In this document: positions 1 through 64,000 of the stretch, in pieces
Position numbering within the stretch: position 1 is the first letter of the stretch
How the letters are laid out: every line of letters starts with the position of its first letter
Assembly (NCBI RefSeq): GCF_000422905.1
Contig: NZ_AUGY01000039.1
Span: 1 to 64,000 of the forward strand
DNA length: 64,000 nucleotides
Source: Paenibacillus alginolyticus DSM 5050 = NBRC 15375
Lineage (GTDB): Bacteria; Bacillota; Bacilli; Paenibacillales; NBRC-103111
Direction of reading: 5' to 3'
Program-made: the position numbers and the translations under genes
The notes under the pieces: model-generated
Databases searched by the model: none
Told to the model about the DNA's origin: nothing
Seen by the model: the letters and a program-made list of their open reading frames with translations, nothing else

Positions 1-214
1 CTACTTTTTTTTCAAATGCTGGCAGATGCCGGACAGTACGTAAACCGTTGCTCCCTTTAAGCGTGACGGCTTCATCTGATAGACAAATCGGACAGCATTG
101 CTTTGAGGCCATAGGCACCGCTTCAATCTGTATTTCATCTGCATTCATCGGCAAAATCTGGTGAATCTGTAACTCTGGTATGTTAAGCATTTCACTGATA
201 TACTGGATTTGCAT
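1..214 (-). CDS. ISL3-family transposase, N-terminal part (cut by window edge)
   Basis: Reading leftward from ATG at 214-212 gives 71 residues with no stop before the window edge. The frame shows a CPIC zinc-knuckle pair (Cys41, Cys44, preceded by Cys40) followed by GLRTVRHLPAFEKK. This matches the amino-terminal zinc-binding region of ISL3-family transposases, where a CPxC pair is followed by an R-x-LP stretch. The full protein in this family is around 400 residues, so most of it lies outside the window. An AAAGGA ribosome site lies about 9 nt before the ATG. The gene points away from the carbohydrate cluster. Whether the transposase is intact cannot be judged. Confidence 0.72.
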   Translation of the reverse strand, partial: MQIQYISEMLNIPELQIHQILPMNADEIQIEAVPMASKQCCPICLSDEAVTLKGSNGLRTVRHLPAFEKKV

Positions 215-326
215 CTGTCTATTCCTTTTGTTGTTTGGTAGGACTTACAACAATACTGGATTGGCAGATGTTTTTCCATTTTCAACCGTAGTTCATACCG
301 TCAAGCACTGATTTCTGTTTTGAGCC
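1..326 (-). mobile_element. Probable end of an ISL3-type insertion sequence
   Basis: The transposase fragment is followed by about 110 nt of non-coding DNA ending in TTTTGAGCC at 318-326. Several ISL3 elements begin with GGCTC on the other strand, so 326 is a candidate outer end. The second inverted repeat is outside the window, so the boundary is an inference. From 327 to 437 I see only AT-rich DNA leading to the next gene and no convincing promoter. Confidence 0.35.
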
Positions 327-437
327 TGTTTTTTTGCTTTTTATTTATTTTTCGACAAAATGCTACTTTATTCCATTCAAGGCGTATTAGTTATGGACAT
401 ATAAACTTACAACAGGATCGAAGGGAGTCATCTTCAT

Positions 438-2384
438 TTGAAAATCACTAAAAAAAGAATCGGAATTATGACGTTGGCTGTAGGAATTATCGCAGCTAGC
501 CTAGCAAGTGCACCAGCACCTGCTCGTGCAGATGTCGTATGGGATCATTGGCAAAAAGCGGAGTCGCTTCGAGCAAGTGGGAATAAAGCTGAAGCTGTAC
601 CGCATTGGCAATTTCTGGCTAATTACTATGCAGGCGCCGGAGAGTGGGAGAATGCAGCTTTATTTTATGGAAACTTGGCCGCCTACTACGATGCAATTGG
701 TGATTACGATCAAGCGATTAGCTTTTACGAATCAGAAAATGAATATTGGGTGAAAGCTGGAAAGGATTGGGGGGCTGTTAAGCTTCAGCGAGCCGATCAA
801 ATTCGAACAACGGTCGAATTGTATAGACTGGATCGTAATGAGTCGACGGTACAGCAGTTAGCCCTGCCGAAGAACAGTCAACTGGCTAAGTTTGAACCTA
901 CATACGGTACTTATCTTGGGGTGTACTCCGAACAGGATCCTAAGGTGGGTAATATTTTCACGAAGATGGAAACGGAATATGGCAAAAAACACGCGATTTA
1001 TTTGGCTTATGCACATTGGGGTCAAGGATTCCCTGCTATGTATGCGAAGAGAGCAAAAGATGCGGGTGGCGCTTTACAAATCGCTTGGGAACCTGACGAT
1101 GGTTTAGATCCTGTTACTGATAGCGCCTATTTGCGAAAATGGGCACAAGATGCTAAGGCGGCAGGCATCCCGATCTTCTTGCGTTTTGCTGGGGAAATGA
1201 ATGGTGCTTGGGTTAAATGGCACGGAAACCCTGCCCAATATATTGCGAAATTCCGTATGCTGCACGATGTATTTGCTGCTGAAGCTCCGAATGTCGCGAT
1301 GGTTTGGAGTCCTGGCGATGTACCGGCGAATGATATTGACCCTTATTATCCGGGAGATGCTTATGTAGATTGGGTTGGGGTTAGCTTATATATTGAGCCT
1401 TATGAAAATGGGGATCCGTCTCTGCCTTCCATGATTTCTACGAGCAATGTAGAGAGGTTAACGAGGCTTTATAACACCTATTCGGACCGTAAACCGTTAA
1501 TGCTAAGTGAAACGGGTGTCCCGCATTATGCGCACTCGGCAGGCGAGGATTTCACGGAATGGGCGAAGCTTAATCTGCAGCGATTATATGAGATTATGCC
1601 TTATAAATATCCAAGATTGAAGGCGATCACTTACTTTAACGTCGATCAAAAGATGGAAAACGCGAAAAACGACTACTCACTTTCCACTTCATCTGAAATC
1701 CAAAATTACTACAGCAAGCTGATTGCTAATCCTTATTTGCTATCCAATGTAACAGACGCAGCTAAACCTACTGATCATCTGGGTTATGTACCCGTAGATG
1801 CGAATCATCAGGTTTTTACGAAACAAACCAAGTTAATCCCTTTTGTCAAAATTCCTGACGTTTACATTGGCAAAGTAGAGTACCTCTTAAACGGACAAGT
1901 GATTGCCTCTCAATCAGATTTGCCTTACGGTCTGGAGCTGCGAGCCGGTGATGTTCCGGAGGGTTCTGTTATTCAGATCAGGGTTTATAATAAATCCGGT
2001 AAACAGACAGCTTTGCGTACCTTCGGTTTATCCTCGCAAGTATCTGTTGAAATTGATGGGAAAGAGCAGAAATTTGAGCAAGCACCTGTCATTGTAAAAG
2101 GATTAACATTCACACCGCTTCGTGCGATTTTCGAAGCGATGGGTGCAACGGTGGATTATGAGGCAGCAACTCGAACAGTTACAGCCAAAAAAGGAAGTAC
2201 CACATTACGCCTAACTCTTGATGAGAAAACGGTGTATGTGAACGGCCAGGCTGTTCAGTTAGATGAGCCGGCACAGCTGGTTAACGGTTATACACTCGCG
2301 CCTGCTCGATTCGTCGGGGAAACATTTGGCGGCAAAGTCGCGTGGGATGGCACAAGCAGAACGGTTACGATTACTAACAAATAG
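438..2384 (+). CDS. Secreted GH26-like glycoside hydrolase with copper-amine-oxidase-like C-terminus
   Basis: The start is TTG at 438 with AAGGGAG 10 nt upstream. The 648-residue protein has a signal peptide (cleavage near ARA-D32) and a helical TPR-like repeat region at about 35-125. A catalytic domain at about 150-430 carries the two GH26-type carboxylates: acid/base E253 in RFAGEMNG and nucleophile E358 in LSETG. It ends with a stalk-like domain at about 530-648 resembling the copper amine oxidase N-terminal (stalk) domain common on Paenibacillus surface proteins. GH26 enzymes cleave beta-mannan, beta-1,3-xylan or lichenan; the substrate here cannot be read from sequence. It has its own terminator and lies outside the cts operon, next to an insertion sequence end, so a link to cycloalternan metabolism is not shown. 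Confidence 0.75.
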   Translation: MKITKKRIGIMTLAVGIIAASLASAPAPARADVVWDHWQKAESLRASGNKAEAVPHWQFLANYYAGAGEWENAALFYGNLAAYYDAIGDYDQAISFYESENEYWVKAGKDWGAVKLQRADQIRTTVELYRLDRNESTVQQLALPKNSQLAKFEPTYGTYLGVYSEQDPKVGNIFTKMETEYGKKHAIYLAYAHWGQGFPAMYAKRAKDAGGALQIAWEPDDGLDPVTDSAYLRKWAQDAKAAGIPIFLRFAGEMNGAWVKWHGNPAQYIAKFRMLHDVFAAEAPNVAMVWSPGDVPANDIDPYYPGDAYVDWVGVSLYIEPYENGDPSLPSMISTSNVERLTRLYNTYSDRKPLMLSETGVPHYAHSAGEDFTEWAKLNLQRLYEIMPYKYPRLKAITYFNVDQKMENAKNDYSLSTSSEIQNYYSKLIANPYLLSNVTDAAKPTDHLGYVPVDANHQVFTKQTKLIPFVKIPDVYIGKVEYLLNGQVIASQSDLPYGLELRAGDVPEGSVIQIRVYNKSGKQTALRTFGLSSQVSVEIDGKEQKFEQAPVIVKGLTFTPLRAIFEAMGATVDYEAATRTVTAKKGSTTLRLTLDEKTVYVNGQAVQLDEPAQLVNGYTLAPARFVGETFGGKVAWDGTSRTVTITNK

Positions 2385-2404
2385 AAAATATCTTCAAAAA
2401 TAGT

Positions 2405-2454
2405 AGCTGTTTCATCGCCTGAGAAGAAAGTCAGAGCGTTGGAGCAGCTTTTTT
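2405..2454 (+). terminator. Intrinsic terminator after the GH26-like gene
   Basis: A long hairpin pairs AGCTGTTTC (2405-2413) with GGAGCAGCT (2441-2449). It contains an inner CGC-CTGA/TCAG-GCG stem and is followed by six T. It separates the GH26-like gene from the lacI-cts unit. Confidence 0.75.
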
Positions 2455-2609
2455 CCTATGTATTAGGAAGATGTAGATAACCATGTTGTATTCTAGAATA
2501 GGGATTCATTCATACGGTAACCTCAATTAGTTGGAGATGGGGGAGGCTGCAGCGCTATGTTCAAAACAAGCAGGTGAATTTCTAAATAAATAGACATTAA
2601 TAATAATTT

Positions 2610-2625
2610 AGTTAAACGCGTAACT
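2610..2625. promoter_or_regulatory. Upstream LacI-type operator (O2)
   Basis: AGTTAAACGCGTAACT is a 16-bp near-palindrome centred on CG, as usual for LacI/PurR operators, with two mismatches between halves. It lies 86 bp (centre to centre) upstream of a second, nearly identical copy, so DNA looping or cooperative binding is possible. The likely binder is the LacI protein encoded at 2727. Confidence 0.65.
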
Positions 2626-2648
2626 GATAAATCAATTTAATGGTAAAA

Positions 2649-2662
2649 AGGTAGCGCTATCA
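2649..2662. promoter_or_regulatory. Possible CcpA cre site
   Basis: AGGTAGCGCTATCA matches the catabolite-responsive consensus TGWAARCGYTWNCW at 11 of 14 positions and contains the palindrome TAGCGCTA. It lies immediately upstream of the -35 hexamer, which would suit glucose repression. The mismatches in the left half keep this tentative. Confidence 0.4.
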
Positions 2663-2664
2663 TA

Positions 2665-2693
2665 TTGTAATATTGGATATTATGTCTTATAAT
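2665..2693 (+). promoter_or_regulatory. Sigma-A promoter of lacI and probably the cts operon
   Basis: TTGTAA (2665-2670), a 17-bp spacer and a perfect TATAAT (2688-2693). The downstream operator begins three bases after the -10, so a bound repressor would block initiation. Confidence 0.8.
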
Positions 2694-2695
2694 CT

Positions 2696-2711
2696 AGTTA
2701 AACGTGTAACT
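2696..2711. promoter_or_regulatory. Promoter-proximal LacI-type operator (O1)
   Basis: AGTTAAACGTGTAACT is a 16-bp palindrome with one mismatch and a central CG. It covers the expected transcription start and stops 15 nt before the lacI start codon. It differs from the upstream copy at a single base. Confidence 0.7.
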
Positions 2712-2726
2712 AAAGAGGGTTGAGGA

Positions 2727-3752
2727 ATGAAAAAACCAACAATTAAAGATGTAGCCAAAGTCGCAGGCGTTTCAGCAGCCGCAGTATCCTATGCATTAAA
2801 CGGCCGAACGGATAAAGTCTCCAATGAGACGATCGAGCGAATTAAGAAAATTATTGAAACCTTAAACTACATACCGGATTTCTCGGCAAGAAGTTTAGTA
2901 AAGAACCAATCCAAGTTGATTGGTATCGTGATTCCACAGACAGAATCTCATAAGCAGCTTATACTTGAAAACCCTTTCTACAGCGAAATGATAAGCGGCA
3001 TTGAGGGCAAGCTTCGCGAGTATGGGTACCACCTCTTGTTATCTGGTGTTAACCAAGGGGAGAGTTATCTGGATTTATCCGTTCAACGTAATCTGGATGG
3101 TGCCATTATGATGGGGATTTATCCGGAACAGTTTTATGACGGCTTCAAGAAAATTAATATTCCGATTGTCCTGATCGACAGTTACATTAACGACAGTTAT
3201 TTCAAGCGAATCGGCATTGATGACGAATATGGCGGATATTTAGCGACGAAGTATCTGATTGATAAAGGTCACTCCAATATTGGACTCGTGACCGGAGCGA
3301 TTCGTAAAGATGGTGTTGTCGAGAAGCGTTTCCTCGGCTACAAACGTGCGATTCGTGAAGCGAATTTCTTTTATAATCCAGACTATGTATTTGAAGAATC
3401 CATGAGTTATGAACATGGTATGGCTGCAGGTCAGCTCATCGCAAACAAGTTTCCCGAAATTACCGCAGTATTTGCTACGGGGGACATGGTCGCATTCGGA
3501 GCGATTCGGAGCTTGATGGACATGGGGAAAAAAGTTCCGGAAGACATCTCCGTTATTGGGTTTGATGATATCACGATGTCGAAGATGTTTATCCCGCCTT
3601 TAACAACAATCCGGCAAAATATCACCGAAAAAGGGGCTATTGCGGCCGAGCATCTCATCAACATGATTCAAGGCGGCGCCCAGCAAGAAGCGAATGAAAT
3701 CATGCTGCCGCTAACGATTGTGGAGAGAGCAACAGTTAGAGCCAAGGAATAA
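2727..3752 (+). CDS. LacI-family transcriptional regulator
   Basis: A 341-residue protein of standard LacI/PurR length. Residues 5-27 form the DNA-binding helix-turn-helix and hinge start (TIKDVAKVAGVSAAAVSYAL), and from about 60 a periplasmic-binding-protein-like sugar-sensing domain follows (IGIVIPQ ... VFATGDMVAFGAIRSL ... DISVIGFDDI). ATG 2727 is preceded by AGAGGG. It opens the cycloalternan cluster and is read in the same direction as the importer genes, 32 nt away. Two near-identical operators flank its promoter, so autoregulation plus control of the downstream genes is likely. The inducer is probably cycloalternan or a derived malto/isomalto-oligosaccharide, but this is inferred from neighbours only. 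Confidence 0.92.
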   Translation: MKKPTIKDVAKVAGVSAAAVSYALNGRTDKVSNETIERIKKIIETLNYIPDFSARSLVKNQSKLIGIVIPQTESHKQLILENPFYSEMISGIEGKLREYGYHLLLSGVNQGESYLDLSVQRNLDGAIMMGIYPEQFYDGFKKINIPIVLIDSYINDSYFKRIGIDDEYGGYLATKYLIDKGHSNIGLVTGAIRKDGVVEKRFLGYKRAIREANFFYNPDYVFEESMSYEHGMAAGQLIANKFPEITAVFATGDMVAFGAIRSLMDMGKKVPEDISVIGFDDITMSKMFIPPLTTIRQNITEKGAIAAEHLINMIQGGAQQEANEIMLPLTIVERATVRAKE

Positions 3753-3784
3753 TTAACACGTAGGAACCGGAAAAGGAGAACGTC

Positions 3785-4669
3785 ATGGTCGGACAAAAGA
3801 GATTTTCCAAAGCAGTTGTCATTATTGGATTTTTATTGCCAAGTTTAGCGGGATTGCTTCTGTTCCAACTCATCCCGATGCTGTCATCGGCGGTCATCTC
3901 CTTTACGAATTGGGATTTGTTAACCCCGGCGAAGTTCGTTGGGGTGGATAATTACACAGAAGCTTTGCAGGATGAGAAAACGCTTACATCACTTAAGAAT
4001 ATTCTTCAGTACATCCTTGGTTATTTACCCTCTGTTCTTGCTTTTGGTTTACTGTTCGCGGTTTTACTGAATAGGAAGCTAAGGGGAATTAAGCTCTATC
4101 GGATCTTCATCTTTGTACCCGTCATCACCTCATGGGTAGCTGTTTCCATCGTATGGCGCTGGCTGTTGAATGGACAGAGCGGACTCATTAACTACCTGCT
4201 GTCGCTAATCGGAATTCAAGGACCTGTATGGCTGCAGGACTTTGTATGGGCAATGCCTTCGATTATTGCAGTGAGTGTATGGAAGGATATCGGTTATGTG
4301 ACCGTCATTCTTCTTGCGGGACTGCAGGATATTTCGGACGATTATTACGAAGCGGCGACGATTGATGGCGCAGGCGGGTTTCAGCAGTTTTTCCGTGTAA
4401 CACTGCCGCTGCTTACGCCTAGCATCTTTTTCGTGCTTGTCATATCGCTCATCAATGGCTTCCAGCTTTTTGATCAGGTGCTAGTCATGACAGGCGGCGG
4501 TCCAGCTGGGCAAACGAGCACGCTTGTGCAGCAAATTTATGGGAATGCTTTTCAAAGCTATAAAATGGGCTTTGCCTCTGCGCAATCATGGATCTTATTC
4601 GTCATTATTTTCGCCGTCACCATCGTTCAGCAGCAGCTTCAGAAAAGGTGGGTTACCTATGACAGATAA
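3785..4669 (+). CDS. ABC sugar transporter permease, MalF type (CUT1)
   Basis: A 294-residue integral membrane protein with six predicted membrane spans. The binding-protein-dependent transport motif is EAATIDGAGGFQQFFRVTLP at about 194-213, which docks the cytosolic ATPase. It pairs with the MalG-type permease that starts 11 nt before its stop codon and with the lipoprotein at 5584. By context it imports the oligosaccharide made by CtsY/CtsZ. No ATPase gene lies in the cluster, so a shared MsmX-type ATPase encoded elsewhere probably powers it. Confidence 0.92.
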   Translation: MVGQKRFSKAVVIIGFLLPSLAGLLLFQLIPMLSSAVISFTNWDLLTPAKFVGVDNYTEALQDEKTLTSLKNILQYILGYLPSVLAFGLLFAVLLNRKLRGIKLYRIFIFVPVITSWVAVSIVWRWLLNGQSGLINYLLSLIGIQGPVWLQDFVWAMPSIIAVSVWKDIGYVTVILLAGLQDISDDYYEAATIDGAGGFQQFFRVTLPLLTPSIFFVLVISLINGFQLFDQVLVMTGGGPAGQTSTLVQQIYGNAFQSYKMGFASAQSWILFVIIFAVTIVQQQLQKRWVTYDR

Positions 4670-5489
4670 ATATATGCCGTATCGGAACTTGCTTTCACAC
4701 CTTATTTTGATTGTGGCGGCTGTCGTTCTCATGTTTCCTTTCGTTTGGATGCTGTCGGGTTCCTTTAAGGATAACTTGGAAGTCGTCCGAATGCCGCCTA
4801 ATTTAATACCGGATACATTTAAATTCAGCAACTACGTCGAGATTACGAAATACTTTCCGATCTATCGCTTTTTGGGCAACAGTGTAGGTGTTTCCTTAGT
4901 GACGACCGCTGCGCAGATCGTTGTGTGTGCGATGGCTGCATTTGTTTTTGCTAAAATACCGTTCCGAGGCAGGGAGACTTTATTCGTTCTCTATTTGATC
5001 ACGATGATGATTCCCATGCAGGTGACGATGACGCCACTCTTTATCGTGTTTCAAAAACTGCACCTGACGAATACGTATCTCGGTCTCATTTTGCCAGGAA
5101 TCTTCAGCGCTTACGGGACTTTCCTGCTTCGACAACACATCATGACCATTCCTGATCCATTGATTGAAGCAGCCAGAATAGATGGAGCTTCTTATGTGAG
5201 AGTATTTATGAGCATCATTCTTCCGCTTAGCAAACCTGCTCTTGCGACGCTAGCCATTTTTGCTTTCATGGCATCGTGGAACAATTTTTTATGGCCGCTT
5301 ATTATTACGAGCGATAAGGAGTTGATGACACTTCCGATTGGACTAAGCAAGCTGCAAGGCAGATGGGCGACGGAGTGGAACATTTTGATGGCGGGGAATG
5401 TAATCAGCTTTATACCGATTTTCATTGTGTTTTTATTCGCGTCGAAATACTTCATTAAGGGAATGACCATGAGTGGGGTTAAAGGATAA
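4659..5489 (+). CDS. ABC sugar transporter permease, MalG type (CUT1)
   Basis: The best start is ATG 4659 (MTDKYMPYRNLL), with AAAAGGTGGG just upstream. This gives 276 residues, the normal MalG size; the frame stays open further upstream, but that part is antifamily shadow of the preceding gene. Six membrane spans are visible, with the ATPase-docking EAA loop EAARIDGASYVRVFMSIILP at about 169-188. The 11-nt overlap with the preceding permease suggests translational coupling. It forms the transport channel with that permease and receives substrate from the lipoprotein at 5584. Confidence 0.92.
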   Translation: MTDKYMPYRNLLSHLILIVAAVVLMFPFVWMLSGSFKDNLEVVRMPPNLIPDTFKFSNYVEITKYFPIYRFLGNSVGVSLVTTAAQIVVCAMAAFVFAKIPFRGRETLFVLYLITMMIPMQVTMTPLFIVFQKLHLTNTYLGLILPGIFSAYGTFLLRQHIMTIPDPLIEAARIDGASYVRVFMSIILPLSKPALATLAIFAFMASWNNFLWPLIITSDKELMTLPIGLSKLQGRWATEWNILMAGNVISFIPIFIVFLFASKYFIKGMTMSGVKG

Positions 5490-5583
5490 TGAGAGGGGTG
5501 ATGGAAGTCGTTTGAGAAGCAAGTGATGAAACAGAAAAGGGTAAGTTAACTAAAGAAAATTCATAAGAAGAGAGGGTTTAAAG

Positions 5584-6933
5584 ATGGTTACTAAAAAAAC
5601 AGGTTGGGTCGTAACGTTAGGTGTGGTTGTTTCTCTTGCAGCTACGGGGTGTGGAACGGATACGAAAAAAGAAGCTACGCCGACGTCAAAACAAGAGCCT
5701 ACAGCAGCTGCTACGGCAGCAGCAACACCAGAGACAAAGAAGGAACCGGTTACCCTTAAGTTCATGCAGTATACCGCAAGCGGTTCTCAAGAGCAGACGC
5801 TAGGCGATATGGTGAAAGCGTTCGAGTCGGCCAATCCTGACGTGAAGGTCAAAGTGGATATCGTCGATTACAACAACTACTACACGAAGCTCAATACACA
5901 GCTCGCATCGGGGGATGCGCCTGACGTATTTGAGGTCGGTTACGAAAACTTCGTCTCTTATGCCGCCAAAAATACACTAAAAGACTTGACGCCGATCATT
6001 GCGAAGGACACGACGTTCAAGCCGGAAATCTACAAAGGTCTTGCCTATGACTCATTCAAGTATAGCGGTAAGCAATACGGAGTCGTAGAGTCATTTTCAG
6101 ACGTAGTTCTTTTCTATAATAAGGACTTGTTTGACAAAAAGCAAGTTGAGTATCCGAAGGCGGATTGGACGTGGAAACAAGAATTAGAAGCGGCTCAAAA
6201 GCTCACCGACGCCAAAAGCGGCGTATGGGGAACCTATTCGCCAATTCAATTCTATGAGTTTTACAAAACCATTGCTCAGAACGGCGGAGGTATCTGGAGT
6301 GCAGATGGCAAACCTACTGTAAACAGCAAAGAAAATATCGAAGCCCTGAACTGGATGCTGGATAAAGCGAAAAAGTATAAAGTGTCTCCAGCGCTTAACG
6401 ACGATACTTTTAACCAGCCAGATGCTGACTTAAACGCATTTAAAGCAGGTAAGATTGCTATGTTGCGTGGCGGAATTTGGAACTTTGGCCGTTTTGCGGA
6501 TGCTCCGTTCAAATGGGATATTGCACTGGAGCCTGGTAACACGAAGAAAGCACATCATTTTTTTGCGGATGGCCTTGTTGTTTCTGATAAAACGAAAAAT
6601 GCCGAAGCGGCCTGGAAGTTTATCAAATTCATGTCTTCCGATCCTTCTGTTGTCAGCAAACGAATTGAGAAAGGCTGGAGTGTACCGGCTGTTTCGGATG
6701 AAAAAGTCATGGAGGCTTATTTCAAACAAACGCCGCCAGCTTCGAAGAAAATCGTACTTGAAGCATTGAATTCACTTGTACTGACGCCAGTAGGTCCAAT
6801 TCCGGATAAATGGAACGATTTGACCAAAGCGATCGGCGACGAGCTGGACAAAGCGAAATTGAAATCCGATTACACAGCGGAAAAAGCGCTCAATGAAGCG
6901 CAAGCTAAGATTGAAAAATTAGTAACTAAATAG
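5584..6933 (+). CDS. Sugar-binding lipoprotein of the CUT1 importer
   Basis: A 449-residue extracellular solute-binding protein of family 1. The signal peptide ends in the lipobox LAATGC with Cys23 as the lipidated residue, followed by a Lys/Thr/Ala-rich tether to about residue 55. The binding domain starts at VTLKFMQYTASGSQEQTL and contains the usual 'GDAPDVFEV' stretch. AGAGGG precedes ATG 5584. Position between the permeases and the GH31 gene argues that it binds cycloalternan or another alpha-glucan product. The ligand is inferred, not read from residues. Confidence 0.9.
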   Translation: MVTKKTGWVVTLGVVVSLAATGCGTDTKKEATPTSKQEPTAAATAAATPETKKEPVTLKFMQYTASGSQEQTLGDMVKAFESANPDVKVKVDIVDYNNYYTKLNTQLASGDAPDVFEVGYENFVSYAAKNTLKDLTPIIAKDTTFKPEIYKGLAYDSFKYSGKQYGVVESFSDVVLFYNKDLFDKKQVEYPKADWTWKQELEAAQKLTDAKSGVWGTYSPIQFYEFYKTIAQNGGGIWSADGKPTVNSKENIEALNWMLDKAKKYKVSPALNDDTFNQPDADLNAFKAGKIAMLRGGIWNFGRFADAPFKWDIALEPGNTKKAHHFFADGLVVSDKTKNAEAAWKFIKFMSSDPSVVSKRIEKGWSVPAVSDEKVMEAYFKQTPPASKKIVLEALNSLVLTPVGPIPDKWNDLTKAIGDELDKAKLKSDYTAEKALNEAQAKIEKLVTK

Positions 6934-6960
6934 CATAGTGCGGACATAGAGTCGGCAGGG

Positions 6961-6990
6961 AAGGGGCATTGTTGCGGCAACGGCCCCTTT
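6961..6990 (+). terminator. Hairpin between the binding-protein and GH31 genes
   Basis: AAGGGGC (6961-6967) pairs with GCCCCTT (6983-6989), with an inner GTTGC/GCAAC stem. Only three T follow, so it may be a leaky terminator or an mRNA-stabilising hairpin that lets binding protein accumulate over downstream enzymes. Confidence 0.55.
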
Positions 6991-7022
6991 CTCATTCATA
7001 CACGGATGGAGTAGGAGGATTT

Positions 7023-10000
7023 ATGGTGCAAACAATAGATTCAAATCAGAATGTTAAATACTTTTTAGATGAACATACGGGCCAGGTTACAATTTCGGGG
7101 CAGCTTGCCACTTTTCGAGATATTGCATTTTTGAGTTATGCGCTAATTCAGCGAGGTGAAGCGGAGCGTGTATTGCCTGTACTGCGTTTGATGAACAGTG
7201 ATCAATTTAAGGGTAAGTTGGCACTAACGGATGCGGCGCTCCGGATATGGGCTTTCGGTGAATATCTCAAGGTAACGGAAGATCAGGATTTCAAATTGGA
7301 GATAGAAGGGATTATCGAGGATACCACCTTACTACTAGACAGCAATTGGCAAAAACCGCAGCCTCATTGGCTGCAGCACGGGAACGAAGGCATTTATTTG
7401 AGCCATTTAGCGATGTACTTCTCTGCGGTTCAAGCGAATATTCAGAACGGGGTTGGCGAGCGGGGTGTGCGTTTACTGAAGGCGATTCGTGAACTCGTCT
7501 TTGCCAGCTTCATTAAAGAGGGCCGAGTCATTAGCGAATTGGGTGATACAGCAATTCATGGGGATATCCTCACAGCAGCAATTCCATTCGGTATGCTGGG
7601 TATTGAAGACCGCATTTTAATCGAAGCGTTGTATAAATTGGAAGAAACACTCGTAAGTAAAGGGGTAAGATTTAAAGCTGGAGACACCTTTTATGGAGGC
7701 TGTGAGCGATCTGATCTTACCTGCCTGTTAGCGTGGTACTACGCTAAAAAAGGGGACACAGTTCGAGCAAAAGAACTGTTAACTCATGTAGAATCGCTTC
7801 GGAAGGAAAATGCGAAGCTGTATGAAGTAGAAGCTTCTACAGCCAAGGAGCCTTTATTGCTGGCTTATTGGTGTGAACATGCAGGGGAACCACCCGTCAG
7901 TACATGGGGTGGCGTACTGTTGGAGCTAGCACAGGCTGCGCTTATTTCAAGTGATGTCCGTAGTGAAAGCTTGGACAGCGTCACTCTGGTGCATCAACCA
8001 ACGGGTTACGATGACCCTTACGTCATCCTGCCTTACGAGCGGTTTCCTCGTCATCCCGAAGCGGGGGATTCGGTGCTTGTGCGCCTCCTGACTCAGCCTT
8101 TTCAGGCGAGTCAAGTAGTGACTGTGCAGGCCGCCGTTAATGGCATTCCGGCGGCCGAAGCCGTGACCGCCGTCATGAAAGTGACAGACGGCGGGGAAAA
8201 GGTCTGGGAAGCGCAGCTTGGCCCTTACCTCACAGGTGACGAGGTCAGCTATGCTTTTGCGCTTCAGAGCGGAAGCAAGTCGCTGAGTTCAGCGACTTAC
8301 AGCTTTCAAGTGCGGGCATGGACGGCGCTGGAGCGCGTCCATGAACTGTGCGAGAAGACGGATGGCTTCGTCGTCGAATTGGGTTACGGTGCGGAAGCCA
8401 CTCGCACCGCACAGCTATCTTTCCGCTCCGACGAGAGCGGCGCTATCAAGCTGACGTTCGCCGCAGACGGCGAACGCTTGCAGGGCGCGCCGGCGCAGCA
8501 GGCGGCGCTGGCGGTTGGACGCGCACGGCTGGAAGCCGAGGTGCGCGGAGGCAAGCTTGCGCTCGCGCTGCGCAGCACGGAGGGCGTGCTGATGGAGGGC
8601 TTCGCCGCCGAAGGGAAGCCGCTTATCGAGGCTTTAACCGACGGCTCGGGAAGCCTGCATAAGCTTCGCTTGAATTTGCGTACGAGACCGGAGCATCGCT
8701 GGTTCGGCATGGGGGAACGCTTTTCCCATTATGAATATTCGGGTCATGAAGTCGATCAATATGTGTACAATCAGTATCGGGATCAAGGTTTGAAGACTTA
8801 CATGCCTGTTCCTTTTGCCATATCTTCTGGCGGCTATGCGATTTTCGTGGACACGGCTCTTTACTCGACCTTCCGCTTTCATACGCGCTTATCTGATCTT
8901 GTTGAAGTGGAAGCGGACGTGTCGCAGGCAAATCAACAGCTGGTTGCCTATTTATTTGCGGAGGATCCGCTCGCGATGGTCGGACAGTTTACCCAGTTAT
9001 CAGGCAAACCTGTATTGCCGCCGAAGTGGTCGTTTGGACCATGGATGTCGAGCAATAACTGGGATTCCCAGGCTGAGGTTTTGAAACAGGCCGAGCTAAC
9101 AGCGAAGTATCAGATCCCGTCCACGGTGTTAGTTATAGAGCAATGGAGTGACGAGGCGACGTTCTATATTTTTAACGATGCGCAGTACACTGTCAAAGAC
9201 GGTAATCAACCGTTTCGCTATGAGGAATTCCAGTTCCCGGAATGGGGCAGATGGCCGAATCCGAAGGGAATGGTTGAAGAGCTGCATGAGCAGGGTTTGA
9301 AGGTGCTGTTATGGCAAATACCCATTCATAAACATATGTATGGCGTGGCTCACGGTCAGCGCGATCAGGATGAAATTACACTGCTTGAGCAAGGTTACGG
9401 TGTGAAAACGGCAGATGGGGAACCGTATACATTGCCTTATAACTGGTTCAAGGATTGTCATATTCTTGACTTTACGAATCCAGAAGCGGCGAAATGGTGG
9501 TTTAATAAACGCCAATACCTCGCAGATGAAATCGGTGTGGATGGTTTTAAAACCGATGGCGGCGAGTTCGTGTTCGGTCACGATTTGCAGTTCTATGACG
9601 GCTCTACAGGACGCGAAATGCGCAATCTGTATCCGAATTTGTACGTGGGCAGCTATTACGATTTCATCCAGAAATATGCCAAAGACGGAGGCATTACCTT
9701 TAGCCGGGCGGGCTATACTGGAGCGCAGAGTTACCCAATGCACTGGGCTGGCGACGAGCGCTCGACCTTCCAAGCCTTCCGCTCTTCGATGATTGCCGGG
9801 TTATCCAGCAGTATGTCGGGCATCCCGTTCTGGGGCTGGGATTTGGGTGGCTTTCATGGCGACATTCCGACGGCGGAGCTGTTTATAAGATCCGCCCAAA
9901 TGGCCGCGTTTTGCCCGGTGATGCAGTATCATGCCGAAACGAAAGGCGAGTTCAACCAAGACCGAACGCCGTGGAACATTGCTGAACGAACAAATCAGCC

Positions 10001-10736
10001 TCTTGTTATCGATTTATACAAAAGGTACGCGGACATTCGGATGAACTTATTGCCTTACATCTATGATCAAGCGATTCGTACCAGCCGAACGGGGCTGCCT
10101 ATGATGCGTGCAATGTCCCTTCAATTTCCATCTGATCCGCATTGCACCGAAATGATTAGTGAGTACATGTTCGGAGAATGCTTGCTGGTCGCGCCCGTTA
10201 CGGAGGAGGGTCATGGTGCTAAAGAGATTTATTTCCCGGAAGGGTCCTGGTTATCTTTGTTCGATCAGGAAGAGGTCCAAGGTCCTTGCCTAATGAAAGT
10301 TGCTGCACCTTTGGAAACCATCCCTGTTTATCAGAAACAGGATAGTGTCATTGCGCTAAATTTGGCTGAGAATTTTTCACTTGGCGATCATGTGGGCAAT
10401 AGCGTAAACAGCTATGAGCATTTATGTTTCCGAGTTTATGTTGTGGGTGAACTGCAGGCAGAGTTTGAGGATGACCTAGGCAATCGTGTGAACATTTCAG
10501 CAAAAAGAGTCAGTGGTCAGGTTCGTTTGCACTGGTCAAGCAGTCCTAGTCATAATCAAGCAATAACCTTTATTTTACATCAACCGGATGGTGTATCCAC
10601 CGTTTCAAGTTCAGAAACGGAACTGTCACCAGTCGATCATATGGAACATCTGCTTCCTGGTCATTATTTGAATAGACACAAGAATCTACTTATAACTGTC
10701 CAGGAACCGGCAGGAAGTCTGGTGATAGCGCAGTGA
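7023..10736 (+). CDS. Cytosolic GH31 alpha-glucosidase-family enzyme with GH15-like N-terminal domain; candidate cycloalternan-degrading enzyme
   Basis: ATG 7023 follows a perfect AGGAGG, giving 1237 residues; an in-frame TTG at 6969 lies inside a hairpin and is rejected. No signal peptide is present. Residues 1-315 are all-helical and share a pattern with the GH15-like protein at 45136 (IPFG..., FYGG, LAWYYAKKGD). Residues 320-435 resemble the N-terminal beta domain of CtsY. The GH31 barrel follows, with nucleophile D845 in GFKTDGGE and acid/base D911 in WAGDERS. Its closest relative in this window is CtsY (shared EQWSDE-TFYIFNDA). Because it is cytosolic and lies in the importer operon, I infer that it opens imported cycloalternan, as the GH31 cycloalternan hydrolase does in Listeria. 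A GC-rich Ala-rich stretch spans about 8300-8650. Confidence 0.82.
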   Translation: MVQTIDSNQNVKYFLDEHTGQVTISGQLATFRDIAFLSYALIQRGEAERVLPVLRLMNSDQFKGKLALTDAALRIWAFGEYLKVTEDQDFKLEIEGIIEDTTLLLDSNWQKPQPHWLQHGNEGIYLSHLAMYFSAVQANIQNGVGERGVRLLKAIRELVFASFIKEGRVISELGDTAIHGDILTAAIPFGMLGIEDRILIEALYKLEETLVSKGVRFKAGDTFYGGCERSDLTCLLAWYYAKKGDTVRAKELLTHVESLRKENAKLYEVEASTAKEPLLLAYWCEHAGEPPVSTWGGVLLELAQAALISSDVRSESLDSVTLVHQPTGYDDPYVILPYERFPRHPEAGDSVLVRLLTQPFQASQVVTVQAAVNGIPAAEAVTAVMKVTDGGEKVWEAQLGPYLTGDEVSYAFALQSGSKSLSSATYSFQVRAWTALERVHELCEKTDGFVVELGYGAEATRTAQLSFRSDESGAIKLTFAADGERLQGAPAQQAALAVGRARLEAEVRGGKLALALRSTEGVLMEGFAAEGKPLIEALTDGSGSLHKLRLNLRTRPEHRWFGMGERFSHYEYSGHEVDQYVYNQYRDQGLKTYMPVPFAISSGGYAIFVDTALYSTFRFHTRLSDLVEVEADVSQANQQLVAYLFAEDPLAMVGQFTQLSGKPVLPPKWSFGPWMSSNNWDSQAEVLKQAELTAKYQIPSTVLVIEQWSDEATFYIFNDAQYTVKDGNQPFRYEEFQFPEWGRWPNPKGMVEELHEQGLKVLLWQIPIHKHMYGVAHGQRDQDEITLLEQGYGVKTADGEPYTLPYNWFKDCHILDFTNPEAAKWWFNKRQYLADEIGVDGFKTDGGEFVFGHDLQFYDGSTGREMRNLYPNLYVGSYYDFIQKYAKDGGITFSRAGYTGAQSYPMHWAGDERSTFQAFRSSMIAGLSSSMSGIPFWGWDLGGFHGDIPTAELFIRSAQMAAFCPVMQYHAETKGEFNQDRTPWNIAERTNQPLVIDLYKRYADIRMNLLPYIYDQAIRTSRTGLPMMRAMSLQFPSDPHCTEMISEYMFGECLLVAPVTEEGHGAKEIYFPEGSWLSLFDQEEVQGPCLMKVAAPLETIPVYQKQDSVIALNLAENFSLGDHVGNSVNSYEHLCFRVYVVGELQAEFEDDLGNRVNISAKRVSGQVRLHWSSSPSHNQAITFILHQPDGVSTVSSSETELSPVDHMEHLLPGHYLNRHKNLLITVQEPAGSLVIAQ

Positions 10737-11359
10737 TTTTGTTCGGGTTCCCTCACTGTGGAGATTACACAAAGTCGTACCTTACTTGGAGCAGTGGCTT
10801 ACCCGCTCGTGTTAGGTTTCAATGTGTTGAACTGAGTCAAGCCCGATTATCCATGCGCGAGGTTTCCTCTGAACTGTGGGAGCAAGCTCTGCACGAGACC
10901 TGTCAATACGTCAAACAGCAACTGATGCCTGGTGAAGAATATGTGTTTATCGGTCACTGCTGGGGCAGCTTGCTTGCCTTTGAGGCCAGTCATCGCTTGA
11001 AAGCAGAAGGAATCGCTGAGCCACGGCACTTATTTCTATCTGGCTGCAGTGCCCCTCATCTTATTCGGCCTCGCGGTTTACCGAATGGCATGCAGGGGGA
11101 AGTATCCGCGTTTGGCTGCCAGCCTGTGGACGAATATCGTACGCCATTTAATCGAGAGCCGCTTCGTGCTAGATTCAGTGTTTTTACAGGTAAGAAGGAT
11201 GAGCATGCGTTAGTTGATCATTTGTCGGAGTGGAGTCGTTATACGGCGAAAATATGCGATGTGCACGTTTGTGAAGGCGATCATCGTTACTGGCAATCGG
11301 ATCCAAACAAATGGCTGCAGCTCGCACAGACGATTGTGGAAAGGGAATATCTGATTTAA
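10733..11359 (+). CDS. Thioesterase-fold alpha/beta hydrolase with Cys nucleophile
   Basis: GTG 10733 overlaps the GH31 stop as GTGA, so it is translationally coupled. The 208-residue protein resembles type II thioesterases (GrsT/RifR family): an N-terminal FGFPHCG, the nucleophile elbow, an LFLSGCSAPH stretch, and a C-terminal aspartate and histidine. The usual GHSxG is GHCWGS here, placing Cys76 where Ser is expected. The likely triad is C76-D156-H184 (FTGKKDEHA, EGDHRYW). No peptide or polyketide synthase gene is nearby, so the classic editing role does not fit. It might remove an acyl group from an imported sugar or protect the pathway, but this is speculation. Confidence 0.7.
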   Translation: MILFGFPHCGDYTKSYLTWSSGLPARVRFQCVELSQARLSMREVSSELWEQALHETCQYVKQQLMPGEEYVFIGHCWGSLLAFEASHRLKAEGIAEPRHLFLSGCSAPHLIRPRGLPNGMQGEVSAFGCQPVDEYRTPFNREPLRARFSVFTGKKDEHALVDHLSEWSRYTAKICDVHVCEGDHRYWQSDPNKWLQLAQTIVEREYLI

Positions 11360-11365
11360 TCTTAC

Positions 11366-11398
11366 GGCGGTCGCGATTGAATAGGATTCGTGGCCGCC
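11366..11398 (+). other. mRNA hairpin upstream of ctsY
   Basis: GGCGGTCGCGA (11366-11376) can pair with TCGTGGCCGCC (11388-11398) over 11 bp including two G-T pairs. No T-run follows, so this looks more like an RNA-processing or stability element than a terminator. I see no convincing separate promoter between it and ctsY. Confidence 0.45.
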
Positions 11399-11523
11399 TA
11401 ATATTGAAAGGGGGGGATGCTTGGAGCAGTGCATACTAGGTCAGGAAAAATAGTTGTTGGAGCTTTTAAGTCATTCATGTTCATGCTTGGCAAACAAATT
11501 TCGGTACGAAAGGGGAAACTTTT

Positions 11524-14500
11524 ATGAATGTAAGGAAATTATTAGGCCCATTCCGATTTTCTCTCTCTTTTTTGCTCTGTTTCTGTCTCTTCGTCCCCTC
11601 TATTTATGCCATTGACGGTGTTTATCATGCGCCATACGGAATTGATGATCTGTACGAGATTCAAGCGACGGAACGGAGTCCAAGAGATCCCGTTGCAGGC
11701 GACACTGTGTATATCAAGATAACAACGTGGCCCATTGAATCAGGACAAACGGCTTGGGTGACCTGGACGAAAAATGGTGTCAATCAAGCGGCTGTCGGAG
11801 CAGCTTTCAAATACAATAGCGGCAACAACACCTATTGGGAAGCGAACCTTGGCACTTTTGCAAAAGGGGATGTGATCAGCTATACCGTTCATGGCAACAA
11901 GGATGGCGCGAATGAGAAGATTGGTGGACCTTTTACTTTTACTGTAACGGGGTGGGAATCCGTAAGCAGTGTCAGCTCCATCACGAATAACACGAACCGT
12001 GTTGTGCTGAATGCGGTGCCGAATACAGGCACATTGACGCCAAAGATCAACCTTTCCTTTACTGCGGATGATGTCCTCCGCGTACAGGTTTCTCCAACCG
12101 GAACTGGAACGTTAAGCAGCGGGCTTAGTAATTACACGGTTTCGGATACCGCTTCAACCACTTGGCTGACAACTTCCAAGCTGAAGGTGAAGGTGGATAA
12201 GAATCCTTTTAAGCTTAGTGTGTATAAGCCTGATGGAACGACGCTGATTGCCAGTCAATATGACAGCACCACAAATCGCAACATTGCCTGGTTAACCAAT
12301 GGCAGTACCATTATCGACAAAGTAGAGGATCATTTCTATTCACCGGGTTCCGAGGAGTTTTTTGGCTTTGGCGAGCATTACAACAACTTCCGCAAACGCG
12401 GATATGATGTGGACACCTATGTATTCAATCAGTATAAGAATCAAAATGACCGCACCTACATGGCAATTCCTTTCATGCTTAACAGCAGTGGATATGGCAT
12501 CTTCGTAAATTCAACCTATTATTCCAAGTTCCGCTTGGCAACCGAACGCACCGATATGTTCAGCTTTACGGCTGATACAGGGGGGAGTGCCGCCTCGACG
12601 CTGGATTATTATTTCATTTACGGAAATGATTTGAAAAATGTGGTGGGTAACTACACTAACATTACCGGTAAGCCAACAGCGCTGCCGAAATGGGCCTTCG
12701 GGTTATGGATGTCGGCTAACGAGTGGGATCGTCAAACCAAGGTGAATACAGCTATCAATAATGCGAATACCAACAATATTCCGGCAACGGCTGTAGTGCT
12801 TGAACAGTGGAGTGATGAGAATACGTTTTATATTTTCAATGATGCTACTTATACGCCTAAAACGGGCAGCGCTGCGCATGCCTATTCCGATTTCACCTTC
12901 CCGACAACAGGGAGATGGACGGATCCAAAAGCGATGGCAGACAATGTGCATAACAATGGGATGAAGCTGGTGCTCTGGCAGGTCCCTATTCAGAAATGGA
13001 CTTCAACGCCATATACCCAGAAAGATAATGATGAAGCTTATATGACGGCTCAGAATTATGCCGTTGGCAACGGCAGCGGAGGCCAGTACCGGATCCCTTC
13101 AGGACAATGGTTCGAGAACAGTTTGCTGCTTGATTTTACGAATACAGCCGCCAAAAACTGGTGGATGTCTAAACGCGCTTATCTGTTTGATGGTGTGGGT
13201 ATCGACGGCTTCAAAACAGATGGCGGGGAAATGGTATGGGGTCGCTCAAATACCTTCTCAAACGGTAAGAAAGGCAATGAAATGCGCAATCAATACCCAA
13301 ATGAGTATGTGAAAGCCTATAACGAGTACGCGCGCTCGAAGAAAGCTGATGCGGTCTCCTTTAGCCGCTCCGGCACGCAAGGCGCACAGGCGAATCAAAT
13401 ATTCTGGTCCGGTGACCAAGAGTCGACATTTGGCGCATTTCAACAAGCTGTGAATGCAGGGCTTACAGCAAGTATGTCTGGCGTACCTTATTGGAGCTGG
13501 GATATGGCTGGGTTCACAGGCACTTATCCAACGGCGGAGTTGTACAAACGGGCTACCGAAATGGCTGCTTTTGCACCAGTCATGCAGTTTCATTCCGAGT
13601 CTAACGGCAGCTCTGGTATCAACGAGGAACGTTCTCCATGGAATGCGCAAGCGCGTACAGGCGACAATACGATCATTAGCCATTTTGCCAAATATACGAA
13701 TACGCGCATGAATTTGCTTCCTTATATTTATAGCGAAGCGAAAATGGCAAGTGATACTGGCGTTCCCATGATGCGCGCCATGGCGCTTGAATATGGGGCG
13801 GACACGAACACGTACGGTTTGACGCAGCAGTATATGTTCGGGGGTAATTTGCTTGTTGCTCCTGTTATGAATCAGGGAGAAACAAACAAGAGTATTTATC
13901 TTCCGCAGGGGGATTGGATCGATTTCTGGTTCGGTGCTCAACGTCCTGGAGGTCGAACAATCAGCTACACGGCCGGCATCGACGATCTCCCGGTTTTTGT
14001 GAAGTCTGGCAGCATTCTTCCTTTGAATTTGAACGCGCAATATCAAGTTGGCGGGACCATTGGCAACAGCTTAACGAACTATACGAATCTGACGTTCCGC
14101 ATTTATCCGCTTGGGACAACAACGTATGACTGGAATGATGATATTGGCGGTTCGGTGAGAACCATAACGTCTACAGAGCAATATGGGTTGAATACAGAAA
14201 CCGTGACTGTTCCAGCGATTAATTCTACCAAGACATTGCAAGTGTTTACGACGAAGCCTTCCTCTGTAACGGTGGGTGGTTCTGCGATGACAGAGTACAG
14301 TACTTTAACCGCCTTAACAGGAGCGTCGACAGGCTGGTACTATGACACTATACAGAAATTCACTTACGTCAAGCTTGGTTCAAGTGCATCTGTTCAATCC
14401 GTTGTGCTAAATGGCGTCAATAAGGTGGAATATGAAGCGGAATTCGGCCTGCAAAGCGGCGTTTCAACGAACACGAACCATACGGGTTATACAGGTACAG

Positions 14501-14805
14501 GATTTGTGGACGGCTTTGAGACACTTGGAGACAATGTAGCTTTTGATGTTTCTGTCAAAGCCGCAGGTACTTATACGATGAAGGTTCGGTATTCATCCGG
14601 TGCAGGCAATGGCTCAAGAGCCATCTATGTGAATAATACAAAAGTGACGGACCTTGCTTTACCGCAAACAACAAACTGGGATACATGGGGGACTGCTACG
14701 GTTAGTGTCTCGCTGAGTGCTGGTCTCAACACGGTGAAAGTCAGCTATGATGCAACCAGTTCACTCGGCATTAATCTCGATAACATAGCAATCGTAGAGC
14801 AATAA
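11524..14805 (+). CDS. ctsY: 3-alpha-isomaltosyltransferase (cycloalternan-forming)
   Basis: A 1093-residue secreted GH31 enzyme. The signal peptide ends at about SIYA-I30. A beta domain at about 31-140 precedes the GH31 region, with nucleophile D566 (GFKTDGGE) and acid/base D631 (WSGDQES). A CBM35-like module at about 970-1093 contains NTNHTGYTGTGFVDG. Length and sequence match what I remember of the Bacillus globisporus C11/N75 CtsY protein. In that system the enzyme moves an isomaltosyl unit from the product of CtsZ to the 3-position of another chain and then closes the ring, giving the cyclic tetrasaccharide with alternating alpha-1,3 and alpha-1,6 links. ctsZ follows directly. Confidence 0.93.
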   Translation: MNVRKLLGPFRFSLSFLLCFCLFVPSIYAIDGVYHAPYGIDDLYEIQATERSPRDPVAGDTVYIKITTWPIESGQTAWVTWTKNGVNQAAVGAAFKYNSGNNTYWEANLGTFAKGDVISYTVHGNKDGANEKIGGPFTFTVTGWESVSSVSSITNNTNRVVLNAVPNTGTLTPKINLSFTADDVLRVQVSPTGTGTLSSGLSNYTVSDTASTTWLTTSKLKVKVDKNPFKLSVYKPDGTTLIASQYDSTTNRNIAWLTNGSTIIDKVEDHFYSPGSEEFFGFGEHYNNFRKRGYDVDTYVFNQYKNQNDRTYMAIPFMLNSSGYGIFVNSTYYSKFRLATERTDMFSFTADTGGSAASTLDYYFIYGNDLKNVVGNYTNITGKPTALPKWAFGLWMSANEWDRQTKVNTAINNANTNNIPATAVVLEQWSDENTFYIFNDATYTPKTGSAAHAYSDFTFPTTGRWTDPKAMADNVHNNGMKLVLWQVPIQKWTSTPYTQKDNDEAYMTAQNYAVGNGSGGQYRIPSGQWFENSLLLDFTNTAAKNWWMSKRAYLFDGVGIDGFKTDGGEMVWGRSNTFSNGKKGNEMRNQYPNEYVKAYNEYARSKKADAVSFSRSGTQGAQANQIFWSGDQESTFGAFQQAVNAGLTASMSGVPYWSWDMAGFTGTYPTAELYKRATEMAAFAPVMQFHSESNGSSGINEERSPWNAQARTGDNTIISHFAKYTNTRMNLLPYIYSEAKMASDTGVPMMRAMALEYGADTNTYGLTQQYMFGGNLLVAPVMNQGETNKSIYLPQGDWIDFWFGAQRPGGRTISYTAGIDDLPVFVKSGSILPLNLNAQYQVGGTIGNSLTNYTNLTFRIYPLGTTTYDWNDDIGGSVRTITSTEQYGLNTETVTVPAINSTKTLQVFTTKPSSVTVGGSAMTEYSTLTALTGASTGWYYDTIQKFTYVKLGSSASVQSVVLNGVNKVEYEAEFGLQSGVSTNTNHTGYTGTGFVDGFETLGDNVAFDVSVKAAGTYTMKVRYSSGAGNGSRAIYVNNTKVTDLALPQTTNWDTWGTATVSVSLSAGLNTVKVSYDATSSLGINLDNIAIVEQ

Positions 14806-14811
14806 AAAATC

Positions 14812-14830
14812 GGGAGGGCAAATCCCTCCC
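14812..14830 (+). terminator. Strong hairpin between ctsY and ctsZ
   Basis: GGGAGGG (14812-14818), loop CAAAT, then CCCTCCC (14824-14830), followed by TTAATTT. The seven-pair GC stem could stop part of the transcripts or protect the ctsY 3' end, setting the CtsY:CtsZ ratio. Confidence 0.55.
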
Positions 14831-14860
14831 TTAATTTCCAATCGAAAGGGAGTATCATTA

Positions 14861-17800
14861 ATGAGTCTACCAAACAAAGAAATTCCACGTATCCTTGCTT
14901 TTTTTACAGTGTTTACGTTGTTTGGTTCAACCCTTACCTTGCTTCCTGTTTCGCCTGCACATGCCTATGTCAGCAGCCTAGGGAATCTCATTTCTTCGAG
15001 TGTCACCGGAGATACCTTGACGCTAACCGTTGATAACGGTGCGGAGCCGAGTGATGACCTTTTAATAGTTCAAGCGGTGCAAAACGGTATTTTGAAGGTG
15101 GATTATCGTCCAAACAGCATAGCGCCGAGCGCACAGACGCCGATGCTCGATCCTAACAAAACTTGGTCAGCTGTAGGAGCTACGATTAATACGACAGCCA
15201 ATCCAATGACCATCACGACCTCCAATATGAAGATTGAAATTACCAAGAACCCGGTGCGAATGACGGTCAAAAAGGCTGATGGCACTACGCTATTCTGGGA
15301 ACCAACAGGCGGAGGGGTATTCTCAGACGGTGTGCGTTTCCTTCATGCCACAGGGGATAATATGTATGGCATCCGGAGCTTCAATGCTTTTGATAGCGGG
15401 GGTGACCTGCTGCGGAATTCGTCCAATCATGCCGCCCATGCAGGTGAGCAGGGAGATTCCGGTGGTCCGCTTATTTGGAGTACGGCAGGATATGGATTAT
15501 TAGTCGATAGCGATGGCGGCTACCCCTATACAGATAGCACAACCGGTCAAATGGAGTTTTATTATGGCGGGACCCCTCCTGAGGGACGTCGTTATGTGAA
15601 ACAAAACGTGGAGTATTATATTATGCTCGGAAACCCCAAGGAAATTATGACTGACGTAGGGGAAATCACGGGGAAACCGCCTATGCTGCCTAAGTGGTCG
15701 CTTGGTTTCATGAACTTTGAGTGGGATACGAATCAAACGGAATTTACGAATAATGTGGATACGTATCGTGCCAAGAATATCCCCATAGATGCTTACGCCT
15801 TCGACTATGACTGGAAAAAGTACGGGGAAACCAACTATGGTGAATTTGCGTGGAATACGACTAATTTCCCTTCTGCTTCAACGACTTCTTTAAAGTCAAC
15901 AATGGATGCTAAGGGCATCAAAATGATCGGAATTACGAAACCCCGCATCGTTACGAAGGATGCTTCTGCGAATGTGACGACCCAAGGGACGGACGCGACA
16001 AACGGTGGTTACTTTTATCCGGGCCATAACGAGTATCAAGATTATTTCATTCCCGTAACTGTACGCAGTATCGACCCTTATAATGCTAGCGAACGTTCCT
16101 GGTTTTGGAGTCATTCCATTGATGCGCTTAATAAAGGGATCGTTGGTTGGTGGAATGACGAGACGGATAAAGTATCTTCGGGTGGAGCGTCATATTGGTT
16201 TGGCAATTTCACAACAGGCCACATGTCTCAGACGATGTACGAAGGGGGGCGGGCTTACACGAGTGGAGCGCAGCGTGTGTGGCAAACGGCTAGAACTTTC
16301 TACCCAGGTGCCCAGCGGTATGCGACTACGCTTTGGTCTGGCGATATTGGCATTCAATACAATAAAGGCGAACGGATCAACTGGGCTGCCGGGATGCAGG
16401 AACAAAGGGCAGTTATGCTATCCTCCGTGAACAATGGCCAGGTGAAATGGGGCATGGATACCGGCGGATTCAATCAGCAGGATGGCACGACGAACAATCC
16501 GAATCCCGATTTATACGCTCGGTGGATGCAGTTCAGTGCCCTGACGCCTGTTTTCCGAGTTCATGGGAACAACCATCAGCAGCGCCAGCCATGGTACTTC
16601 GGATCGACGGCAGAGGAAGCTTCCAAAGAAGCTATTCAGCTGCGGTATTCCTTGATTCCTTATATGTATGCCTACGAGAGAAGTGCTTACGAGAATGGGA
16701 ATGGGCTCGTTCAACCATTGATGCAAGCCTATCCGACAGATGCGGCCGTCAAAAATTACACGGATGCTTGGATGTTTGGTGACTGGCTGCTGGCTGCACC
16801 TGTGGTAGATAAACAACAGACGAGTAAGGATATCTATTTACCGTCTGGGTCATGGATTGACTATGCGCGAGGCAATGCCATAACTGGCGGTCAAACCATC
16901 CGATATTCGGTTAATCCGGACACGTTGACAGATATGCCTCTCTTTATTAAAAAAGGTGCCATTATTCCAACACAGAAAGTACAGGATTACGTAGGGCAGA
17001 CTTCCGTCACTTCCGTTGATGTGGATGTGTTTCCGGATACGAAGCAGTCGAGTTTTACGTACTACGATGATGATGGCGCCAGTTATAACTATGAGAGCGG
17101 CACTTATTTTAAGCAAAATATGACTGCGCAGGATAATGGGTCAGGCTCGTTAAGTTTTACATTAGGAGCGAAGAGCGGCAGTTACACGCCGGCTCTCCAA
17201 TCCTATATCGTTAAGCTGCACGGTTCTGCTGGAACTTCTGTTACGAATAACAGCACTGCTATGACATCTTATGCAAGCTTGGAAGCATTAAAAGCTGCCG
17301 CTGGGGAAGGTTGGGCGACTGGGAAGGACATCTATGGGGATGTCACCTATGTGAAAGTGACGGCAGGTACAGCTTCTTTTAAATCTATTGCTGTTACAGG
17401 TGTTGCTGCCGTGAGCGCTATTTCTTCGCAGTACGAAGCTGAGGATGCATCGCTTTCTGGCAATTCGGTTGCAGCAAAGGCGTCTATAAACACCAATCAT
17501 ACCGGATATACGGGAACTGGATTTGTAGATGGTTTGGGTAATGATGGCGCTGGGGTCACCTTCTATCCAAAGTTGAAAACTGGCGGTGACTATACTGTTT
17601 CTTTACGTTATGCGAATGCTTCAGGCACGGATAAGACTGTCAGTATTTTTGTTAATGGAAAAAGAGTGAAGTCCACCTCGCTCGCTAATCTCGCAAATTG
17701 GGACACTTGGTCTACGCAATCCGAGACACTGCCTTTGACGGCAGGTGTGAATGTTGTGACCTACAAATATTACTCCGATGCGGGAGATACGGGCAATGTT

Positions 17801-18715
17801 AACATCGACAACATCTCGGTGCCCTTTGCGCCAATTGTCGGTAAGTATGAAGCAGAAAGTGCTGAGCTCACTGGCGGCAGCTCATTGAACACGAACCATT
17901 GGTACTACAGTGGTACGGCTTTTGTAGACGGTTTGAGTGCCGTAGGCGCTCAGGTGAAATACAACGTGAATGTCCCTAGCGCAGGAAGCTATCAGGTTGC
18001 CCTGCGATATGCGAATGGCAGTGCTGCGACGAAAACGTTGAGTACTTATATCAATGGAGCTAAGCTTGGGCAAACCAGTTTTACAAGCCCTGGTACTAAT
18101 TGGAACGTTTGGCAGGATAATGTGCAAACGGTGACGTTGAATGCAGGGGCAAACACAATTTCGTTGGCATATGACGCCGCTGACAGCGGGAACATCAACT
18201 TAGATCGTCTGCTTCTTTCAACTTCGGCAGCGGGAACGCCGGTTTCTGAGCAGAATCTGCTAGACAATCCCGGTTTCGAGCGTGATACGAGTCAAACCAA
18301 TAACTGGATGGAGTGGCATCCAGGCACGCAAGCTGTTGCTTATGGCGTTGATAGCGGCTCAACCACCAATCCGCCTGAATCTCCGTGGTCGGGTGATAAG
18401 CGGGCCTACTTCTTTGCAGCAGGTGCCTATCAACAAAGCATCCATCAAACTATTAGTGTTCCTGTTAATAATGTAAAATACAAATTTGAAGCCTGGGTCC
18501 GCATGAAGAATACGACGCCGACGACGGCAAGAGCTGAAATTCAAAACTATGGCGGATCAGCTATTTATGCGAACATCAGTAACAGCGGTGTTTGGAAATA
18601 CATCAGCGTAAGTGATATTATGGTGACCAATGGCCAGATCGATGTTGGATTTTACGTGGATTCACCTGGTGGAACTACGCTTCACATGGATGATGTCCGC
18701 GTGACCAAACAATAA
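14861..18715 (+). CDS. ctsZ: 6-alpha-glucosyltransferase (cycloalternan pathway)
   Basis: A 1284-residue secreted GH31 enzyme with the signal peptide ending at about AHA-Y36; AAAGGGAG precedes ATG 14861. The GH31 barrel carries candidate nucleophile D433 (GWWNDETD) and acid/base D495 (LWSGDIG). The C-terminus has two CBM35-like modules (about 865-985 with NTNHTGYTGTGFVDG, and 1000-1120 with NTNHWYYSGTAFVDG) and a third beta-sandwich carbohydrate-binding region (about 1130-1284). Length and sequence agree with my memory of the Bacillus globisporus CtsZ enzyme, which adds an alpha-1,6 glucose to the non-reducing end of malto-oligosaccharides to supply CtsY. It is the last gene of the cluster. 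Confidence 0.93.
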   Translation: MSLPNKEIPRILAFFTVFTLFGSTLTLLPVSPAHAYVSSLGNLISSSVTGDTLTLTVDNGAEPSDDLLIVQAVQNGILKVDYRPNSIAPSAQTPMLDPNKTWSAVGATINTTANPMTITTSNMKIEITKNPVRMTVKKADGTTLFWEPTGGGVFSDGVRFLHATGDNMYGIRSFNAFDSGGDLLRNSSNHAAHAGEQGDSGGPLIWSTAGYGLLVDSDGGYPYTDSTTGQMEFYYGGTPPEGRRYVKQNVEYYIMLGNPKEIMTDVGEITGKPPMLPKWSLGFMNFEWDTNQTEFTNNVDTYRAKNIPIDAYAFDYDWKKYGETNYGEFAWNTTNFPSASTTSLKSTMDAKGIKMIGITKPRIVTKDASANVTTQGTDATNGGYFYPGHNEYQDYFIPVTVRSIDPYNASERSWFWSHSIDALNKGIVGWWNDETDKVSSGGASYWFGNFTTGHMSQTMYEGGRAYTSGAQRVWQTARTFYPGAQRYATTLWSGDIGIQYNKGERINWAAGMQEQRAVMLSSVNNGQVKWGMDTGGFNQQDGTTNNPNPDLYARWMQFSALTPVFRVHGNNHQQRQPWYFGSTAEEASKEAIQLRYSLIPYMYAYERSAYENGNGLVQPLMQAYPTDAAVKNYTDAWMFGDWLLAAPVVDKQQTSKDIYLPSGSWIDYARGNAITGGQTIRYSVNPDTLTDMPLFIKKGAIIPTQKVQDYVGQTSVTSVDVDVFPDTKQSSFTYYDDDGASYNYESGTYFKQNMTAQDNGSGSLSFTLGAKSGSYTPALQSYIVKLHGSAGTSVTNNSTAMTSYASLEALKAAAGEGWATGKDIYGDVTYVKVTAGTASFKSIAVTGVAAVSAISSQYEAEDASLSGNSVAAKASINTNHTGYTGTGFVDGLGNDGAGVTFYPKLKTGGDYTVSLRYANASGTDKTVSIFVNGKRVKSTSLANLANWDTWSTQSETLPLTAGVNVVTYKYYSDAGDTGNVNIDNISVPFAPIVGKYEAESAELTGGSSLNTNHWYYSGTAFVDGLSAVGAQVKYNVNVPSAGSYQVALRYANGSAATKTLSTYINGAKLGQTSFTSPGTNWNVWQDNVQTVTLNAGANTISLAYDAADSGNINLDRLLLSTSAAGTPVSEQNLLDNPGFERDTSQTNNWMEWHPGTQAVAYGVDSGSTTNPPESPWSGDKRAYFFAAGAYQQSIHQTISVPVNNVKYKFEAWVRMKNTTPTTARAEIQNYGGSAIYANISNSGVWKYISVSDIMVTNGQIDVGFYVDSPGGTTLHMDDVRVTKQ

Positions 18716-18716
18716 A

Positions 18717-18757
18717 CAAAACAACCAGCTCTCCCGTTAATGGGGGGCTGGTTGTTT
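18717..18757. terminator. Bidirectional terminator after ctsZ
   Basis: A strong inverted repeat pairs AAACAACCAGC with GCTGGTTGTTT and adds CCC/GGG pairs inside. It ends the cts unit and lies just downstream of the convergent minus-strand gene ending at 18787. Confidence 0.8.
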
Positions 18758-18786
18758 GTTATGATAATCCATCTATTTGGAGTGGA

Positions 18787-20709
18787 TTAAACGTTTTGAA
18801 GTGCTTGCTGAACTTCTTGCACAATGGATAACGCCGCGGTGCGGGCGCTTGAGAAAGCTCGTTCTGCAAGCTCTCCCTTACCTGTACAGCCGTCTCCGCA
18901 GAAGTAGAAAGGCACGTTTTCCACACGTATCGGCAGTAGATTATTGGAAGCAATGTTTTTCACGCTGGAAACCATCGCTTTCTTGGAAACCCGTTTCACG
19001 GCTGTGACATCGCGCCAGCCTGGATAATGTTTATCAAATAAGGCTTCCATTTGGAGGTTCTTCTCTTCCAGGTATGCTTTGCGCTGCTCCTCGTTATCGA
19101 AGCGGTCGCTTAAGTATGCGATACCTTGCAGCAGCTGACCGCCTTCTGGTATTAGTGTGTGATCCGTCGCGGAAACATCGCTGATGAATAGCTTGTTATC
19201 CATGTCGCTGATGTAGCTGAAGGGTCTAGCGACAACACGGCTTAATCCAACGTCGTACACCATGACTTCGGTTGCGGTATTGGATTCATATGGAGCTAGG
19301 AACGGCTCCCATGCAGTACCTTTCAGAAGCTTGACGACTTGCTGAACCGGCATGGCGAAAATCACTTTGTCAAAGGCGACTTCACGGTGTTTGGTTTGCA
19401 ATACAAATTTGCGATCCGCATATCGCAGGCTCTCCACGCCTTCTTGAAGGGCAATCTCCCATTTGCCAGACGTTGTCAGCTTTTGCTTAAGTTGATTCGT
19501 AATGACGGCCCAGCTTCCCAATATATAATTAACTGGCTTCGAGGAAAGGAACAAGTTGTGATAGTACTCGCTGATTACCGCTCCGGAGACGTTGCGAGCA
19601 TCCTCAGGCGTAATGAAGAAGTTGGAGCAAACCAGATGCTCCCATAACTCTTTAACATCCTCGTCTGCATTGGATTCTGCCAAATAATCTGCAAGCGTTG
19701 CGTAGTTTTTTAGGTTGTGAATATTCGCGATAATAGCGGTAATTTCACCGACGAATCTTACTTTTTGCATGGTGCTGAGCAAATCAGTTTTTAAAAGGTT
19801 AATCGCATCGAGCGGTGCTGGCGTAAGCTGATTATTTTTCGCATAAAAAACTTTGCGTTTATCTACTTGCTTAGAAGAAAAAGATAGTCCAAGCTCACGT
19901 TCCATGTTTGTTAATGTATGACGATCAATCCCATAGATGGCATGTGCGCCATAATTGAGTGTAAATCCTGCTTTTTCGTAAGTAAAAGCACGTCCTCCAA
20001 GCTGCGGGCTGCGCTCGAAAAGGATACCTTCGACATGCGGATTCTCAGATAAATAAGCGGCCGCTGTTAATCCAGCCAGGCCTCCGCCAATAATAGCTAC
20101 TTTCATTTTGTGTTCCTCCTTGGGGACTGGTTCTACCTGTAGGGATGCGTAAGGCTCCGCGGAGCGTATACCTACCCAAAGCCAGGCTAAGTTGTTTTTC
20201 ATCATGGAGAGTAAATCGGCTTCTTCTTGATTGCACCAAGTACGGACCGTTCCCGTATACATGCAAACGAGCAGTTCGATTTTTCTTGGTTCAGGAAGCC
20301 AATGTAATAAACTTTCAGATAATACGTTTAATTGCTGCTGTTCTTCCGTTTTTACGGTTTCATTTTGCAAGGATAATGCTTGTAAGCTTCGGACTAGTCG
20401 TGGTGAGGAATGAATGTTGGACGATAAGTCTAAAAATAAGCGATTAATATGTCCTTCTAAGGACTGAACCTTGGACGGAGGCTGCTTCACCCATTCTTGA
20501 ATCAATTGAATTTGTTTACTGTAAAGTGCTGAAATGATAGCATCTTTACTTTTAAAATAATGATAAAACGTTCCCTTTGATGATCCCGTCGCTGCGATGA
20601 TATCGTCTACGGACACATTCTCATAGCCTTTTTCCATAAACATGGTTAAAGCGACTTCCATCATCACATCACGCTTTTTGCGGGTGGAGGCTCTCATGAA
20701 TTGGCTCAT
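18787..20709 (-). CDS. TetR regulator fused in frame to an FAD-dependent oxidoreductase
   Basis: One unbroken frame of 641 residues from ATG 20709, which has GGAG 7 nt before it. A longer TTG start at 20754 is excluded because it lies upstream of the -10 box. The first ~200 residues are a TetR-type regulator (VDDIIAATGSSKGTFYHYF). From MKVAIIGGGLAGLTAAAYL onward, 439 residues form a flavin amine-oxidase/phytoene-desaturase-like enzyme with a Rossmann GxGxxG and the C-terminal FYFCGDGCTGKGELAERAF. The junction contains AAGGAGG and an ATG at 20106, so the enzyme is probably also made alone. Either the regulator gene lost its stop codon or this is a true fusion. The enzyme substrate is unknown. 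Confidence 0.82.
   Translation of the reverse strand: MSQFMRASTRKKRDVMMEVALTMFMEKGYENVSVDDIIAATGSSKGTFYHYFKSKDAIISALYSKQIQLIQEWVKQPPSKVQSLEGHINRLFLDLSSNIHSSPRLVRSLQALSLQNETVKTEEQQQLNVLSESLLHWLPEPRKIELLVCMYTGTVRTWCNQEEADLLSMMKNNLAWLWVGIRSAEPYASLQVEPVPKEEHKMKVAIIGGGLAGLTAAAYLSENPHVEGILFERSPQLGGRAFTYEKAGFTLNYGAHAIYGIDRHTLTNMERELGLSFSSKQVDKRKVFYAKNNQLTPAPLDAINLLKTDLLSTMQKVRFVGEITAIIANIHNLKNYATLADYLAESNADEDVKELWEHLVCSNFFITPEDARNVSGAVISEYYHNLFLSSKPVNYILGSWAVITNQLKQKLTTSGKWEIALQEGVESLRYADRKFVLQTKHREVAFDKVIFAMPVQQVVKLLKGTAWEPFLAPYESNTATEVMVYDVGLSRVVARPFSYISDMDNKLFISDVSATDHTLIPEGGQLLQGIAYLSDRFDNEEQRKAYLEEKNLQMEALFDKHYPGWRDVTAVKRVSKKAMVSSVKNIASNNLLPIRVENVPFYFCGDGCTGKGELAERAFSSARTAALSIVQEVQQALQNV
20104..20121 (-). 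promoter_or_regulatory. Internal ribosome site and start codon at the TetR/FAD junction
   Basis: On the minus strand AAGGAGG (20121-20115) is followed after 8 nt by ATG (20106-20104), which begins MKVAIIGGG, the canonical N-terminus of a flavoenzyme. The ribosome site itself encodes Lys-Glu-Glu in the fusion frame. Starting here gives a 439-residue enzyme. Confidence 0.75.
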
Positions 20710-20743
20710 CCGCTCACTCCATTCCAACCATCGATTTACTCCT

Positions 20744-20772
20744 ATTATATGCAAAAATAGACTTTCAGTCTA
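20744..20772 (-). promoter_or_regulatory. Promoter of the TetR-oxidoreductase gene
   Basis: On the minus strand TAGACT (20772-20767), a 17-bp spacer and perfect TATAAT (20749-20744). The -35 hexamer is one half of a perfect palindrome, and transcription would start near 20737. Confidence 0.75.
20758..20772. promoter_or_regulatory. TetR-type palindromic operator
   Basis: TAGACT-TTC-AGTCTA is a perfect inverted repeat of two 6-bp arms. It covers the -35 box, a typical arrangement for an autoregulating TetR repressor. Confidence 0.7.
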
Positions 20773-20901
20773 CATATTAATTGACCATCCGCATAAATTT
20801 TGAATAAGGAAAAAACAATCTAAATAATTGTTTCCCGTGTGATGTTGCTACCAGCGGTCTATACTTCAGAATAGAACCACATGAGAGGATGAAATATATA
20901 C

Positions 20902-21963
20902 TTGAAAAATGAAGATTTAGGATGGGATTCCTTTTTTGAAAAAGCTTTCGAACCTTACCGAAACGAAGGATACCAGGTTGGACGGGTGTCCTTGGAACAT
21001 AAACATATGTATCGCGTTCAGACGGAAGTCGGGGAAGCGCTAGCCGAGGTATCGGGTAAAATGCGGCATCTTGCTTTCCGGCGCGAAGACTACCCAGCTG
21101 TAGGCGATTGGGTCGTACTGTCCATCAGGGGAGAAGAACAGCGAGCAACGATCCATGCTGTATTGCCGCGTAAAAGTAAGTTTTCCCGCAAAGTAGCTGG
21201 TCAAGTCACCGAAGAACAAATTGTTGCCTCGAATGTAGATACAGTGTTTCTATTCACAGCGCTCAATCTAGATTTTAATGTACGCCGTATTGAGCGTTAT
21301 ATGGTGTTAGCTTGGGAGAGCGGAGCAAATCCGGTAATTGTTCTAAGTAAAGCGGATTTATGTGAGGATCCGGAAGCGCTGGCCGCTGAGGTCGCGGCTG
21401 TTGCGGTGGGTGTGCCCATTCATATTATTAGCTCAGCAGAAAATCGCGGACTGGATGCGCTTGCTGCTTACATTTCTCCTGGCCAAACTGTCGCTCTTCT
21501 TGGCTCGTCAGGAGTGGGTAAATCAACCTTGGTGAATCGCATCTATGGGAAGGATATTCTGGACACAGGGGATATCCGTTCTGGGGATGACAAAGGGAAG
21601 CATACGACGACCCACCGCGAGCTCATTACGCTGCCTGGTGGAGGCATATTGATTGATACGCCAGGGATGCGTGAACTCCAGCTGTGGGACGTTTCGGAGG
21701 GGCTAAGCACGTCATTTCAAGATATCGAAGAACTTGCACAAATGTGCTATTTTCAGGATTGTAAGCATGAGAATGAACCGAAATGCGCTGTGAATCAGGC
21801 GTTAGATGAAGGAACTTTGGCTCTTGAACGATTTCATAACTACTTAAAATTACAAAAGGAACTCGCTTATTTGGCGCGCAAAGAAGATAAAGGGCTTCAA
21901 GCAGCTGAGAAAGCGAAATGGAAAAAGCTGCGCCAATCCTTAAAAAGTCAGCCTAACCGTTAA
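20902..21963 (+). CDS. rsgA: Ribosome small-subunit-dependent GTPase A
   Basis: TTG 20902 with GAGAGGA upstream gives 353 residues. The protein has an N-terminal OB fold and a circularly permuted GTPase: the G4-type LSKADL near 149 precedes the P-loop GSSGVGKST at 201-209 and IDTPGMRE. A zinc-binding CYFQDCKHENEPKC cluster and a basic tail follow. RsgA releases assembly factors during late 30S maturation. The length is closer to the roughly 350-residue forms than to the roughly 300-residue YloQ of Bacillus subtilis, so it may be a second paralogue. It is divergent from the TetR gene. Confidence 0.9.
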   Translation: MKNEDLGWDSFFEKAFEPYRNEGYQVGRVSLEHKHMYRVQTEVGEALAEVSGKMRHLAFRREDYPAVGDWVVLSIRGEEQRATIHAVLPRKSKFSRKVAGQVTEEQIVASNVDTVFLFTALNLDFNVRRIERYMVLAWESGANPVIVLSKADLCEDPEALAAEVAAVAVGVPIHIISSAENRGLDALAAYISPGQTVALLGSSGVGKSTLVNRIYGKDILDTGDIRSGDDKGKHTTTHRELITLPGGGILIDTPGMRELQLWDVSEGLSTSFQDIEELAQMCYFQDCKHENEPKCAVNQALDEGTLALERFHNYLKLQKELAYLARKEDKGLQAAEKAKWKKLRQSLKSQPNR

Positions 21964-22061
21964 GGCGCCGCTTTGCAAGACAAATCCTACCGCTAGCAGC
22001 ATTGTTAACCTTATCCTTACTTCCCTATTATTAATAGAATGAAACCCATTCAATCTAGATC

Positions 22062-22094
22062 CATCTCATCATCAATGAGGTGTTTCTTTTTTTT
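22062..22094 (+). terminator. Intrinsic terminator after rsgA
   Basis: CATCTCAT (22062-22069) pairs with ATGAGGTG (22075-22082) with one G-T pair, followed by a long T-rich run. Confidence 0.65.
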
Positions 22095-22196
22095 GCAAAT
22101 ATTCCATTTAAAATTGTAGATTGGATTGGATTTTTTCGTTCTTATCCGATAAAATTAAATGTAGTAGTTTCACGAAAGAGGGGGACAAGCCGAACA

Positions 22197-22547
22197 ATGA
22201 GTGATTGTATTTTCTGTAAAATTATTGCGGGGGAACTTCCCTCTAAGAAAGTCTATGAGGACGAACAGATTGTTGCTTTCCATGATATTCAGCCAGCTTC
22301 TCCGATTCATGCTCTTATTATTCCTAAGAAGCATATTGCTTCACTCGCTGATGCGGGAGAAGAGGATTGGAATATAATCGGTCAAATTCAGCGTGTGGCT
22401 GCGCAAATTGCTAGAGAACTAGACGTGGAAGAATCAGGTTATCGGGTTATAACTAATATTGGAGCTAACGCGGGGCAAATTGTTCACCATCTTCATTATC
22501 ATCTTATGGCTGGGGCGCGTTTATCGCCATTAGGCGTGCACAATTAA
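22197..22547 (+). CDS. HIT-family nucleotide hydrolase (HINT type)
   Basis: ATG 22197 (MSDCIFCKIIAGELPSKKVY) gives 116 residues. The zinc pair C4/C7 near the N-terminus and the histidine triad HLHYHLM near residue 101 identify a HINT-like purine nucleoside phosphoramidase. AGAGGGGG lies somewhat far upstream (about 12 nt). The frame is open to 22080, but that extension is AT-rich and unlike the family. It is a soluble cytosolic enzyme next to rpsU, as in other Bacillales. Confidence 0.92.
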   Translation: MSDCIFCKIIAGELPSKKVYEDEQIVAFHDIQPASPIHALIIPKKHIASLADAGEEDWNIIGQIQRVAAQIARELDVEESGYRVITNIGANAGQIVHHLHYHLMAGARLSPLGVHN

Positions 22548-22551
22548 GCTT

Positions 22552-22573
22552 CCTTTCTCGAAACGAAAGGTTT
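22552..22573 (+). terminator. Weak hairpin after the HIT gene
   Basis: CCTTTC (22552-22557) pairs with GAAAGG (22565-22570), followed by only three T. It could be a weak terminator just before the rpsU promoter. Confidence 0.3.
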
Positions 22574-22577
22574 GCGA

Positions 22578-22606
22578 TTGACACCCTAATTACTATGACC
22601 TATAAT
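22578..22606 (+). promoter_or_regulatory. Consensus sigma-A promoter for rpsU-yqeY
   Basis: TTGACA (22578-22583), 17-bp spacer, TATAAT (22601-22606): perfect hexamers and spacing. The start of transcription near 22613 rules out longer reading of the rpsU frame. Confidence 0.9.
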
Positions 22607-22661
22607 GAGATTTGATGAACCGTTTTGTCTTAGATGGTCTGTTCGGAGGGAGGGAAAACTG

Positions 22662-22835
22662 TTGTCAGAAACTCGAGTTCGTAAGAACGAAACTATAGAT
22701 GCTGCACTTCGTCGCTTTAAGCGTTCCATCGCTAAGGATGGCATTCTTGCAGAAGTTAAAAAACGTAAACATTATGACAAGCCTAGCGTTAAGCGTAAGC
22801 TTAAATCTGAGGCTGCTCGTAAGAGAAAGTTCTAG
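22662..22835 (+). CDS. rpsU: Ribosomal protein bS21
   Basis: TTG 22662, with GGAGGGAGGG ending 7 nt upstream, gives 57 residues, the standard bS21 length. The sequence is highly basic: [19 protein letters not shown] and a [14 protein letters not shown] tail. It binds 16S rRNA near the anti-Shine-Dalgarno region during initiation. yqeY follows 8 nt later. Confidence 0.96.
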
Positions 22836-22843
22836 GAGGCAAC

Positions 22844-23287
22844 ATGAGCTTAAGCGATCGATTGAACGAAGATATGAAGCAAGCGATGAAGAGTCAGGAC
22901 AAGTTCAAACTCTCCGTAATTCGAATGGTAAGATCTACCATTAAGAATTCAGAGATTGATCTGAAAAGAGCCTTAGATGACAATGAAGTGCTTGACGTTC
23001 TAACTCGTGAAATCAAACAGCGTAAGGATTCCCTCCAAGAATTTACGAAGGCCGGCAGAGATGATTTGGCCGAGAGCCTGAAGGCAGAACTTGTTATTCT
23101 AGCTGAGTACATGCCGCAACAGCTTTCTGAGGAAGAAGTGAAAGCCATTGTACAGCAGACCATCCAGCAAATTGGTGCTTCTTCCAAAGCGGATATGGGC
23201 AAAGTGATGACGGCATTGATGCCTCAGGTCAAAGGACGCGCTGATGGTAAACTTATCAATCAGTTAGTTCAACAATTATTAGGTTAA
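22844..23287 (+). CDS. yqeY: GatB/YqeY-domain protein
   Basis: A 147-residue protein whose ribosome site AGGAGG overlaps the rpsU stop codon, so the pair is coupled. It has the typical start (LSDRLNEDMKQAMKSQDKFK), the central ELVILAEYMPQQLSEEEV and the ending GRADGKLINQLVQQLLG. The domain also occurs at the C-terminus of the GatB subunit of tRNA amidotransferase, where it helps bind tRNA. A tRNA-related role for the free-standing protein is a family assumption. Confidence 0.93.
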   Translation: MSLSDRLNEDMKQAMKSQDKFKLSVIRMVRSTIKNSEIDLKRALDDNEVLDVLTREIKQRKDSLQEFTKAGRDDLAESLKAELVILAEYMPQQLSEEEVKAIVQQTIQQIGASSKADMGKVMTALMPQVKGRADGKLINQLVQQLLG

Positions 23288-23302
23288 TAACAAATATGTT
23301 AG

Positions 23303-23338
23303 AAAAGACCGAGTGGGTTAAGTCCTCTCGGTCTTTTG
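23303..23338 (+). terminator. Terminator after yqeY
   Basis: AAAAGACCGAG (23303-23313) pairs with CTCGGTCTTTT (23327-23337). It ends the rpsU-yqeY unit. Confidence 0.85.
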
Positions 23339-23422
23339 TTGTTTCTTGAGCAAAAACGAAACAGTTTGTGTATTGCAGCGTACATATTAGTGATAAGGAA
23401 GATTCAAGGAAAGGAGTGAAAG

Positions 23423-24082
23423 ATGATGTTTGTAGAAAACTTATCTGCCTTTCTGACTCATCCCGTAACAGCGACGGTATTATTAGTGGTTGGGATCATT
23501 GGAATTGCATTGGAACTGCTTTTTTTCAGCAGTGGATTGCTCGCTTTAGCGGGGGTAGCTGGCTTTGCACTCTATTTTCTTGGGTTTTATTTAGCTGGTT
23601 TTGCTGGTTTCGGTGACATGGCTGTTTTCGGAATCGGGTTACTTCTTCTTATCCTAGAATTGGTCGTTCCGAGTTTTGGGATTCTAAGTGTGTTAGGTGC
23701 AATATGTCTATTTGGTGGGGTTCTGATGGCTTCTTCAGATCCCACGCAAGCCGCGATAATGCTAGGTATCGCCTTGTTGTTAGCAATCGTTGCAATCTCC
23801 TTCGCGATCAAAACCTTTAAGCACCGCGGTATTTGGAACCGTTTCATACTTAAGGAGCAGCTAACAACGAACAAAGGATTTACGTCCAACCCAGATCGAT
23901 CCTATTTGATTGGAATGACGGGAGAAGCGATTACTCCGCTGCGCCCGGCAGGAACGGCAATCATTCACGGTGAGCGTGTGGATGTGGTGACGAATGGCAG
24001 CTTTATTCCCAACGGAAGGAGTATAATCGTTCTGGATGTAGAAGGAGTTCGCGTTGTAGTACGAGAGTCGGATACGAAGTAA
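23423..24082 (+). CDS. NfeD-like membrane protein
   Basis: 219 residues with AGGAGTG before ATG 23423. Four to five membrane spans fill residues 10-135 (LALAGVAGFALYFLGFYLA, LLLLILELVVPSFGILSVLG). A soluble OB-fold domain from about 155 follows (IGMTGEAITPLRPAGTAIIH ... GVRVVVRES). NfeD proteins act with flotillin or SPFH partners in membrane microdomains, and floA follows. This is the short form without the N-terminal protease region found in YqeZ of Bacillus subtilis. Confidence 0.9.
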   Translation: MMFVENLSAFLTHPVTATVLLVVGIIGIALELLFFSSGLLALAGVAGFALYFLGFYLAGFAGFGDMAVFGIGLLLLILELVVPSFGILSVLGAICLFGGVLMASSDPTQAAIMLGIALLLAIVAISFAIKTFKHRGIWNRFILKEQLTTNKGFTSNPDRSYLIGMTGEAITPLRPAGTAIIHGERVDVVTNGSFIPNGRSIIVLDVEGVRVVVRESDTK

Positions 24083-24118
24083 AGCGGAGAGACTTTGAAC
24101 TACGCGTCCAAAGATCCC
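24081..24118 (+). repeat. 38-bp palindromic repeat, copy 1
   Basis: Begins AAAGCGGAGAGACTTTG and ends CAAAGATCCC, with CTTTG/CAAAG as stem. Its first two bases are part of the nfeD stop codon. Copy 2 follows directly with a 38-bp period. Confidence 0.85.
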
Positions 24119-24154
24119 AAAGCGGAGAGACTTTGAACTACGTTCAAAGATCCC
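24119..24154 (+). repeat. 38-bp palindromic repeat, copy 2
   Basis: Nearly identical to copy 1 in its first 24 bases, with a perfect CTTTGAA-CTACG-TTCAAAG hairpin and the ending AAGATCCCTA. It stops a few bases before the floA ribosome site. A third copy lies inverted at 51945-51982. Confidence 0.85.
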
Positions 24155-24172
24155 TATATTAGGAGGAAAAAA

Positions 24173-25162
24173 ATGAATTTAGAACCAGGATTATATTTGG
24201 TGTTGGTTGCGGCCATCATTATTATTGCGCTTTCGGTATTGCTGAGTGTTGTACCTGTCATGCTTTGGATTTCGGCGCTTGCTTCCGGAGTAAGAATTAG
24301 CATTATTACTTTAATTGCCATGAGGCTTCGCCGCGTGACTCCGAGCAGGATTGTTAATCCGATGATTAAGGCTACTAAAGCGGGTATTGATTTAAGTGTC
24401 AATCAGCTTGAAAGCCACTTTCTTGCAGGCGGTAACGTTGACCGGGTTGTCAATGCTTTAATTGCTGCTCACCGAGCGAAGATTCACTTGGAGTTTGAGC
24501 GTGCAGCGGCTATTGATCTAGCGGGGCGGGATGTGTTGTTAGCGGTTCAAATGAGTGTAAATCCACGTGTCATTGAGACACCTAATGTTTCTGCAGTGGC
24601 TAAGAACGGCATTGAAGTAAAAGTTATTGCCAGGGTTACGGTTCGAGCCAACATTGACCGGCTTGTAGGGGGCGCGGGCGAGGAAACGATCATCGCACGT
24701 GTAGGTGAGGGGATTGTTACTACAGTGGGTTCCAGTGACTCTCACAAAGATGTTCTAGAGAATCCGGATTTAATTTCTCGAACAGTTCTGGGTAAAGGAT
24801 TGGATGCCGGAACGGCTTTTGAAATATTATCGATTGATATTGCAGATGTGGATGTAGGTAAAAATATTGGCGCCCATTTACAAACGGAACAGGCCGAAGC
24901 CGATAAGCGAATCGCACAGGCTAAAGCCGAGGAAAGACGTGCTATGGCTGTTGCTGCCGAGCAAGAAATGAAAGCCAGAGTCGTAGAAATGCGTGCGAAG
25001 GTTGTCGAATCGGAGTCGCAAGTACCACTTGCGATGGCTGAAGCACTTCGAAATGGTAAACTAGGTGTCATGGACTATATGAATCTTAAAAATATCGATG
25101 CTGATACACAAATGCGTTCTTCCCTTGGCAAAATTAATGATGGCAAGAGTGAGAAAGAATAG
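24173..25162 (+). CDS. floA: Flotillin-like protein FloA
   Basis: 329 residues, with AGGAGG 6 nt before the ATG. A membrane hairpin at about 8-45 is followed by an SPFH/flotillin domain ([18 protein letters not shown] ... [20 protein letters not shown]). An Ala/Glu-rich coiled coil follows at about 245-300. FloA scaffolds functional membrane microdomains in Bacillota, with NfeD as usual partner; here the two genes are adjacent with the repeat pair between them. Confidence 0.95.
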
Positions 25163-25183
25163 TAGTTTTGAAGAGGTGATCAG

Positions 25184-25645
25184 ATGGAACAGCTCATTGG
25201 AATTTTGTTAAAGAACTGGTATCTGGTTATTGCAGTACTTGCCTTTTTTTATCAAATTCGAAGTAAGAGCCGGCGAACGAATCAGGAAACCAAGGCGAGG
25301 CCAGGAATGCCATCCTTTGGTGATACCCCTAGTGGCGCTACGCGACCGGTAGCAGCGAAGAAACCCGAGCAGAAGGGGTGTGGTTCGACCTTGCAATCGG
25401 GACGCGTGCAAGGCGAGTTTGGCCGTTCTAACAAAGCCAAGGCAGTCTCGACTATGCCTAATCAGAAAGCATCTCCATTCGGCTCGCCTACACAGGTTAT
25501 TCAGGAAAACTCGCCTATTTATGCAGATGCGATTTCTACGCAAAGTCCATTTCCAGAACAACCGAGTCAAGATCAGCTCCTGCAAGGAATTTTGTGGGCA
25601 GAAATTCTAGGCCCGCCTAGGTCTAAGAAGCCTTATCGCCGATAA
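25184..25645 (+). CDS. Small membrane-anchored protein of unknown function
   Basis: 153 residues with GAGGTG upstream. One N-terminal membrane span (IGILLKNWYLVIAVLAFFY) precedes a long low-complexity, Pro/Ser/Gln-rich region. The end is a compact tail, QLLQGILWAEILGPPRSKKP. It follows floA by 21 nt and is probably cotranscribed with nfeD-floA, up to the terminator at 25653. The tail looks like a short docking peptide because the rest is disordered. I do not recognise a domain. Confidence 0.8.
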   Translation: MEQLIGILLKNWYLVIAVLAFFYQIRSKSRRTNQETKARPGMPSFGDTPSGATRPVAAKKPEQKGCGSTLQSGRVQGEFGRSNKAKAVSTMPNQKASPFGSPTQVIQENSPIYADAISTQSPFPEQPSQDQLLQGILWAEILGPPRSKKPYRR

Positions 25646-25652
25646 AGTATGT

Positions 25653-25690
25653 AAGAACGCCCTCTCGATGGATCGAGAGGGTGTTCTTTG
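25653..25690 (+). terminator. Terminator after the nfeD-floA group
   Basis: AAGAACGCCCTCTCGAT pairs with ATCGAGAGGGTGTTCTT across a two-base loop, with a short T-rich end. Confidence 0.85.
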
Positions 25691-25703
25691 TGTTACAGGT
25701 TTT

Positions 25704-25734
25704 TCACATAAAACTGGCTCTCTCCGCATAATTT
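25704..25734 (+). promoter_or_regulatory. Tentative sigma-E-like promoter of yqfC
   Basis: TCACATA and GCATAATTT are separated by about 15-16 bp, loosely like mother-cell sigma-E promoters. yqfC and yqfD are sigma-E genes in Bacillus subtilis, which is the main reason for looking here. The match is weak. Confidence 0.25.
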
Positions 25735-25798
25735 GGTAGAAAGTCTCTGCGCTTTTTCTGTATTCATGATCATCTAGTTAGAGGGGGTACTCCCAGCT

Positions 25799-26077
25799 AT
25801 GCGTCGCTTGACCCGCAAATGGAACCAGTTCACGGCCAAAATCCTTGATCTTCCTCAGGATGTGGTACAGGACTTGCCGCGAATTACGATGATCGGCAAC
25901 GTACAGCTTTATGTAGAGAATCATCGGGGTGTACTTCATTTTTCAAGTGAAAATTTAAAGCTCGAATTAACGAAAGGAACGCTCGAAGTGTTCGGAAAGC
26001 AATTAGTCATTCGAGCTATTCTTTCAGAAGAAGTGTTTATTGAAGGCTTGATCGATCATGTGAAATATGAACCATAG
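25799..26077 (+). CDS. yqfC: Sporulation protein YqfC
   Basis: 92 residues: a basic start (MRRLTRKWNQFTAKILDLP), then a YabP/YqfC-type beta domain (ITMIGNVQLYVENHRGVLHF ... LEVFGKQLVIRAILSEEVFI). The family is made in the mother cell during sporulation. yqfD follows 34 nt downstream, the conserved order. The upstream AGAGGGGG is somewhat distant from the ATG. It supports that the organism forms endospores. Confidence 0.93.
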   Translation: MRRLTRKWNQFTAKILDLPQDVVQDLPRITMIGNVQLYVENHRGVLHFSSENLKLELTKGTLEVFGKQLVIRAILSEEVFIEGLIDHVKYEP

Positions 26078-26111
26078 ATGAATGAATGGACTGAGAACAG
26101 GAGGCTGAGTC

Positions 26112-27305
26112 ATGAAACAATCCCTTTTCATTGCTCGTTTGCGAGGTTATGTGCGCATCCAAATACGAGGTGAAGGTTCTGAGCGATTAATTAATCCCAT
26201 GATGGAGAAGGGCTTCTCCATATGGGATATTCAAGCAGGAGATGGGGGAAAGCTTGAGCTTTTTATCCTGATCAAAGACTTTTTCAAACTTAGACCGCTC
26301 CTGAAACGGACAGGCTGCCGGGTGCATGTTACCGAAAGGCACGGGCTGCCTTTTTTTATGGACAGACTGGGCCGGAGAAAGGTTTTTTTTGCAGGCATGA
26401 CTGCTTTCATCATAGGTCTCTACTTATTGACTTCGCTCGTATGGCAAGTTAGTGTGGAAGGGAACGATCGTATCTCTGAGGCAGAAATTTTACAAGCTGC
26501 ATCCAAACAGGGCATACATACGTTCCAATGGAAGTTTAAGTTGAAGAAAGCTGAGGAATTATCGCGCGAAATTCAAGGCATGCTGCCGCATGCGGCTTGG
26601 GTTGGTGTCGAAATTCGAGGTACGCATATTACGATCAAGGTTGTTGAGGCAACCATTCCTGACAAGGGACCACTCATGAATCCTCGGAATTTGGTTGCTG
26701 CCAAAAACGCGCTCGTTACCGAGATTTTATCAGATAAAGGCAAACCTATGGTGAAGCCGAATACGTATGTGCGAAAAGGGGACGTGCTGATCTCCGGAAC
26801 CATTGGCGATGAACAAAATAGCCAAGTAGTCGTTGCAAGTGGTAAAGTAAGGGGCATCGTTTGGTATACCTCCCGAATCGAAACTCCGCTAACGAAAACC
26901 TATAGGGTATATTCAGGTGAAGCTATGACTCGCAACTATCTTGTATTTGGGACAAGGGCCCTGCAAGTAAGCGGTTATGGCAAGCAGAAATTCGAGCAGT
27001 TCGAAACAATTCCGGAGCGTAAAACGCTGGCTTGGCGGTCTTTTTCACTTCCCCTCGGTTGGCTTCATGAAAAGGTGTTGGAGGTTCATATTGTAGAGGA
27101 ACCTATTGATCCAGTGATTGCTAAAAAGACGGGATTAGAGCAGGCAAAAGCTAAATTACTTGCAGCCGAAGGAGCAGATGCTAGAATTGTCGGCGAAAAA
27201 ATTTTGCATGAAAAAACAGAGAATGGTAAAATTTATATAGACGTGCATTTTGAAGTCGAAGAAAATATCGCCGAAGAACAACCAATTGTGATACGAGGAG
27301 AATGA
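26112..27305 (+). CDS. yqfD: Sporulation protein YqfD
   Basis: 397 residues with AGGAGG upstream. One membrane span near residues 92-115 (VFFAGMTAFIIGLYLLTSLV) divides a cytosolic part from a large outer part, which contains a POTRA-like stretch (VSVEGNDRISEAEILQAA) and a beta-rich region. YqfD is a sporulation protein expressed in the mother cell; its exact role at the forespore membrane is not settled. phoH follows within 7 nt. Confidence 0.92.
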   Translation: MKQSLFIARLRGYVRIQIRGEGSERLINPMMEKGFSIWDIQAGDGGKLELFILIKDFFKLRPLLKRTGCRVHVTERHGLPFFMDRLGRRKVFFAGMTAFIIGLYLLTSLVWQVSVEGNDRISEAEILQAASKQGIHTFQWKFKLKKAEELSREIQGMLPHAAWVGVEIRGTHITIKVVEATIPDKGPLMNPRNLVAAKNALVTEILSDKGKPMVKPNTYVRKGDVLISGTIGDEQNSQVVVASGKVRGIVWYTSRIETPLTKTYRVYSGEAMTRNYLVFGTRALQVSGYGKQKFEQFETIPERKTLAWRSFSLPLGWLHEKVLEVHIVEEPIDPVIAKKTGLEQAKAKLLAAEGADARIVGEKILHEKTENGKIYIDVHFEVEENIAEEQPIVIRGE

Positions 27306-27311
27306 GGCCTG

Positions 27312-28277
27312 TTGGTAGAATACGCGCAATCTGTGAAAATTACATTAAAAAATCCGGTTGAAGGACTGGCCTTGTTCGGACCGCAAGATAAATTCTTGCA
27401 TGTCATCGAACGGGAGATTCCTGCACAAATCTATACACGTGAAGCCGAAATAACGATACAAGGGTCTGCTGCGGAAGTGAACTCACTTCAGCAGCTTTTT
27501 GAGGTTCTCTTACAGCTTATCCGTAATAATTATACGTTGACAGAGCGGGATGTTTTGTATGCGGTTGAACTTGCGAAGCAGATGAAAACCGACCAATTGC
27601 TTGATTTGTTCAAAGGTGAAATTACGACTACACATAAGGGTAAGCCAATACGTGTCAAAACGATCGGGCAACGGAAGTATGTCGAGACGATTAAGAAGAA
27701 AGATATCGTCTTCGGCATTGGACCCGCAGGAACTGGTAAAACCTATTTGGCTGTTGTACTTGCCGTGACGAGGCTTAAGGAAGGTGCCGTCAAAAGGATT
27801 GTATTAACACGTCCTGCTGTTGAGGCAGGAGAAAGTCTAGGCTTTTTGCCAGGGGACTTGCAGGAAAAAGTTGACCCCTATTTACGCCCATTGTATGATG
27901 CTCTTAATGATGTCCTGGGACCTGAGCAGGTAGCCAAGTCATTAGAACGAGGACTTATTGAGATTGCACCTCTGGCTTATATGCGCGGGAGAACATTAGA
28001 TGATTCTTTCATCATTCTGGATGAGGCGCAAAATACAACGCCTGAACAAATGAAAATGTTTCTGACAAGACTTGGTTTCGGTTCCAAAATGGTGATTACC
28101 GGTGACGTTACGCAAATTGATTTGCCTCGTGGCAAATCGTCCGGTCTCGTGGAAGCAAACCGCATTCTCAGCGGTATCGAGGAACTTGGCTTTATTTATT
28201 TTGATGAGCAGGATGTGGTTCGACATTCACTTGTTCAGAAAATCATTGTTGCGTACAATGCTGAAAATGATAAATAA
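27312..28277 (+). CDS. phoH: PhoH-family ATPase
   Basis: TTG 27312 with GAGGAGAATGAGG upstream gives 321 residues. Walker A GPAGTGKT (137-144) and Walker B IILDEAQN mark the P-loop ATPase core, with a small KH-like N-terminal domain. The family is linked to RNA metabolism, and phoH is regularly next to ybeY, as here with only pgpH between. It is part of the long yqfC-recO operon. Confidence 0.94.
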   Translation: MVEYAQSVKITLKNPVEGLALFGPQDKFLHVIEREIPAQIYTREAEITIQGSAAEVNSLQQLFEVLLQLIRNNYTLTERDVLYAVELAKQMKTDQLLDLFKGEITTTHKGKPIRVKTIGQRKYVETIKKKDIVFGIGPAGTGKTYLAVVLAVTRLKEGAVKRIVLTRPAVEAGESLGFLPGDLQEKVDPYLRPLYDALNDVLGPEQVAKSLERGLIEIAPLAYMRGRTLDDSFIILDEAQNTTPEQMKMFLTRLGFGSKMVITGDVTQIDLPRGKSSGLVEANRILSGIEELGFIYFDEQDVVRHSLVQKIIVAYNAENDK

Positions 28278-28314
28278 CTGAGCAAGGTTGTTAGGCAGAG
28301 AGGAATGACCTTCC

Positions 28315-30546
28315 GTGAAGAAAAATGAAGTGCAAATGAGAGGCAAATTTCATTACCAGCTGAACGGATGGAAATACAGTGCAGGTATACGGGTACTGTT
28401 GTTTCTCTTGCTGGCTTTAATTTTTTATATGTCCCTTTACGTCAAGCTTGTGCCTCAAGTTTATGATATTGTGTTAGGAACGACGAGTGAAAAAACCATT
28501 TATGCGCCTAGACAAATCGAAAATGCAGTTGCTACTGAACAAGCGAAAGAAGATGCGGCTAAGCGCGTCCAACCCGTTTATCGCATTGTAAATCTCAAAA
28601 ATGATACGCTTATTGATGTTATTTATGATAAATTATTGCAAATTAATGCGGATGAAGAAGTGAAATTTGATGACAAAGTCAGCATTTATCGCCGTGTTAT
28701 TCCGCAGCTAATCAGCGATACGCAAAATCAATCTATTAAATCACTTCGTATCAGCGGTCAATATAACGATTTATTACTTGAACAAATTGGGCAGGGGCTT
28801 GCCGAACAGAATTACCCGCTGCCGGAGGAAACTTATTTTAAGCTTCCAAGGTTGACCAAGGATGACTTAGCGGCCATGCGTCCTGTGACGAAAGACATCG
28901 TTAACAAGTTGATGAATGATCAAATCTTGGATGCGCAGACGGCCCGAGCTAAAGTCGCTGAGCTGGTGAATACATCTAACCTGACGAAGAATACTTCCCG
29001 TGAAATGCTTACCGAAATCGCGAGAGCCCTCATAACGCCGAATAAATTTTTTGATCAAAAGGGTACCGAGGATGCCAAAGGACAAGCTAGAGAGAGTGTG
29101 AAACCGGTATACATCAATAAGAATGATGTTCTCGTTAAAGTCGGGGATGTCATAACGGAAGAGATATACGCTAGGCTGGATAAACTAGAGCTTTTGAAGG
29201 ACAAAGCGAATTACTTGCCGCAATTAGGGCTCTGTATTCTTTCGGCGCTCTTGTCTTTCGCTATTTATATGTTTGTCCGACAAAGCACTTTGCCGATCAA
29301 GTACAATAATTCTCAGCTCGTGATGCTCATTCTTATATTTCTTATCAATGTTATTGGAATGAAATTGATCTCTCTCGTTCAAAATCTAGATTATCCTTAT
29401 ATTGGTTATCTAGCTCCGACCGCGTTAGGAAGTATCCTGATTGCCATTTTACTGGATGCTCCGCTAGCGTTCATTGCATCGGTCTTATTCTCCTTAATGG
29501 CTAGTATTATCTTTAACACGGAGCATGTGCTGCTTTTTGACTACCGTTTCGGATTAGTTAGCTTGGCTATTTGTTTTACTGCAGTGTTTACGATTCAAAG
29601 GGCAAGCCAACGGGCTACCATTCTAAAAGCAGGTCTCATGATTGCCTTCTTCTCCATGTTGACGATTACATCGATGCTGTTGATGGAAGATCATTTTCAA
29701 AAGAAAGAGGCCCTTCTGTCGCTTTCTTTCGCGGCTGCAGGCGGATTGTTAACGGTCGTATTCGTTATTGGGCTGCTGCCTTTTTTCGAAGTCGCATTCG
29801 GTATTCTATCACCGCTCAAATTGGTGGAGCTCTCTAATCCGAATCATCCGTTGCTGCGCAAGCTGCTTACGGAGACGCCAGGGACCTATCATCACAGTGT
29901 CATGGTGGGCAATTTATCGGAAGCTGCTGCTGAATCCATCGGAGCCGACGGGCTGCTGTGCCGAGTTGGTTCTTATTATCACGATATTGGCAAGACCAAG
30001 CGCCCAAGCTACTTTATTGAAAATCAAACGAATATTGAGAATCCGCATGATCGAATTGATCCCAATTTAAGTAAGTCCATCATCATAGCGCACCCTCGTG
30101 ATGGTGTTGAAATGCTTAAGGATTATAAAATGCCTAAGCCGTTGCGTGACATTGCCGAGCAGCATCACGGAACGACGCTTTTGCACTATTTCTATCATAA
30201 AGCAATAAAACAAGCCGAGGATGAGGGCAGTGAGAAAGAAATCCGCGAAGAGGATTTTCGCTATCCAGGGCCCAAAGCCCAATCCAAAGAAGCCGCCATT
30301 GTGGGTATAGCGGATAGTGTCGAGGCTGCTGTTCGATCACTTCGTAATCCGACGCTAGAACAAATCGATTCTATGGTGCACAAAATTATTAAGTCCCGAT
30401 TGGATGACGGCCAATTTAATGAGTGTGATCTTACGCTCAAAGAGCTCGATAAGATTGCCAAAACATTAAACGAAACCTTGCTAGGAATCTTCCACTCCAG
30501 GATAGAATATCCAAGTGAGCTAGCTCCAAAGAAGTCAGGGGCTTGA
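28315..30546 (+). CDS. pgpH: Cyclic-di-AMP phosphodiesterase PgpH (7TM-HD)
   Basis: GTG 28315 with AGAGAGGA upstream gives 743 residues. There is one N-terminal membrane span, a large extracellular 7TMR-HDED domain (about 60-290), seven membrane spans (about 300-500), then a cytosolic HD domain. The metal-binding residues include H526/H527 in YHHSVMVGN and H556-D557 in YYHDIGK. PgpH hydrolyses c-di-AMP to pApA, which controls potassium and osmolyte handling. Confidence 0.94.
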   Translation: MKKNEVQMRGKFHYQLNGWKYSAGIRVLLFLLLALIFYMSLYVKLVPQVYDIVLGTTSEKTIYAPRQIENAVATEQAKEDAAKRVQPVYRIVNLKNDTLIDVIYDKLLQINADEEVKFDDKVSIYRRVIPQLISDTQNQSIKSLRISGQYNDLLLEQIGQGLAEQNYPLPEETYFKLPRLTKDDLAAMRPVTKDIVNKLMNDQILDAQTARAKVAELVNTSNLTKNTSREMLTEIARALITPNKFFDQKGTEDAKGQARESVKPVYINKNDVLVKVGDVITEEIYARLDKLELLKDKANYLPQLGLCILSALLSFAIYMFVRQSTLPIKYNNSQLVMLILIFLINVIGMKLISLVQNLDYPYIGYLAPTALGSILIAILLDAPLAFIASVLFSLMASIIFNTEHVLLFDYRFGLVSLAICFTAVFTIQRASQRATILKAGLMIAFFSMLTITSMLLMEDHFQKKEALLSLSFAAAGGLLTVVFVIGLLPFFEVAFGILSPLKLVELSNPNHPLLRKLLTETPGTYHHSVMVGNLSEAAAESIGADGLLCRVGSYYHDIGKTKRPSYFIENQTNIENPHDRIDPNLSKSIIIAHPRDGVEMLKDYKMPKPLRDIAEQHHGTTLLHYFYHKAIKQAEDEGSEKEIREEDFRYPGPKAQSKEAAIVGIADSVEAAVRSLRNPTLEQIDSMVHKIIKSRLDDGQFNECDLTLKELDKIAKTLNETLLGIFHSRIEYPSELAPKKSGA

Positions 30547-30579
30547 TGATATCTATGATCAATTAAAGGAGGGCACAGT

Positions 30580-31116
30580 ATGGCAAGTATGGATTTAACG
30601 TTAGAGTGGAGCAGTGAGCAGGAAGTGAAAGAAATCACGCCTGCTTTTATAGAAAAGCTTGAAGAGCTGCTGCGTTTAGCAGGCAAGCTTGAAGGCGTTA
30701 CAGAGGGGGAAGTTGCCCTTACATTCGTAGACGATGAAGCGATTCAAGAGCTTAATAAACAGTACCGTGACTTAGATAAACCAACCGATGTTCTTTCGTT
30801 TGCAATGAGTGAGTTCGGAGATGATGAAATTCAGATCAACTACGAGGATAATGGAGATGGCGACTTAGAAGATCTTCAAGACGGTGAGACGGTGTCTGAA
30901 GGGTTTATTGAGCCATTAGGCGATATTATTATTTCGGTTCCACGTGCGATTGCTCAGGCCGAAGATTATGGACATTCCGTTGAGCGTGAGCTCGGATTTC
31001 TATTCGTTCATGGGTTCCTTCATTTGATCGGCTATGATCACCAAAGTGAAGCGGAAGAAAAGATTATGTTTGCTAAGCAGGAGGACATTTTGCAGAAGGC
31101 AGGTTTGACCCGCTAA
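30580..31116 (+). CDS. ybeY: Endoribonuclease YbeY
   Basis: 178 residues with AAAGGAGGG upstream. The zinc site HGFLHLIGYDH gives H144, H148 and H154. YbeY matures 16S rRNA 3' ends and takes part in ribosome quality control. An acidic insert at about 84-108 (rich in D, E, G) makes it longer than the roughly 157-residue Bacillus subtilis protein. The stop codon overlaps the start of the next gene by one base (TAATG). Confidence 0.95.
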   Translation: MASMDLTLEWSSEQEVKEITPAFIEKLEELLRLAGKLEGVTEGEVALTFVDDEAIQELNKQYRDLDKPTDVLSFAMSEFGDDEIQINYEDNGDGDLEDLQDGETVSEGFIEPLGDIIISVPRAIAQAEDYGHSVERELGFLFVHGFLHLIGYDHQSEAEEKIMFAKQEDILQKAGLTR

Positions 31117-31820
31117 TGTCGGACGGCTTCCGTAAATGGCGCAGGAGCTTCCGGTATGCCTATGAAGGAATCAAATATGCTTTAGATACGCAGCGCAATA
31201 TGAAATTCCATTTTTGCGTTGCTTTTCTTGTTTTGTTGGCAGCGCTTTTTATCCATCTGCCCAAAACGGACATTTTATTTATTCTGCTTGCAGTAACGCT
31301 AATGATTGTTACTGAGCTCATCAATACGGCTGTGGAGAAAACAGTGGATTTGGCTATGCCAGATCGCCATCCGTTAGCCAAAATTGCGAAGGACGTCGCC
31401 GCGGCGTCCGTATTGGTGTCTGCAGGTTTTGCAGTGATTGTTGGCATGATAGTATTCTATGAGCCGATTGATCACTTACTGCGAAATTCCAGAATGCAGG
31501 ATAATCCTGTATCCGCAGGAACGATATGGGTCCTTATTGCCCTTGTTGTATTGACAGTTATCGTGATTGAAACGCGTTTCTCGGATAGAGGGAAATTAGT
31601 ACGACCTAGTTTATTGACGGCAATTGCCTTTGCGATTTCTACTGTCATTACGATTTTCGTCTCCCAAACAATTGTTGCACTGCTTGCATACACGCTCTCT
31701 GCCCTTATTTTTATTATGCTGTATGACAAAAGAAAGCGGCCATTTCCAGCACTAATTCTTGGAGCGCTCATTGGCATCATGGTGACAATCCTCGCTTTTT
31801 CCTGCCTTAACATGCTATAA
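31116..31820 (+). CDS. dgkA: Undecaprenol kinase (DgkA) with extra C-terminal membrane region
   Basis: 234 residues. Residues 1-120 match Gram-positive DgkA/undecaprenol kinase, including the catalytic segment VTELINTAVEKTVDLAMPDR and the DVAAASVLVSA helix. These enzymes phosphorylate undecaprenol with ATP for peptidoglycan carriers. The usual protein ends near residue 125, but here about 110 more residues add three to four membrane spans (IWVLIALVVLTVIVIETRF, LLTAIAFAISTVITIF, LILGALIGIMVTILAF). The extension lacks the KxxxxxxRP and SRxxxxxHxxxD motifs of PAP2 phosphatases. Its role is unknown. Confidence 0.9.
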   Translation: MSDGFRKWRRSFRYAYEGIKYALDTQRNMKFHFCVAFLVLLAALFIHLPKTDILFILLAVTLMIVTELINTAVEKTVDLAMPDRHPLAKIAKDVAAASVLVSAGFAVIVGMIVFYEPIDHLLRNSRMQDNPVSAGTIWVLIALVVLTVIVIETRFSDRGKLVRPSLLTAIAFAISTVITIFVSQTIVALLAYTLSALIFIMLYDKRKRPFPALILGALIGIMVTILAFSCLNML

Positions 31821-31852
31821 CGTTAATATAAAATGAAAGTAGGTTGATGATT

Positions 31853-32266
31853 ATGAATCAACAAGAACTCATTCAACACGCGAAAGAAGCGATGAAAAGA
31901 GCATATACGCCTTATTCAAATTTTCAAGTTGGTGCGGCGCTTCTGGACGCGAACGGTCAAGTGCATTATGGATGTAATGTAGAAAATGCCGCATATGGAC
32001 CGACCAACTGCGCTGAGCGAACAGCATTGTTCCGTGCAATCGCGGATGGTCATAAGGCAGGTTCCTTTCAAGCAATAGCGGTTATGGGGGACACGGAAGG
32101 CCCAATTACCCCATGTGGTGTATGCCGCCAGGTATTGGTAGAACTATGTCCACCGGATATGCCCGTTTATCTTGGCAATATGAAAGGTGATTTTGCAGAA
32201 ACGACTGTGTCTGCCTTATTGCCGGGTGCTTTCACAACGAAAGATTTGCATGCAAATGGAGGATAA
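31853..32266 (+). CDS. cdd: Cytidine deaminase
   Basis: ATG 31853 (MNQQELIQHAKEAM) aligns with the Bacillus subtilis start and gives 137 residues; ATG at 31847 and TTG at 31844 are possible but less likely. The zinc ligands C53, C88 and C91 and catalytic E55 lie in NCAERTAL and PCGVCRQ. It deaminates cytidine and deoxycytidine for pyrimidine salvage. It precedes era, whose ribosome site lies inside the cdd end. Confidence 0.96.
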   Translation: MNQQELIQHAKEAMKRAYTPYSNFQVGAALLDANGQVHYGCNVENAAYGPTNCAERTALFRAIADGHKAGSFQAIAVMGDTEGPITPCGVCRQVLVELCPPDMPVYLGNMKGDFAETTVSALLPGAFTTKDLHANGG

Positions 32267-32272
32267 CTAGAA

Positions 32273-33172
32273 GTGGCTAAAAAAGAATTTAAATCAGGCT
32301 TTGTCGCTATCATTGGACGTCCGAACGTAGGGAAATCAACACTGATGAACCAAATTATCGGACAAAAAATTGCTATCATGTCAGATAAGCCTCAGACAAC
32401 AAGAAACAAAATCCATGGGGTTTATACATCCAATAACGGCCAAATTGTTTTCCTGGATACGCCTGGTATTCATAAACCGACTTCCAAACTAGGCGATTAT
32501 ATGAGTAAAGTGGCGCATGGGACGCTTGGGGAAGTGGATGCGGTCCTGTTTTTGGTTGATGTTGCCGAGGGGATTGGCGGCGGTGACCGCTATATTATCG
32601 AGCAGCTAAAGCATGTTGAAACGCCCGTCATTCTGGTGTTAAACAAAATAGACCTTGTTCAGCCTGAAGCGCTGCTGGCGATTATTACAAATTACAAAGA
32701 TTTGTATAACTTTGCTGAAATTGTGCCGGTTTCTGCCCTTAAAGGTAACAATGTTACAACACTGTTGGAACAAATTGTTCGCTACTTGCCAGAAGGTCCG
32801 CAGTACTACCCAGCCGACCAAATTACGGATCACCCGGAACAATTCGTATGTGCTGAACTCGTGCGGGAGAAAATCTTGCACTTGACGCGAGAAGAAATTC
32901 CGCATTCCATTGCCGTCCAGATTGAAGACATGCGTGTCGAGTCCAATGGTGTAGTCCATATTTCAGCCGTCATATTCGTGGAGCGAGATTCGCAAAAAGG
33001 TATTGTCATTGGCAAACAAGGAAGTTTACTGAAAGAAATCGGCAGGCAGGCTCGCCGTGATATCGAGACACTGCTTGGTTCCAAAACTTTCTTGGAGCTA
33101 TGGGTTAAAGTGAAGAAAGACTGGAGAAATCAAGACAGAGTTCTGCGTGATCTTGGCTTCCGTCACGACTAA
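32273..33172 (+). CDS. era: GTPase Era
   Basis: GTG 32273 with GGAGG about 10 nt upstream gives 299 residues. The GTPase domain has GRPNVGKS (15-22), DTPGIH and NKIDLV. A C-terminal KH domain follows ([20 protein letters not shown]). Era binds the 3' end of 16S rRNA and is needed for 30S assembly. It sits with ybeY and recO in the conserved order. Confidence 0.97.
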
Positions 33173-33268
33173 CAGATTTTTCCCTAACAGTTCCAGTTTT
33201 TTTATCGCATAGAGAAGCTTCCTCTGAGCATCCTAAGAACATCACGTTCAATGGGGAGGATGCTGAAC

Positions 33269-33421
33269 ATGAAAGATTTTTCGTGGACGTATTTTTCAAA
33301 GACCGGTGATGTAGATGCCTATCTGCTGTACAAACAAGTTTCCGGAGAACCTGGTATGGACACGGATGTACAGGAAGAGGATCAAAGTAACGAAGAGCCG
33401 CTCGAAGGTCTGAATATGTAA
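33269..33421 (+). CDS. yqzL: YqzL-like small protein
   Basis: A 50-residue frame: MKDFSWTYFSKTGDVDAYLL, then an acidic tail ending EEPLEGLNM. GGGGAGG ends 9 nt before ATG 33269; a second in-frame ATG at 33260 abuts the ribosome site and is less likely. Bacillus subtilis YqzL lies at the same place between era and recO and shares the W-x-x-F-S-x-TG-x-VD-x-YLL pattern. The function is unknown. Confidence 0.88.
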   Translation: MKDFSWTYFSKTGDVDAYLLYKQVSGEPGMDTDVQEEDQSNEEPLEGLNM

Positions 33422-33473
33422 ATTCATATTCATTAGCTCCTATGTTCAGAGCGGCATTCATGGGGGAAGTCAT

Positions 33474-34223
33474 TTGCTGCGCAGCGTACAGGGGATTGTA
33501 CTCCGTAGTATGGACTATGGAGAGGGAAACAAGATTATTAGTTTATTCACCCCCGAGTTGGGTAAGGTTGGTGTCATGGCTCGGGGCGCTAAGAAAGTGA
33601 AAAGTCGACATGCCGCCGTTACGCAGCTTTTTACGTACGGCGATTTTGTTTTTTTCAAACAAAGAGGTCAGATGGGGTCTCTGAATAGTGCTGAGATTAT
33701 CGAAGCCCATCATGCTTTGCGGGAAGATTTACATATGTCTGCGCATGCTTCCTATTTGGTGGAGATGACAGACCGAATGCTTGGTGACGAAGAAGGCAGC
33801 ACTTATATATTTGAGCAGCTGAAAGCTGGATTAATGGCGATTGAAGAGGGCAAGGACATGCAGATCGTCGTTCACCTCTATGAAATGAAGATGTTTGATC
33901 TTGCCGGTTATCTTCCAGTGACAGATGCTTGTGTCTCCTGTGGAGAAACGTCGGGGATTACGACCTTTAGCCCTGCAATGGGCGGGACTTTATGTGCTCG
34001 CTGTCGATACAAAGATGCTGCGGCTATTCCTATTGGTGAAGGAGCGCTTAAGCTTCTGAAAATATTTCCTCGCATGGATATGCGCAGACTTGGTGCTGTA
34101 CAAGTAAAGGAAGAGACAAAGGCGCAGCTAAAGACCTGTATGCGAGCATATATGGATATCCATGTTGGTGTTCAGTGGAAATCCAGAGGCTTTATTGAGC
34201 AAATGGAAAAATACAATATATAG
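33474..34223 (+). CDS. recO: DNA repair protein RecO
   Basis: TTG 33474 preceded by GGGGGAAG gives 249 residues. The N-terminal OB fold begins LLRSVQGIVLRSMDYGEGNK. The C-terminal helical part carries a four-Cys zinc site (CVSCGETSG and CARC). RecO anneals single strands and loads RecA with RecR in recombinational repair. A promoter starts only 15 nt after its stop. Confidence 0.95.
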   Translation: MLRSVQGIVLRSMDYGEGNKIISLFTPELGKVGVMARGAKKVKSRHAAVTQLFTYGDFVFFKQRGQMGSLNSAEIIEAHHALREDLHMSAHASYLVEMTDRMLGDEEGSTYIFEQLKAGLMAIEEGKDMQIVVHLYEMKMFDLAGYLPVTDACVSCGETSGITTFSPAMGGTLCARCRYKDAAAIPIGEGALKLLKIFPRMDMRRLGAVQVKEETKAQLKTCMRAYMDIHVGVQWKSRGFIEQMEKYNI

Positions 34224-34237
34224 TGCTATTGTCTAAT

Positions 34238-34266
34238 TTGACATGTGATTTCGGCTTTGATATGAT
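34238..34266 (+). promoter_or_regulatory. Strong sigma-A promoter in the recO-yqfL gap
   Basis: TTGACA (34238-34243), 17-bp spacer, TATGAT (34261-34266). Transcription would start about 34273, a few bases before a terminator hairpin. Confidence 0.8.
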
Positions 34267-34278
34267 GTGGTGGAAATC

Positions 34279-34318
34279 ACCTCGCCCTTGTGCTGTCCGC
34301 ATATCGGTGAGGTTTTTC
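34279..34318 (+). terminator. Terminator or attenuator in the yqfL leader
   Basis: ACCTCGCC (34279-34286) pairs with GGTGAGGT (34306-34313), followed by TTTTTCT. It may end the recO transcript, attenuate the promoter just upstream, or both. Confidence 0.7.
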
Positions 34319-34402
34319 TCATGTTTTTCGTTCTGTTCTCGTCTACTTTACATACTAATGTCTAATGTAGGGCCTCGTCCCTGCTGAAAGGGGCTAAGGG
34401 AA

Positions 34403-35218
34403 ATGGACCACCCACTACCTACTCGTGTATATGTTGTTTCGGATTCTGTTGGGGAAACGGGAGAATCTGTCGTTCGTGCCGCTGCGATGCAGTTTCATCC
34501 TGTACCGGTTGAAATTATGCGAGCTCCATTTATCCACGATTTTGAAGGAATAGATAAAGTCATCAATGCGATTAGAATACACGGCGGAATTGTCGTGTTT
34601 ACTTTGGTTATTCCTGAATTGCGTGATGATCTGATTGCCAAGGCGAAGCAATACGATATCCCGCATATCGACTTGCTTGGACCTGTTGTTGCTACCTTAG
34701 GGCAAGCATTACGTCAAGAACCGCGCAGGCAACCGGGAATGATTCATCCCCTCGATGAGGATTATTTCAAGAAAGTTGAAGCTGTTGAATTCGCAGTCAA
34801 ATATGATGACGGTCGAGATTTTAGCGGTATACAAAAAGCAGACATTATTTTATTGGGCGTCTCTCGTACGTCCAAAACACCCTTATCTATGTACTTGGCG
34901 CACAAAAGATTTAAAGTCGCTAATGTTCCATTGGTACCTGAAATGCAGCCGCCTGCAGCTATTTATACGGTTCCGAAGGATAAGATCATTGGACTGCGGA
35001 TCGACCCTGATAAATTGAATGTCATTCGCCAAGAACGGCTGCGGACACTAGGGCTTGCAGAAAATGCAACCTACGCCAATGTAGAACGTATTAAAATAGA
35101 ACTGGCTTTTGCTGACAAAATTATGAGCAAAATCGGTTGTGTTATCTTTGATGTTTCCAACCGTGCCGTTGAGGAAACAGCAAGTTTAATCATGGACCAT
35201 ATCGAACGAGTGCAGTAA
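34403..35218 (+). CDS. yqfL: Bifunctional PPDK regulatory kinase/pyrophosphorylase
   Basis: 271 residues with GAAAGGGG upstream. The start RVYVVSDSVGETGESVVRAA and the P-loop GVSRTSKTP (152-160) are characteristic of the DUF299/PDRP family. The family switches pyruvate phosphate dikinase (or PEP synthetase) off and on by ADP-dependent phosphorylation and phosphorolysis. In Bacillus subtilis yqfL is downstream of ccpN; that regulator gene is missing here. Confidence 0.92.
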   Translation: MDHPLPTRVYVVSDSVGETGESVVRAAAMQFHPVPVEIMRAPFIHDFEGIDKVINAIRIHGGIVVFTLVIPELRDDLIAKAKQYDIPHIDLLGPVVATLGQALRQEPRRQPGMIHPLDEDYFKKVEAVEFAVKYDDGRDFSGIQKADIILLGVSRTSKTPLSMYLAHKRFKVANVPLVPEMQPPAAIYTVPKDKIIGLRIDPDKLNVIRQERLRTLGLAENATYANVERIKIELAFADKIMSKIGCVIFDVSNRAVEETASLIMDHIERVQ

Positions 35219-35308
35219 GGTTTTATGTTATTCCTTGCAGGATTTTTTACAAGTCCATCGTATATAATAGTACGGTGAGATTTCGTATAGAGAGCAGGGC
35301 TGAAGTGT

Positions 35309-35773
35309 ATGCGAGCGAGAAGTATTATCGTTGATGCCGATGCTTGTCCGGTAAAATCCGAAATTGAGCAAGCAGGTAGGCAGTTTGGTGTACAAGTTGT
35401 GCTAGTTGCTTCTTTCGATCATCGGATGAAGGAGAACCCTGGCGTCAAGGTCGTTCAAGTGGACCGTTCCGATCAGTCTGTCGATTTATATATTGCCAAT
35501 CAGATTCGGCAAGGTGATATTTTGGTGACACAAGATTTTGGACTCGCCGCCTTAGGATTGGCTAAGGGATCTATTTGCTTAACGAATCGAGGGCAGGAAT
35601 ATACCGATAGTTCGATTGATTTTCTATTGGATCGTCGCCACGTATCGGCGAAAATGCGCAGAAGCGGAAAGCATTCGAAGGGACCAAAACCTTTTACGGA
35701 AGCAGATCGTCAAAATTTTCTACATGGTTTGACAAAACTTTTGAAAAATTTGCAGGAAATCGAAAACAAGTAG
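35309..35773 (+). CDS. YaiI/YqxD-family protein (UPF0178)
   Basis: 154 residues starting MRARSIIVDADACPVKSEIE. The DADACPVK motif and the later GDILVTQDFGLAALGL stretch are family hallmarks of a NYN/PIN-like fold, suggesting a nuclease-like site, but no activity is established. It lies between yqfL and dnaG, the usual Bacillales location of yqxD. An AT-rich TATAAT is at 35263, but I see no matching -35. Confidence 0.9.
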   Translation: MRARSIIVDADACPVKSEIEQAGRQFGVQVVLVASFDHRMKENPGVKVVQVDRSDQSVDLYIANQIRQGDILVTQDFGLAALGLAKGSICLTNRGQEYTDSSIDFLLDRRHVSAKMRRSGKHSKGPKPFTEADRQNFLHGLTKLLKNLQEIENK

Positions 35774-35822
35774 CGAATAGTAATTAGTCGGAAAAGCGAC
35801 CTGAATTGTAGGTGGATTAAAA

Positions 35823-37670
35823 ATGAGGTACGGACGCATACCTGAAGAGGTCATTGAGGCTGTACTTAAGCGCCATGACATTGTTGATGTCATAGGTAGG
35901 CACGTACATTTGAGCAAGCAAGGGCATTATATGAAGGGGCTATGCCCATTCCATTCTGAGAAAAGTCCTTCATTCACTGTCACGCCAGAAAAACAAATTT
36001 ATCGTTGTTTTGGTTGTAATGTGGGCGGGAATTTGATTCGATTCGTAATGGAAATCGAAGGACTTAGTTTCTCCGAGGCCGTTAGCAAGCTGGCTGAAGA
36101 AGCCGATATCCCCATCACATGGGAAGAAGCAACTGAGGAGCAAACTGAGCAGCAGCAAGAGAAAGCAACCTTGTTAAAAGCTTATGATTTTACTGCAAAA
36201 TTGTATCATTATATTCTTGGCAATACGGAACAAGGCAAAGTGGCTAAAGGATATTTGGCCTCAAGAGGAATATCGGATAAGCTGATCGATACCTTCCAAA
36301 TTGGTTATGCGCCAGCCATGTGGGATACACTCGTTCAACAGCTAGATAAGCGAGAGTTCGACTTAGCCCTAATGGAGAAGGGCGGCTTAATCTCTGCCAA
36401 ACACGAGAGTAACGGCTATGTGGATAAATTCCGGGAACGCATCATGTTCCCTATTTGCGACTCTACTGGCAAAGTTATCGCATTCGGGGGCAGATCGATG
36501 GGCGATGCGCAGCCCAAATATTTAAATAGTCCGGAATCTATTCTTTTTAATAAAAGTCGGACGATGTACAACCTGCATCTAGCTAGACCCAATATGCGTA
36601 AGCTTCAACAAGCTGTTCTCTTTGAAGGCTACGTGGATGTCATAAAAGCATGGGAAGCGGGAATTAGTAATGGTGTCGCCACGATGGGGACAGCATTAAC
36701 GAAGGAACATGCTGCTCTGCTGAATCGCAATGCTGACCAAATCGTTGTTTGTTACGATGGGGATAACGCGGGACAATCAGCTGCTTTCAAAAGCATTCCT
36801 ATTCTGGAAGAGACAGGCAGCCGAGTCACGGTAGCCATGCTGCCAGATGGCAAAGATCCAGATGATTATGTTAGAAATTACGGTTTTGACCGATTCGTAC
36901 GGGAGATTATTGAGCCAGCCGTACCATCGATGAAATATAAGCTATTGTACATCCGTAAAAATTTTAAGTTGCATGAGGACGGTGACAGACTTCGTTATCT
37001 GCAATCCGCTGTGAAATTAATCAGTCAGCTTCAATCTCCGATGGAACGTGAACATTATTTGAAACAGTTGGCTTCTGAATTCCCGGAATCTTCGTATGAA
37101 GCGATGAAGTTAGACCTTCACGAAATCTTGCTGCAATCGGAAAAAAACCGACCAGAGGGGGATAATAAACCAATTCTGTGGAATAATGTTATGAATAATG
37201 GGAGAACAGCGGAACGAACACTCAAAAAATCACCTTCGCTTTTACCCGCTTATCATAATGCAGAACGGTTAATATTAGCGGTAATGATGCATGACCGTGA
37301 GGTCTGCTCACAAGTGGAAGCACAATTAGGTGATCAATTCAATGTTGAAGCTCACGCAGTCTTAGCTGCTTATTTATATGCTTACTACGCTCAGAATGCT
37401 GAGCCGGATGCAAGCCGATACATTGCCATGCTGCAAGACGAACAGCTGGAGAGCTTGGCTAGTTCCATTGTTATGATGGGTGCTGGTCATGGAATGAACG
37501 AACAAGTGATTGACGACTATATTCGCCAAATTCGCAAAGTTCCAATGCAAGAAGAAGTTGAACGTAAGAAAGAAGAACGAGTTCGCGCTGAACGCGCGGG
37601 CGATCATCTAAGAGCTGCACAAATTGCTACTGAAATTATTGCCCTAGAAAAACGATTGAAGTCAACTTAG
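35823..37670 (+). CDS. dnaG: DNA primase
   Basis: 615 residues. The N-terminal CHC2 zinc finger has C41, H44, C62 and C65 ([15 protein letters not shown]). The TOPRIM core follows ([21 protein letters not shown]), and a C-terminal helicase-binding region ends the protein. It makes RNA primers for replication. dnaG and sigA are adjacent, the classic macromolecular synthesis operon without rpsU, which lies about 13 kb upstream. Confidence 0.97.
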
Positions 37671-37707
37671 AATTACTGCAATGACTAGGGAGGAGGGAGT
37701 CCGTACC

Positions 37708-38823
37708 ATGGCGAATGATCAGCGTACAGAACTAGAGACAGAATTGACCCTGGACCAGGTGAAAGACCAGCTTATTGAGCAGGGGAAAAAGCGGTCCTCA
37801 CTAACTTACAAGGATATTATGGAGAAATTAGCTCCCTTTGATCAAGATCCTGAACAAATCGATGAGTTTTTCGAACAGCTTTCGGAGCAAGGGATCGACG
37901 TAGGGAACGAATCCGATGAGGATTCCATGAATCCAGAAGAAAATGAGCGCGATGAATTTAACTTCGATGATGATCTGGCTTTACCGCCAGGGATTAAGAT
38001 TAATGATCCAGTTCGGATGTATTTGAAGGAAATTGGTCGAGTACCGCTTCTTTCCGCGGAAGATGAAGTAGGGTTAGCCAAACGGATTGAAAATGGGGAC
38101 GAAGAAGCGAAGAGACGTTTAGCAGAAGCTAACCTTAGACTCGTCGTCAGTATCGCCAAAAGATATGTAGGTCGTGGCATGCTGTTCCTAGATTTGATCC
38201 AAGAAGGAAATATGGGGCTTATTAAAGCTGTTGAAAAGTTTGACCATACCAAAGGATATAAGTTTAGTACGTATGCAACTTGGTGGATTCGTCAAGCGAT
38301 TACCCGTGCCATTGCTGACCAAGCGAGAACGATTCGTATTCCGGTACATATGGTCGAAACGATTAATAAACTGATCCGTGTTTCCCGTCAATTGCTGCAA
38401 GAATTGGGGCGTGAACCTACGCCGGAAGAGATTGCCAAAGAGATGGATTTGAGCACAGATAAAGTTCGTGAAATCATGAAGATTGCACAAGAGCCTGTGT
38501 CGTTGGAAACACCGATTGGTGAAGAAGACGATTCCCACTTGGGAGATTTCATTGAGGATCAAGAAGCGTTGGCTCCAGCTGATGCTGCCGCGTATGAGCT
38601 TCTGAAGGAACAGCTTGAGGACGTTCTAGATACGTTGACGGAAAGAGAAGAGAATGTACTTCGCTTGCGTTTTGGCTTGGATGATGGACGTACACGTACA
38701 CTTGAAGAAGTAGGCAAAGTATTCGGTGTTACACGTGAACGGATTCGTCAGATCGAAGCTAAAGCTTTGCGGAAGCTGAGACACCCTAGCCGCAGCAAAC
38801 GATTAAAGGATTTCTTGGAATAA
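37708..38823 (+). CDS. sigA: Primary sigma factor SigA
   Basis: ATG 37708, after GGGAGGAGGGAG, gives 371 residues, the same length as Bacillus subtilis SigA; an in-frame ATG at 37681 lies before this ribosome site and is rejected. Region 1.1 occupies about 1-90. Region 2 contains [18 protein letters not shown] and the -10 recognition [17 protein letters not shown]. Region 4 contains the -35 recognition helix [18 protein letters not shown]. It directs housekeeping transcription; many TTGACA/TATAAT promoters in this window fit it. Confidence 0.97.
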
Positions 38824-38837
38824 AGACGCTGTGAGAG

Positions 38838-38868
38838 GGCCCTGCCATATTCGGCGGGGTCTTTTTTT
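38838..38868 (+). terminator. Terminator after sigA
   Basis: GGCCCTGCC (38838-38846) pairs with GGCGGGGTC (38853-38861) with two G-T pairs, followed by seven T. Confidence 0.85.
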
Positions 38869-38937
38869 ATTGTAAAACTACTACTAAAGGCTGAGCATGA
38901 AATCACCGATAAAGAAGCTAGGAAGGTGAGCGAATTA

Positions 38938-39768
38938 ATGGATGCAGAGAAACGAAAATTAATTGTAAGGGAAATCCATCATTGGCGCAGAAGCAAATTG
39001 CTCCCAGAGCATTATTGCGATTTTCTAATGAATTTGTATGTGGATGAATCAACACCTAAACCTGCTTCATTAATGGGGGTATCCGCATCCTCGGTAGCAA
39101 ACAGTAATTGGAAAATATGGTTGGTCATTATGGCGGTGATTGCCGCTCTGACCTTATCTGCTCTTAATTTTAACTCTTTTGGATTGCCAATGCAAATTGG
39201 AATTTCCACGCTTTTTGTCATCATTTGTTATGCTTTTGCATACAGGCAGAACCAGAAGGCACCTGTTGTTTCTTATTTGCTTTGCGGTGTTTCTTCGATT
39301 GCTTTGCTTTTTCTTGGTTTGTATTTATTAGATTTCTATGATGTGAGTTCTGCTAATGCTTATATTGGTTATTTAGCTTTTTGTAGCAGTGTCTGGTTGT
39401 TTAATGGATTAGTAGGCCGTATGGCCATTTTCCAGATATGCGGTTGGCTGGGGCTAGTTGGTACGTACGGGTGGCTATTGCTGCACAAGCTGAACAGTCC
39501 TGGATGGTTCTCACTTGAAATTAGTTGGATTCCGGTTAGTATTGTACTTATATGGATGGCTTGGCTTGCGCATCATACGAATAAGCAGGCAGCTAGTGTG
39601 CTTCTGTTAGTTGGAATTATCGTTTGGTTTGCACCTGAAGCGATGACGTTTCTAACAGATGTAAATATGAGCTCTCGTCTTATTCAATTATCGTTTACGG
39701 GAAAGTTAGTTTCTGCAGGCGTAGCATTATTTTTGCTGCGTAAAAAATGGGTAGAGTGGGTAATGTAA
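38938..39768 (+). CDS. Polytopic membrane protein, DUF2157-like
   Basis: ATG 38938, 7 nt after AGGAAGGTGAG, gives 276 residues; a GTG at 38926 falls inside the ribosome site. The first 55 residues are soluble (IVREIHHWRRSKLLPEHYCD), resembling the N-terminus of DUF2157 proteins. About eight membrane spans follow. It sits between sigA and trmK, where Bacillus subtilis has a cytochrome gene, and its start of translation for trmK is only 3 nt downstream. The function is unknown. Confidence 0.8.
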   Translation: MDAEKRKLIVREIHHWRRSKLLPEHYCDFLMNLYVDESTPKPASLMGVSASSVANSNWKIWLVIMAVIAALTLSALNFNSFGLPMQIGISTLFVIICYAFAYRQNQKAPVVSYLLCGVSSIALLFLGLYLLDFYDVSSANAYIGYLAFCSSVWLFNGLVGRMAIFQICGWLGLVGTYGWLLLHKLNSPGWFSLEISWIPVSIVLIWMAWLAHHTNKQAASVLLLVGIIVWFAPEAMTFLTDVNMSSRLIQLSFTGKLVSAGVALFLLRKKWVEWVM

Positions 39769-39771
39769 CAT

Positions 39772-40536
39772 ATGGTGAAATTATCGAAAAGATTGCAAAT
39801 GATAGCAGATCGAGTTCCTTTAGGATCAAAAGTAGCGGACATTGGTTCCGATCATGCCCTATTGCCAACGTATTTGGCACAACAGGGTATTATTTTGTTT
39901 GCTGTGGCCGGCGAGGTGAATCCAGGGCCATTTGAAGCAGCAACACGGCAAGTTCTTGAAAGTGGATTGTCCAAGAAAATTAGTGTTCGTTCCGGTGATG
40001 GACTCGCTGTTATCGAGACAGGAGAAGTGAACGTCATTACGATCGCCGGAATGGGCGGAAGTTTGATGGCTAGTATTTTGGAAGCCGGAAAGCATAAGCT
40101 CCAAGGCGTTTCTCATCTCATTTTGCAGCCTAATGTTGGTGAAGATCATGTGCGGCGTTGGTTGCTGGAGCAAGGCTGGAAGCTGGAGTCCGAAACGATT
40201 CTAGAAGAAGATGGTAAGATTTATGAGATATTGACAGCCATAGCAGTACCTGATGAGGAAAAACGGACATTGGAGGCTCTTTACAATGAACGTCAACTGC
40301 CAGGTGAAGTGAGGGTTTCGAAGGAACGCTTGCTCCAAATGGGGCCATACTTCATCAGCGAGGCTCCAGAAGTATGGTTCACCAAGTGGGAAAGCGAACT
40401 GAAAAAGCTCGCCATGATTAAAGGGCAGCTCCAGCTATCTTCCGCTGAAGCATCTGCAGCGAAGGCGGAGCAGGTCAGTCAAGAAATAAAGGAAATAAAG
40501 GAGGTACTCGCTTGTTTGCAAAAGGTCAAACCGTAA
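39772..40536 (+). CDS. trmK: tRNA (adenine22-N1)-methyltransferase TrmK
   Basis: 254 residues, ATG 39772, nearly abutting the upstream stop codon. The SAM-binding motif VADIGSDHALLPTYLAQQG and a later NVITIAGMGGSLMASILE identify TrmK (YqfN), with a C-terminal coiled-coil pair. It methylates N1 of A22 in tRNAs. It overlaps yqfO by 25 nt, the conserved pairing. Confidence 0.95.
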   Translation: MVKLSKRLQMIADRVPLGSKVADIGSDHALLPTYLAQQGIILFAVAGEVNPGPFEAATRQVLESGLSKKISVRSGDGLAVIETGEVNVITIAGMGGSLMASILEAGKHKLQGVSHLILQPNVGEDHVRRWLLEQGWKLESETILEEDGKIYEILTAIAVPDEEKRTLEALYNERQLPGEVRVSKERLLQMGPYFISEAPEVWFTKWESELKKLAMIKGQLQLSSAEASAAKAEQVSQEIKEIKEVLACLQKVKP

Positions 40537-41621
40537 TCCAACTGTTTGAGCAGCTGGCGCCTAAGCATTATGCGATGCCTGATGATAAAATAGGTTTACA
40601 GCTAGGGTCTTTGCAGAAGGAAATCCAGAAAGTCCTAGTTGCTTTGGATGTCACTAATGAAGTAGTTGAAGAAGCGATTCAGCAAGGTGCTAATCTTATT
40701 ATTGCTCATCATGCGATTATTTTCAGACCGCTCGCTCATTTGCAAACAGATACGCCTGCTGGTCGTTTATATGAAAAATTAATCAAGCACGACATCGCTG
40801 TCTATATCGCTCATACGAATTTGGATGTGGCGGAGGGCGGCGTGAACGATATGATGGCCGATAAGCTCGGTTTAACCGAGCTTACTCATCTAGAGGATGT
40901 GCACACGGAGAAGCTACAGAAGTTGGTTGTTTTCGTCCCTGAGACGCATCACCAGGCTGTGCTGGATGCCCTATTCACCGCGGGAGCGGGGGGAATCGGG
41001 CAGTACAGCCACTGCAGCTTCAACATCCCCGGAACGGGGACGTTCCTGCCGCAGGAAGGGACGCACCCGTTTATCGGGGAAGCAGGCAAGTTTGAACGCG
41101 TACAGGAAGTACGCGTTGAGACCATCGTAACCGCCAGCGTCCAGCGCAAGGCGGTTCAGGCTCTATTGAAGGCACACCCCTATGAGGAGGTGGCCTATGA
41201 CCTCTATCCGATGGACCTCAAGGGTAGAGTGTTCGGTCTGGGCCGCGTGGGCAAGCTGCCCGCGGCTGCGACGCTTCGCGAGCTGACGGAGCTCGCGAAG
41301 CAGGTGTTCGACGTGCCGGCGGTGCGCGTCGTCGGCGATTTGGAACGGCCCATCCGCAAGGTGGCCGTTCTGGGGGGCTCTGGCGGCCGCTACATGCGGC
41401 ACGCCTTGTTTGCCGGCGCCGATGTGCTGGTCACCGGCGACATTGACTACCACACCGCGCACGATGCGCTCGCGGCGGGGTTGACTTTGATCGACGTTGG
41501 CCATAACGTCGAGAAGATCATGAAGCGCGGCGTGGCGGATTATCTCGCCGCGCAGTTGGTTAAGACGGACACGCAGGTGCTGGCATCCGAGGTGAATACC
41601 GAACCATTCCAGTTCCTGTAG
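40512..41621 (+). CDS. yqfO: Nif3-family protein YqfO (GTP cyclohydrolase 1 type 2 homologue)
   Basis: TTG 40512, after AAAGGAGGT, gives 369 residues. Nif3 metal ligands appear in IIAHHAIIFRPL and YIAHTNLDVAEGG and near the C-terminus in DIDYHTAHD and DVGHNVEK. A PII/CutA-like insert lies in the middle (KLVVFVPETHHQAVLDALF). The true activity of the family is unsettled. The second half of the gene (about 40970-41590) is much richer in G+C than the first. Confidence 0.93.
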   Translation: MFAKGQTVIQLFEQLAPKHYAMPDDKIGLQLGSLQKEIQKVLVALDVTNEVVEEAIQQGANLIIAHHAIIFRPLAHLQTDTPAGRLYEKLIKHDIAVYIAHTNLDVAEGGVNDMMADKLGLTELTHLEDVHTEKLQKLVVFVPETHHQAVLDALFTAGAGGIGQYSHCSFNIPGTGTFLPQEGTHPFIGEAGKFERVQEVRVETIVTASVQRKAVQALLKAHPYEEVAYDLYPMDLKGRVFGLGRVGKLPAAATLRELTELAKQVFDVPAVRVVGDLERPIRKVAVLGGSGGRYMRHALFAGADVLVTGDIDYHTAHDALAAGLTLIDVGHNVEKIMKRGVADYLAAQLVKTDTQVLASEVNTEPFQFL

Positions 41622-41679
41622 GGATGGTGATTTATTAACTTGCTGAGTTGCAATTGGTATTAGAGGAAACGAACAGCAG

Positions 41680-41708
41680 TTGTATTTCGAAGGCATTCCT
41701 AGTATACT
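41680..41708 (+). promoter_or_regulatory. Promoter of rnpB
   Basis: TTGTAT (41680-41685), 17-bp spacer, TATACT (41703-41708). The -10 ends 12 nt before the first paired base of the RNA. Confidence 0.75.
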
Positions 41709-41720
41709 AGCAAATGCGCC

Positions 41721-42138
41721 GGAAAGTTTGACAGACAATCGCTGGCTGTGGGTAAGCCACAGCGAGAGGAAAGTCCGGGCTCCATAAGGCAGGGTGCTGG
41801 ATAACGTCCAGTCAACGCGAGTTGAAGGATAGGGCCACAGAAATGGACCGCCGATGGTTTCCCGCAAGGGATTCACAGGCAAGGGTGGAACCGTGGTGTA
41901 AGAGACCACGAGGTTCTATGGTGACATAGATCCTGGTAAACCCCACTTGGAGCAAGACCTAGAGGAACGCAAGCCGCTTTCGAGGCGGCAGTCTTAGCCT
42001 GAGACGCGTTCGGGTTGGTCGCTTGAGCTGTGCAGCAATGTATGGCCTAGATAGATGATTGTCACTTCAATGGTGGCAGGGGACAGACGCCCGCTATGAC
42101 CACTGGAAGTACAGAACCCGGCTTACGGCAAACTTTCC
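41721..42138 (+). ncRNA. rnpB: RNase P RNA, type A architecture
   Basis: The ends pair perfectly to form P1: GGAAAGTTTG (41721-41730) with CAAACTTTCC (42129-42138). Conserved blocks follow in order: GAGGAAAGTCCGGGCTCCAT, CAGGGTGCTGG, CCGCCGATGG, AAGGGTGGAACCGTGG, GGTAAACCCCAC then GGAGCAAG, TGGCCTAGAT, and ACAGAACCCGGCTTA. These track the E. coli M1 RNA (type A) closely, not the Bacillus subtilis type B RNA. The RNA is the catalytic subunit that cuts tRNA 5' leaders. The exact ends are set from the P1 helix. Confidence 0.95.
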
Positions 42139-42150
42139 ATACTGTCGGTT

Positions 42151-42186
42151 ACCCGCAAGGCTTAGGCTTTGCGGGTATTTAATTTG
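42151..42186 (+). terminator. Terminator of rnpB
   Basis: ACCCGCAAGG (42151-42160) pairs with CTTTGCGGGT, followed by a T-rich ATTTAATTT. Confidence 0.75.
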
Positions 42187-42248
42187 TCTGGAAGAAAGTT
42201 AAGAGTCTCCAGAAGCTTCTATTTTCCCAAAAATGGCTAAAGACACGG

Positions 42249-42277
42249 AATAAGAGTCCCTACAAGAGACTCTTATT
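42249..42277 (+). other. Perfect 10-bp hairpin in the rnpB-subtilase gap
   Basis: AATAAGAGTC (42249-42258) pairs with GACTCTTATT (42268-42277). It may be a second, backup terminator. The remaining gap (42187-42420) contains an open frame without a start codon (see findings) and nothing else that I recognise. Confidence 0.5.
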
Positions 42278-42420
42278 TAACTTTAGAGAAGGAGCAGCGG
42301 GACTTGTACTTACTTCAGAAAATCCGTATTTAAGAATACTTGGAGAGGCTCCGGATCCCGCGGATCGTAGAATTGTCCATGTACGTTCCACGCCAAATAT
42401 CATAAAAGTGGATATTAACT

Positions 42421-42463
42421 AAAAAAAGGTTGATCAGCTCAGAGGCTGACCAACCTTTTTTTT
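42421..42463. terminator. Bidirectional terminator at the subtilase 3' end
   Basis: AAAAAAAGGTTG and CAACCTTTTTTT flank a second stem TCAGC/GCTGA. The A-run on one side and T-run on the other let it work in both directions; it overlaps the last bases of the minus-strand gene. Confidence 0.85.
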
Positions 42464-44384
42464 AATAGGCATACTTTTTCGTAATAAGATGCAATTGACG
42501 AGATAAGCTTTGTGGAAAGAAAGAAACCTGCTTTGAGCTTTGTTCAGCCATATTCACAGCTTTCACAACATCAATTAAACCAAAGCCGAAATATTTATCT
42601 CTTCCTTTAGTACCAAGATCTTGTGCAGATTGTTTAATAATTTCGTAAACTTCCGTGTTTTTCAAATTAGGATTTGCCGATCGAACCAAGGCTGCCAACG
42701 CCGTGACATGAGGGCTAGCCATTGATGTACCTGACAACGCGGCATATTGGTTGTTAGGATACGTACTTGCGATACTGACACCTGGAGCCGTTACAGCAAT
42801 ATAGTCGCCATAATTTGAAAAAGGTGCTTTGTTATTCTGAGAATCACTCGCGGCTACAGCTAACACTTCGGGATAAGCAGCTGGATAACCAGGTCTTTCT
42901 GTATTGTCGTTACCGCTCGCCGCGATGAGTGCCACATCTTTATTGTAAGCATAACGGATGGCGTCGTGCAGAAAGCTTGAATCCGCGTAATTGCCAAGGC
43001 TTAGATTAATGACCTTAGCGCCATGGTCGGCAGCCCATATGATACCTTGAGCGACTGAATAGGTACTGCCTGCTCCAGTTTGGTCTAAAACTTTGACCGG
43101 TAATACTTTGTTATACCATGTCATACCTGCTACTCCAAGATTGTTGTTAACTAATGCAGAGATAACTCCAGTAACATGTGTGCCATGTCCGACATCATCC
43201 TGTGGGTTGTCATTGTCACTAATCACGTTATAGCCAGGTAAAAGCTTATTATTCAGATCAGGGTGCTTCAAGTCAGCTCCTGTGTCAACAACGGCGACAA
43301 TTACATCTTTCGAACCGCGAGTTAATTGCCAGCCCTGAACGGTCTCGATGAGGGGCAGGTTCCATTGATACTTACTGTATAAATTATCATTAGGCATAAA
43401 ATTAGTCGTTATATCTGTCGCTGACGATGACGATGTTCCTGAATCGGTTTGACTGGAACTGGAATCATCTTTATTCGAAGCTTCTTCTTGATCGTCATAA
43501 TAATCATTTGTTAAATAGAGGAAATGAGGCTCCACATAGAGGACATCCCATTTCTTGAAATAAGCCATTAATGCTTTGGCTTCCATGCTCTCCGTACGGA
43601 ATACATACGTATAACCAAGTTTTTGGGCGGAAATGGCTTTTATTTCGTTTTTGATTTGTGTTAGCTGAGTCTCCGTTGGATCCTGCTTGAAGCGGACCAC
43701 AACTTCATTTTGATGATAGTGGCTTGTTCCTTGATTATCTTCAGGATGATCGACGACTTTATCTTGTAAAGTGTCCGTATCCACAGACTCGACTTTCCAT
43801 CGATTTTCGCTAGGGTATGGCTCTAGGCGCAAGTTTTTCATTTGGTGATCTGTTACTTGATAAAGAACATCCTGATGAATAACACCTATTAGCGAGTTGT
43901 CTCTATTGGTTGAAGGGGTGCCCTGAACGAAATAAACATGCTGCGCAGCACCGAATTTAGGGGATTGATAATGTTTTCCTTCATCGACAGCTATTTTAGC
44001 TTCCTTTAAATAGGAGGTGGCCTGTTCTTTATAAGAACTCGGCATTTCACCTACAGTAATCCCTTTTTCCAGTGGTTGACTTTGCTTTGACCAAATAAGC
44101 ACATCCATTTTTTCATGCTCTTTTTTCATTTCGCTCAGCACGTTTAATACGGGCTCTCCGCTATCAATCTTGCTAAGCATTCGCGCATAATCGATGGAAC
44201 ATTGGCTTCTACATAGATCATCCGTCAGTTTAACATCCTGTTCAAGAAGAGATAACTTTGCAGTGGTTTCGTACTTTGTACTGTACACTTCAGGTCCAGG
44301 TGGGTTCTCTTTATTTGAATGTTGAGGGAAAAGGATAATGCCTAAACCAAGAACTAAAGTCATAGATGACAGGTAACGCCACAT
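42462..44384 (-). CDS. Secreted or membrane-anchored subtilase (peptidase family S8)
   Basis: 640 residues, with AGAAGGAGGAG before the ATG. An N-terminal hydrophobic segment (TLVLGLGIILF) acts as signal or anchor. Residues about 40-215 have no domain that I recognise. A propeptide-like stretch follows (EVVVRFKQDPTETQLTQIKN), then a Ser/Asp-rich linker (about 300-325). The catalytic domain has D367 (VVDTGAD), H400 (GHGTHV) and S554 (GTSMASP). It is expected to degrade extracellular protein. It is transcribed opposite to its neighbours, with a bidirectional terminator. Confidence 0.92.
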   Translation of the reverse strand: MWRYLSSMTLVLGLGIILFPQHSNKENPPGPEVYSTKYETTAKLSLLEQDVKLTDDLCRSQCSIDYARMLSKIDSGEPVLNVLSEMKKEHEKMDVLIWSKQSQPLEKGITVGEMPSSYKEQATSYLKEAKIAVDEGKHYQSPKFGAAQHVYFVQGTPSTNRDNSLIGVIHQDVLYQVTDHQMKNLRLEPYPSENRWKVESVDTDTLQDKVVDHPEDNQGTSHYHQNEVVVRFKQDPTETQLTQIKNEIKAISAQKLGYTYVFRTESMEAKALMAYFKKWDVLYVEPHFLYLTNDYYDDQEEASNKDDSSSSQTDSGTSSSSATDITTNFMPNDNLYSKYQWNLPLIETVQGWQLTRGSKDVIVAVVDTGADLKHPDLNNKLLPGYNVISDNDNPQDDVGHGTHVTGVISALVNNNLGVAGMTWYNKVLPVKVLDQTGAGSTYSVAQGIIWAADHGAKVINLSLGNYADSSFLHDAIRYAYNKDVALIAASGNDNTERPGYPAAYPEVLAVAASDSQNNKAPFSNYGDYIAVTAPGVSIASTYPNNQYAALSGTSMASPHVTALAALVRSANPNLKNTEVYEIIKQSAQDLGTKGRDKYFGFGLIDVVKAVNMAEQSSKQVSFFPQSLSRQLHLITKKYAY

Positions 44385-44557
44385 AAACAGCTCCTCCTTC
44401 TAAACTTGCTTAGTATTCCGCTGACGAAACGAATTACCTTTGACTAGGGTGAGGCGCGGAGGATTGTTTTATACATGGAAACTGGAGTTTTACATATACC
44501 ACTTCGGGTTAATTTATGGTAGGATAGGAATAGCGCAATTATAGGAGGTCTTCATAA

Positions 44558-45058
44558 ATGGCTGTTTTTAATGTGAAAAATATTTGTGATTCAACGCGTA
44601 CGAAGTTAAAAGAAACGACTGCCAAAATGGAGCTGTTTCTGAATCAAAATTCGCTCGCACAGTTAAATGTGGAGAATGATCCGGCTATGGATGAGTTTTA
44701 CCGCGGTTATTTGCAGGATACTCGTCATTTATTAGTATTTTGTGAAGTGGCCTATGAGAAATTAGGCGTTAGCTTGAGACGTCCTACTTTTAATGTGGAT
44801 TTTTCGGAAAAAGTACTGTATGAGGTTTATCATACATGCGTCAATACATTTTTCTACCCTAAAAATGAATGCTATTCCGAAGATGGTCGCTATGCTTATA
44901 CAGGACAAGATGCTATTCGTTTCCGCAAAAAGCCATCACGTGAAGTGCGTGATTTGACGATTGAGCTGTCCAAAGTATTCGAGGAACTTCGTGAAGATTT
45001 GTCTTACTATGAAACAGACTACATCACACAACGTCGTATGCAAGGCGAAAAAGTATAA
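44558..45058 (+). CDS. ypuI: YpuI-like protein (DUF3907)
   Basis: 166 residues with AGGAGG upstream. The C-terminal half contains FFYPKNECYSEDGRYAYTG and DAIRFRKKPS, which I associate with YpuI of Bacillus subtilis. The protein is soluble and mostly helical, with no membrane span and no catalytic motif visible. Its function is unknown. It is followed by its own terminator. Confidence 0.68.
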   Translation: MAVFNVKNICDSTRTKLKETTAKMELFLNQNSLAQLNVENDPAMDEFYRGYLQDTRHLLVFCEVAYEKLGVSLRRPTFNVDFSEKVLYEVYHTCVNTFFYPKNECYSEDGRYAYTGQDAIRFRKKPSREVRDLTIELSKVFEELREDLSYYETDYITQRRMQGEKV

Positions 45059-45085
45059 TTTTAATCGAAATGGCAAATACAAGAA

Positions 45086-45118
45086 GGGATGCGACTATAA
45101 GCGCATCCTTTTTCTTTT
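45086..45118 (+). terminator. Terminator after ypuI
   Basis: GGATGCG (45087-45093) pairs with CGCATCC (45102-45108), followed by a T-rich run. The next ribosome site starts just after it. Confidence 0.75.
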
Positions 45119-45135
45119 AAAAGGAGACATGGTGC

Positions 45136-46230
45136 ATGGAGCGTGAGCAATTAATCAACAGCAGTATCTCGATTATTAAGCTAAATCAGCACCCTAGCGG
45201 GGGTTATGCAGCTTCACCGTTATTTCCGCCTTACTCTTACAGTTGGCTCAGAGATGGAACTTTTATCGCAAATGCGATGGACCGCTCGATGGAAACCGAA
45301 AGTGCTGAGCTTTTCTACCGTTGGGTACATCTTGTTTTGAAGGACAAGCGTTCACGCGTGGATGCATTAATTCGTAAACAGGAAGCCAAAGAGTGGATCG
45401 ACCGCTCCGAATTTTTTGGAACGCGCTATCATTTAGATGGTCGTGATGACTTATCTGAGTGGGGACATTTTCAACTGGATGGTTATGGAGCGTGGCTTTG
45501 GGGTCTTACGGAACATATTCGTATAACAGGTCATACTTCGCTATTGAAAGAATTGCGGGAGAGTATTGAGATAACCGTTGATTATTTGATGACGTTCTGG
45601 CATTTTCCGAATTTTGATTGCTGGGAAGAGTTTCCCGATTATGTTCATCCGGCTACACTAGCATGTGTTTATGGCGGTTTAAAGGCACTTGGTGAACTAG
45701 AGAATCGTCCTCCATTACTAGAGAAAGCGGACTTGATTAAAAAGTTTATTATGGATCACGCGGTCTATGAGGGGCGTTTCGTTAAATCCATTCATTGCTT
45801 AGGAGAAGTATGGCAGCCGGCTTTAAATGGCGTGGATGCAAGTTTGCTTTGGCTGGCAGTCCCGTTCGGCGTCTGTGAGGTTAATGATCCTATTATGTTG
45901 AAGACTGTACAAGCTATTGAAGCTGATCTCAAGCATGGTGGCATCCAAAGATATGTCGAGGATCGCTACTATGGAGGCGGAGAATGGCTGTTGCTGACCG
46001 CATGGTACGGATGGTACCAAGCGGAGCTAGGTCATCGTGAAGAGGCTCAGCGATGCTTAGATTGGGTAACAAGTAAAGCAGATAAGTTGGGTCGATTGCC
46101 GGAACAAGTGGCAGAAAGTCTTAGAGATCCCTCATCCCACCCGGAATGGATCGCCAAATGGGGAGAGCCAGCGCTGCCGCTGTTATGGTCTCAAGCGATG
46201 TTCTTGGTGCTTTCTGACAGCTTAAAATAA
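45136..46230 (+). CDS. GH15-like glucosidase
   Basis: 364 residues, cytosolic (no signal peptide), with AAAAGGAG upstream. It has the (alpha/alpha)6-barrel signatures of GH15: PPYSYSWLRDGTFIANAMDR near the start, candidate general acid E164 in DCWEEFPDY, and candidate general base E323 in GRLPEQ. GH15 enzymes release glucose from alpha-glucans, isomalto-oligosaccharides or trehalose by inversion. The substrate is not clear. The same fold pattern forms the N-terminal part of the GH31 protein at 7023, so it may serve linked intracellular alpha-glucan metabolism. Confidence 0.83.
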   Translation: MEREQLINSSISIIKLNQHPSGGYAASPLFPPYSYSWLRDGTFIANAMDRSMETESAELFYRWVHLVLKDKRSRVDALIRKQEAKEWIDRSEFFGTRYHLDGRDDLSEWGHFQLDGYGAWLWGLTEHIRITGHTSLLKELRESIEITVDYLMTFWHFPNFDCWEEFPDYVHPATLACVYGGLKALGELENRPPLLEKADLIKKFIMDHAVYEGRFVKSIHCLGEVWQPALNGVDASLLWLAVPFGVCEVNDPIMLKTVQAIEADLKHGGIQRYVEDRYYGGGEWLLLTAWYGWYQAELGHREEAQRCLDWVTSKADKLGRLPEQVAESLRDPSSHPEWIAKWGEPALPLLWSQAMFLVLSDSLK

Positions 46231-46277
46231 GCATAGTTCACCCTGATAGCGGGCAAATTGTTAAAGGGGTGATGATT

Positions 46278-46493
46278 ATGCCGGATGTTAAATGTGCAGT
46301 TGCCAATTGCGAATACTGGGCGCAAGGCAACAACTGTAGTGCAGGAACGATTATGATTGAAGTCGATCAGCATGCTGCCGCCAACTATAATGAAGAGTTT
46401 GCAGGGGAATCATTTGATACGGATCATCAAGATGCAGCAAACAAAGTAGCGAATACTTGCTGCCACACTTTCAAAGCTAAGAACAAACATTAA
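46278..46493 (+). CDS. DUF1540 small Cys-rich protein
   Basis: ATG 46278 (8 nt after AAAGGGG) gives 71 residues; ATG 46272 is the alternative. The pattern VKCAVANCEYWAQGNNCSAG and the late NTCCHTF supply five to six cysteines, typical of DUF1540, a putative metal-binding small protein of Bacillota and Clostridia. The function is unknown. Confidence 0.85.
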   Translation: MPDVKCAVANCEYWAQGNNCSAGTIMIEVDQHAAANYNEEFAGESFDTDHQDAANKVANTCCHTFKAKNKH

Positions 46494-46514
46494 GGTGCGT
46501 AACATGGAGGCAGC

Positions 46515-46946
46515 ATGAATAAAGACGATGTCCCTCTGGATCATGCCACCAAGGAGCGGTTCCAAAAAGATCAGCTCCGCATTGAAAGCGGATTGAACCA
46601 TAAGGAAGAATACGCAGCCGAAATTACTGCGCCTACCCGAAGAATCAACTATGCCGAACAGTATAAGGCCAAAAAGACAGAGAAGCCAGAAACCCACTCC
46701 GATGTGTCTGATGAAGAAGTTGCGGAATTGGTAGAGGCTGTCACGCGTAACAAAGCAGTAGGCTATGTCGCTCTGTTCGTTGCCTTGGCTTCTCTTTTTG
46801 TATGGCCTGTGTTGTTAGGTATATCGGGTATTGTGCTTGGCGTAATTGCGTTTCTTATGGGGAATAAGAGACTGGGGTCTTGGTCAATCGCGCTTGGTTT
46901 TATTGCCGTCGCCGCCTATTTATTGTTAGTACCCTATTATGCTTGA
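46515..46946 (+). CDS. Small membrane protein, DUF4190-like
   Basis: 143 residues with GGAGG 4 nt before ATG 46515. The first 75 residues are charged and soluble; the C-terminus holds two to three membrane spans with a Gly-rich turn (GISGIVLGVIAFLMGNKRLG), as in DUF4190-type proteins. It follows the DUF1540 gene by 21 nt and is probably cotranscribed. Confidence 0.72.
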   Translation: MNKDDVPLDHATKERFQKDQLRIESGLNHKEEYAAEITAPTRRINYAEQYKAKKTEKPETHSDVSDEEVAELVEAVTRNKAVGYVALFVALASLFVWPVLLGISGIVLGVIAFLMGNKRLGSWSIALGFIAVAAYLLLVPYYA

Positions 46947-46957
46947 CCGATTACAAG

Positions 46958-46984
46958 CAAGCCGAGAGATCGGCTTGTTTTTGT
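46958..46984 (+). terminator. Terminator after the DUF4190-like gene
   Basis: CAAGCCGA, loop GAGA, TCGGCTTG, then TTTTTG and a further T-run. Confidence 0.9.
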
Positions 46985-47117
46985 TTTTTTGAAAAAAATC
47001 GCGTAAATTCGCGTTTCAAAGGGATAAATAGCGGGTAGAGACTCATTAAGGCATCGTTTTAATGCGTATACTCTCATTTGCTCGTACTATTTGGCTTCAG
47101 GAGTCATATTCGCACCT

Positions 47118-47145
47118 TTGAATGATTACAGTATTATTATATAAT
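47118..47145 (+). promoter_or_regulatory. Promoter of the CNNM transporter gene
   Basis: TTGAAT (47118-47123), 16-bp spacer, TATAAT (47140-47145). The 95-nt leader to the start codon contains the palindrome AGGTGTACCT, whose role is unknown. Confidence 0.65.
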
Positions 47146-47240
47146 GAAAAGTGATAATTCAAAATTCAAATCGAAATTAAGGGAGGTGTACCTACTCTCC
47201 TTGGTGCGGTAATCGTGCTTGATAGGGGATAGGTAAGGTA

Positions 47241-48575
47241 TTGGAAGATCCTTTGCCCGGAACGTTAATCAGTTTTCTGTTAATGTTTGGACTGGTCATA
47301 TTAAATGGTTTTTTTGTCGCAGCTGAATTCGCGATGGTCAAAGTTAGAGGTAGTCGCATTGATTCACTTGTTGGAGAAGGACGCCGCAATGCGAAATTTG
47401 CACAAGGAATCATGAATAATCTCGACGCCTACTTAGGTGCTTGTCAGCTCGGGATTACACTTACTTCGTTGGGACTTGGTTATGTCGGGGAACCGACGTT
47501 CGCCAAAATTCTGGAACCGTTATTCGCTCCTTTGAATTTGCCAGATTCGGTGTTCCACACGATTACCTTCATTATTGCTTTCTCCTTAATGACCACATTG
47601 CATATTACATTAGGCGAACAGTTCCCTAAGACGTATGCGATTCGTAAAGCTGAACAAATAACTCTGCTATCTGCAGGACCCATGGTTTTTTTCTATAAAG
47701 TGATGTATCCATTTATTTGGTTGTTGAATGGTATTTCGAACTGGATGTTACGACGTGCGGGAATCGAGCCTGCGACTGAACATGAATCGGCGCATACGGA
47801 GGATGAAATTCGTGTCCTTATGAAAGAAAGTCACAAAAATGGACTTATAGATAATACAGAGCTCACGCTTGTTGATAATATATTTGGATTTGCAGAGACA
47901 ACAGCCCGAGAAATTATGATCCCAAGAACCGAAATGGAATGTTTGTATGCCGGACTTTCCTATTCTGAGAATCTTGCGATTGCCATTAAGGAAATGCGTA
48001 CGCGCTACCCGGTCTGTGATCCGGACAAAGACAATATTATTGGCTTCGTTCACATTAAGGATTTGCTCAAGCCGGATGCGAACCTGAAAGGGATTAAGAA
48101 AATTATCCGACCGATAACGACCGTTCCAGATTCGATTCTTATCAGTGATTTGTTGAAAATGATGCAGAAAAGAAAAAGCCAGATGGCACTGCTTATTGAT
48201 GAGTACGGTGGAACATCAGGTCTTGTAACACTCGAAGACATTATGGAAGAAATTGTTGGAGAAATTCAAGATGAATTTGATGAAGAGCGTCCAACGATCG
48301 AAATCAAGGATGAAAACACGTATTCCATTGACGGTTTGCTATTAATTGATGAAGTGAATGATTATTTCGGACTTGAAATTGAATCGGATGATTATGATAC
48401 AATCGGTGGATGGATTTACTCGAAAACAGAGATACCGCCAAGCAAGAACCAGCAAGTAAGCTACAACGACGAGTTTTTATTTATCGTGGAAGAGACAGAT
48501 CATCTTCGGATTTCTCGTGTCATGGTAAGAAAATTGTCGGATGAGAGTGAGCTGCTGCAGCAAAACATTTCTTGA
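47241..48575 (+). CDS. CNNM/CorC-family ion transporter
   Basis: TTG 47241 with AGGTAAGG upstream gives 444 residues. A DUF21 membrane domain (about 1-195, starting with a hydrophobic LISFLLMFGLVILNGFFVAA) is followed by a pair of CBS domains (about 215-335) and a C-terminal CorC_HlyC domain (IDGLLLIDEVNDYFGLEIES). Members such as MpfA are linked to magnesium efflux; the ion here is not known. The old 'hemolysin' label should be avoided. Confidence 0.92.
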   Translation: MEDPLPGTLISFLLMFGLVILNGFFVAAEFAMVKVRGSRIDSLVGEGRRNAKFAQGIMNNLDAYLGACQLGITLTSLGLGYVGEPTFAKILEPLFAPLNLPDSVFHTITFIIAFSLMTTLHITLGEQFPKTYAIRKAEQITLLSAGPMVFFYKVMYPFIWLLNGISNWMLRRAGIEPATEHESAHTEDEIRVLMKESHKNGLIDNTELTLVDNIFGFAETTAREIMIPRTEMECLYAGLSYSENLAIAIKEMRTRYPVCDPDKDNIIGFVHIKDLLKPDANLKGIKKIIRPITTVPDSILISDLLKMMQKRKSQMALLIDEYGGTSGLVTLEDIMEEIVGEIQDEFDEERPTIEIKDENTYSIDGLLLIDEVNDYFGLEIESDDYDTIGGWIYSKTEIPPSKNQQVSYNDEFLFIVEETDHLRISRVMVRKLSDESELLQQNIS

Positions 48576-48582
48576 GATGGAT

Positions 48583-48614
48583 GAGAGACTGTCAAATGAC
48601 GGTCTCTTTTTTTA
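48583..48614 (+). terminator. Terminator after the CNNM gene
   Basis: GAGAGACTGTC pairs with GACGGTCTC around a short AAAT loop, followed by a run of seven T. Confidence 0.85.
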
Positions 48615-48701
48615 TAATTCCTTCTAAATTGGGGATAGTCGTCAGGGCATAAAACGTGTACAATGAAGACAATGATGAATGATAGAAACGAGGTCTGACG
48701 G

Positions 48702-49409
48702 ATGAACAGCACGAACAGCATTGACCCTAGAGTAATGAAAGAATTGCTCCAGCTTCAGCTGCTTAATAAAATGAGTTTGCTATCCGGTGAAACCGCGACA
48801 TCAAGTACGGACGATACAGGCGATTTTAGTGCGCTGCTCGACACGATTATGGGACAATCTGGTGGAACTGGCGTTACAAGCCAAGACACTTTATCTTCCA
48901 TGCTGGGTAACACGACAAACAGTTTGCCAAGTTCTTTGGGCGCTTTGAATAGAGCTTATACACCGCTGCAAACAGTGAGCAAAGCATCCTCAGTTTCTCA
49001 GTATGAAGGTTTTATCCAAGAGGCAAGCCAAAAATACGGTGTGGATACTTCGCTAATTAAGGGAGTTATTCAGCAAGAATCCGAATTCAATCACCAGGCC
49101 GTATCGCCGTCAGGTGCCAAAGGTTTAATGCAGCTTATGGATGGGACAGGCAGCGGCTTCGGTGTGACGAATCCGTTTGATCCTAAGCAAAATGTGGATG
49201 CAGGGACTCATTTCCTTAGCAATTTAATCAAGAAGTACGATGGAAATGAAGGGGTTGCTCTCGCAGCTTACAATGCTGGGCCTGGACGAGTTGACCGATT
49301 AGGCATCAAAACTGATCAGGATCTGGCTAACAAACTGCATTTACTTCCAAAGGAAACGCAAGGCTACATCTCTAAAGTGATGGGTCACAGGCAGAATTTT
49401 TCGTTATAA
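48702..49409 (+). CDS. Lytic transglycosylase-like protein (SLT family)
   Basis: 235 residues. The N-terminal 90 residues are Ser/Thr-rich and lack a clear signal peptide. The SLT domain (about 102-230) has catalytic E126 in IQQESEFN, then GAKGLMQLM and AYNAGPGRVDR. Such enzymes cut the MurNAc-GlcNAc bond and form 1,6-anhydroMurNAc. Without a visible signal, export may be non-classical, or the protein may belong to a phage or sporulation-type group; this is unresolved. Confidence 0.9.
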   Translation: MNSTNSIDPRVMKELLQLQLLNKMSLLSGETATSSTDDTGDFSALLDTIMGQSGGTGVTSQDTLSSMLGNTTNSLPSSLGALNRAYTPLQTVSKASSVSQYEGFIQEASQKYGVDTSLIKGVIQQESEFNHQAVSPSGAKGLMQLMDGTGSGFGVTNPFDPKQNVDAGTHFLSNLIKKYDGNEGVALAAYNAGPGRVDRLGIKTDQDLANKLHLLPKETQGYISKVMGHRQNFSL

Positions 49410-49422
49410 TCATTAACTAGTT

Positions 49423-49461
49423 AGCTGATTTCCGCATGTTTATGCGGAGGTCAGCTTTTTG
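49423..49461 (+). terminator. Terminator after the transglycosylase gene
   Basis: AGCTGA ... TCCGCAT, loop GTTT, ATGCGGA ... TCAGCT, then TTTTT: a two-part stem with a small internal bulge. Confidence 0.85.
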
Positions 49462-49570
49462 TGTTACCGGTGTATGCTTGAGTTATGCCCTATTTTAGGC
49501 TTTAATGATGTAAGGAATTCAAATTGATTGTGCGCGGCAGCAAGAGCGTGAAAAAGGGGAATGAGCAAAA

Positions 49571-50749
49571 ATGCTTTATTTGGACTATGCGGCGACAACG
49601 CCAGTTTATGAAGAAGTCATTGATACGATAGCCGAAGTAATGAAGGAGCATTATGGAAATCCATCTTCGATTCATCGATTAGGGATACAAGCGGAGAAGC
49701 TGCTAAACAGCTCCAAAGAGGTGATTGCAGGTGCATTAGGTGTGCTACCTGCTGAAATTATATGTACATCTGGCGGAACGGAAAGTAATAATTTGGCAAT
49801 TAAAGGTGCCGTTTACAGTTATCAAAACCGCGGAAAGCATCTCATTACTACGCAAATCGAACATTCCTCCGTGAAGGAAGTTTTTCTCGAACTGGAAAAT
49901 GAGGGCTTTCGTGTTACTTATTTACCTGTAAATAGCAGTGGGAGTGTTGAGCTAGAGACCTTACAAGCAGCAATAACAGATGATACCATCCTTGTCAGTG
50001 TGATGTATGTTAATAATGAAGTAGGGACGATTCAGCCTATCCAAGAAATTGGCCGGTGGTTAGCTCAATATCCAAAGGTGTTATTTCATGTTGATGCCGT
50101 TCAAGGCATTGCAAAGCTTCCTTTTCACCCTAAAGAGTGGGGTGTTGACTTATGCAGTGCATCAGCTCATAAATTCAGAGGCCCTAAGGGAGTTGGGTTT
50201 CTGTACCGCAGAGCGGGTGTACAGCTCAAACCACAGCTTCTAGGAGGCGGTCAAGAAAATGGCATTCGCTCAGGCACGGAAAATGTCCCACTCATTGTAG
50301 GAATGGCCAAAGCGCTCCGGCTTTCCGTAGACAACCTTGCAGCGAAAACAGAGCATAAGTATCGGTTAAGACGCATAATTGTTGATGGTATCTCATCGAT
50401 CCCTGAGCTTACCCTTACCGGATCCGATCAGGACGAGGAGATGGCTCCCCATATTGTTCATTTTGCTTTCGCGGGAATGAAGGCGGAGGTTGTTGTTCAT
50501 GCTCTCGAGCAGCGGCACATCTACATTTCTACGAAATCAGCCTGTGCTTCAGAGGAATCAGATCCAAGCACAGTAATGCTTGCTCTAGGCTGCAGTCGTG
50601 AGAGAGCTGTTAGTGGACTAAGAGTTAGCTTTTCTGACGAACATCAAGAGAAAGACGCACAGCTATTCATTGCCGCATTGCGAGAGGTCGTGAAGGAACT
50701 TGCTCCCATGCTCAGCAAATCATCAGTCAGAAGGGGGACGAGAAGATGA
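49571..50749 (+). CDS. Cysteine desulfurase (NifS/IscS family)
   Basis: 392 residues with AAAAGGGGA upstream. The PLP lysine K201 lies in SAHKFRGPKGVG and the catalytic Cys325 in STKSACASEE. It takes sulfur from cysteine as a persulfide. Its overlap with thiI (ATGA) indicates that it is the dedicated sulfur donor for 4-thiouridine in tRNA, as NifZ is in Bacillus subtilis. Confidence 0.95.
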   Translation: MLYLDYAATTPVYEEVIDTIAEVMKEHYGNPSSIHRLGIQAEKLLNSSKEVIAGALGVLPAEIICTSGGTESNNLAIKGAVYSYQNRGKHLITTQIEHSSVKEVFLELENEGFRVTYLPVNSSGSVELETLQAAITDDTILVSVMYVNNEVGTIQPIQEIGRWLAQYPKVLFHVDAVQGIAKLPFHPKEWGVDLCSASAHKFRGPKGVGFLYRRAGVQLKPQLLGGGQENGIRSGTENVPLIVGMAKALRLSVDNLAAKTEHKYRLRRIIVDGISSIPELTLTGSDQDEEMAPHIVHFAFAGMKAEVVVHALEQRHIYISTKSACASEESDPSTVMLALGCSRERAVSGLRVSFSDEHQEKDAQLFIAALREVVKELAPMLSKSSVRRGTRR

Positions 50750-51948
50750 AACCGGATTGTTTAATTTTGCGCTTTGGCGAGTTGACGCTGAAAGGGAAAA
50801 ATCGTAAGCGTTTTGAGCGAAGTGTCATGACGCAAATTCGCAAAGTTTTAAGCTCTTTTCCTGATTTAAGGTATATTCCTGAGTTTGGACGCGTATATGT
50901 GGAGCTAGGGGGAGCAGCTTATGAAGAAGCTTCAGCGGCTTTGCAACGCGTTTTTGGACTTGCATCTTTTAGTCCTGCCTATCATGCTCCTATGGAGGTC
51001 GAAGCCATTCAAGAGATGGCGCTGCGTATGATGCAGGCATTGCCTAAACAACCAGCAACTTTTAAAGTGACCGTTCGCAGAGTGAACAAATCATTCCCCC
51101 ATGATTCACAGCGAATGAATTATTTGGTTGGAGGCTATGTGCTCCAAGCATCACCGGGTCTTCAGGTGGATGTTCATAATCCTGAGGTTGAGCTGCGGGT
51201 GGAAATTCGCGAAGAGCAAGTACTCATGTATGTAGAGGTAATTGAGGGGGCAGGAGGATTCCCGTCTGGAACGAGTGGGAAAGCGCTGCTGATGCTGTCA
51301 GGGGGAATTGATAGTCCGGTTGCCGGTTGGTTGGCGATGCGCAAGGGACTTTCCATCGAGGCCGTTCATTTTCATAGTTATCCTTATACCAGCGAGCGTG
51401 CGAAGGATAAAGTGATTGAACTGGCACACCAGCTGTCTGCTTATACGGATTCCTTGAAGCTTCATTTGGTTCCATTTACGGATGTACAGACATCTATCCA
51501 CCGTGAGTATCAAGATAATTTATTAGTAACGCTTATACGTAGAGCGATGTATCGCATTGCCGAACAGATTGCAGACCGAGAAGGTCTAAGTGCGTTAGTG
51601 ACCGGCGAAAGCTTAGGCCAGGTGGCTAGTCAAACGCTGCCAAGCCTAAATGTCATAGGGCGCGTTGTAACGCTGCCGCTTTTACAGCCGCTCATGATGA
51701 TGGACAAGCAAGAGATTATTCGAATTGCCGAATCCATAGGCACGTTCCCGATCTCCATTTTGCCTTATGAGGATTGCTGTTCCTTATTTCTTCCTCCATC
51801 CCCAAGTACAAATCCTAACTTACGTATGGTTGAGAAAATCGAGAACAGCATGGACTTCTTACCTGAATTAATTGAGAAAGCTGTCTTAGAAACAGAAACC
51901 ATTGAAATTGTTCATGGACAAATGAAGAAGGTGTCGGACTTAATATAG
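50746..51948 (+). CDS. thiI: tRNA 4-thiouridine synthase ThiI
   Basis: 400 residues, starting in a 4-nt overlap with the desulfurase gene. A ferredoxin-like N-terminus and THUMP domain (about 60-165) precede the PP-loop ATPase domain with MLSGGIDSPVAGW. No C-terminal rhodanese domain is present, the usual form in Bacillales, so sulfur comes directly from the desulfurase. It makes s4U8 in tRNA. Its stop codon overlaps a dispersed palindromic repeat. Confidence 0.96.
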   Translation: MKPDCLILRFGELTLKGKNRKRFERSVMTQIRKVLSSFPDLRYIPEFGRVYVELGGAAYEEASAALQRVFGLASFSPAYHAPMEVEAIQEMALRMMQALPKQPATFKVTVRRVNKSFPHDSQRMNYLVGGYVLQASPGLQVDVHNPEVELRVEIREEQVLMYVEVIEGAGGFPSGTSGKALLMLSGGIDSPVAGWLAMRKGLSIEAVHFHSYPYTSERAKDKVIELAHQLSAYTDSLKLHLVPFTDVQTSIHREYQDNLLVTLIRRAMYRIAEQIADREGLSALVTGESLGQVASQTLPSLNVIGRVVTLPLLQPLMMMDKQEIIRIAESIGTFPISILPYEDCCSLFLPPSPSTNPNLRMVEKIENSMDFLPELIEKAVLETETIEIVHGQMKKVSDLI

Positions 51949-51982
51949 GGATCTTTGAGTGTAGCTCAAAGTCTCTCCGCTT
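51945..51982 (-). repeat. 38-bp palindromic repeat, copy 3 (inverted)
   Basis: Reads, on the minus strand, AAGCGGAGAGACTTTGAGC and then the loop and arm ending AAAGATCCCTATA. The stem CTTTGAG/CTCAAAG differs from copy 2 (CTTTGAA/TTCAAAG) by a paired change, so base pairing is kept. It overlaps the thiI stop codon. Confidence 0.85.
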
Positions 51983-52054
51983 ATAACTCTATTCGCCGCT
52001 ATGATTCGCAGCTATCGTCACCTGCTCGCCATGCATCCTGGGAGGTTGTAAAGC

Positions 52055-52735
52055 ATGATTGATGCGCTCATTTTGTTTTTACAAATTATGTTGATCAATA
52101 TTGTGCTTAGCGGTGATAATGCCGTGGTCATTGCATTGGCTAGCAAAAATTTGCCGCTTGCCCAGCGTAAGCTTGCGATATGGTGGGGAGCTTTCGGGGC
52201 TATTGCCTTGCGGTTAATTCTGACTTTAGTTGCAGTTAGCCTTCTCGATATCCCATACATTCAAGCCGGGGGATCCCTTCTTCTCTTCTGGATTGCCATA
52301 AAGCTTCTTACGGATGATGACAGCCATGCCAATGTGAAAGAAGCCTCAACGCTTGGAAAAGCGATATGGACGATTGTTGTAGCGGATTTCGTGATGAGTT
52401 TGGATAATGTTCTTGCGATTGCGGCTAAAGGGAATGGGAACAATACCGTTATCATTCTTGGTATAGGACTTAGCATCCCCATCATTATATGGGGAAGTAC
52501 GCTAGTGATGGATCTACTGCATAGATTTCCAATTCTCGTATTTATGGGGGCAGGCATTCTCGGTTATACAGCGGGGGAAATGTTCGTTAAAGATGAGAAA
52601 ATGATTGATTGGCTGCTGCATGATTATGAATCGCTGCAAGTATGGATCCCTATTGTGGCGGCTTCGCTCGTTATTATGATCGGCTTAACCTTCAAATGGG
52701 TGCGATTACTGCCATTTAATGCAAGAAATGAATAG
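52055..52735 (+). CDS. TerC-family membrane protein (YjbE type)
   Basis: 226 residues with GGGAGG upstream and about seven membrane spans. Acidic membrane residues typical of TerC are visible in VLSGDNAVVIALAS and VMSLDNVLAIAA. TerC proteins of this type take part in manganese efflux or metalation of exported proteins in Bacillus subtilis. I looked for a manganese riboswitch upstream and found no convincing one in the 106-nt gap, most of which is the repeat. Confidence 0.9.
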   Translation: MIDALILFLQIMLINIVLSGDNAVVIALASKNLPLAQRKLAIWWGAFGAIALRLILTLVAVSLLDIPYIQAGGSLLLFWIAIKLLTDDDSHANVKEASTLGKAIWTIVVADFVMSLDNVLAIAAKGNGNNTVIILGIGLSIPIIIWGSTLVMDLLHRFPILVFMGAGILGYTAGEMFVKDEKMIDWLLHDYESLQVWIPIVAASLVIMIGLTFKWVRLLPFNARNE

Positions 52736-52744
52736 AGGATTTGG

Positions 52745-52788
52745 AAAACCGCCAAGCTGAAGCTATCAGCGAAGCGGTTTGTTTTTTT
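52745..52788 (+). terminator. Terminator after the TerC-type gene
   Basis: AAACCGC/GCGGTTT outer stem with a GCTGA/TCAGC inner stem, followed by seven T. Confidence 0.8.
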
Positions 52789-52865
52789 ATGTTAGAAATT
52801 GAAACTTTTTTCCAATTATGTCGTCTAGATATGAAGTAGGTTATGCATAGAAGGGAGTTCATAGC

Positions 52866-55292
52866 GTGAAATTTAGTTCGTTTAAGACACGTACATTTCG
52901 TCTCACCTGTTTTCTAGTATGTTCGATTCTTGCTTTATGTTTCCAAGCTTTGGTTCCCATCTCTAGTGTAGTTCATGCAGATGACGCGATGATTGAGATT
53001 CAATCTGAAGTCGGATTCGGAGCTTCTAATGTCAAACAGGGGCGTTGGACGCCTGTTACCATGACACTTCGTAATCAAGGGGCTGATTTATCCGGCGATC
53101 TCGTGGTCATGGTAGCCAATCCGAATCGGAGTAAGGATTTTAGTTATGTGCAGCATGTCGAGCTTCCAAAAGGCAGCACGAAAGTGGTAACTATGCTCTT
53201 ACCGGGTTACGCGTATACCAAAAGCAATAATACGATAGCCTTTTATGAAAAATCATTGAAAAACGGAAAGAAAAAAGCTTTAGATGGCAAGACCTACCTG
53301 GAATCCTTCCATTTACCTAAAGAGACTTTACAGGTTGGTGTTCTCGCCCGAGATGTAGATACACTGAACTTCCTTTCGCTGCTCGGTCAGTCAGGCAAGA
53401 AGCTCAATGTTCTTCATCTTAAACAAGCAGATATTCCGCGTGAGGCTTTGGGTTTAGATGGCTTAGATGTTCTCGCCTTGAACGATTTCGCCTCGGATAC
53501 ACTGACAGGAGAACAAGTACAAGCCATTCTGCAATGGACAAAAAGGGGAGGAACCCTCCTTCTAGCTGGCGGAGCTGGCTATCCGAAAACTGCTGCCCCT
53601 TTCGCAGAAGCTTCTCCTGTGACATATCAAGGTACAACGACAGTGACAGAGCTTCCTGAGCTCGCTAAGGTGGGGGAGAAGGAGCTGATTCTCACACAGC
53701 CGTTCACACTTTCACAAGCAAAGCTGGTTAAAGGAGGGGGATCGGTTGTTACTGACGGAGCGCTGCCTATATATGCGAGAGGTGCATATGGGAGCGGGTT
53801 CGTGACTTACGTGGCGTATGATTTATCTCTAAATCCACTTGCCTCATGGAACGGGAATGCTAGAGTATGGGAGCAAATGCTGTCAGGACCGCTAGCGTCT
53901 GCGAATGCTTTTAATTTAAACCAGATGAGGTACGGCAATGATCCCTACTATGAGTTGGATCGGGCATTAGAATACTTCCCATCTTTGCAGCCGCCTAAAT
54001 TGGCTATTCTAGCCTTGGTTTTACTGCTTTATGCGATTGTAGTAGGGCCGTTATTATATCTGATTTTACGTCGATTAGATCGAAGAGAATGGGCTTGGTT
54101 CGTCATTCCAATTGTTGCTATCATGACAAGCATTGGAATCTTTCAATTTGGGGCGTCCAATCGCGGGAGTACAATGGCTCAAACGTTTCATACGATTACA
54201 TTAAATGGCTCAGGCTCTGGGATAAAGCAGTCCACATTATCTGTATTTTTACCCAAAGGAGGCAGTATGGAGCTTAAATTCCCAGGGAAAATAGCCGTAT
54301 CTCCTTTTATGCAAGGTGAAGTTTATCCTAGCTTACAGCTGCATGATCGAAGTGAACTTGTTATAAGACAAGATCAGGAGGCAGCAATTGTAGGATTTCA
54401 GGATATCCCATACGCCTCGATCAGCAAATTGGCAATAGATGAAGAGAAGCCGGTTCAGTTAGGGATGCTTGACTACAGCATATCTGAGTTATCTGCCAAA
54501 GAAGCGAAAGGGCAAATAACGAATAATACCAAGAAGGATTTAACAGACGTATCTGTGTTGGTGAATCAGTCGTTTGTCAAAATCGGTTCCGTTAAGGCTG
54601 GAGCTTCAGCCAGCTTTGATACAGCGAATGGTTTCGGAATTTCCAATAGTCCCGATGTTGCGCAGCTTGCATTTCCAAATCCCACAGTGAATACCGGTTA
54701 TGACACGGGCTTGCATCAGCGTTCCATGTTAAATGCGTATTTACATCGCAAGGTCACGCTTTCAGGAGGATTTGATCCGATGATTATCGGGTGGGTAAAG
54801 GAACGGACTTCCTTAAGCCTTTCATCAAGCGGCAGCATACCAACTGAGGAGTTAACGCTTATAGCCCAGGACATGAAGATTAATTATGTGACACCTGAGG
54901 GCAAAATTGTGATTCCAAGCACAGTGATGGTACCTGAATTACTTGATAATCATTTGAAAATGAGCGCCATTCAATTCCAAAACGGTCCTTTCATGCAAAT
55001 GGGCAGCGGAGATGTTACGCTCAGTTATCAATCACCATTCATTGCGGGTGCCAGCTATCAAACGATGGAAATGACGGGAAATCCCAATCCGGACGTTACT
55101 TTGGATTTATGGAATTCACAGTCCAAGACTTGGGAGCCATTAACTTTAAAATCATTCCAGTCCTGGGAGGGAGACAAGCTGCAGCCATATTTGCTTGAAG
55201 GGAAATCGATTCGTTTGAAAGTAACCACAATACAAAATAATACCATTTTCCGAATCCCTGCAGTTTCTCTGGAAGGATCGGTGAAACGATGA
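52866..55292 (+). CDS. Large secreted/membrane protein of the MoxR-ABC operon
   Basis: GTG 52866 with AGAAGGGAG upstream gives 808 residues. A signal peptide ends near VHA-D40. The extracellular part starts with a beta domain (VKQGRWTPVTMTLRNQG) and a ThuA/glutamine-amidotransferase-like fold (about 150-260: LDVLALNDFASDTLTGEQVQ). A membrane pair follows at about 378-425 (LAILALVLLLYAIVVGPLLY and FVIPIVAIMTSIGIFQF), then another beta-rich outer domain. It overlaps the ABC ATPase gene by 4 nt. Similar proteins occur in Bacillota next to MoxR/DUF58 operons; the function is not known. Confidence 0.82.
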   Translation: MKFSSFKTRTFRLTCFLVCSILALCFQALVPISSVVHADDAMIEIQSEVGFGASNVKQGRWTPVTMTLRNQGADLSGDLVVMVANPNRSKDFSYVQHVELPKGSTKVVTMLLPGYAYTKSNNTIAFYEKSLKNGKKKALDGKTYLESFHLPKETLQVGVLARDVDTLNFLSLLGQSGKKLNVLHLKQADIPREALGLDGLDVLALNDFASDTLTGEQVQAILQWTKRGGTLLLAGGAGYPKTAAPFAEASPVTYQGTTTVTELPELAKVGEKELILTQPFTLSQAKLVKGGGSVVTDGALPIYARGAYGSGFVTYVAYDLSLNPLASWNGNARVWEQMLSGPLASANAFNLNQMRYGNDPYYELDRALEYFPSLQPPKLAILALVLLLYAIVVGPLLYLILRRLDRREWAWFVIPIVAIMTSIGIFQFGASNRGSTMAQTFHTITLNGSGSGIKQSTLSVFLPKGGSMELKFPGKIAVSPFMQGEVYPSLQLHDRSELVIRQDQEAAIVGFQDIPYASISKLAIDEEKPVQLGMLDYSISELSAKEAKGQITNNTKKDLTDVSVLVNQSFVKIGSVKAGASASFDTANGFGISNSPDVAQLAFPNPTVNTGYDTGLHQRSMLNAYLHRKVTLSGGFDPMIIGWVKERTSLSLSSSGSIPTEELTLIAQDMKINYVTPEGKIVIPSTVMVPELLDNHLKMSAIQFQNGPFMQMGSGDVTLSYQSPFIAGASYQTMEMTGNPNPDVTLDLWNSQSKTWEPLTLKSFQSWEGDKLQPYLLEGKSIRLKVTTIQNNTIFRIPAVSLEGSVKR

Positions 55293-56242
55293 TTACGACG
55301 AAGGAATTAACGAGAAAATATGGCAACTTCACGGCACTTGATTCATTGACCATGCAAATCGATAAGGGAACCGTATTTGGTTTTGTAGGTCCTAACGGAG
55401 CAGGTAAATCAACAACGATGTCCATCCTAGCAACTCTTTTAAGTCCGACATCGGGCACAGCCTTGGTTGGTGGATATGATGTTACGGAGAAGCCGAGAGA
55501 GGTTCGAAAGCTGATTGGGTATATGCCGGATTTTTTTGGCGTGTATGACAATTTTAAAGCGACAGAGTATCTGGACTTCTATGGAGCAAGTTACGGTATT
55601 CCTAGAGCCAAACGATTGAAGCTGATCCCTCAGCTACTAGACCTTGTCAATTTATCGGAAAAAGCAGACTTCTATGTGGATTCATTGTCAAGAGGAATGA
55701 AACAGCGTCTTTGCTTAGCTAGATGCTTGGTGCATGAGCCGGAGGTGCTTATTCTCGATGAACCGGCTTCTGGACTTGATCCTAGAGCTCGAATCGAGAT
55801 GAGAGAAATACTCAAAGAGCTCAAAGCGATGGGTAAAACAATCATTATTTCATCACATATTTTGCCAGAGCTGGCTGAAATGGTGGATGAAATCGGAGTT
55901 ATTGAATATGGGAAGCTTATCGCGAAAGGGAAAGTCTCTGATATTCAAAGCCGGATGAAAGCCAATCGTGTACTTCAAGTACGCATGGTGAATAGGACGG
56001 AAGAAGCATTGGCATTCCTTGAACAACAACCGCATGTCACCCTTGTGTTTAACGATGAGAAAGGTTTGCACGTTCATTTTGGCGGTACGGATGAGGATCA
56101 GTCTCTTTTACTTGCACGATTGGTTGAAAAAGGCTTTCCTATCCTGTCATTTAGCGAAGCTTTGACGAATTTGGAAGATGTATTCCTGGAAATAACGAAA
56201 GGAGGCGGAGCGCACGATGAACAGCAAGTTAAATTGGATTAA
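55289..56242 (+). CDS. ABC transporter ATP-binding protein
   Basis: 317 residues, coupled to the previous gene by ATGA. Walker A is GPNGAGKST, the signature is LSRGMKQRL, and Walker B is VLILDEPASGLDP. The C-terminal ~90 residues are an accessory domain typical of CcmA/NatA/drug-export-like ATPases. It pairs with the permease that starts inside its last 26 nt. This type exports or gates rather than imports; the substrate is unknown. Confidence 0.94.
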   Translation: MITTKELTRKYGNFTALDSLTMQIDKGTVFGFVGPNGAGKSTTMSILATLLSPTSGTALVGGYDVTEKPREVRKLIGYMPDFFGVYDNFKATEYLDFYGASYGIPRAKRLKLIPQLLDLVNLSEKADFYVDSLSRGMKQRLCLARCLVHEPEVLILDEPASGLDPRARIEMREILKELKAMGKTIIISSHILPELAEMVDEIGVIEYGKLIAKGKVSDIQSRMKANRVLQVRMVNRTEEALAFLEQQPHVTLVFNDEKGLHVHFGGTDEDQSLLLARLVEKGFPILSFSEALTNLEDVFLEITKGGGAHDEQQVKLD

Positions 56243-57050
56243 TCCTGTCATGGAAAAAGAATTTCGCTTGCGCATGCGGACCATTCGATCTCCGATCTCC
56301 ATCCTGGTTTATCTGATAGCCATTGGGCTGTTTGCCCTTGGATTTGCTTATATAAACATGAGTAACCAGCAGGCAGGAGTACTTAATGCAGCGAGAAGCA
56401 GTGAACTATTTTACTTTCTAAGCGGAGCACAGCTTGTCTTGATCGCTTTTATGACACCAGGATTAACAGCTGGGGTTGTAAGCGGAGAACGTGAAAAACA
56501 GACATTAAACATGCTTCTTACGACGCAACAGAGCTCGGGGACGATTATTCTCAGTAAGCTGTTTGCTTCCCTAAGTTTCATGCTGCTGACGGTAGTGGCT
56601 ACAATGCCGCTGTACAGTATTGTTTTCTTATATGGCGGCGTTTCTCCAAATCAAGTTCTTTCTGTATTTGTTTTTTATGTATTTGTTATGCTTCTCTTCG
56701 GTGCTGTGGGGATTTTCTTCTCTACAATCCTAAAGAAGACGGTAGTTTCTGTGATAGCGACGTATGGCTTTGTACTCTTTGTTTTTGGATTTACAGCTCT
56801 TGCTGGACTTTTCTTCGGAAATTTAGGAAGACAAGGGATGAATGAGGAAATACTTGGTTATTTCCTGAGTTTTAACCCGATGGCTGTCCTTGCAAGTTTG
56901 ATGGTTCCTGATTTTGCCAAGAATCTGTTTAAAGGGCATACGCTGCTGCAAATGTGGCATATTTTCGTTGGCAGCTACACGGTTCTCTTGCTGGTCCTGA
57001 TCTGGCTTAGTGTGAGGTATTTAAGGCCGATTATGAAACGGAAGAAATAA
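56217..57050 (+). CDS. ABC-2 type permease
   Basis: 277 residues with AAAGGAGG upstream, starting 26 nt before the ATPase stop. Six membrane spans; the first hydrophobic helix is SILVYLIAIGLFALGFAYI, and the motif VVSGEREKQTLNMLLTT after span two is typical of ABC-2 exporters. It forms the transporter with the ATPase at 55289. Confidence 0.92.
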   Translation: MNSKLNWINPVMEKEFRLRMRTIRSPISILVYLIAIGLFALGFAYINMSNQQAGVLNAARSSELFYFLSGAQLVLIAFMTPGLTAGVVSGEREKQTLNMLLTTQQSSGTIILSKLFASLSFMLLTVVATMPLYSIVFLYGGVSPNQVLSVFVFYVFVMLLFGAVGIFFSTILKKTVVSVIATYGFVLFVFGFTALAGLFFGNLGRQGMNEEILGYFLSFNPMAVLASLMVPDFAKNLFKGHTLLQMWHIFVGSYTVLLLVLIWLSVRYLRPIMKRKK

Positions 57051-57074
57051 AGATCAGAGAGGAGCTGTCAGCAC

Positions 57075-58775
57075 TTGAAATTTGCATCGTTGGATTCGCT
57101 GCTAAAACCAGTTCGAATGCGATTGTTAAAAGCAAAGGGACTGGACTATTTTATTCGCAGTTTGACAATGGGTTTAGAGCTTGCTTGCATGTGGATGGTG
57201 TGTGGACGGCTCTTCCTGGTTAGTGGATATCGGTACGGAGCGTTGATCAGCTTGGTAATAATCGTTGGGATCGGGCTCATTTGGTGGTTGTTACATCGGC
57301 CTAATGAAATGGATGCGGCAAGGCTGCTTGATCAGCATGGGTTGGAAGATCGGATAGTAACAGCTCTCATTCATCAGGATCAAACTTCTTTGGTGGCTTC
57401 TCTTCAAAGGCAGGATGCCCTTGAGAAAGGGAATCTTTTTGTAGAGGAAAAGTTGAATAAGGTTGTTTCCATGAGGGTGCCTAGAAGTAGGTGGTTGCCA
57501 GGAGCTTGCGCGTTGATTGTATTGATTTTGCTGTTCCTTCTGCCTAATCCTAAAGATTCGATTCTACGTGATGAGGTAAAAGATAGAGCATGGGTAGAAG
57601 CGCAGAAAAAACAAGTGGATGAGCTTGTTAAACAATTGGCATCAAAGCCGTCTCCGCTGCCGATCATGAGGCAGATGACGGAGGATTTAAAAGAGTTGGG
57701 ACGCAAATTAAGTCAAACACCAACATCAGCCAAGGCTTTGGATGAATTGGAAAAATCGTTGAAGAAGATGGAAACGCGTATTGGGGATTTGGAAAAGAAA
57801 AAACAACGCTCGGAGCAATGGGCAGAGTCGATGCAGCGAACCGAAGCGCTTCGTGAATTAGGCAAAGCACTCCAGCAGAAGAGTGCGGAGAGTATTGAGC
57901 GCGAGGCTGAGAAGCTTGGCGAGCAGGTGCAGAAGATGACGCCGCAGCAGAAGCAGCAGCTCGCCAGTGAGCTGGAGCGCCTCGCGGCATCCGCTGCGGC
58001 AGCATCGCCGGAAGCTGAGCAGCAGCTTCGCGAGCAGCTAGGGCAGGCCGCTAGCGCGCTGCGAAGCGGCGAAGACGCTGGTGCTGCGCTGGCCAAGCTG
58101 CAAGCTGGGCTTGCAGCCGCGAGCAACGCACAGCAGGCTCTAGCACAGCAGCAGGCGCAGGCTGCTGAGGCCGTGGCAAGCCTCGCCGCGGGTGCGCTGC
58201 CGCAAGCGCGCGAGCTTGCTGCGAGCGGCGCGCAGCCCGGGCAAGCGTGGGCGCCCGGCGGACGCGCGGAGCAGCTTGCCGCTGCTGGCGCGTCGCCGGC
58301 TGCGGGCGGAAGCCCGGCGCCAGGCGGCGCAAGCGCAGGCACAGGAACTGGAGCAAGCGGTGCGCCGGCAAGCGGCGGCAACGGCAGTGGCAGCCCCGGA
58401 GGCGCAGCTGCAGGCGGCACCGGAGCCGGTGGCTCTGGTGCGGGCAGCGCAGGAGCGGGCGGAACCGGCGGTGGCAGCGGCGCTGGTGGCACGCAAGGCG
58501 GCACCGGAACGGGCTCGCGCGGGCTCGTAGCGACGCCGCGCGAGCGTTCCGGGACCGGAGGCACGTACGTCGACGGCGGGCCAACGCGCGGTAGCGGCGG
58601 AGAAGTGAGCCAAGGAGGCTCAACGCCAGCCTTGGACGGAGCTTCTCGGCCATATGAAGAAGTATATGCCGATTACGCGGCAGAGGCTTCTAGTGCATTG
58701 AATCGTTCCGAACTTCCACAACATATGCAAAATTTAGTAAGAGACTATTTCCTTGAAATTCAACCACAGCGTTAA
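57075..58775 (+). CDS. Membrane coiled-coil protein with Gly/Ala-rich linker
   Basis: TTG 57075 with AGAGAGGAG upstream gives 566 residues. Three membrane spans lie at about 30-75 and 140-158. A long coiled coil spans about 170-330 (ELVKQLASK, LGKALQQKSAESIEREAEK). A disordered Ala/Gly-rich linker occupies about 330-525, with a high-GC code unlike the rest of the gene. A conserved C-terminal patch follows (YEEVYADYAAEASSALNR ... LVRDYFLEIQP), recurrent in MoxR-operon proteins. The linker suggests a flexible tether between membrane and partner. The exact family name is uncertain. Confidence 0.8.
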   Translation: MKFASLDSLLKPVRMRLLKAKGLDYFIRSLTMGLELACMWMVCGRLFLVSGYRYGALISLVIIVGIGLIWWLLHRPNEMDAARLLDQHGLEDRIVTALIHQDQTSLVASLQRQDALEKGNLFVEEKLNKVVSMRVPRSRWLPGACALIVLILLFLLPNPKDSILRDEVKDRAWVEAQKKQVDELVKQLASKPSPLPIMRQMTEDLKELGRKLSQTPTSAKALDELEKSLKKMETRIGDLEKKKQRSEQWAESMQRTEALRELGKALQQKSAESIEREAEKLGEQVQKMTPQQKQQLASELERLAASAAAASPEAEQQLREQLGQAASALRSGEDAGAALAKLQAGLAAASNAQQALAQQQAQAAEAVASLAAGALPQARELAASGAQPGQAWAPGGRAEQLAAAGASPAAGGSPAPGGASAGTGTGASGAPASGGNGSGSPGGAAAGGTGAGGSGAGSAGAGGTGGGSGAGGTQGGTGTGSRGLVATPRERSGTGGTYVDGGPTRGSGGEVSQGGSTPALDGASRPYEEVYADYAAEASSALNRSELPQHMQNLVRDYFLEIQPQR

Positions 58776-58811
58776 AAGGAAATGCATTGATGAAAGGGGG
58801 AGCAGCAGCAG

Positions 58812-59801
58812 ATGGTCGATTCGAAAGAGCAGTTAGATGCGTGGGGATCAGCAGTCAGCCAGATGAAGGAGCAGATCGGCCGTGTTATCGTTGGCCAGCA
58901 AGAGGTTGTAGAGCAGTTGCTATGGTGCGTTTTGGCTGGAGGGCATGCTCTCATTGAAGGGATACCCGGTCTCGGCAAAACGATGCTTATCAAGACGATC
59001 GCAGATACCGTTGACCTTAGCTTTTCACGTATTCAATTTACTCCTGATTTGATGCCGGCGGATATAACGGGGACGAATGTCATTCAGTTCGGAACGAAAG
59101 GTGAGACGTCCTATAAATTTCAAAAAGGTCCTCTATTCGGCCATGTTGTGCTCGCAGATGAAATTAATCGTGCAACACCGAAGACTCAGAGTGCCCTCCT
59201 CGAGGCTATGCAGGAGAAAACAGTTACCGTTGGTTCAGAAACCTACGAGCTTCCATCTCCTTTTTTCGTCTTAGCTACGCAAAATCCGTTAGAGCAGGAA
59301 GGTACTTATCCGCTGCCAGAAGCACAGCTCGATCGGTTTCTTCTAAAAATTAACGTTACATATCCATCTAAGAGTGAGTTGAAAGAAATTGTCTTGCGCA
59401 CGACATCTGCTAATCAGCAGCAGGCGGAGAAAGTTGCGGATGGCGCTCTTTTACGGGATATACAAATGGGTTTAAAAGAAATTCTTGTTGCTGAGGACGT
59501 ACTTGATTATGCGGTTCAATTGCTGATGAATACGCATCCTGAAGAAACGACAGCACTCGAAGAGGTCAAACAATTTATTCGTTTCGGCTCGGGTCCCAGG
59601 GGCGTTCAGTCTATGATAGCGGTAGCGAAAGCGAGGGCTTTCCTAGCGGGGCGTTTTCATGTTTCCAAACAAGATTTGCAAGTAGTAGCCGTTCCGGCAT
59701 TGCGGCATCGCCTTTTTCTGAATTTTGAAGGTCAAGCTATGGGAATTTCACCAGATAAAATCATTCAAGCAATTATCAGTTCTATGGAGAATGGGCGATG
59801 A
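58812..59801 (+). CDS. MoxR-family AAA+ ATPase
   Basis: 329 residues. Walker A is GIPGLGKT (50-57), Walker B is VVLADEINRA, followed by sensor FVLATQNPLEQEGTYPLPEAQLDRF (shown in part as the family hallmark NPxExEGTYPLPEAQ). MoxR ATPases act as chaperones that assemble or activate VWA-domain proteins, matching the DUF58 and VWA genes downstream. It overlaps DUF58 by 4 nt. Confidence 0.95.
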   Translation: MVDSKEQLDAWGSAVSQMKEQIGRVIVGQQEVVEQLLWCVLAGGHALIEGIPGLGKTMLIKTIADTVDLSFSRIQFTPDLMPADITGTNVIQFGTKGETSYKFQKGPLFGHVVLADEINRATPKTQSALLEAMQEKTVTVGSETYELPSPFFVLATQNPLEQEGTYPLPEAQLDRFLLKINVTYPSKSELKEIVLRTTSANQQQAEKVADGALLRDIQMGLKEILVAEDVLDYAVQLLMNTHPEETTALEEVKQFIRFGSGPRGVQSMIAVAKARAFLAGRFHVSKQDLQVVAVPALRHRLFLNFEGQAMGISPDKIIQAIISSMENGR

Positions 59802-60709
59802 GCAGCGGGGCACATTTACTTGACCCTACACTTATGCGTCGACTGGATCAAATGAGCATAGCTGCAAAAAAGCGAATACGTGGGACGATGCAGGGGAAAA
59901 GGCGATCAAGGGATTTGGGGTCTTCCATGGAATTCGCGGATTACCGTATATACACACCTGGTGATGATACGCGGCAGCTGGATTGGCATGCTTTTGGTAG
60001 AACGGGTAAGCCGTTTATCAAGCTTTTTATGGATGAGCAGGAGCTGCAGGTAAATCTGTGGTTAGATGCATCCAAATCGATGGATTTTGGCAGAGGAGAG
60101 GGGGCGAATGCCCTTCGACTTTCCAAATGGGAGTATGCCAAACAGCTGGCTGCAGGTATTGGTTATCTGTCATTGAACCGTTTTGACCGTGTAAGCGCGG
60201 CTGCTTTTACTACACAGATGACCAAGCACCAGAAGCTGCTTCGTGGAAAAGGCAGCTCTTTAAGGCTTTTTGAATTCTTGGCTAGTTGTCAAACGGAGGG
60301 AGCCGGAGATATTGGGGCTGTTTTTCGAAATCCCTCTATTCTACCGCGTCAGGCGGGGATGACATGGTTATTTTCGGATTTTTTGTATGAGCAGGGCATT
60401 GAAGAATCGTTAAAGTATTTGCTTGCTGCGAAGCAAGAAGTGGTTGCTGTCCAAGTCCTTGCCCCTGAAGAGCTTGACCCTAAACTTACAGGAGAGCTCC
60501 GGTTAATTGACAGTGAATCTGGAGCAGCCAGGGAAGTGGCGATGAGCAGCAAAGTGCTGCAAACCTACAGAGAAGCTGCCTTGCAATATACACAAACGCT
60601 TAGGGCATTTTGTTATGAACGGGGTATCACTTATTTGCTTGCCGTAACCAATGTTTCTCCGGGTGATTTTCTACTTGGTGAGCTTCGTCGCAGCGGGTTG
60701 GTTCGTTGA
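59798..60709 (+). CDS. DUF58 domain protein
   Basis: 303 residues, coupled by ATGA to moxR. The DUF58 hallmark DYRIYTPGDDTRQLDWHAF is at about 48-66, followed by a VWA-like region whose metal site is WLDASKSMDFG. DUF58 proteins are regular partners of MoxR ATPases; no biochemical role is settled. No membrane span is seen. Confidence 0.93.
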   Translation: MSSGAHLLDPTLMRRLDQMSIAAKKRIRGTMQGKRRSRDLGSSMEFADYRIYTPGDDTRQLDWHAFGRTGKPFIKLFMDEQELQVNLWLDASKSMDFGRGEGANALRLSKWEYAKQLAAGIGYLSLNRFDRVSAAAFTTQMTKHQKLLRGKGSSLRLFEFLASCQTEGAGDIGAVFRNPSILPRQAGMTWLFSDFLYEQGIEESLKYLLAAKQEVVAVQVLAPEELDPKLTGELRLIDSESGAAREVAMSSKVLQTYREAALQYTQTLRAFCYERGITYLLAVTNVSPGDFLLGELRRSGLVR

Positions 60710-60730
60710 TATAAAGTTGCGTTATGCCTA

Positions 60731-61942
60731 TTAGTGCTGCGCAATCTCAATCCCACGTCCACGTCGAGCTTGCCAAAAGCACCATCCATAAATAAGCATG
60801 AAAACAAGAATAAGGACGGTCGAGTAACGATACATCAGCGCATAACTCCCGCTTATGTTTGCGATAGCTCCCAAAACCATCGCTCCTAGCCCTATGCCGA
60901 GATCATTGGCCGAGAAGAAGGTTCCGTTGGCTGCACCGCGACGATTCGGCGCAGCGCGTGCAATGGTCCAGGCCTGAAGCGCCGGCTGCAAGGATCCGAA
61001 ACCTATGCCATAGCAAATCGCTGCTGCGGCCAAGTTAGCTTCTGAGTGAGCATATGAAAGAAGCAGGAGTCCTACAAGGGTAAAGAGAGCACCGGGCAGG
61101 AGCACCCATTCGGGTCCTTTTCGATCAAACAGCATACCCGTTATAGGTCTTACTATAAGCACCATGGAGGCATTGCATAGGAAAAACCAACCGACATTCG
61201 AAATGCCGGCTTCGTGGCCGAACAACGTAATAAAGGTCACAATTCCTCCATAACAAATTGCTGTAAATAGCAATAAAACGGAGGGAAGCAATGCGGTTCG
61301 TTCCCACAAGCGATCCATAAGATTCGGCCTTATAGCCGACTTTTCAACTGGCAGCGGTTTGGTGTATGTGATAAAAAGAGAACTAAACAAGGAAAGCAGT
61401 GCTAATAAGGTTGAGATTAAAAGAACGCGGGGGAAGCCATAGGAATGCATCAACCATAGGCCAGTAAGCGGTGCAAGTGCCATTGCGAACGTGTTGGACA
61501 ACCCGTAATAGCCCATACCTTCTCCGCGGCGCTCGGATGGAATGATGTCGGCTATAACAGTGCCTAAGGAAGTTGTGGACATCCCCCAACCGATCCCATG
61601 AACAAAGCGGGCAGCAAGAATAAGCGTAACCGCAGCCATATAGGAGTATCCGGCAATCGTTAGCGCACAAATCGCAAGTCCAACTAGAAGCACATGCTTT
61701 CTTCCGAACAAATCAAGTGCTCGCCCAGCAAAAGGGCGGGTAAGCAGTGAAGAAATCGTGAAAATCCCAATGACGAGACCGACTTGAACGTCATTTCCGC
61801 CTAACTGCGACACATGTGAAGGTATCGTTGGTATTAGCATTTGAAAACTAAAGAAAAGCAATAAGTTGGATAGCGAGGTAATCAGAAAAGCTTTGGTCCA
61901 AAGCGGTTTTCTCTTCTTTTCATCTACAAATAACGGTTCCAT
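60731..61942 (-). CDS. MFS transporter
   Basis: The start is set at 61942 (MEPLFVDEKKRKPLW) because GGGAGG lies 4 nt upstream. This gives 403 residues, the usual MFS size; a longer reading to 62080 would add 46 residues that overlap the neighbour. Twelve membrane spans and the loop motif GRALDLFGRKHVLLVG (motif A type) are visible, and the sequence resembles drug or sugar efflux MFS. It is transcribed against the flanking MoxR-VWA genes and sits between them. Confidence 0.9.
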   Translation of the reverse strand: MEPLFVDEKKRKPLWTKAFLITSLSNLLLFFSFQMLIPTIPSHVSQLGGNDVQVGLVIGIFTISSLLTRPFAGRALDLFGRKHVLLVGLAICALTIAGYSYMAAVTLILAARFVHGIGWGMSTTSLGTVIADIIPSERRGEGMGYYGLSNTFAMALAPLTGLWLMHSYGFPRVLLISTLLALLSLFSSLFITYTKPLPVEKSAIRPNLMDRLWERTALLPSVLLLFTAICYGGIVTFITLFGHEAGISNVGWFFLCNASMVLIVRPITGMLFDRKGPEWVLLPGALFTLVGLLLLSYAHSEANLAAAAICYGIGFGSLQPALQAWTIARAAPNRRGAANGTFFSANDLGIGLGAMVLGAIANISGSYALMYRYSTVLILVFMLIYGWCFWQARRGRGIEIAQH

Positions 61943-62078
61943 GTTACCTCCCATTTTGTCCATAAGCCAACCTGTTTGACTGAGGAAAAACGGGTTGGAC
62001 GCGTAGTAGTATGCCCATGCTAAAGAATTTGAACGCAAGATAAAGCGAGGTCGTTCGCTCTTGGAAAGGTGAGTGCTC

Positions 62079-64000
62079 ATGCAATTCGCATCGTTAAGCG
62101 GGATATGGTTCTCGCTTTCAATCCCCTTTATCTTGGTGCTTTATTTGATAAAACGCCGCTATATCGATACAGAAGTATCCAGCCATATGCTCTGGCGGCG
62201 TGTTCTTCGCGAGCAGGAGGCCAATCGGCCATGGCAGCGTCTAACCCGACAATTATTACTCCTGCTTCAACTGCTTGCAGCGTCCATACTTGTGCTTGCT
62301 TTGATGCAGCCCTATATCCGTGGCCAACAGACTGCGAAATCACATATTTTTTTCGTCCTAGATGCTTCAGCAAGTATGCAAACATCAACCGAACGAGGAA
62401 CAAGGATAGAAGAAGCGAAGCAAGACATCTTAACTTTCGCGCGCGAAGAAGCCCAGAACAGCAGTTATTCGCTTTTAATCATGAAGGATCAACCAGAATT
62501 GCTTCTGCAACGGGAATCAAGTCTGTCTTCTTTACAAGCCGCTTTGAATAAAGTTGCTCCCTTTTACGGCAAAACGAATGTAAGGGAAGCCTTATCCCTA
62601 ACCTCCGCGCTCACACGGGAAGAACTAGATGGGGAAGTACGCATTTATACGGACAGCCAGTGGGTGGAAAACGCCGAAGGGGTTACCTTTTCAATTCCAG
62701 TCAGTATTCAAGAGCCTGGGATACAGAGACGAGCAGGTGATGAAGTCACCAACCCTCCAGAGAATGTAGCAATTACGCAATTCGGTGTTAAAGAAATTCA
62801 GGATTCGGCGGAATATAAGGCTGTTGCTGTTGTGAAGAATTGGGGAACTGTAAGTATTTTGGTAAAAGCAGAGCTTTACGCGGATTCGAAAGAAATTCGT
62901 ACGGATTCCCTGAACCTTAAGGGCAGTGAGCAAAAGTCAATCTACGTGGATAAACTTCCACGTGCTGATGTCTACAAGCTGCAGCTTAATGGAAAAGATG
63001 TATTGGAAGCTGATAATACGGCTTATGCCTTTCCTGAAGGGACTGGCAGAATCCAAGCAGCTTATGTTGGAGAAGGCAACCTTTTCTTAGAAAAAGCACT
63101 CACTTTGGCAAAGACGGATATTCTCCATATTCAAAAAAACATTGACGGAACTTACCCGCCACCTTTGGGGCTTGAGCCAGACCTAATTATTGTTGATGGT
63201 GTGACCGAATCGACTTTAAAATCGGATGTTTGGCAGCGCCTGCTTGCATCCAAACCTGTGTGGCGGTTTGCGCCCTCCTCAAAGTCTGACTTAGAGCCTC
63301 AGCAAATCATTTCAGCATCACCGTTTTCGATAACGGATCATCCCATCTCGCGTTACATTCATCTGCAGGACGTGAATGTTGCTCAGGCTCAGACTAGAGC
63401 GCTAAAACCATGGGAGAAAGCTATCATTTCGTCAGCGTCCGTACCGCTTGTTCTAGCAGGTACAGAAGAAGGTATACCTAATCTGACATTTACGTTCGCG
63501 CTTGAGCAATCAGATCTGGCACTGCGTTCGGAATTCCCCATTCTCGTTCAAAATGCTGTTGCCTGGTTGACTCAGCACCATGGTGGCAATCTTGGCTGGC
63601 TTACTGCAGGGGATCGAAAAGAAATTGTTCTTCATCCAGAAGCGACGAAAGCGATTTGGAAAGCAACCATGGAAGGTGTAAACGAGGAAGAGGCAGAGCG
63701 AAATGGAGACCAGCTTTCGAGTATGCAAACTGCGCCTAAGCTCCCGGGTCTTTATGAATTTGTTGAATATAATGCAGGTGGTAATAAGGTACAGACTCGT
63801 CTACTTGAAGTTGTCATGGATCCCAGGGAATCTAATGTGAATGGGAAAATAGAAAACAAGCTGGTTTTCAATCCAGATAGTGGAGTCGATGCCGGTATAG
63901 ATCGAAGTAAAGATATCTTACCAAACAATACGATGTTAATTCCTTGGCTTATCGTGATCTTGCTTATTCTGCTAGTACTGGAATGGGAGGTGTATCGACG
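62079..64000 (+). CDS. BatA/VWA-domain membrane protein (cut by window edge)
   Basis: ATG 62079, after AAAGGTGAG, opens a frame to the window edge (640 complete codons). Residues 1-80 are a BatA-type N-terminus with two membrane spans (IWFSLSIPFILVLYLI; LLLLQLLAASILVLALM) around a short cytosolic loop. The VWA domain starts at FFVLDASASM with the MIDAS motif D95-x-S97-x-S99. A long beta-rich region follows, and a last span begins near 620 (MLIPWLIVILLILLVLEW). By family it is a partner of the MoxR ATPase; its start codon is 137 nt from the divergent MFS start. Confidence 0.9.
   Translation, partial: MQFASLSGIWFSLSIPFILVLYLIKRRYIDTEVSSHMLWRRVLREQEANRPWQRLTRQLLLLLQLLAASILVLALMQPYIRGQQTAKSHIFFVLDASASMQTSTERGTRIEEAKQDILTFAREEAQNSSYSLLIMKDQPELLLQRESSLSSLQAALNKVAPFYGKTNVREALSLTSALTREELDGEVRIYTDSQWVENAEGVTFSIPVSIQEPGIQRRAGDEVTNPPENVAITQFGVKEIQDSAEYKAVAVVKNWGTVSILVKAELYADSKEIRTDSLNLKGSEQKSIYVDKLPRADVYKLQLNGKDVLEADNTAYAFPEGTGRIQAAYVGEGNLFLEKALTLAKTDILHIQKNIDGTYPPPLGLEPDLIIVDGVTESTLKSDVWQRLLASKPVWRFAPSSKSDLEPQQIISASPFSITDHPISRYIHLQDVNVAQAQTRALKPWEKAIISSASVPLVLAGTEEGIPNLTFTFALEQSDLALRSEFPILVQNAVAWLTQHHGGNLGWLTAGDRKEIVLHPEATKAIWKATMEGVNEEEAERNGDQLSSMQTAPKLPGLYEFVEYNAGGNKVQTRLLEVVMDPRESNVNGKIENKLVFNPDSGVDAGIDRSKDILPNNTMLIPWLIVILLILLVLEWEVYR

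Follow-up and report, generated by a model that had tools for sequence, protein, structure and literature searches.

The fused gene and its joint

In the window, by which we mean the whole 64,000-nt stretch of DNA that was analysed, a TetR-type regulator and an FAD enzyme are encoded in one open frame on the minus strand. The frame has 640 codons and runs from the ATG at 20709 to the end of the stop codon at 18787 (positions 18787 to 20709, 640 aa, stop included in the coordinates), as assigned from the open frame and Pfam matches. It stays open 5′ of this ATG, up to a TTG at 20754. The closest named matches are from Paenibacillus, and the source assembly is a draft of 214 contigs and 8.3 Mb. 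Converging on the fused gene is an ORF of 1284 aa on the plus strand (14861 to 18715) which, judged by eye, resembles a secreted glycoside hydrolase.

The TetR part comprises residues 1–201 (20107 to 20709, minus strand). It contains a TetR_N domain (54.6 bits, cut-off 24) and matched no C-terminal Pfam family. In the AlphaFold2 model this part is helical to residue 182 with good confidence; then follows a linker, in which residues 187–198 fall below pLDDT 50, and after it the flavoenzyme fold. The enzyme part comprises residues 202–640 (439 residues; 18790 to 20106, minus strand), which is also the predicted free product; it matches the Pfam families Amino_oxidase, PF01593 (77.2 bits, cut-off 19.8), and NAD_binding_8 (55.4 bits, cut-off 21.9).

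The first-pass annotation had claimed that there is no stop codon between the two proteins and that a Shine–Dalgarno (SD) sequence with 8-nt spacing and an ATG sit at the joint. Both observations are correct. The 201-residue TetR region runs directly into the 439-residue enzyme, and the joint reads CCC AAG GAG GAA CAC AAA ATG AAA GTA GCT ATT ATT GGC GGA GGC. The AAGGAGG occupies 20121 to 20115 on the minus strand, 8 nt 5′ of the internal ATG (residue 202, 20106 to 20104), after which the enzyme begins with MKVAIIGGG; SD and ATG are thus placed exactly at the beginning of the enzyme. The first start codon of the gene is preceded by GGAG (20717 to 20720, minus strand).

Identity of the enzyme part

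The fold of the enzyme part resembles the structures of phytoene desaturase, protoporphyrinogen oxidase and monoamine oxidase. The best fold matches were a phytoene desaturase (5mog; Z 24.5, 422 aligned residues, 4.4 Å) and an archaeal oxidoreductase (3ka7; Z 24.5, 390 aligned residues, 4.2 Å), with 16% identity to both. The whole AlphaFold2 model has a mean pLDDT of 72.8 and a pTM of 0.53, and confidence is middling in the enzyme part, so that the ranks of fold matches within the superfamily are uninformative; nor does a common fold indicate a substrate. The motif GGGLAG (the GxGxxG of the dinucleotide fold) was invariant across 46 aligned rows. On these matches the enzyme part is assigned to the flavin-containing amine oxidase superfamily as a predicted FAD enzyme. 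None of the best 25 of the 47 matched NCBIfam families reached its curated cut-off; HpnE (78.1 bits versus a cut-off of 283.05) and protoporphyrinogen oxidase (proto_IX_ox, 59.4 bits versus 97.85) were rejected by this measure. The PDB sequence search, NCBIfam and the fold comparison lead to the superfamily only and to no named enzyme.

Distribution of the fusion

The first-pass annotation had proposed looking for the same fusion in related strains, and we found it there. Counting the own genome in each case, the full-length fusion with no internal stop was present in all 30 genomes of the same genus, the fusion was present in 85 of 104 genomes of the family (match threshold E 1e-80), and in the order search (E 1e-60), where 139 of 392 genomes gave a match, 98 of the 392 carried a fusion of this type, which we call the first type. 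Among the remaining family genomes one (G078) had the two parts in different frames, two had the enzyme alone and 16 had no match at E 1e-80. The other matches in the order were two distant fusions (31–32% identity), 37 enzymes alone, one frame-split gene and one fragment; the most distant fusion of the first type (G107) showed 60% identity. From 98 confirmed loci on named contigs 80 were kept, 67 fused, 12 enzyme-only and one frame-split (L103), and these locus counts are non-independent, as some strains are present both as a named contig and as a genome. Plasmids gave 77 matching records, none covering >80% of the query; the best 20 of the 77 cover the TetR part only (query residues 5–186).

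A sequencing error or a strain-specific fusion is ruled out by the presence of the fusion in so many genomes of the order. The first-pass annotation had named a sequencing error as the alternative, with relatives carrying a stop before the internal ATG; the frames of all 30 genus genomes are open, and the order TetR–stop–enzyme was found in no relative examined. One genome with a first-type fusion in the order search (G042) was flagged with a TAA. The named record matching it (L086) is open across the joint, with 208 codons before the GGG and 427 after; this open frame equals the one given for G042, so the TAA is not at the joint. L103 (Paenibacillus sp. P25) has its TetR part and its enzyme in two overlapping ORFs of different frame (at about 4549–4557); the split may be either true or an assembly error.

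Selection on the open frame

Linker length, counted from the last TetR helix to the internal Met, was measured in 74 of the 76 distinct fused genes; it is 18, 19, 20, 23, 29 or 31 codons, and the frame is always kept. To obtain a neutral expectation, we simulated the unselected evolution of 15 linker codons along the enzyme-part tree of the 76 fused genes, with nucleotide rates of 0.5, 1 or 3 times the protein rate and 300 runs per rate. A stop-free outcome was seen in 0 of 300 simulations at each of the three rates, the mean number of simulated tips with a stop being 30 to 39 of 76; the fused genes were classed by being open, however, so that relatives without an open fusion make the proper comparison. 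We inspected 21 such first-type relatives over 1.8 to 4.6 kb 5′ of the enzyme and found the order TetR–stop–enzyme in none of the 21. A TetR ORF was seen in one of them, L103, in a different frame.

Among 20 close relatives dN/dS was 0.050, 0.216 and 0.022 for the TetR part (residues 1–182), the linker and the enzyme, as calculated without saturated pairs (151, 185 and 90 usable pairs, respectively, of 190). As neutral runs gain stops and no TetR–stop–enzyme relative was found, the open frame across the joint looks to be under selection.

The internal start codon

The ATG at the joint is present in 75 of the 76 distinct fused genes. In these 75 genes the pairing energy with the anti-SD sequence at the joint ranges from −6.3 to −13.5 kcal/mol (mean −10.5). 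As a background, we considered 982 other in-frame ATGs of the same genes, 8.2% of which reach −6 kcal/mol or lower, versus 75 of 75 at the joint.

The spelling of the SD sequence varies by lineage, AAG GAG GAA (Lys-Glu-Glu) or AAA GGA GAA (Lys-Gly-Glu). Where the middle codon encodes Glu it is GAG in 56 of 56 genes, versus 44% elsewhere in those genes, and where it encodes Gly it is GGA or GGG in 19 of 19, versus 38% elsewhere, these tallies counting genes and not independent events. Since AAGGAGG and AAAGGAG both preserve the site, under KEE and KGE, respectively, the SD site is kept at the nucleotide level. The suggestion that two products come from one gene is therefore well supported by the conservation of internal ATG and SD: the internal start is likely to be under selection, and the conserved signals predict a second product, the free enzyme.

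In the window the pairing energy is −6.5 kcal/mol at the first start and −11.2 kcal/mol at the internal start. In 57 fused loci the match begins with a start codon, and the mean for the first start in these was −8.6 kcal/mol. With the internal SD stronger than the first one, the free enzyme is likely to be the commoner product. The single exception to the conserved ATG (L120, one genome) has ATT and no SD at the joint, but its frame is open, both domains are there and the upstream palindrome described below is perfect; this suggests that the fused protein may be usable without the free enzyme.

A palindrome at the promoter

Upstream of the fused gene lies the palindrome TAGACTGAAAGTCTA (20758 to 20772), which we predict to be the operator for the TetR part; the 8.3-Mb assembly has no other perfect copy. 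The palindrome spans the −35 hexamer of a predicted promoter, TAGACT-17-TATAAT (20744 to 20772, minus strand), which matches the consensus at 10 of 12 positions. This was one of the two best among seven promoter-like matches, shuffled sequences giving 4.3 such matches on average, so that the promoter match by itself is weak.

Of the 30 same-genus genomes (5.9 to 9.2 Mb), 27 have a single copy of the pattern TAGACY-N3-RGTCTA and three have two, and in each of the 30, own genome included, one copy lies 46–57 nt 5′ of the fused gene. The reversed pattern, used as a control, had 42 sites in the 30 genomes. As chance predicts about one site per genome, the unexpected part of the result is that 30 of the 33 sites, all except three further copies, are located at this one promoter.

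The palindrome was perfect in 77 of 81 TetR-bearing loci, the frame-split L103 included, versus none of 20 TetR-less loci. The four TetR-bearing exceptions are L057 (one mismatch), L123 (three mismatches) and two loci of a second fusion type discussed below (L118 and L119). Expressed as 99 distinct enzyme sequences, 75 have both TetR part and palindrome, four have TetR only (the same four loci), 20 have neither, and none has the palindrome only. Taken over independent pairs, the association is carried by few separate losses, with three pairs on starred branches of the tree and none opposite (sign test, median p 0.25). The arms are invariant among the 75 distinct loci by definition of the pattern; the three centre positions vary.

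The −10 hexamer is located 23–24 nt from the first base of the palindrome in 58 of the 75 loci, window included, 45–47 nt from it in 14 and elsewhere in three. The two spacing classes differ by about two helical turns. With a spacing of 45–47 nt the −35 box is downstream of the palindrome, a layout in which an activator could act as well.

We also saw imperfect copies. The own genome has five further sites with one mismatch. Four of these are located within ORFs; the fifth (L143, C64:850-864) falls between ORFs, with an ORF start no more than 250 nt away on either side, and is a possible second target of the TetR part. Among TetR-less loci, candidate remnants were noted with one mismatch in L106 (2 of 200 shuffles as good) and with two mismatches in L105 (8 of 200), L104 (5 of 200) and L131 (8 of 200); the case for decayed palindromes before the TetR-less genes L106 and L105 is weak.

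The first-pass annotation had suggested that the protein controls its own promoter. Given the palindrome in all 30 genus genomes and its distribution over TetR-bearing and TetR-less loci, control of the fused gene's own promoter through the predicted operator is well supported at the level of sequence.

Gains, losses and a second fusion type

In the tree of 99 enzyme parts the TetR-less rows are scattered among the fused rows, with six changes, at least four of them forced by starred branches. Most simply, these would be repeated losses of the TetR part. An enzyme-only copy with 80% identity and no palindrome was observed in Paenibacillus silvestris (L101), in a genome that also has a fused copy (L047).

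A fusion of a second type was found in three loci (L118, L119 and L144). In a separate tree including enzymes from other Bacilli these form one clade that has a TetR-less sister (support 100/98) and is placed far from the first type. Their TetR parts show 24–30% identity to those of the first type over the BLAST-aligned stretches. The internal ATG lies 15 codons before the GGG, versus six in the first type, and its SD energies are −9.3 to −10.3 kcal/mol.

Directly 3′ of the −10 box of the second type we read by eye an element, ATGACCRTAGTA-N15-GTCAT. With no mismatch it occurs once per genome, at the fused gene, in G106, G114 and G409 and was not found in G429, a genome with the enzyme alone; the pattern was built from three of these loci, so that an exact match there is by construction and the absence elsewhere is the result. 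With up to two mismatches the four genomes each gave one to five matches, some of them by chance, and the reversed pattern gave one to three. The element is an inverted repeat in L144 (20-nt arms, 80%); in a run on L118 and L144 the repeat finder did not report it in L118, where the repeat is imperfect.

We favour two separate fusions of one enzyme family over a single ancient fusion followed by many losses. Counts on an unrooted tree cannot separate gain from loss, and the single-fusion scenario could draw further on L160 (G530:C1:3751000-3756000), where a separate TetR gene adjoins an enzyme of the TetR-less type, as would fit an old partnership; on the other hand, the second type nests within TetR-less enzymes in the tree, and identity between the TetR parts of the two types is as low as 24–30%. 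In L160 the TetR ORF (2481 to 3074, plus strand) is divergent from the enzyme, which lies on the opposite strand, and its product is 29% identical to the second-type TetR part over residues 2–190. It is perhaps an unfused form of the same TetR–enzyme partnership. Among 19 TetR-less loci from other Bacilli it was the only one with a TetR ORF within 2.2–3.2 kb 5′ of the enzyme. The long open frames before the enzyme in G443, G595, G714 and G454, seen in the class search, contained no TetR according to reading and BLAST; the query of that search was of the first type, and fusions of other types could escape it. A phylum search with a second-type query (E 1e-60) returned the own genome only among 398.

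A proposed mechanism and its alternatives

We consider it probable that the TetR–flavoenzyme gene is repressed by its own product and is translated into two proteins. The TetR dimer of the full-length fusion would bind the palindrome over the −35 box and repress its own gene, until a small molecule binds to the TetR part and releases the repressor; most likely this would be the flavoenzyme's own substrate or its product. Neither a conserved partner gene nor a known substrate was noticed that would hint at this molecule. The transcript would then be translated from two starts to give a fusion of about 70 kDa and a free flavoenzyme of about 48 kDa (at 110 Da per residue). By logic alone, the free enzyme would remove the inducer, and the fusion, carrying the same active site on the repressor, would shut the gene again once the inducer is gone. 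Sequence comparison supports four elements of this scheme: a conserved fusion, an open frame and an internal start that are both under selection, and an association of the TetR part with one palindrome close to the promoter. What we infer is repression rather than activation, the nature of ligand and substrate, and any sensing role for the flavin.

It is possible, and we put it forward tentatively, that the gene represents a class of one-gene circuits: a flavoenzyme with its own TetR repressor, whose sole strong target would be its own promoter, whose internal start would fix the ratio of sensor-enzyme to free enzyme, whose DNA-bound enzyme would read or destroy the inducer, and which would have arisen at least twice in one enzyme family.

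The role of the covalent link can be seen differently. The flavin could itself be the sensor, so that reduction of the enzyme domain or binding of substrate would change how tightly the fused TetR dimer binds DNA, much as in PutA, where flavin reduction has a role in switching. This reading is unlikely in our judgement, although almost every fused lineage keeps the enzyme attached to its repressor, even L120 with no internal start, and another fusion of the same enzyme family sits apart in the tree; that such functional switching works in principle is demonstrated by PutA (PMC5293562). However, a linker of 18–31 codons that is poorly conserved and has pLDDT <50 does not suggest tight mechanical coupling. 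In addition, proteins of the TetR family usually detect their ligand with a C-terminal pocket of their own, and as the modelled TetR part keeps a full-length helical C-terminal region, it could sense a ligand by itself. Alternatively, the fusion could be a matter of mere co-expression, the TetR part and the enzyme acting independently with the covalent link idle. The internal start supplies free enzyme anyway, several lineages have dropped the TetR part and kept the enzyme, and the two parts are in different frames in L103, all of which would fit; yet for an idle link a stop in the linker would be neutral, and TetR–stop–enzyme was seen in no relative examined. Moreover, L120, judged by its start signals, makes the enzyme only as a fusion, and the arrangement occurs at two separate places of the enzyme tree, so we think an idle link rather improbable.

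Two further explanations concern the internal start and the sign of regulation. A fusion of two neighbouring genes would at first leave an AAGGAGG–ATG at the joint, and the site might be an unused relic of formerly separate genes; it has been kept, however, despite a genus mean dS of 1.6 in the TetR part and 2.0 in the enzyme (computable pairs), with synonymous codons fixed so that the SD persists while the amino acids change, and a relic is hardly credible. That the full-length protein activates its own promoter, at least where the palindrome is upstream of the −35 box, would be in line with the 14 of 75 loci with the longer spacing of 45–47 nt. In 58 of the 75, the window among them, the palindrome is on the −35 hexamer, where a bound protein would block the polymerase, and activation is accordingly quite doubtful. 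Autogenous repression with two translation products remains the reading that we prefer.

If it is true, the circuit would seem to be self-contained, with a promoter, one operator, one gene and two proteins, and the substrate of a widespread Bacilli flavoenzyme family could therefore be searched for through what relieves the repressor. Natural controls exist in the lineages without the TetR part, from which the palindrome is gone too, and in the one without the internal start.

Comparison with known systems

The first-pass annotation had seen in this gene a new type of one-component regulator, which is too strong, given the precedents of PutA and TipA. Trifunctional PutA is a flavoenzyme with an N-terminal DNA-binding domain; it represses its own genes and is switched by proline from a DNA-bound repressor to an enzyme (PMC5293562). 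The fused protein is like PutA in being a predicted flavoenzyme with an N-terminal DNA-binding domain and in its predicted logic of self-repression. Unlike PutA, which has ribbon–helix–helix, proline dehydrogenase and P5C dehydrogenase domains, it combines TetR_N with an FAD enzyme of the monoamine oxidase/phytoene desaturase type: Pfam gives TetR_N and Amino_oxidase, and ribbon–helix–helix, PRODH and P5CDH domains are absent. The TetR–flavoenzyme gene also has a conserved internal start, and the abstract of PMC5293562 mentions none for PutA.

The tipA gene of Streptomyces lividans is autoregulated and has two start codons, giving the full-length regulator (TipAL) and, predominantly, the free effector domain (TipAS) (PMC7762955). 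The present gene would be similar if it is translated from two start codons, with a short form that lacks the DNA-binding domain, as predicted from start signals conserved in 75 of 76 genes. TipA is a MerR-type activator with a drug-binding effector domain, whereas here a TetR-type domain is joined to a predicted enzyme; neither MerR-type nor TipAS domains are among the Pfam matches of the fused protein.

QdoR (YxaF) of Bacillus subtilis is a member of the TetR family. It represses its own gene and the gene of QdoI, an oxidative enzyme that removes the inducer (PMC8481877). Unlike QdoR and QdoI, which are separate proteins from separate genes with more than one operator, the present system is one fused gene, and 27 of the 30 genomes of the genus have a single perfect palindrome.

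In the titles and abstract openings of the literature matches listed (open-licence papers) we found no flavoenzyme that carries a TetR domain and has a second start codon, and among the matches listed for internal starts nothing was closer than TipA. What appears to be new is the combination, the TetR type, the single perfect target site in most genomes of the genus and the likely repeated origin. If the proposed reading is true, a TetR-based design with two products would join the few enzymes that also act as transcription factors for themselves.
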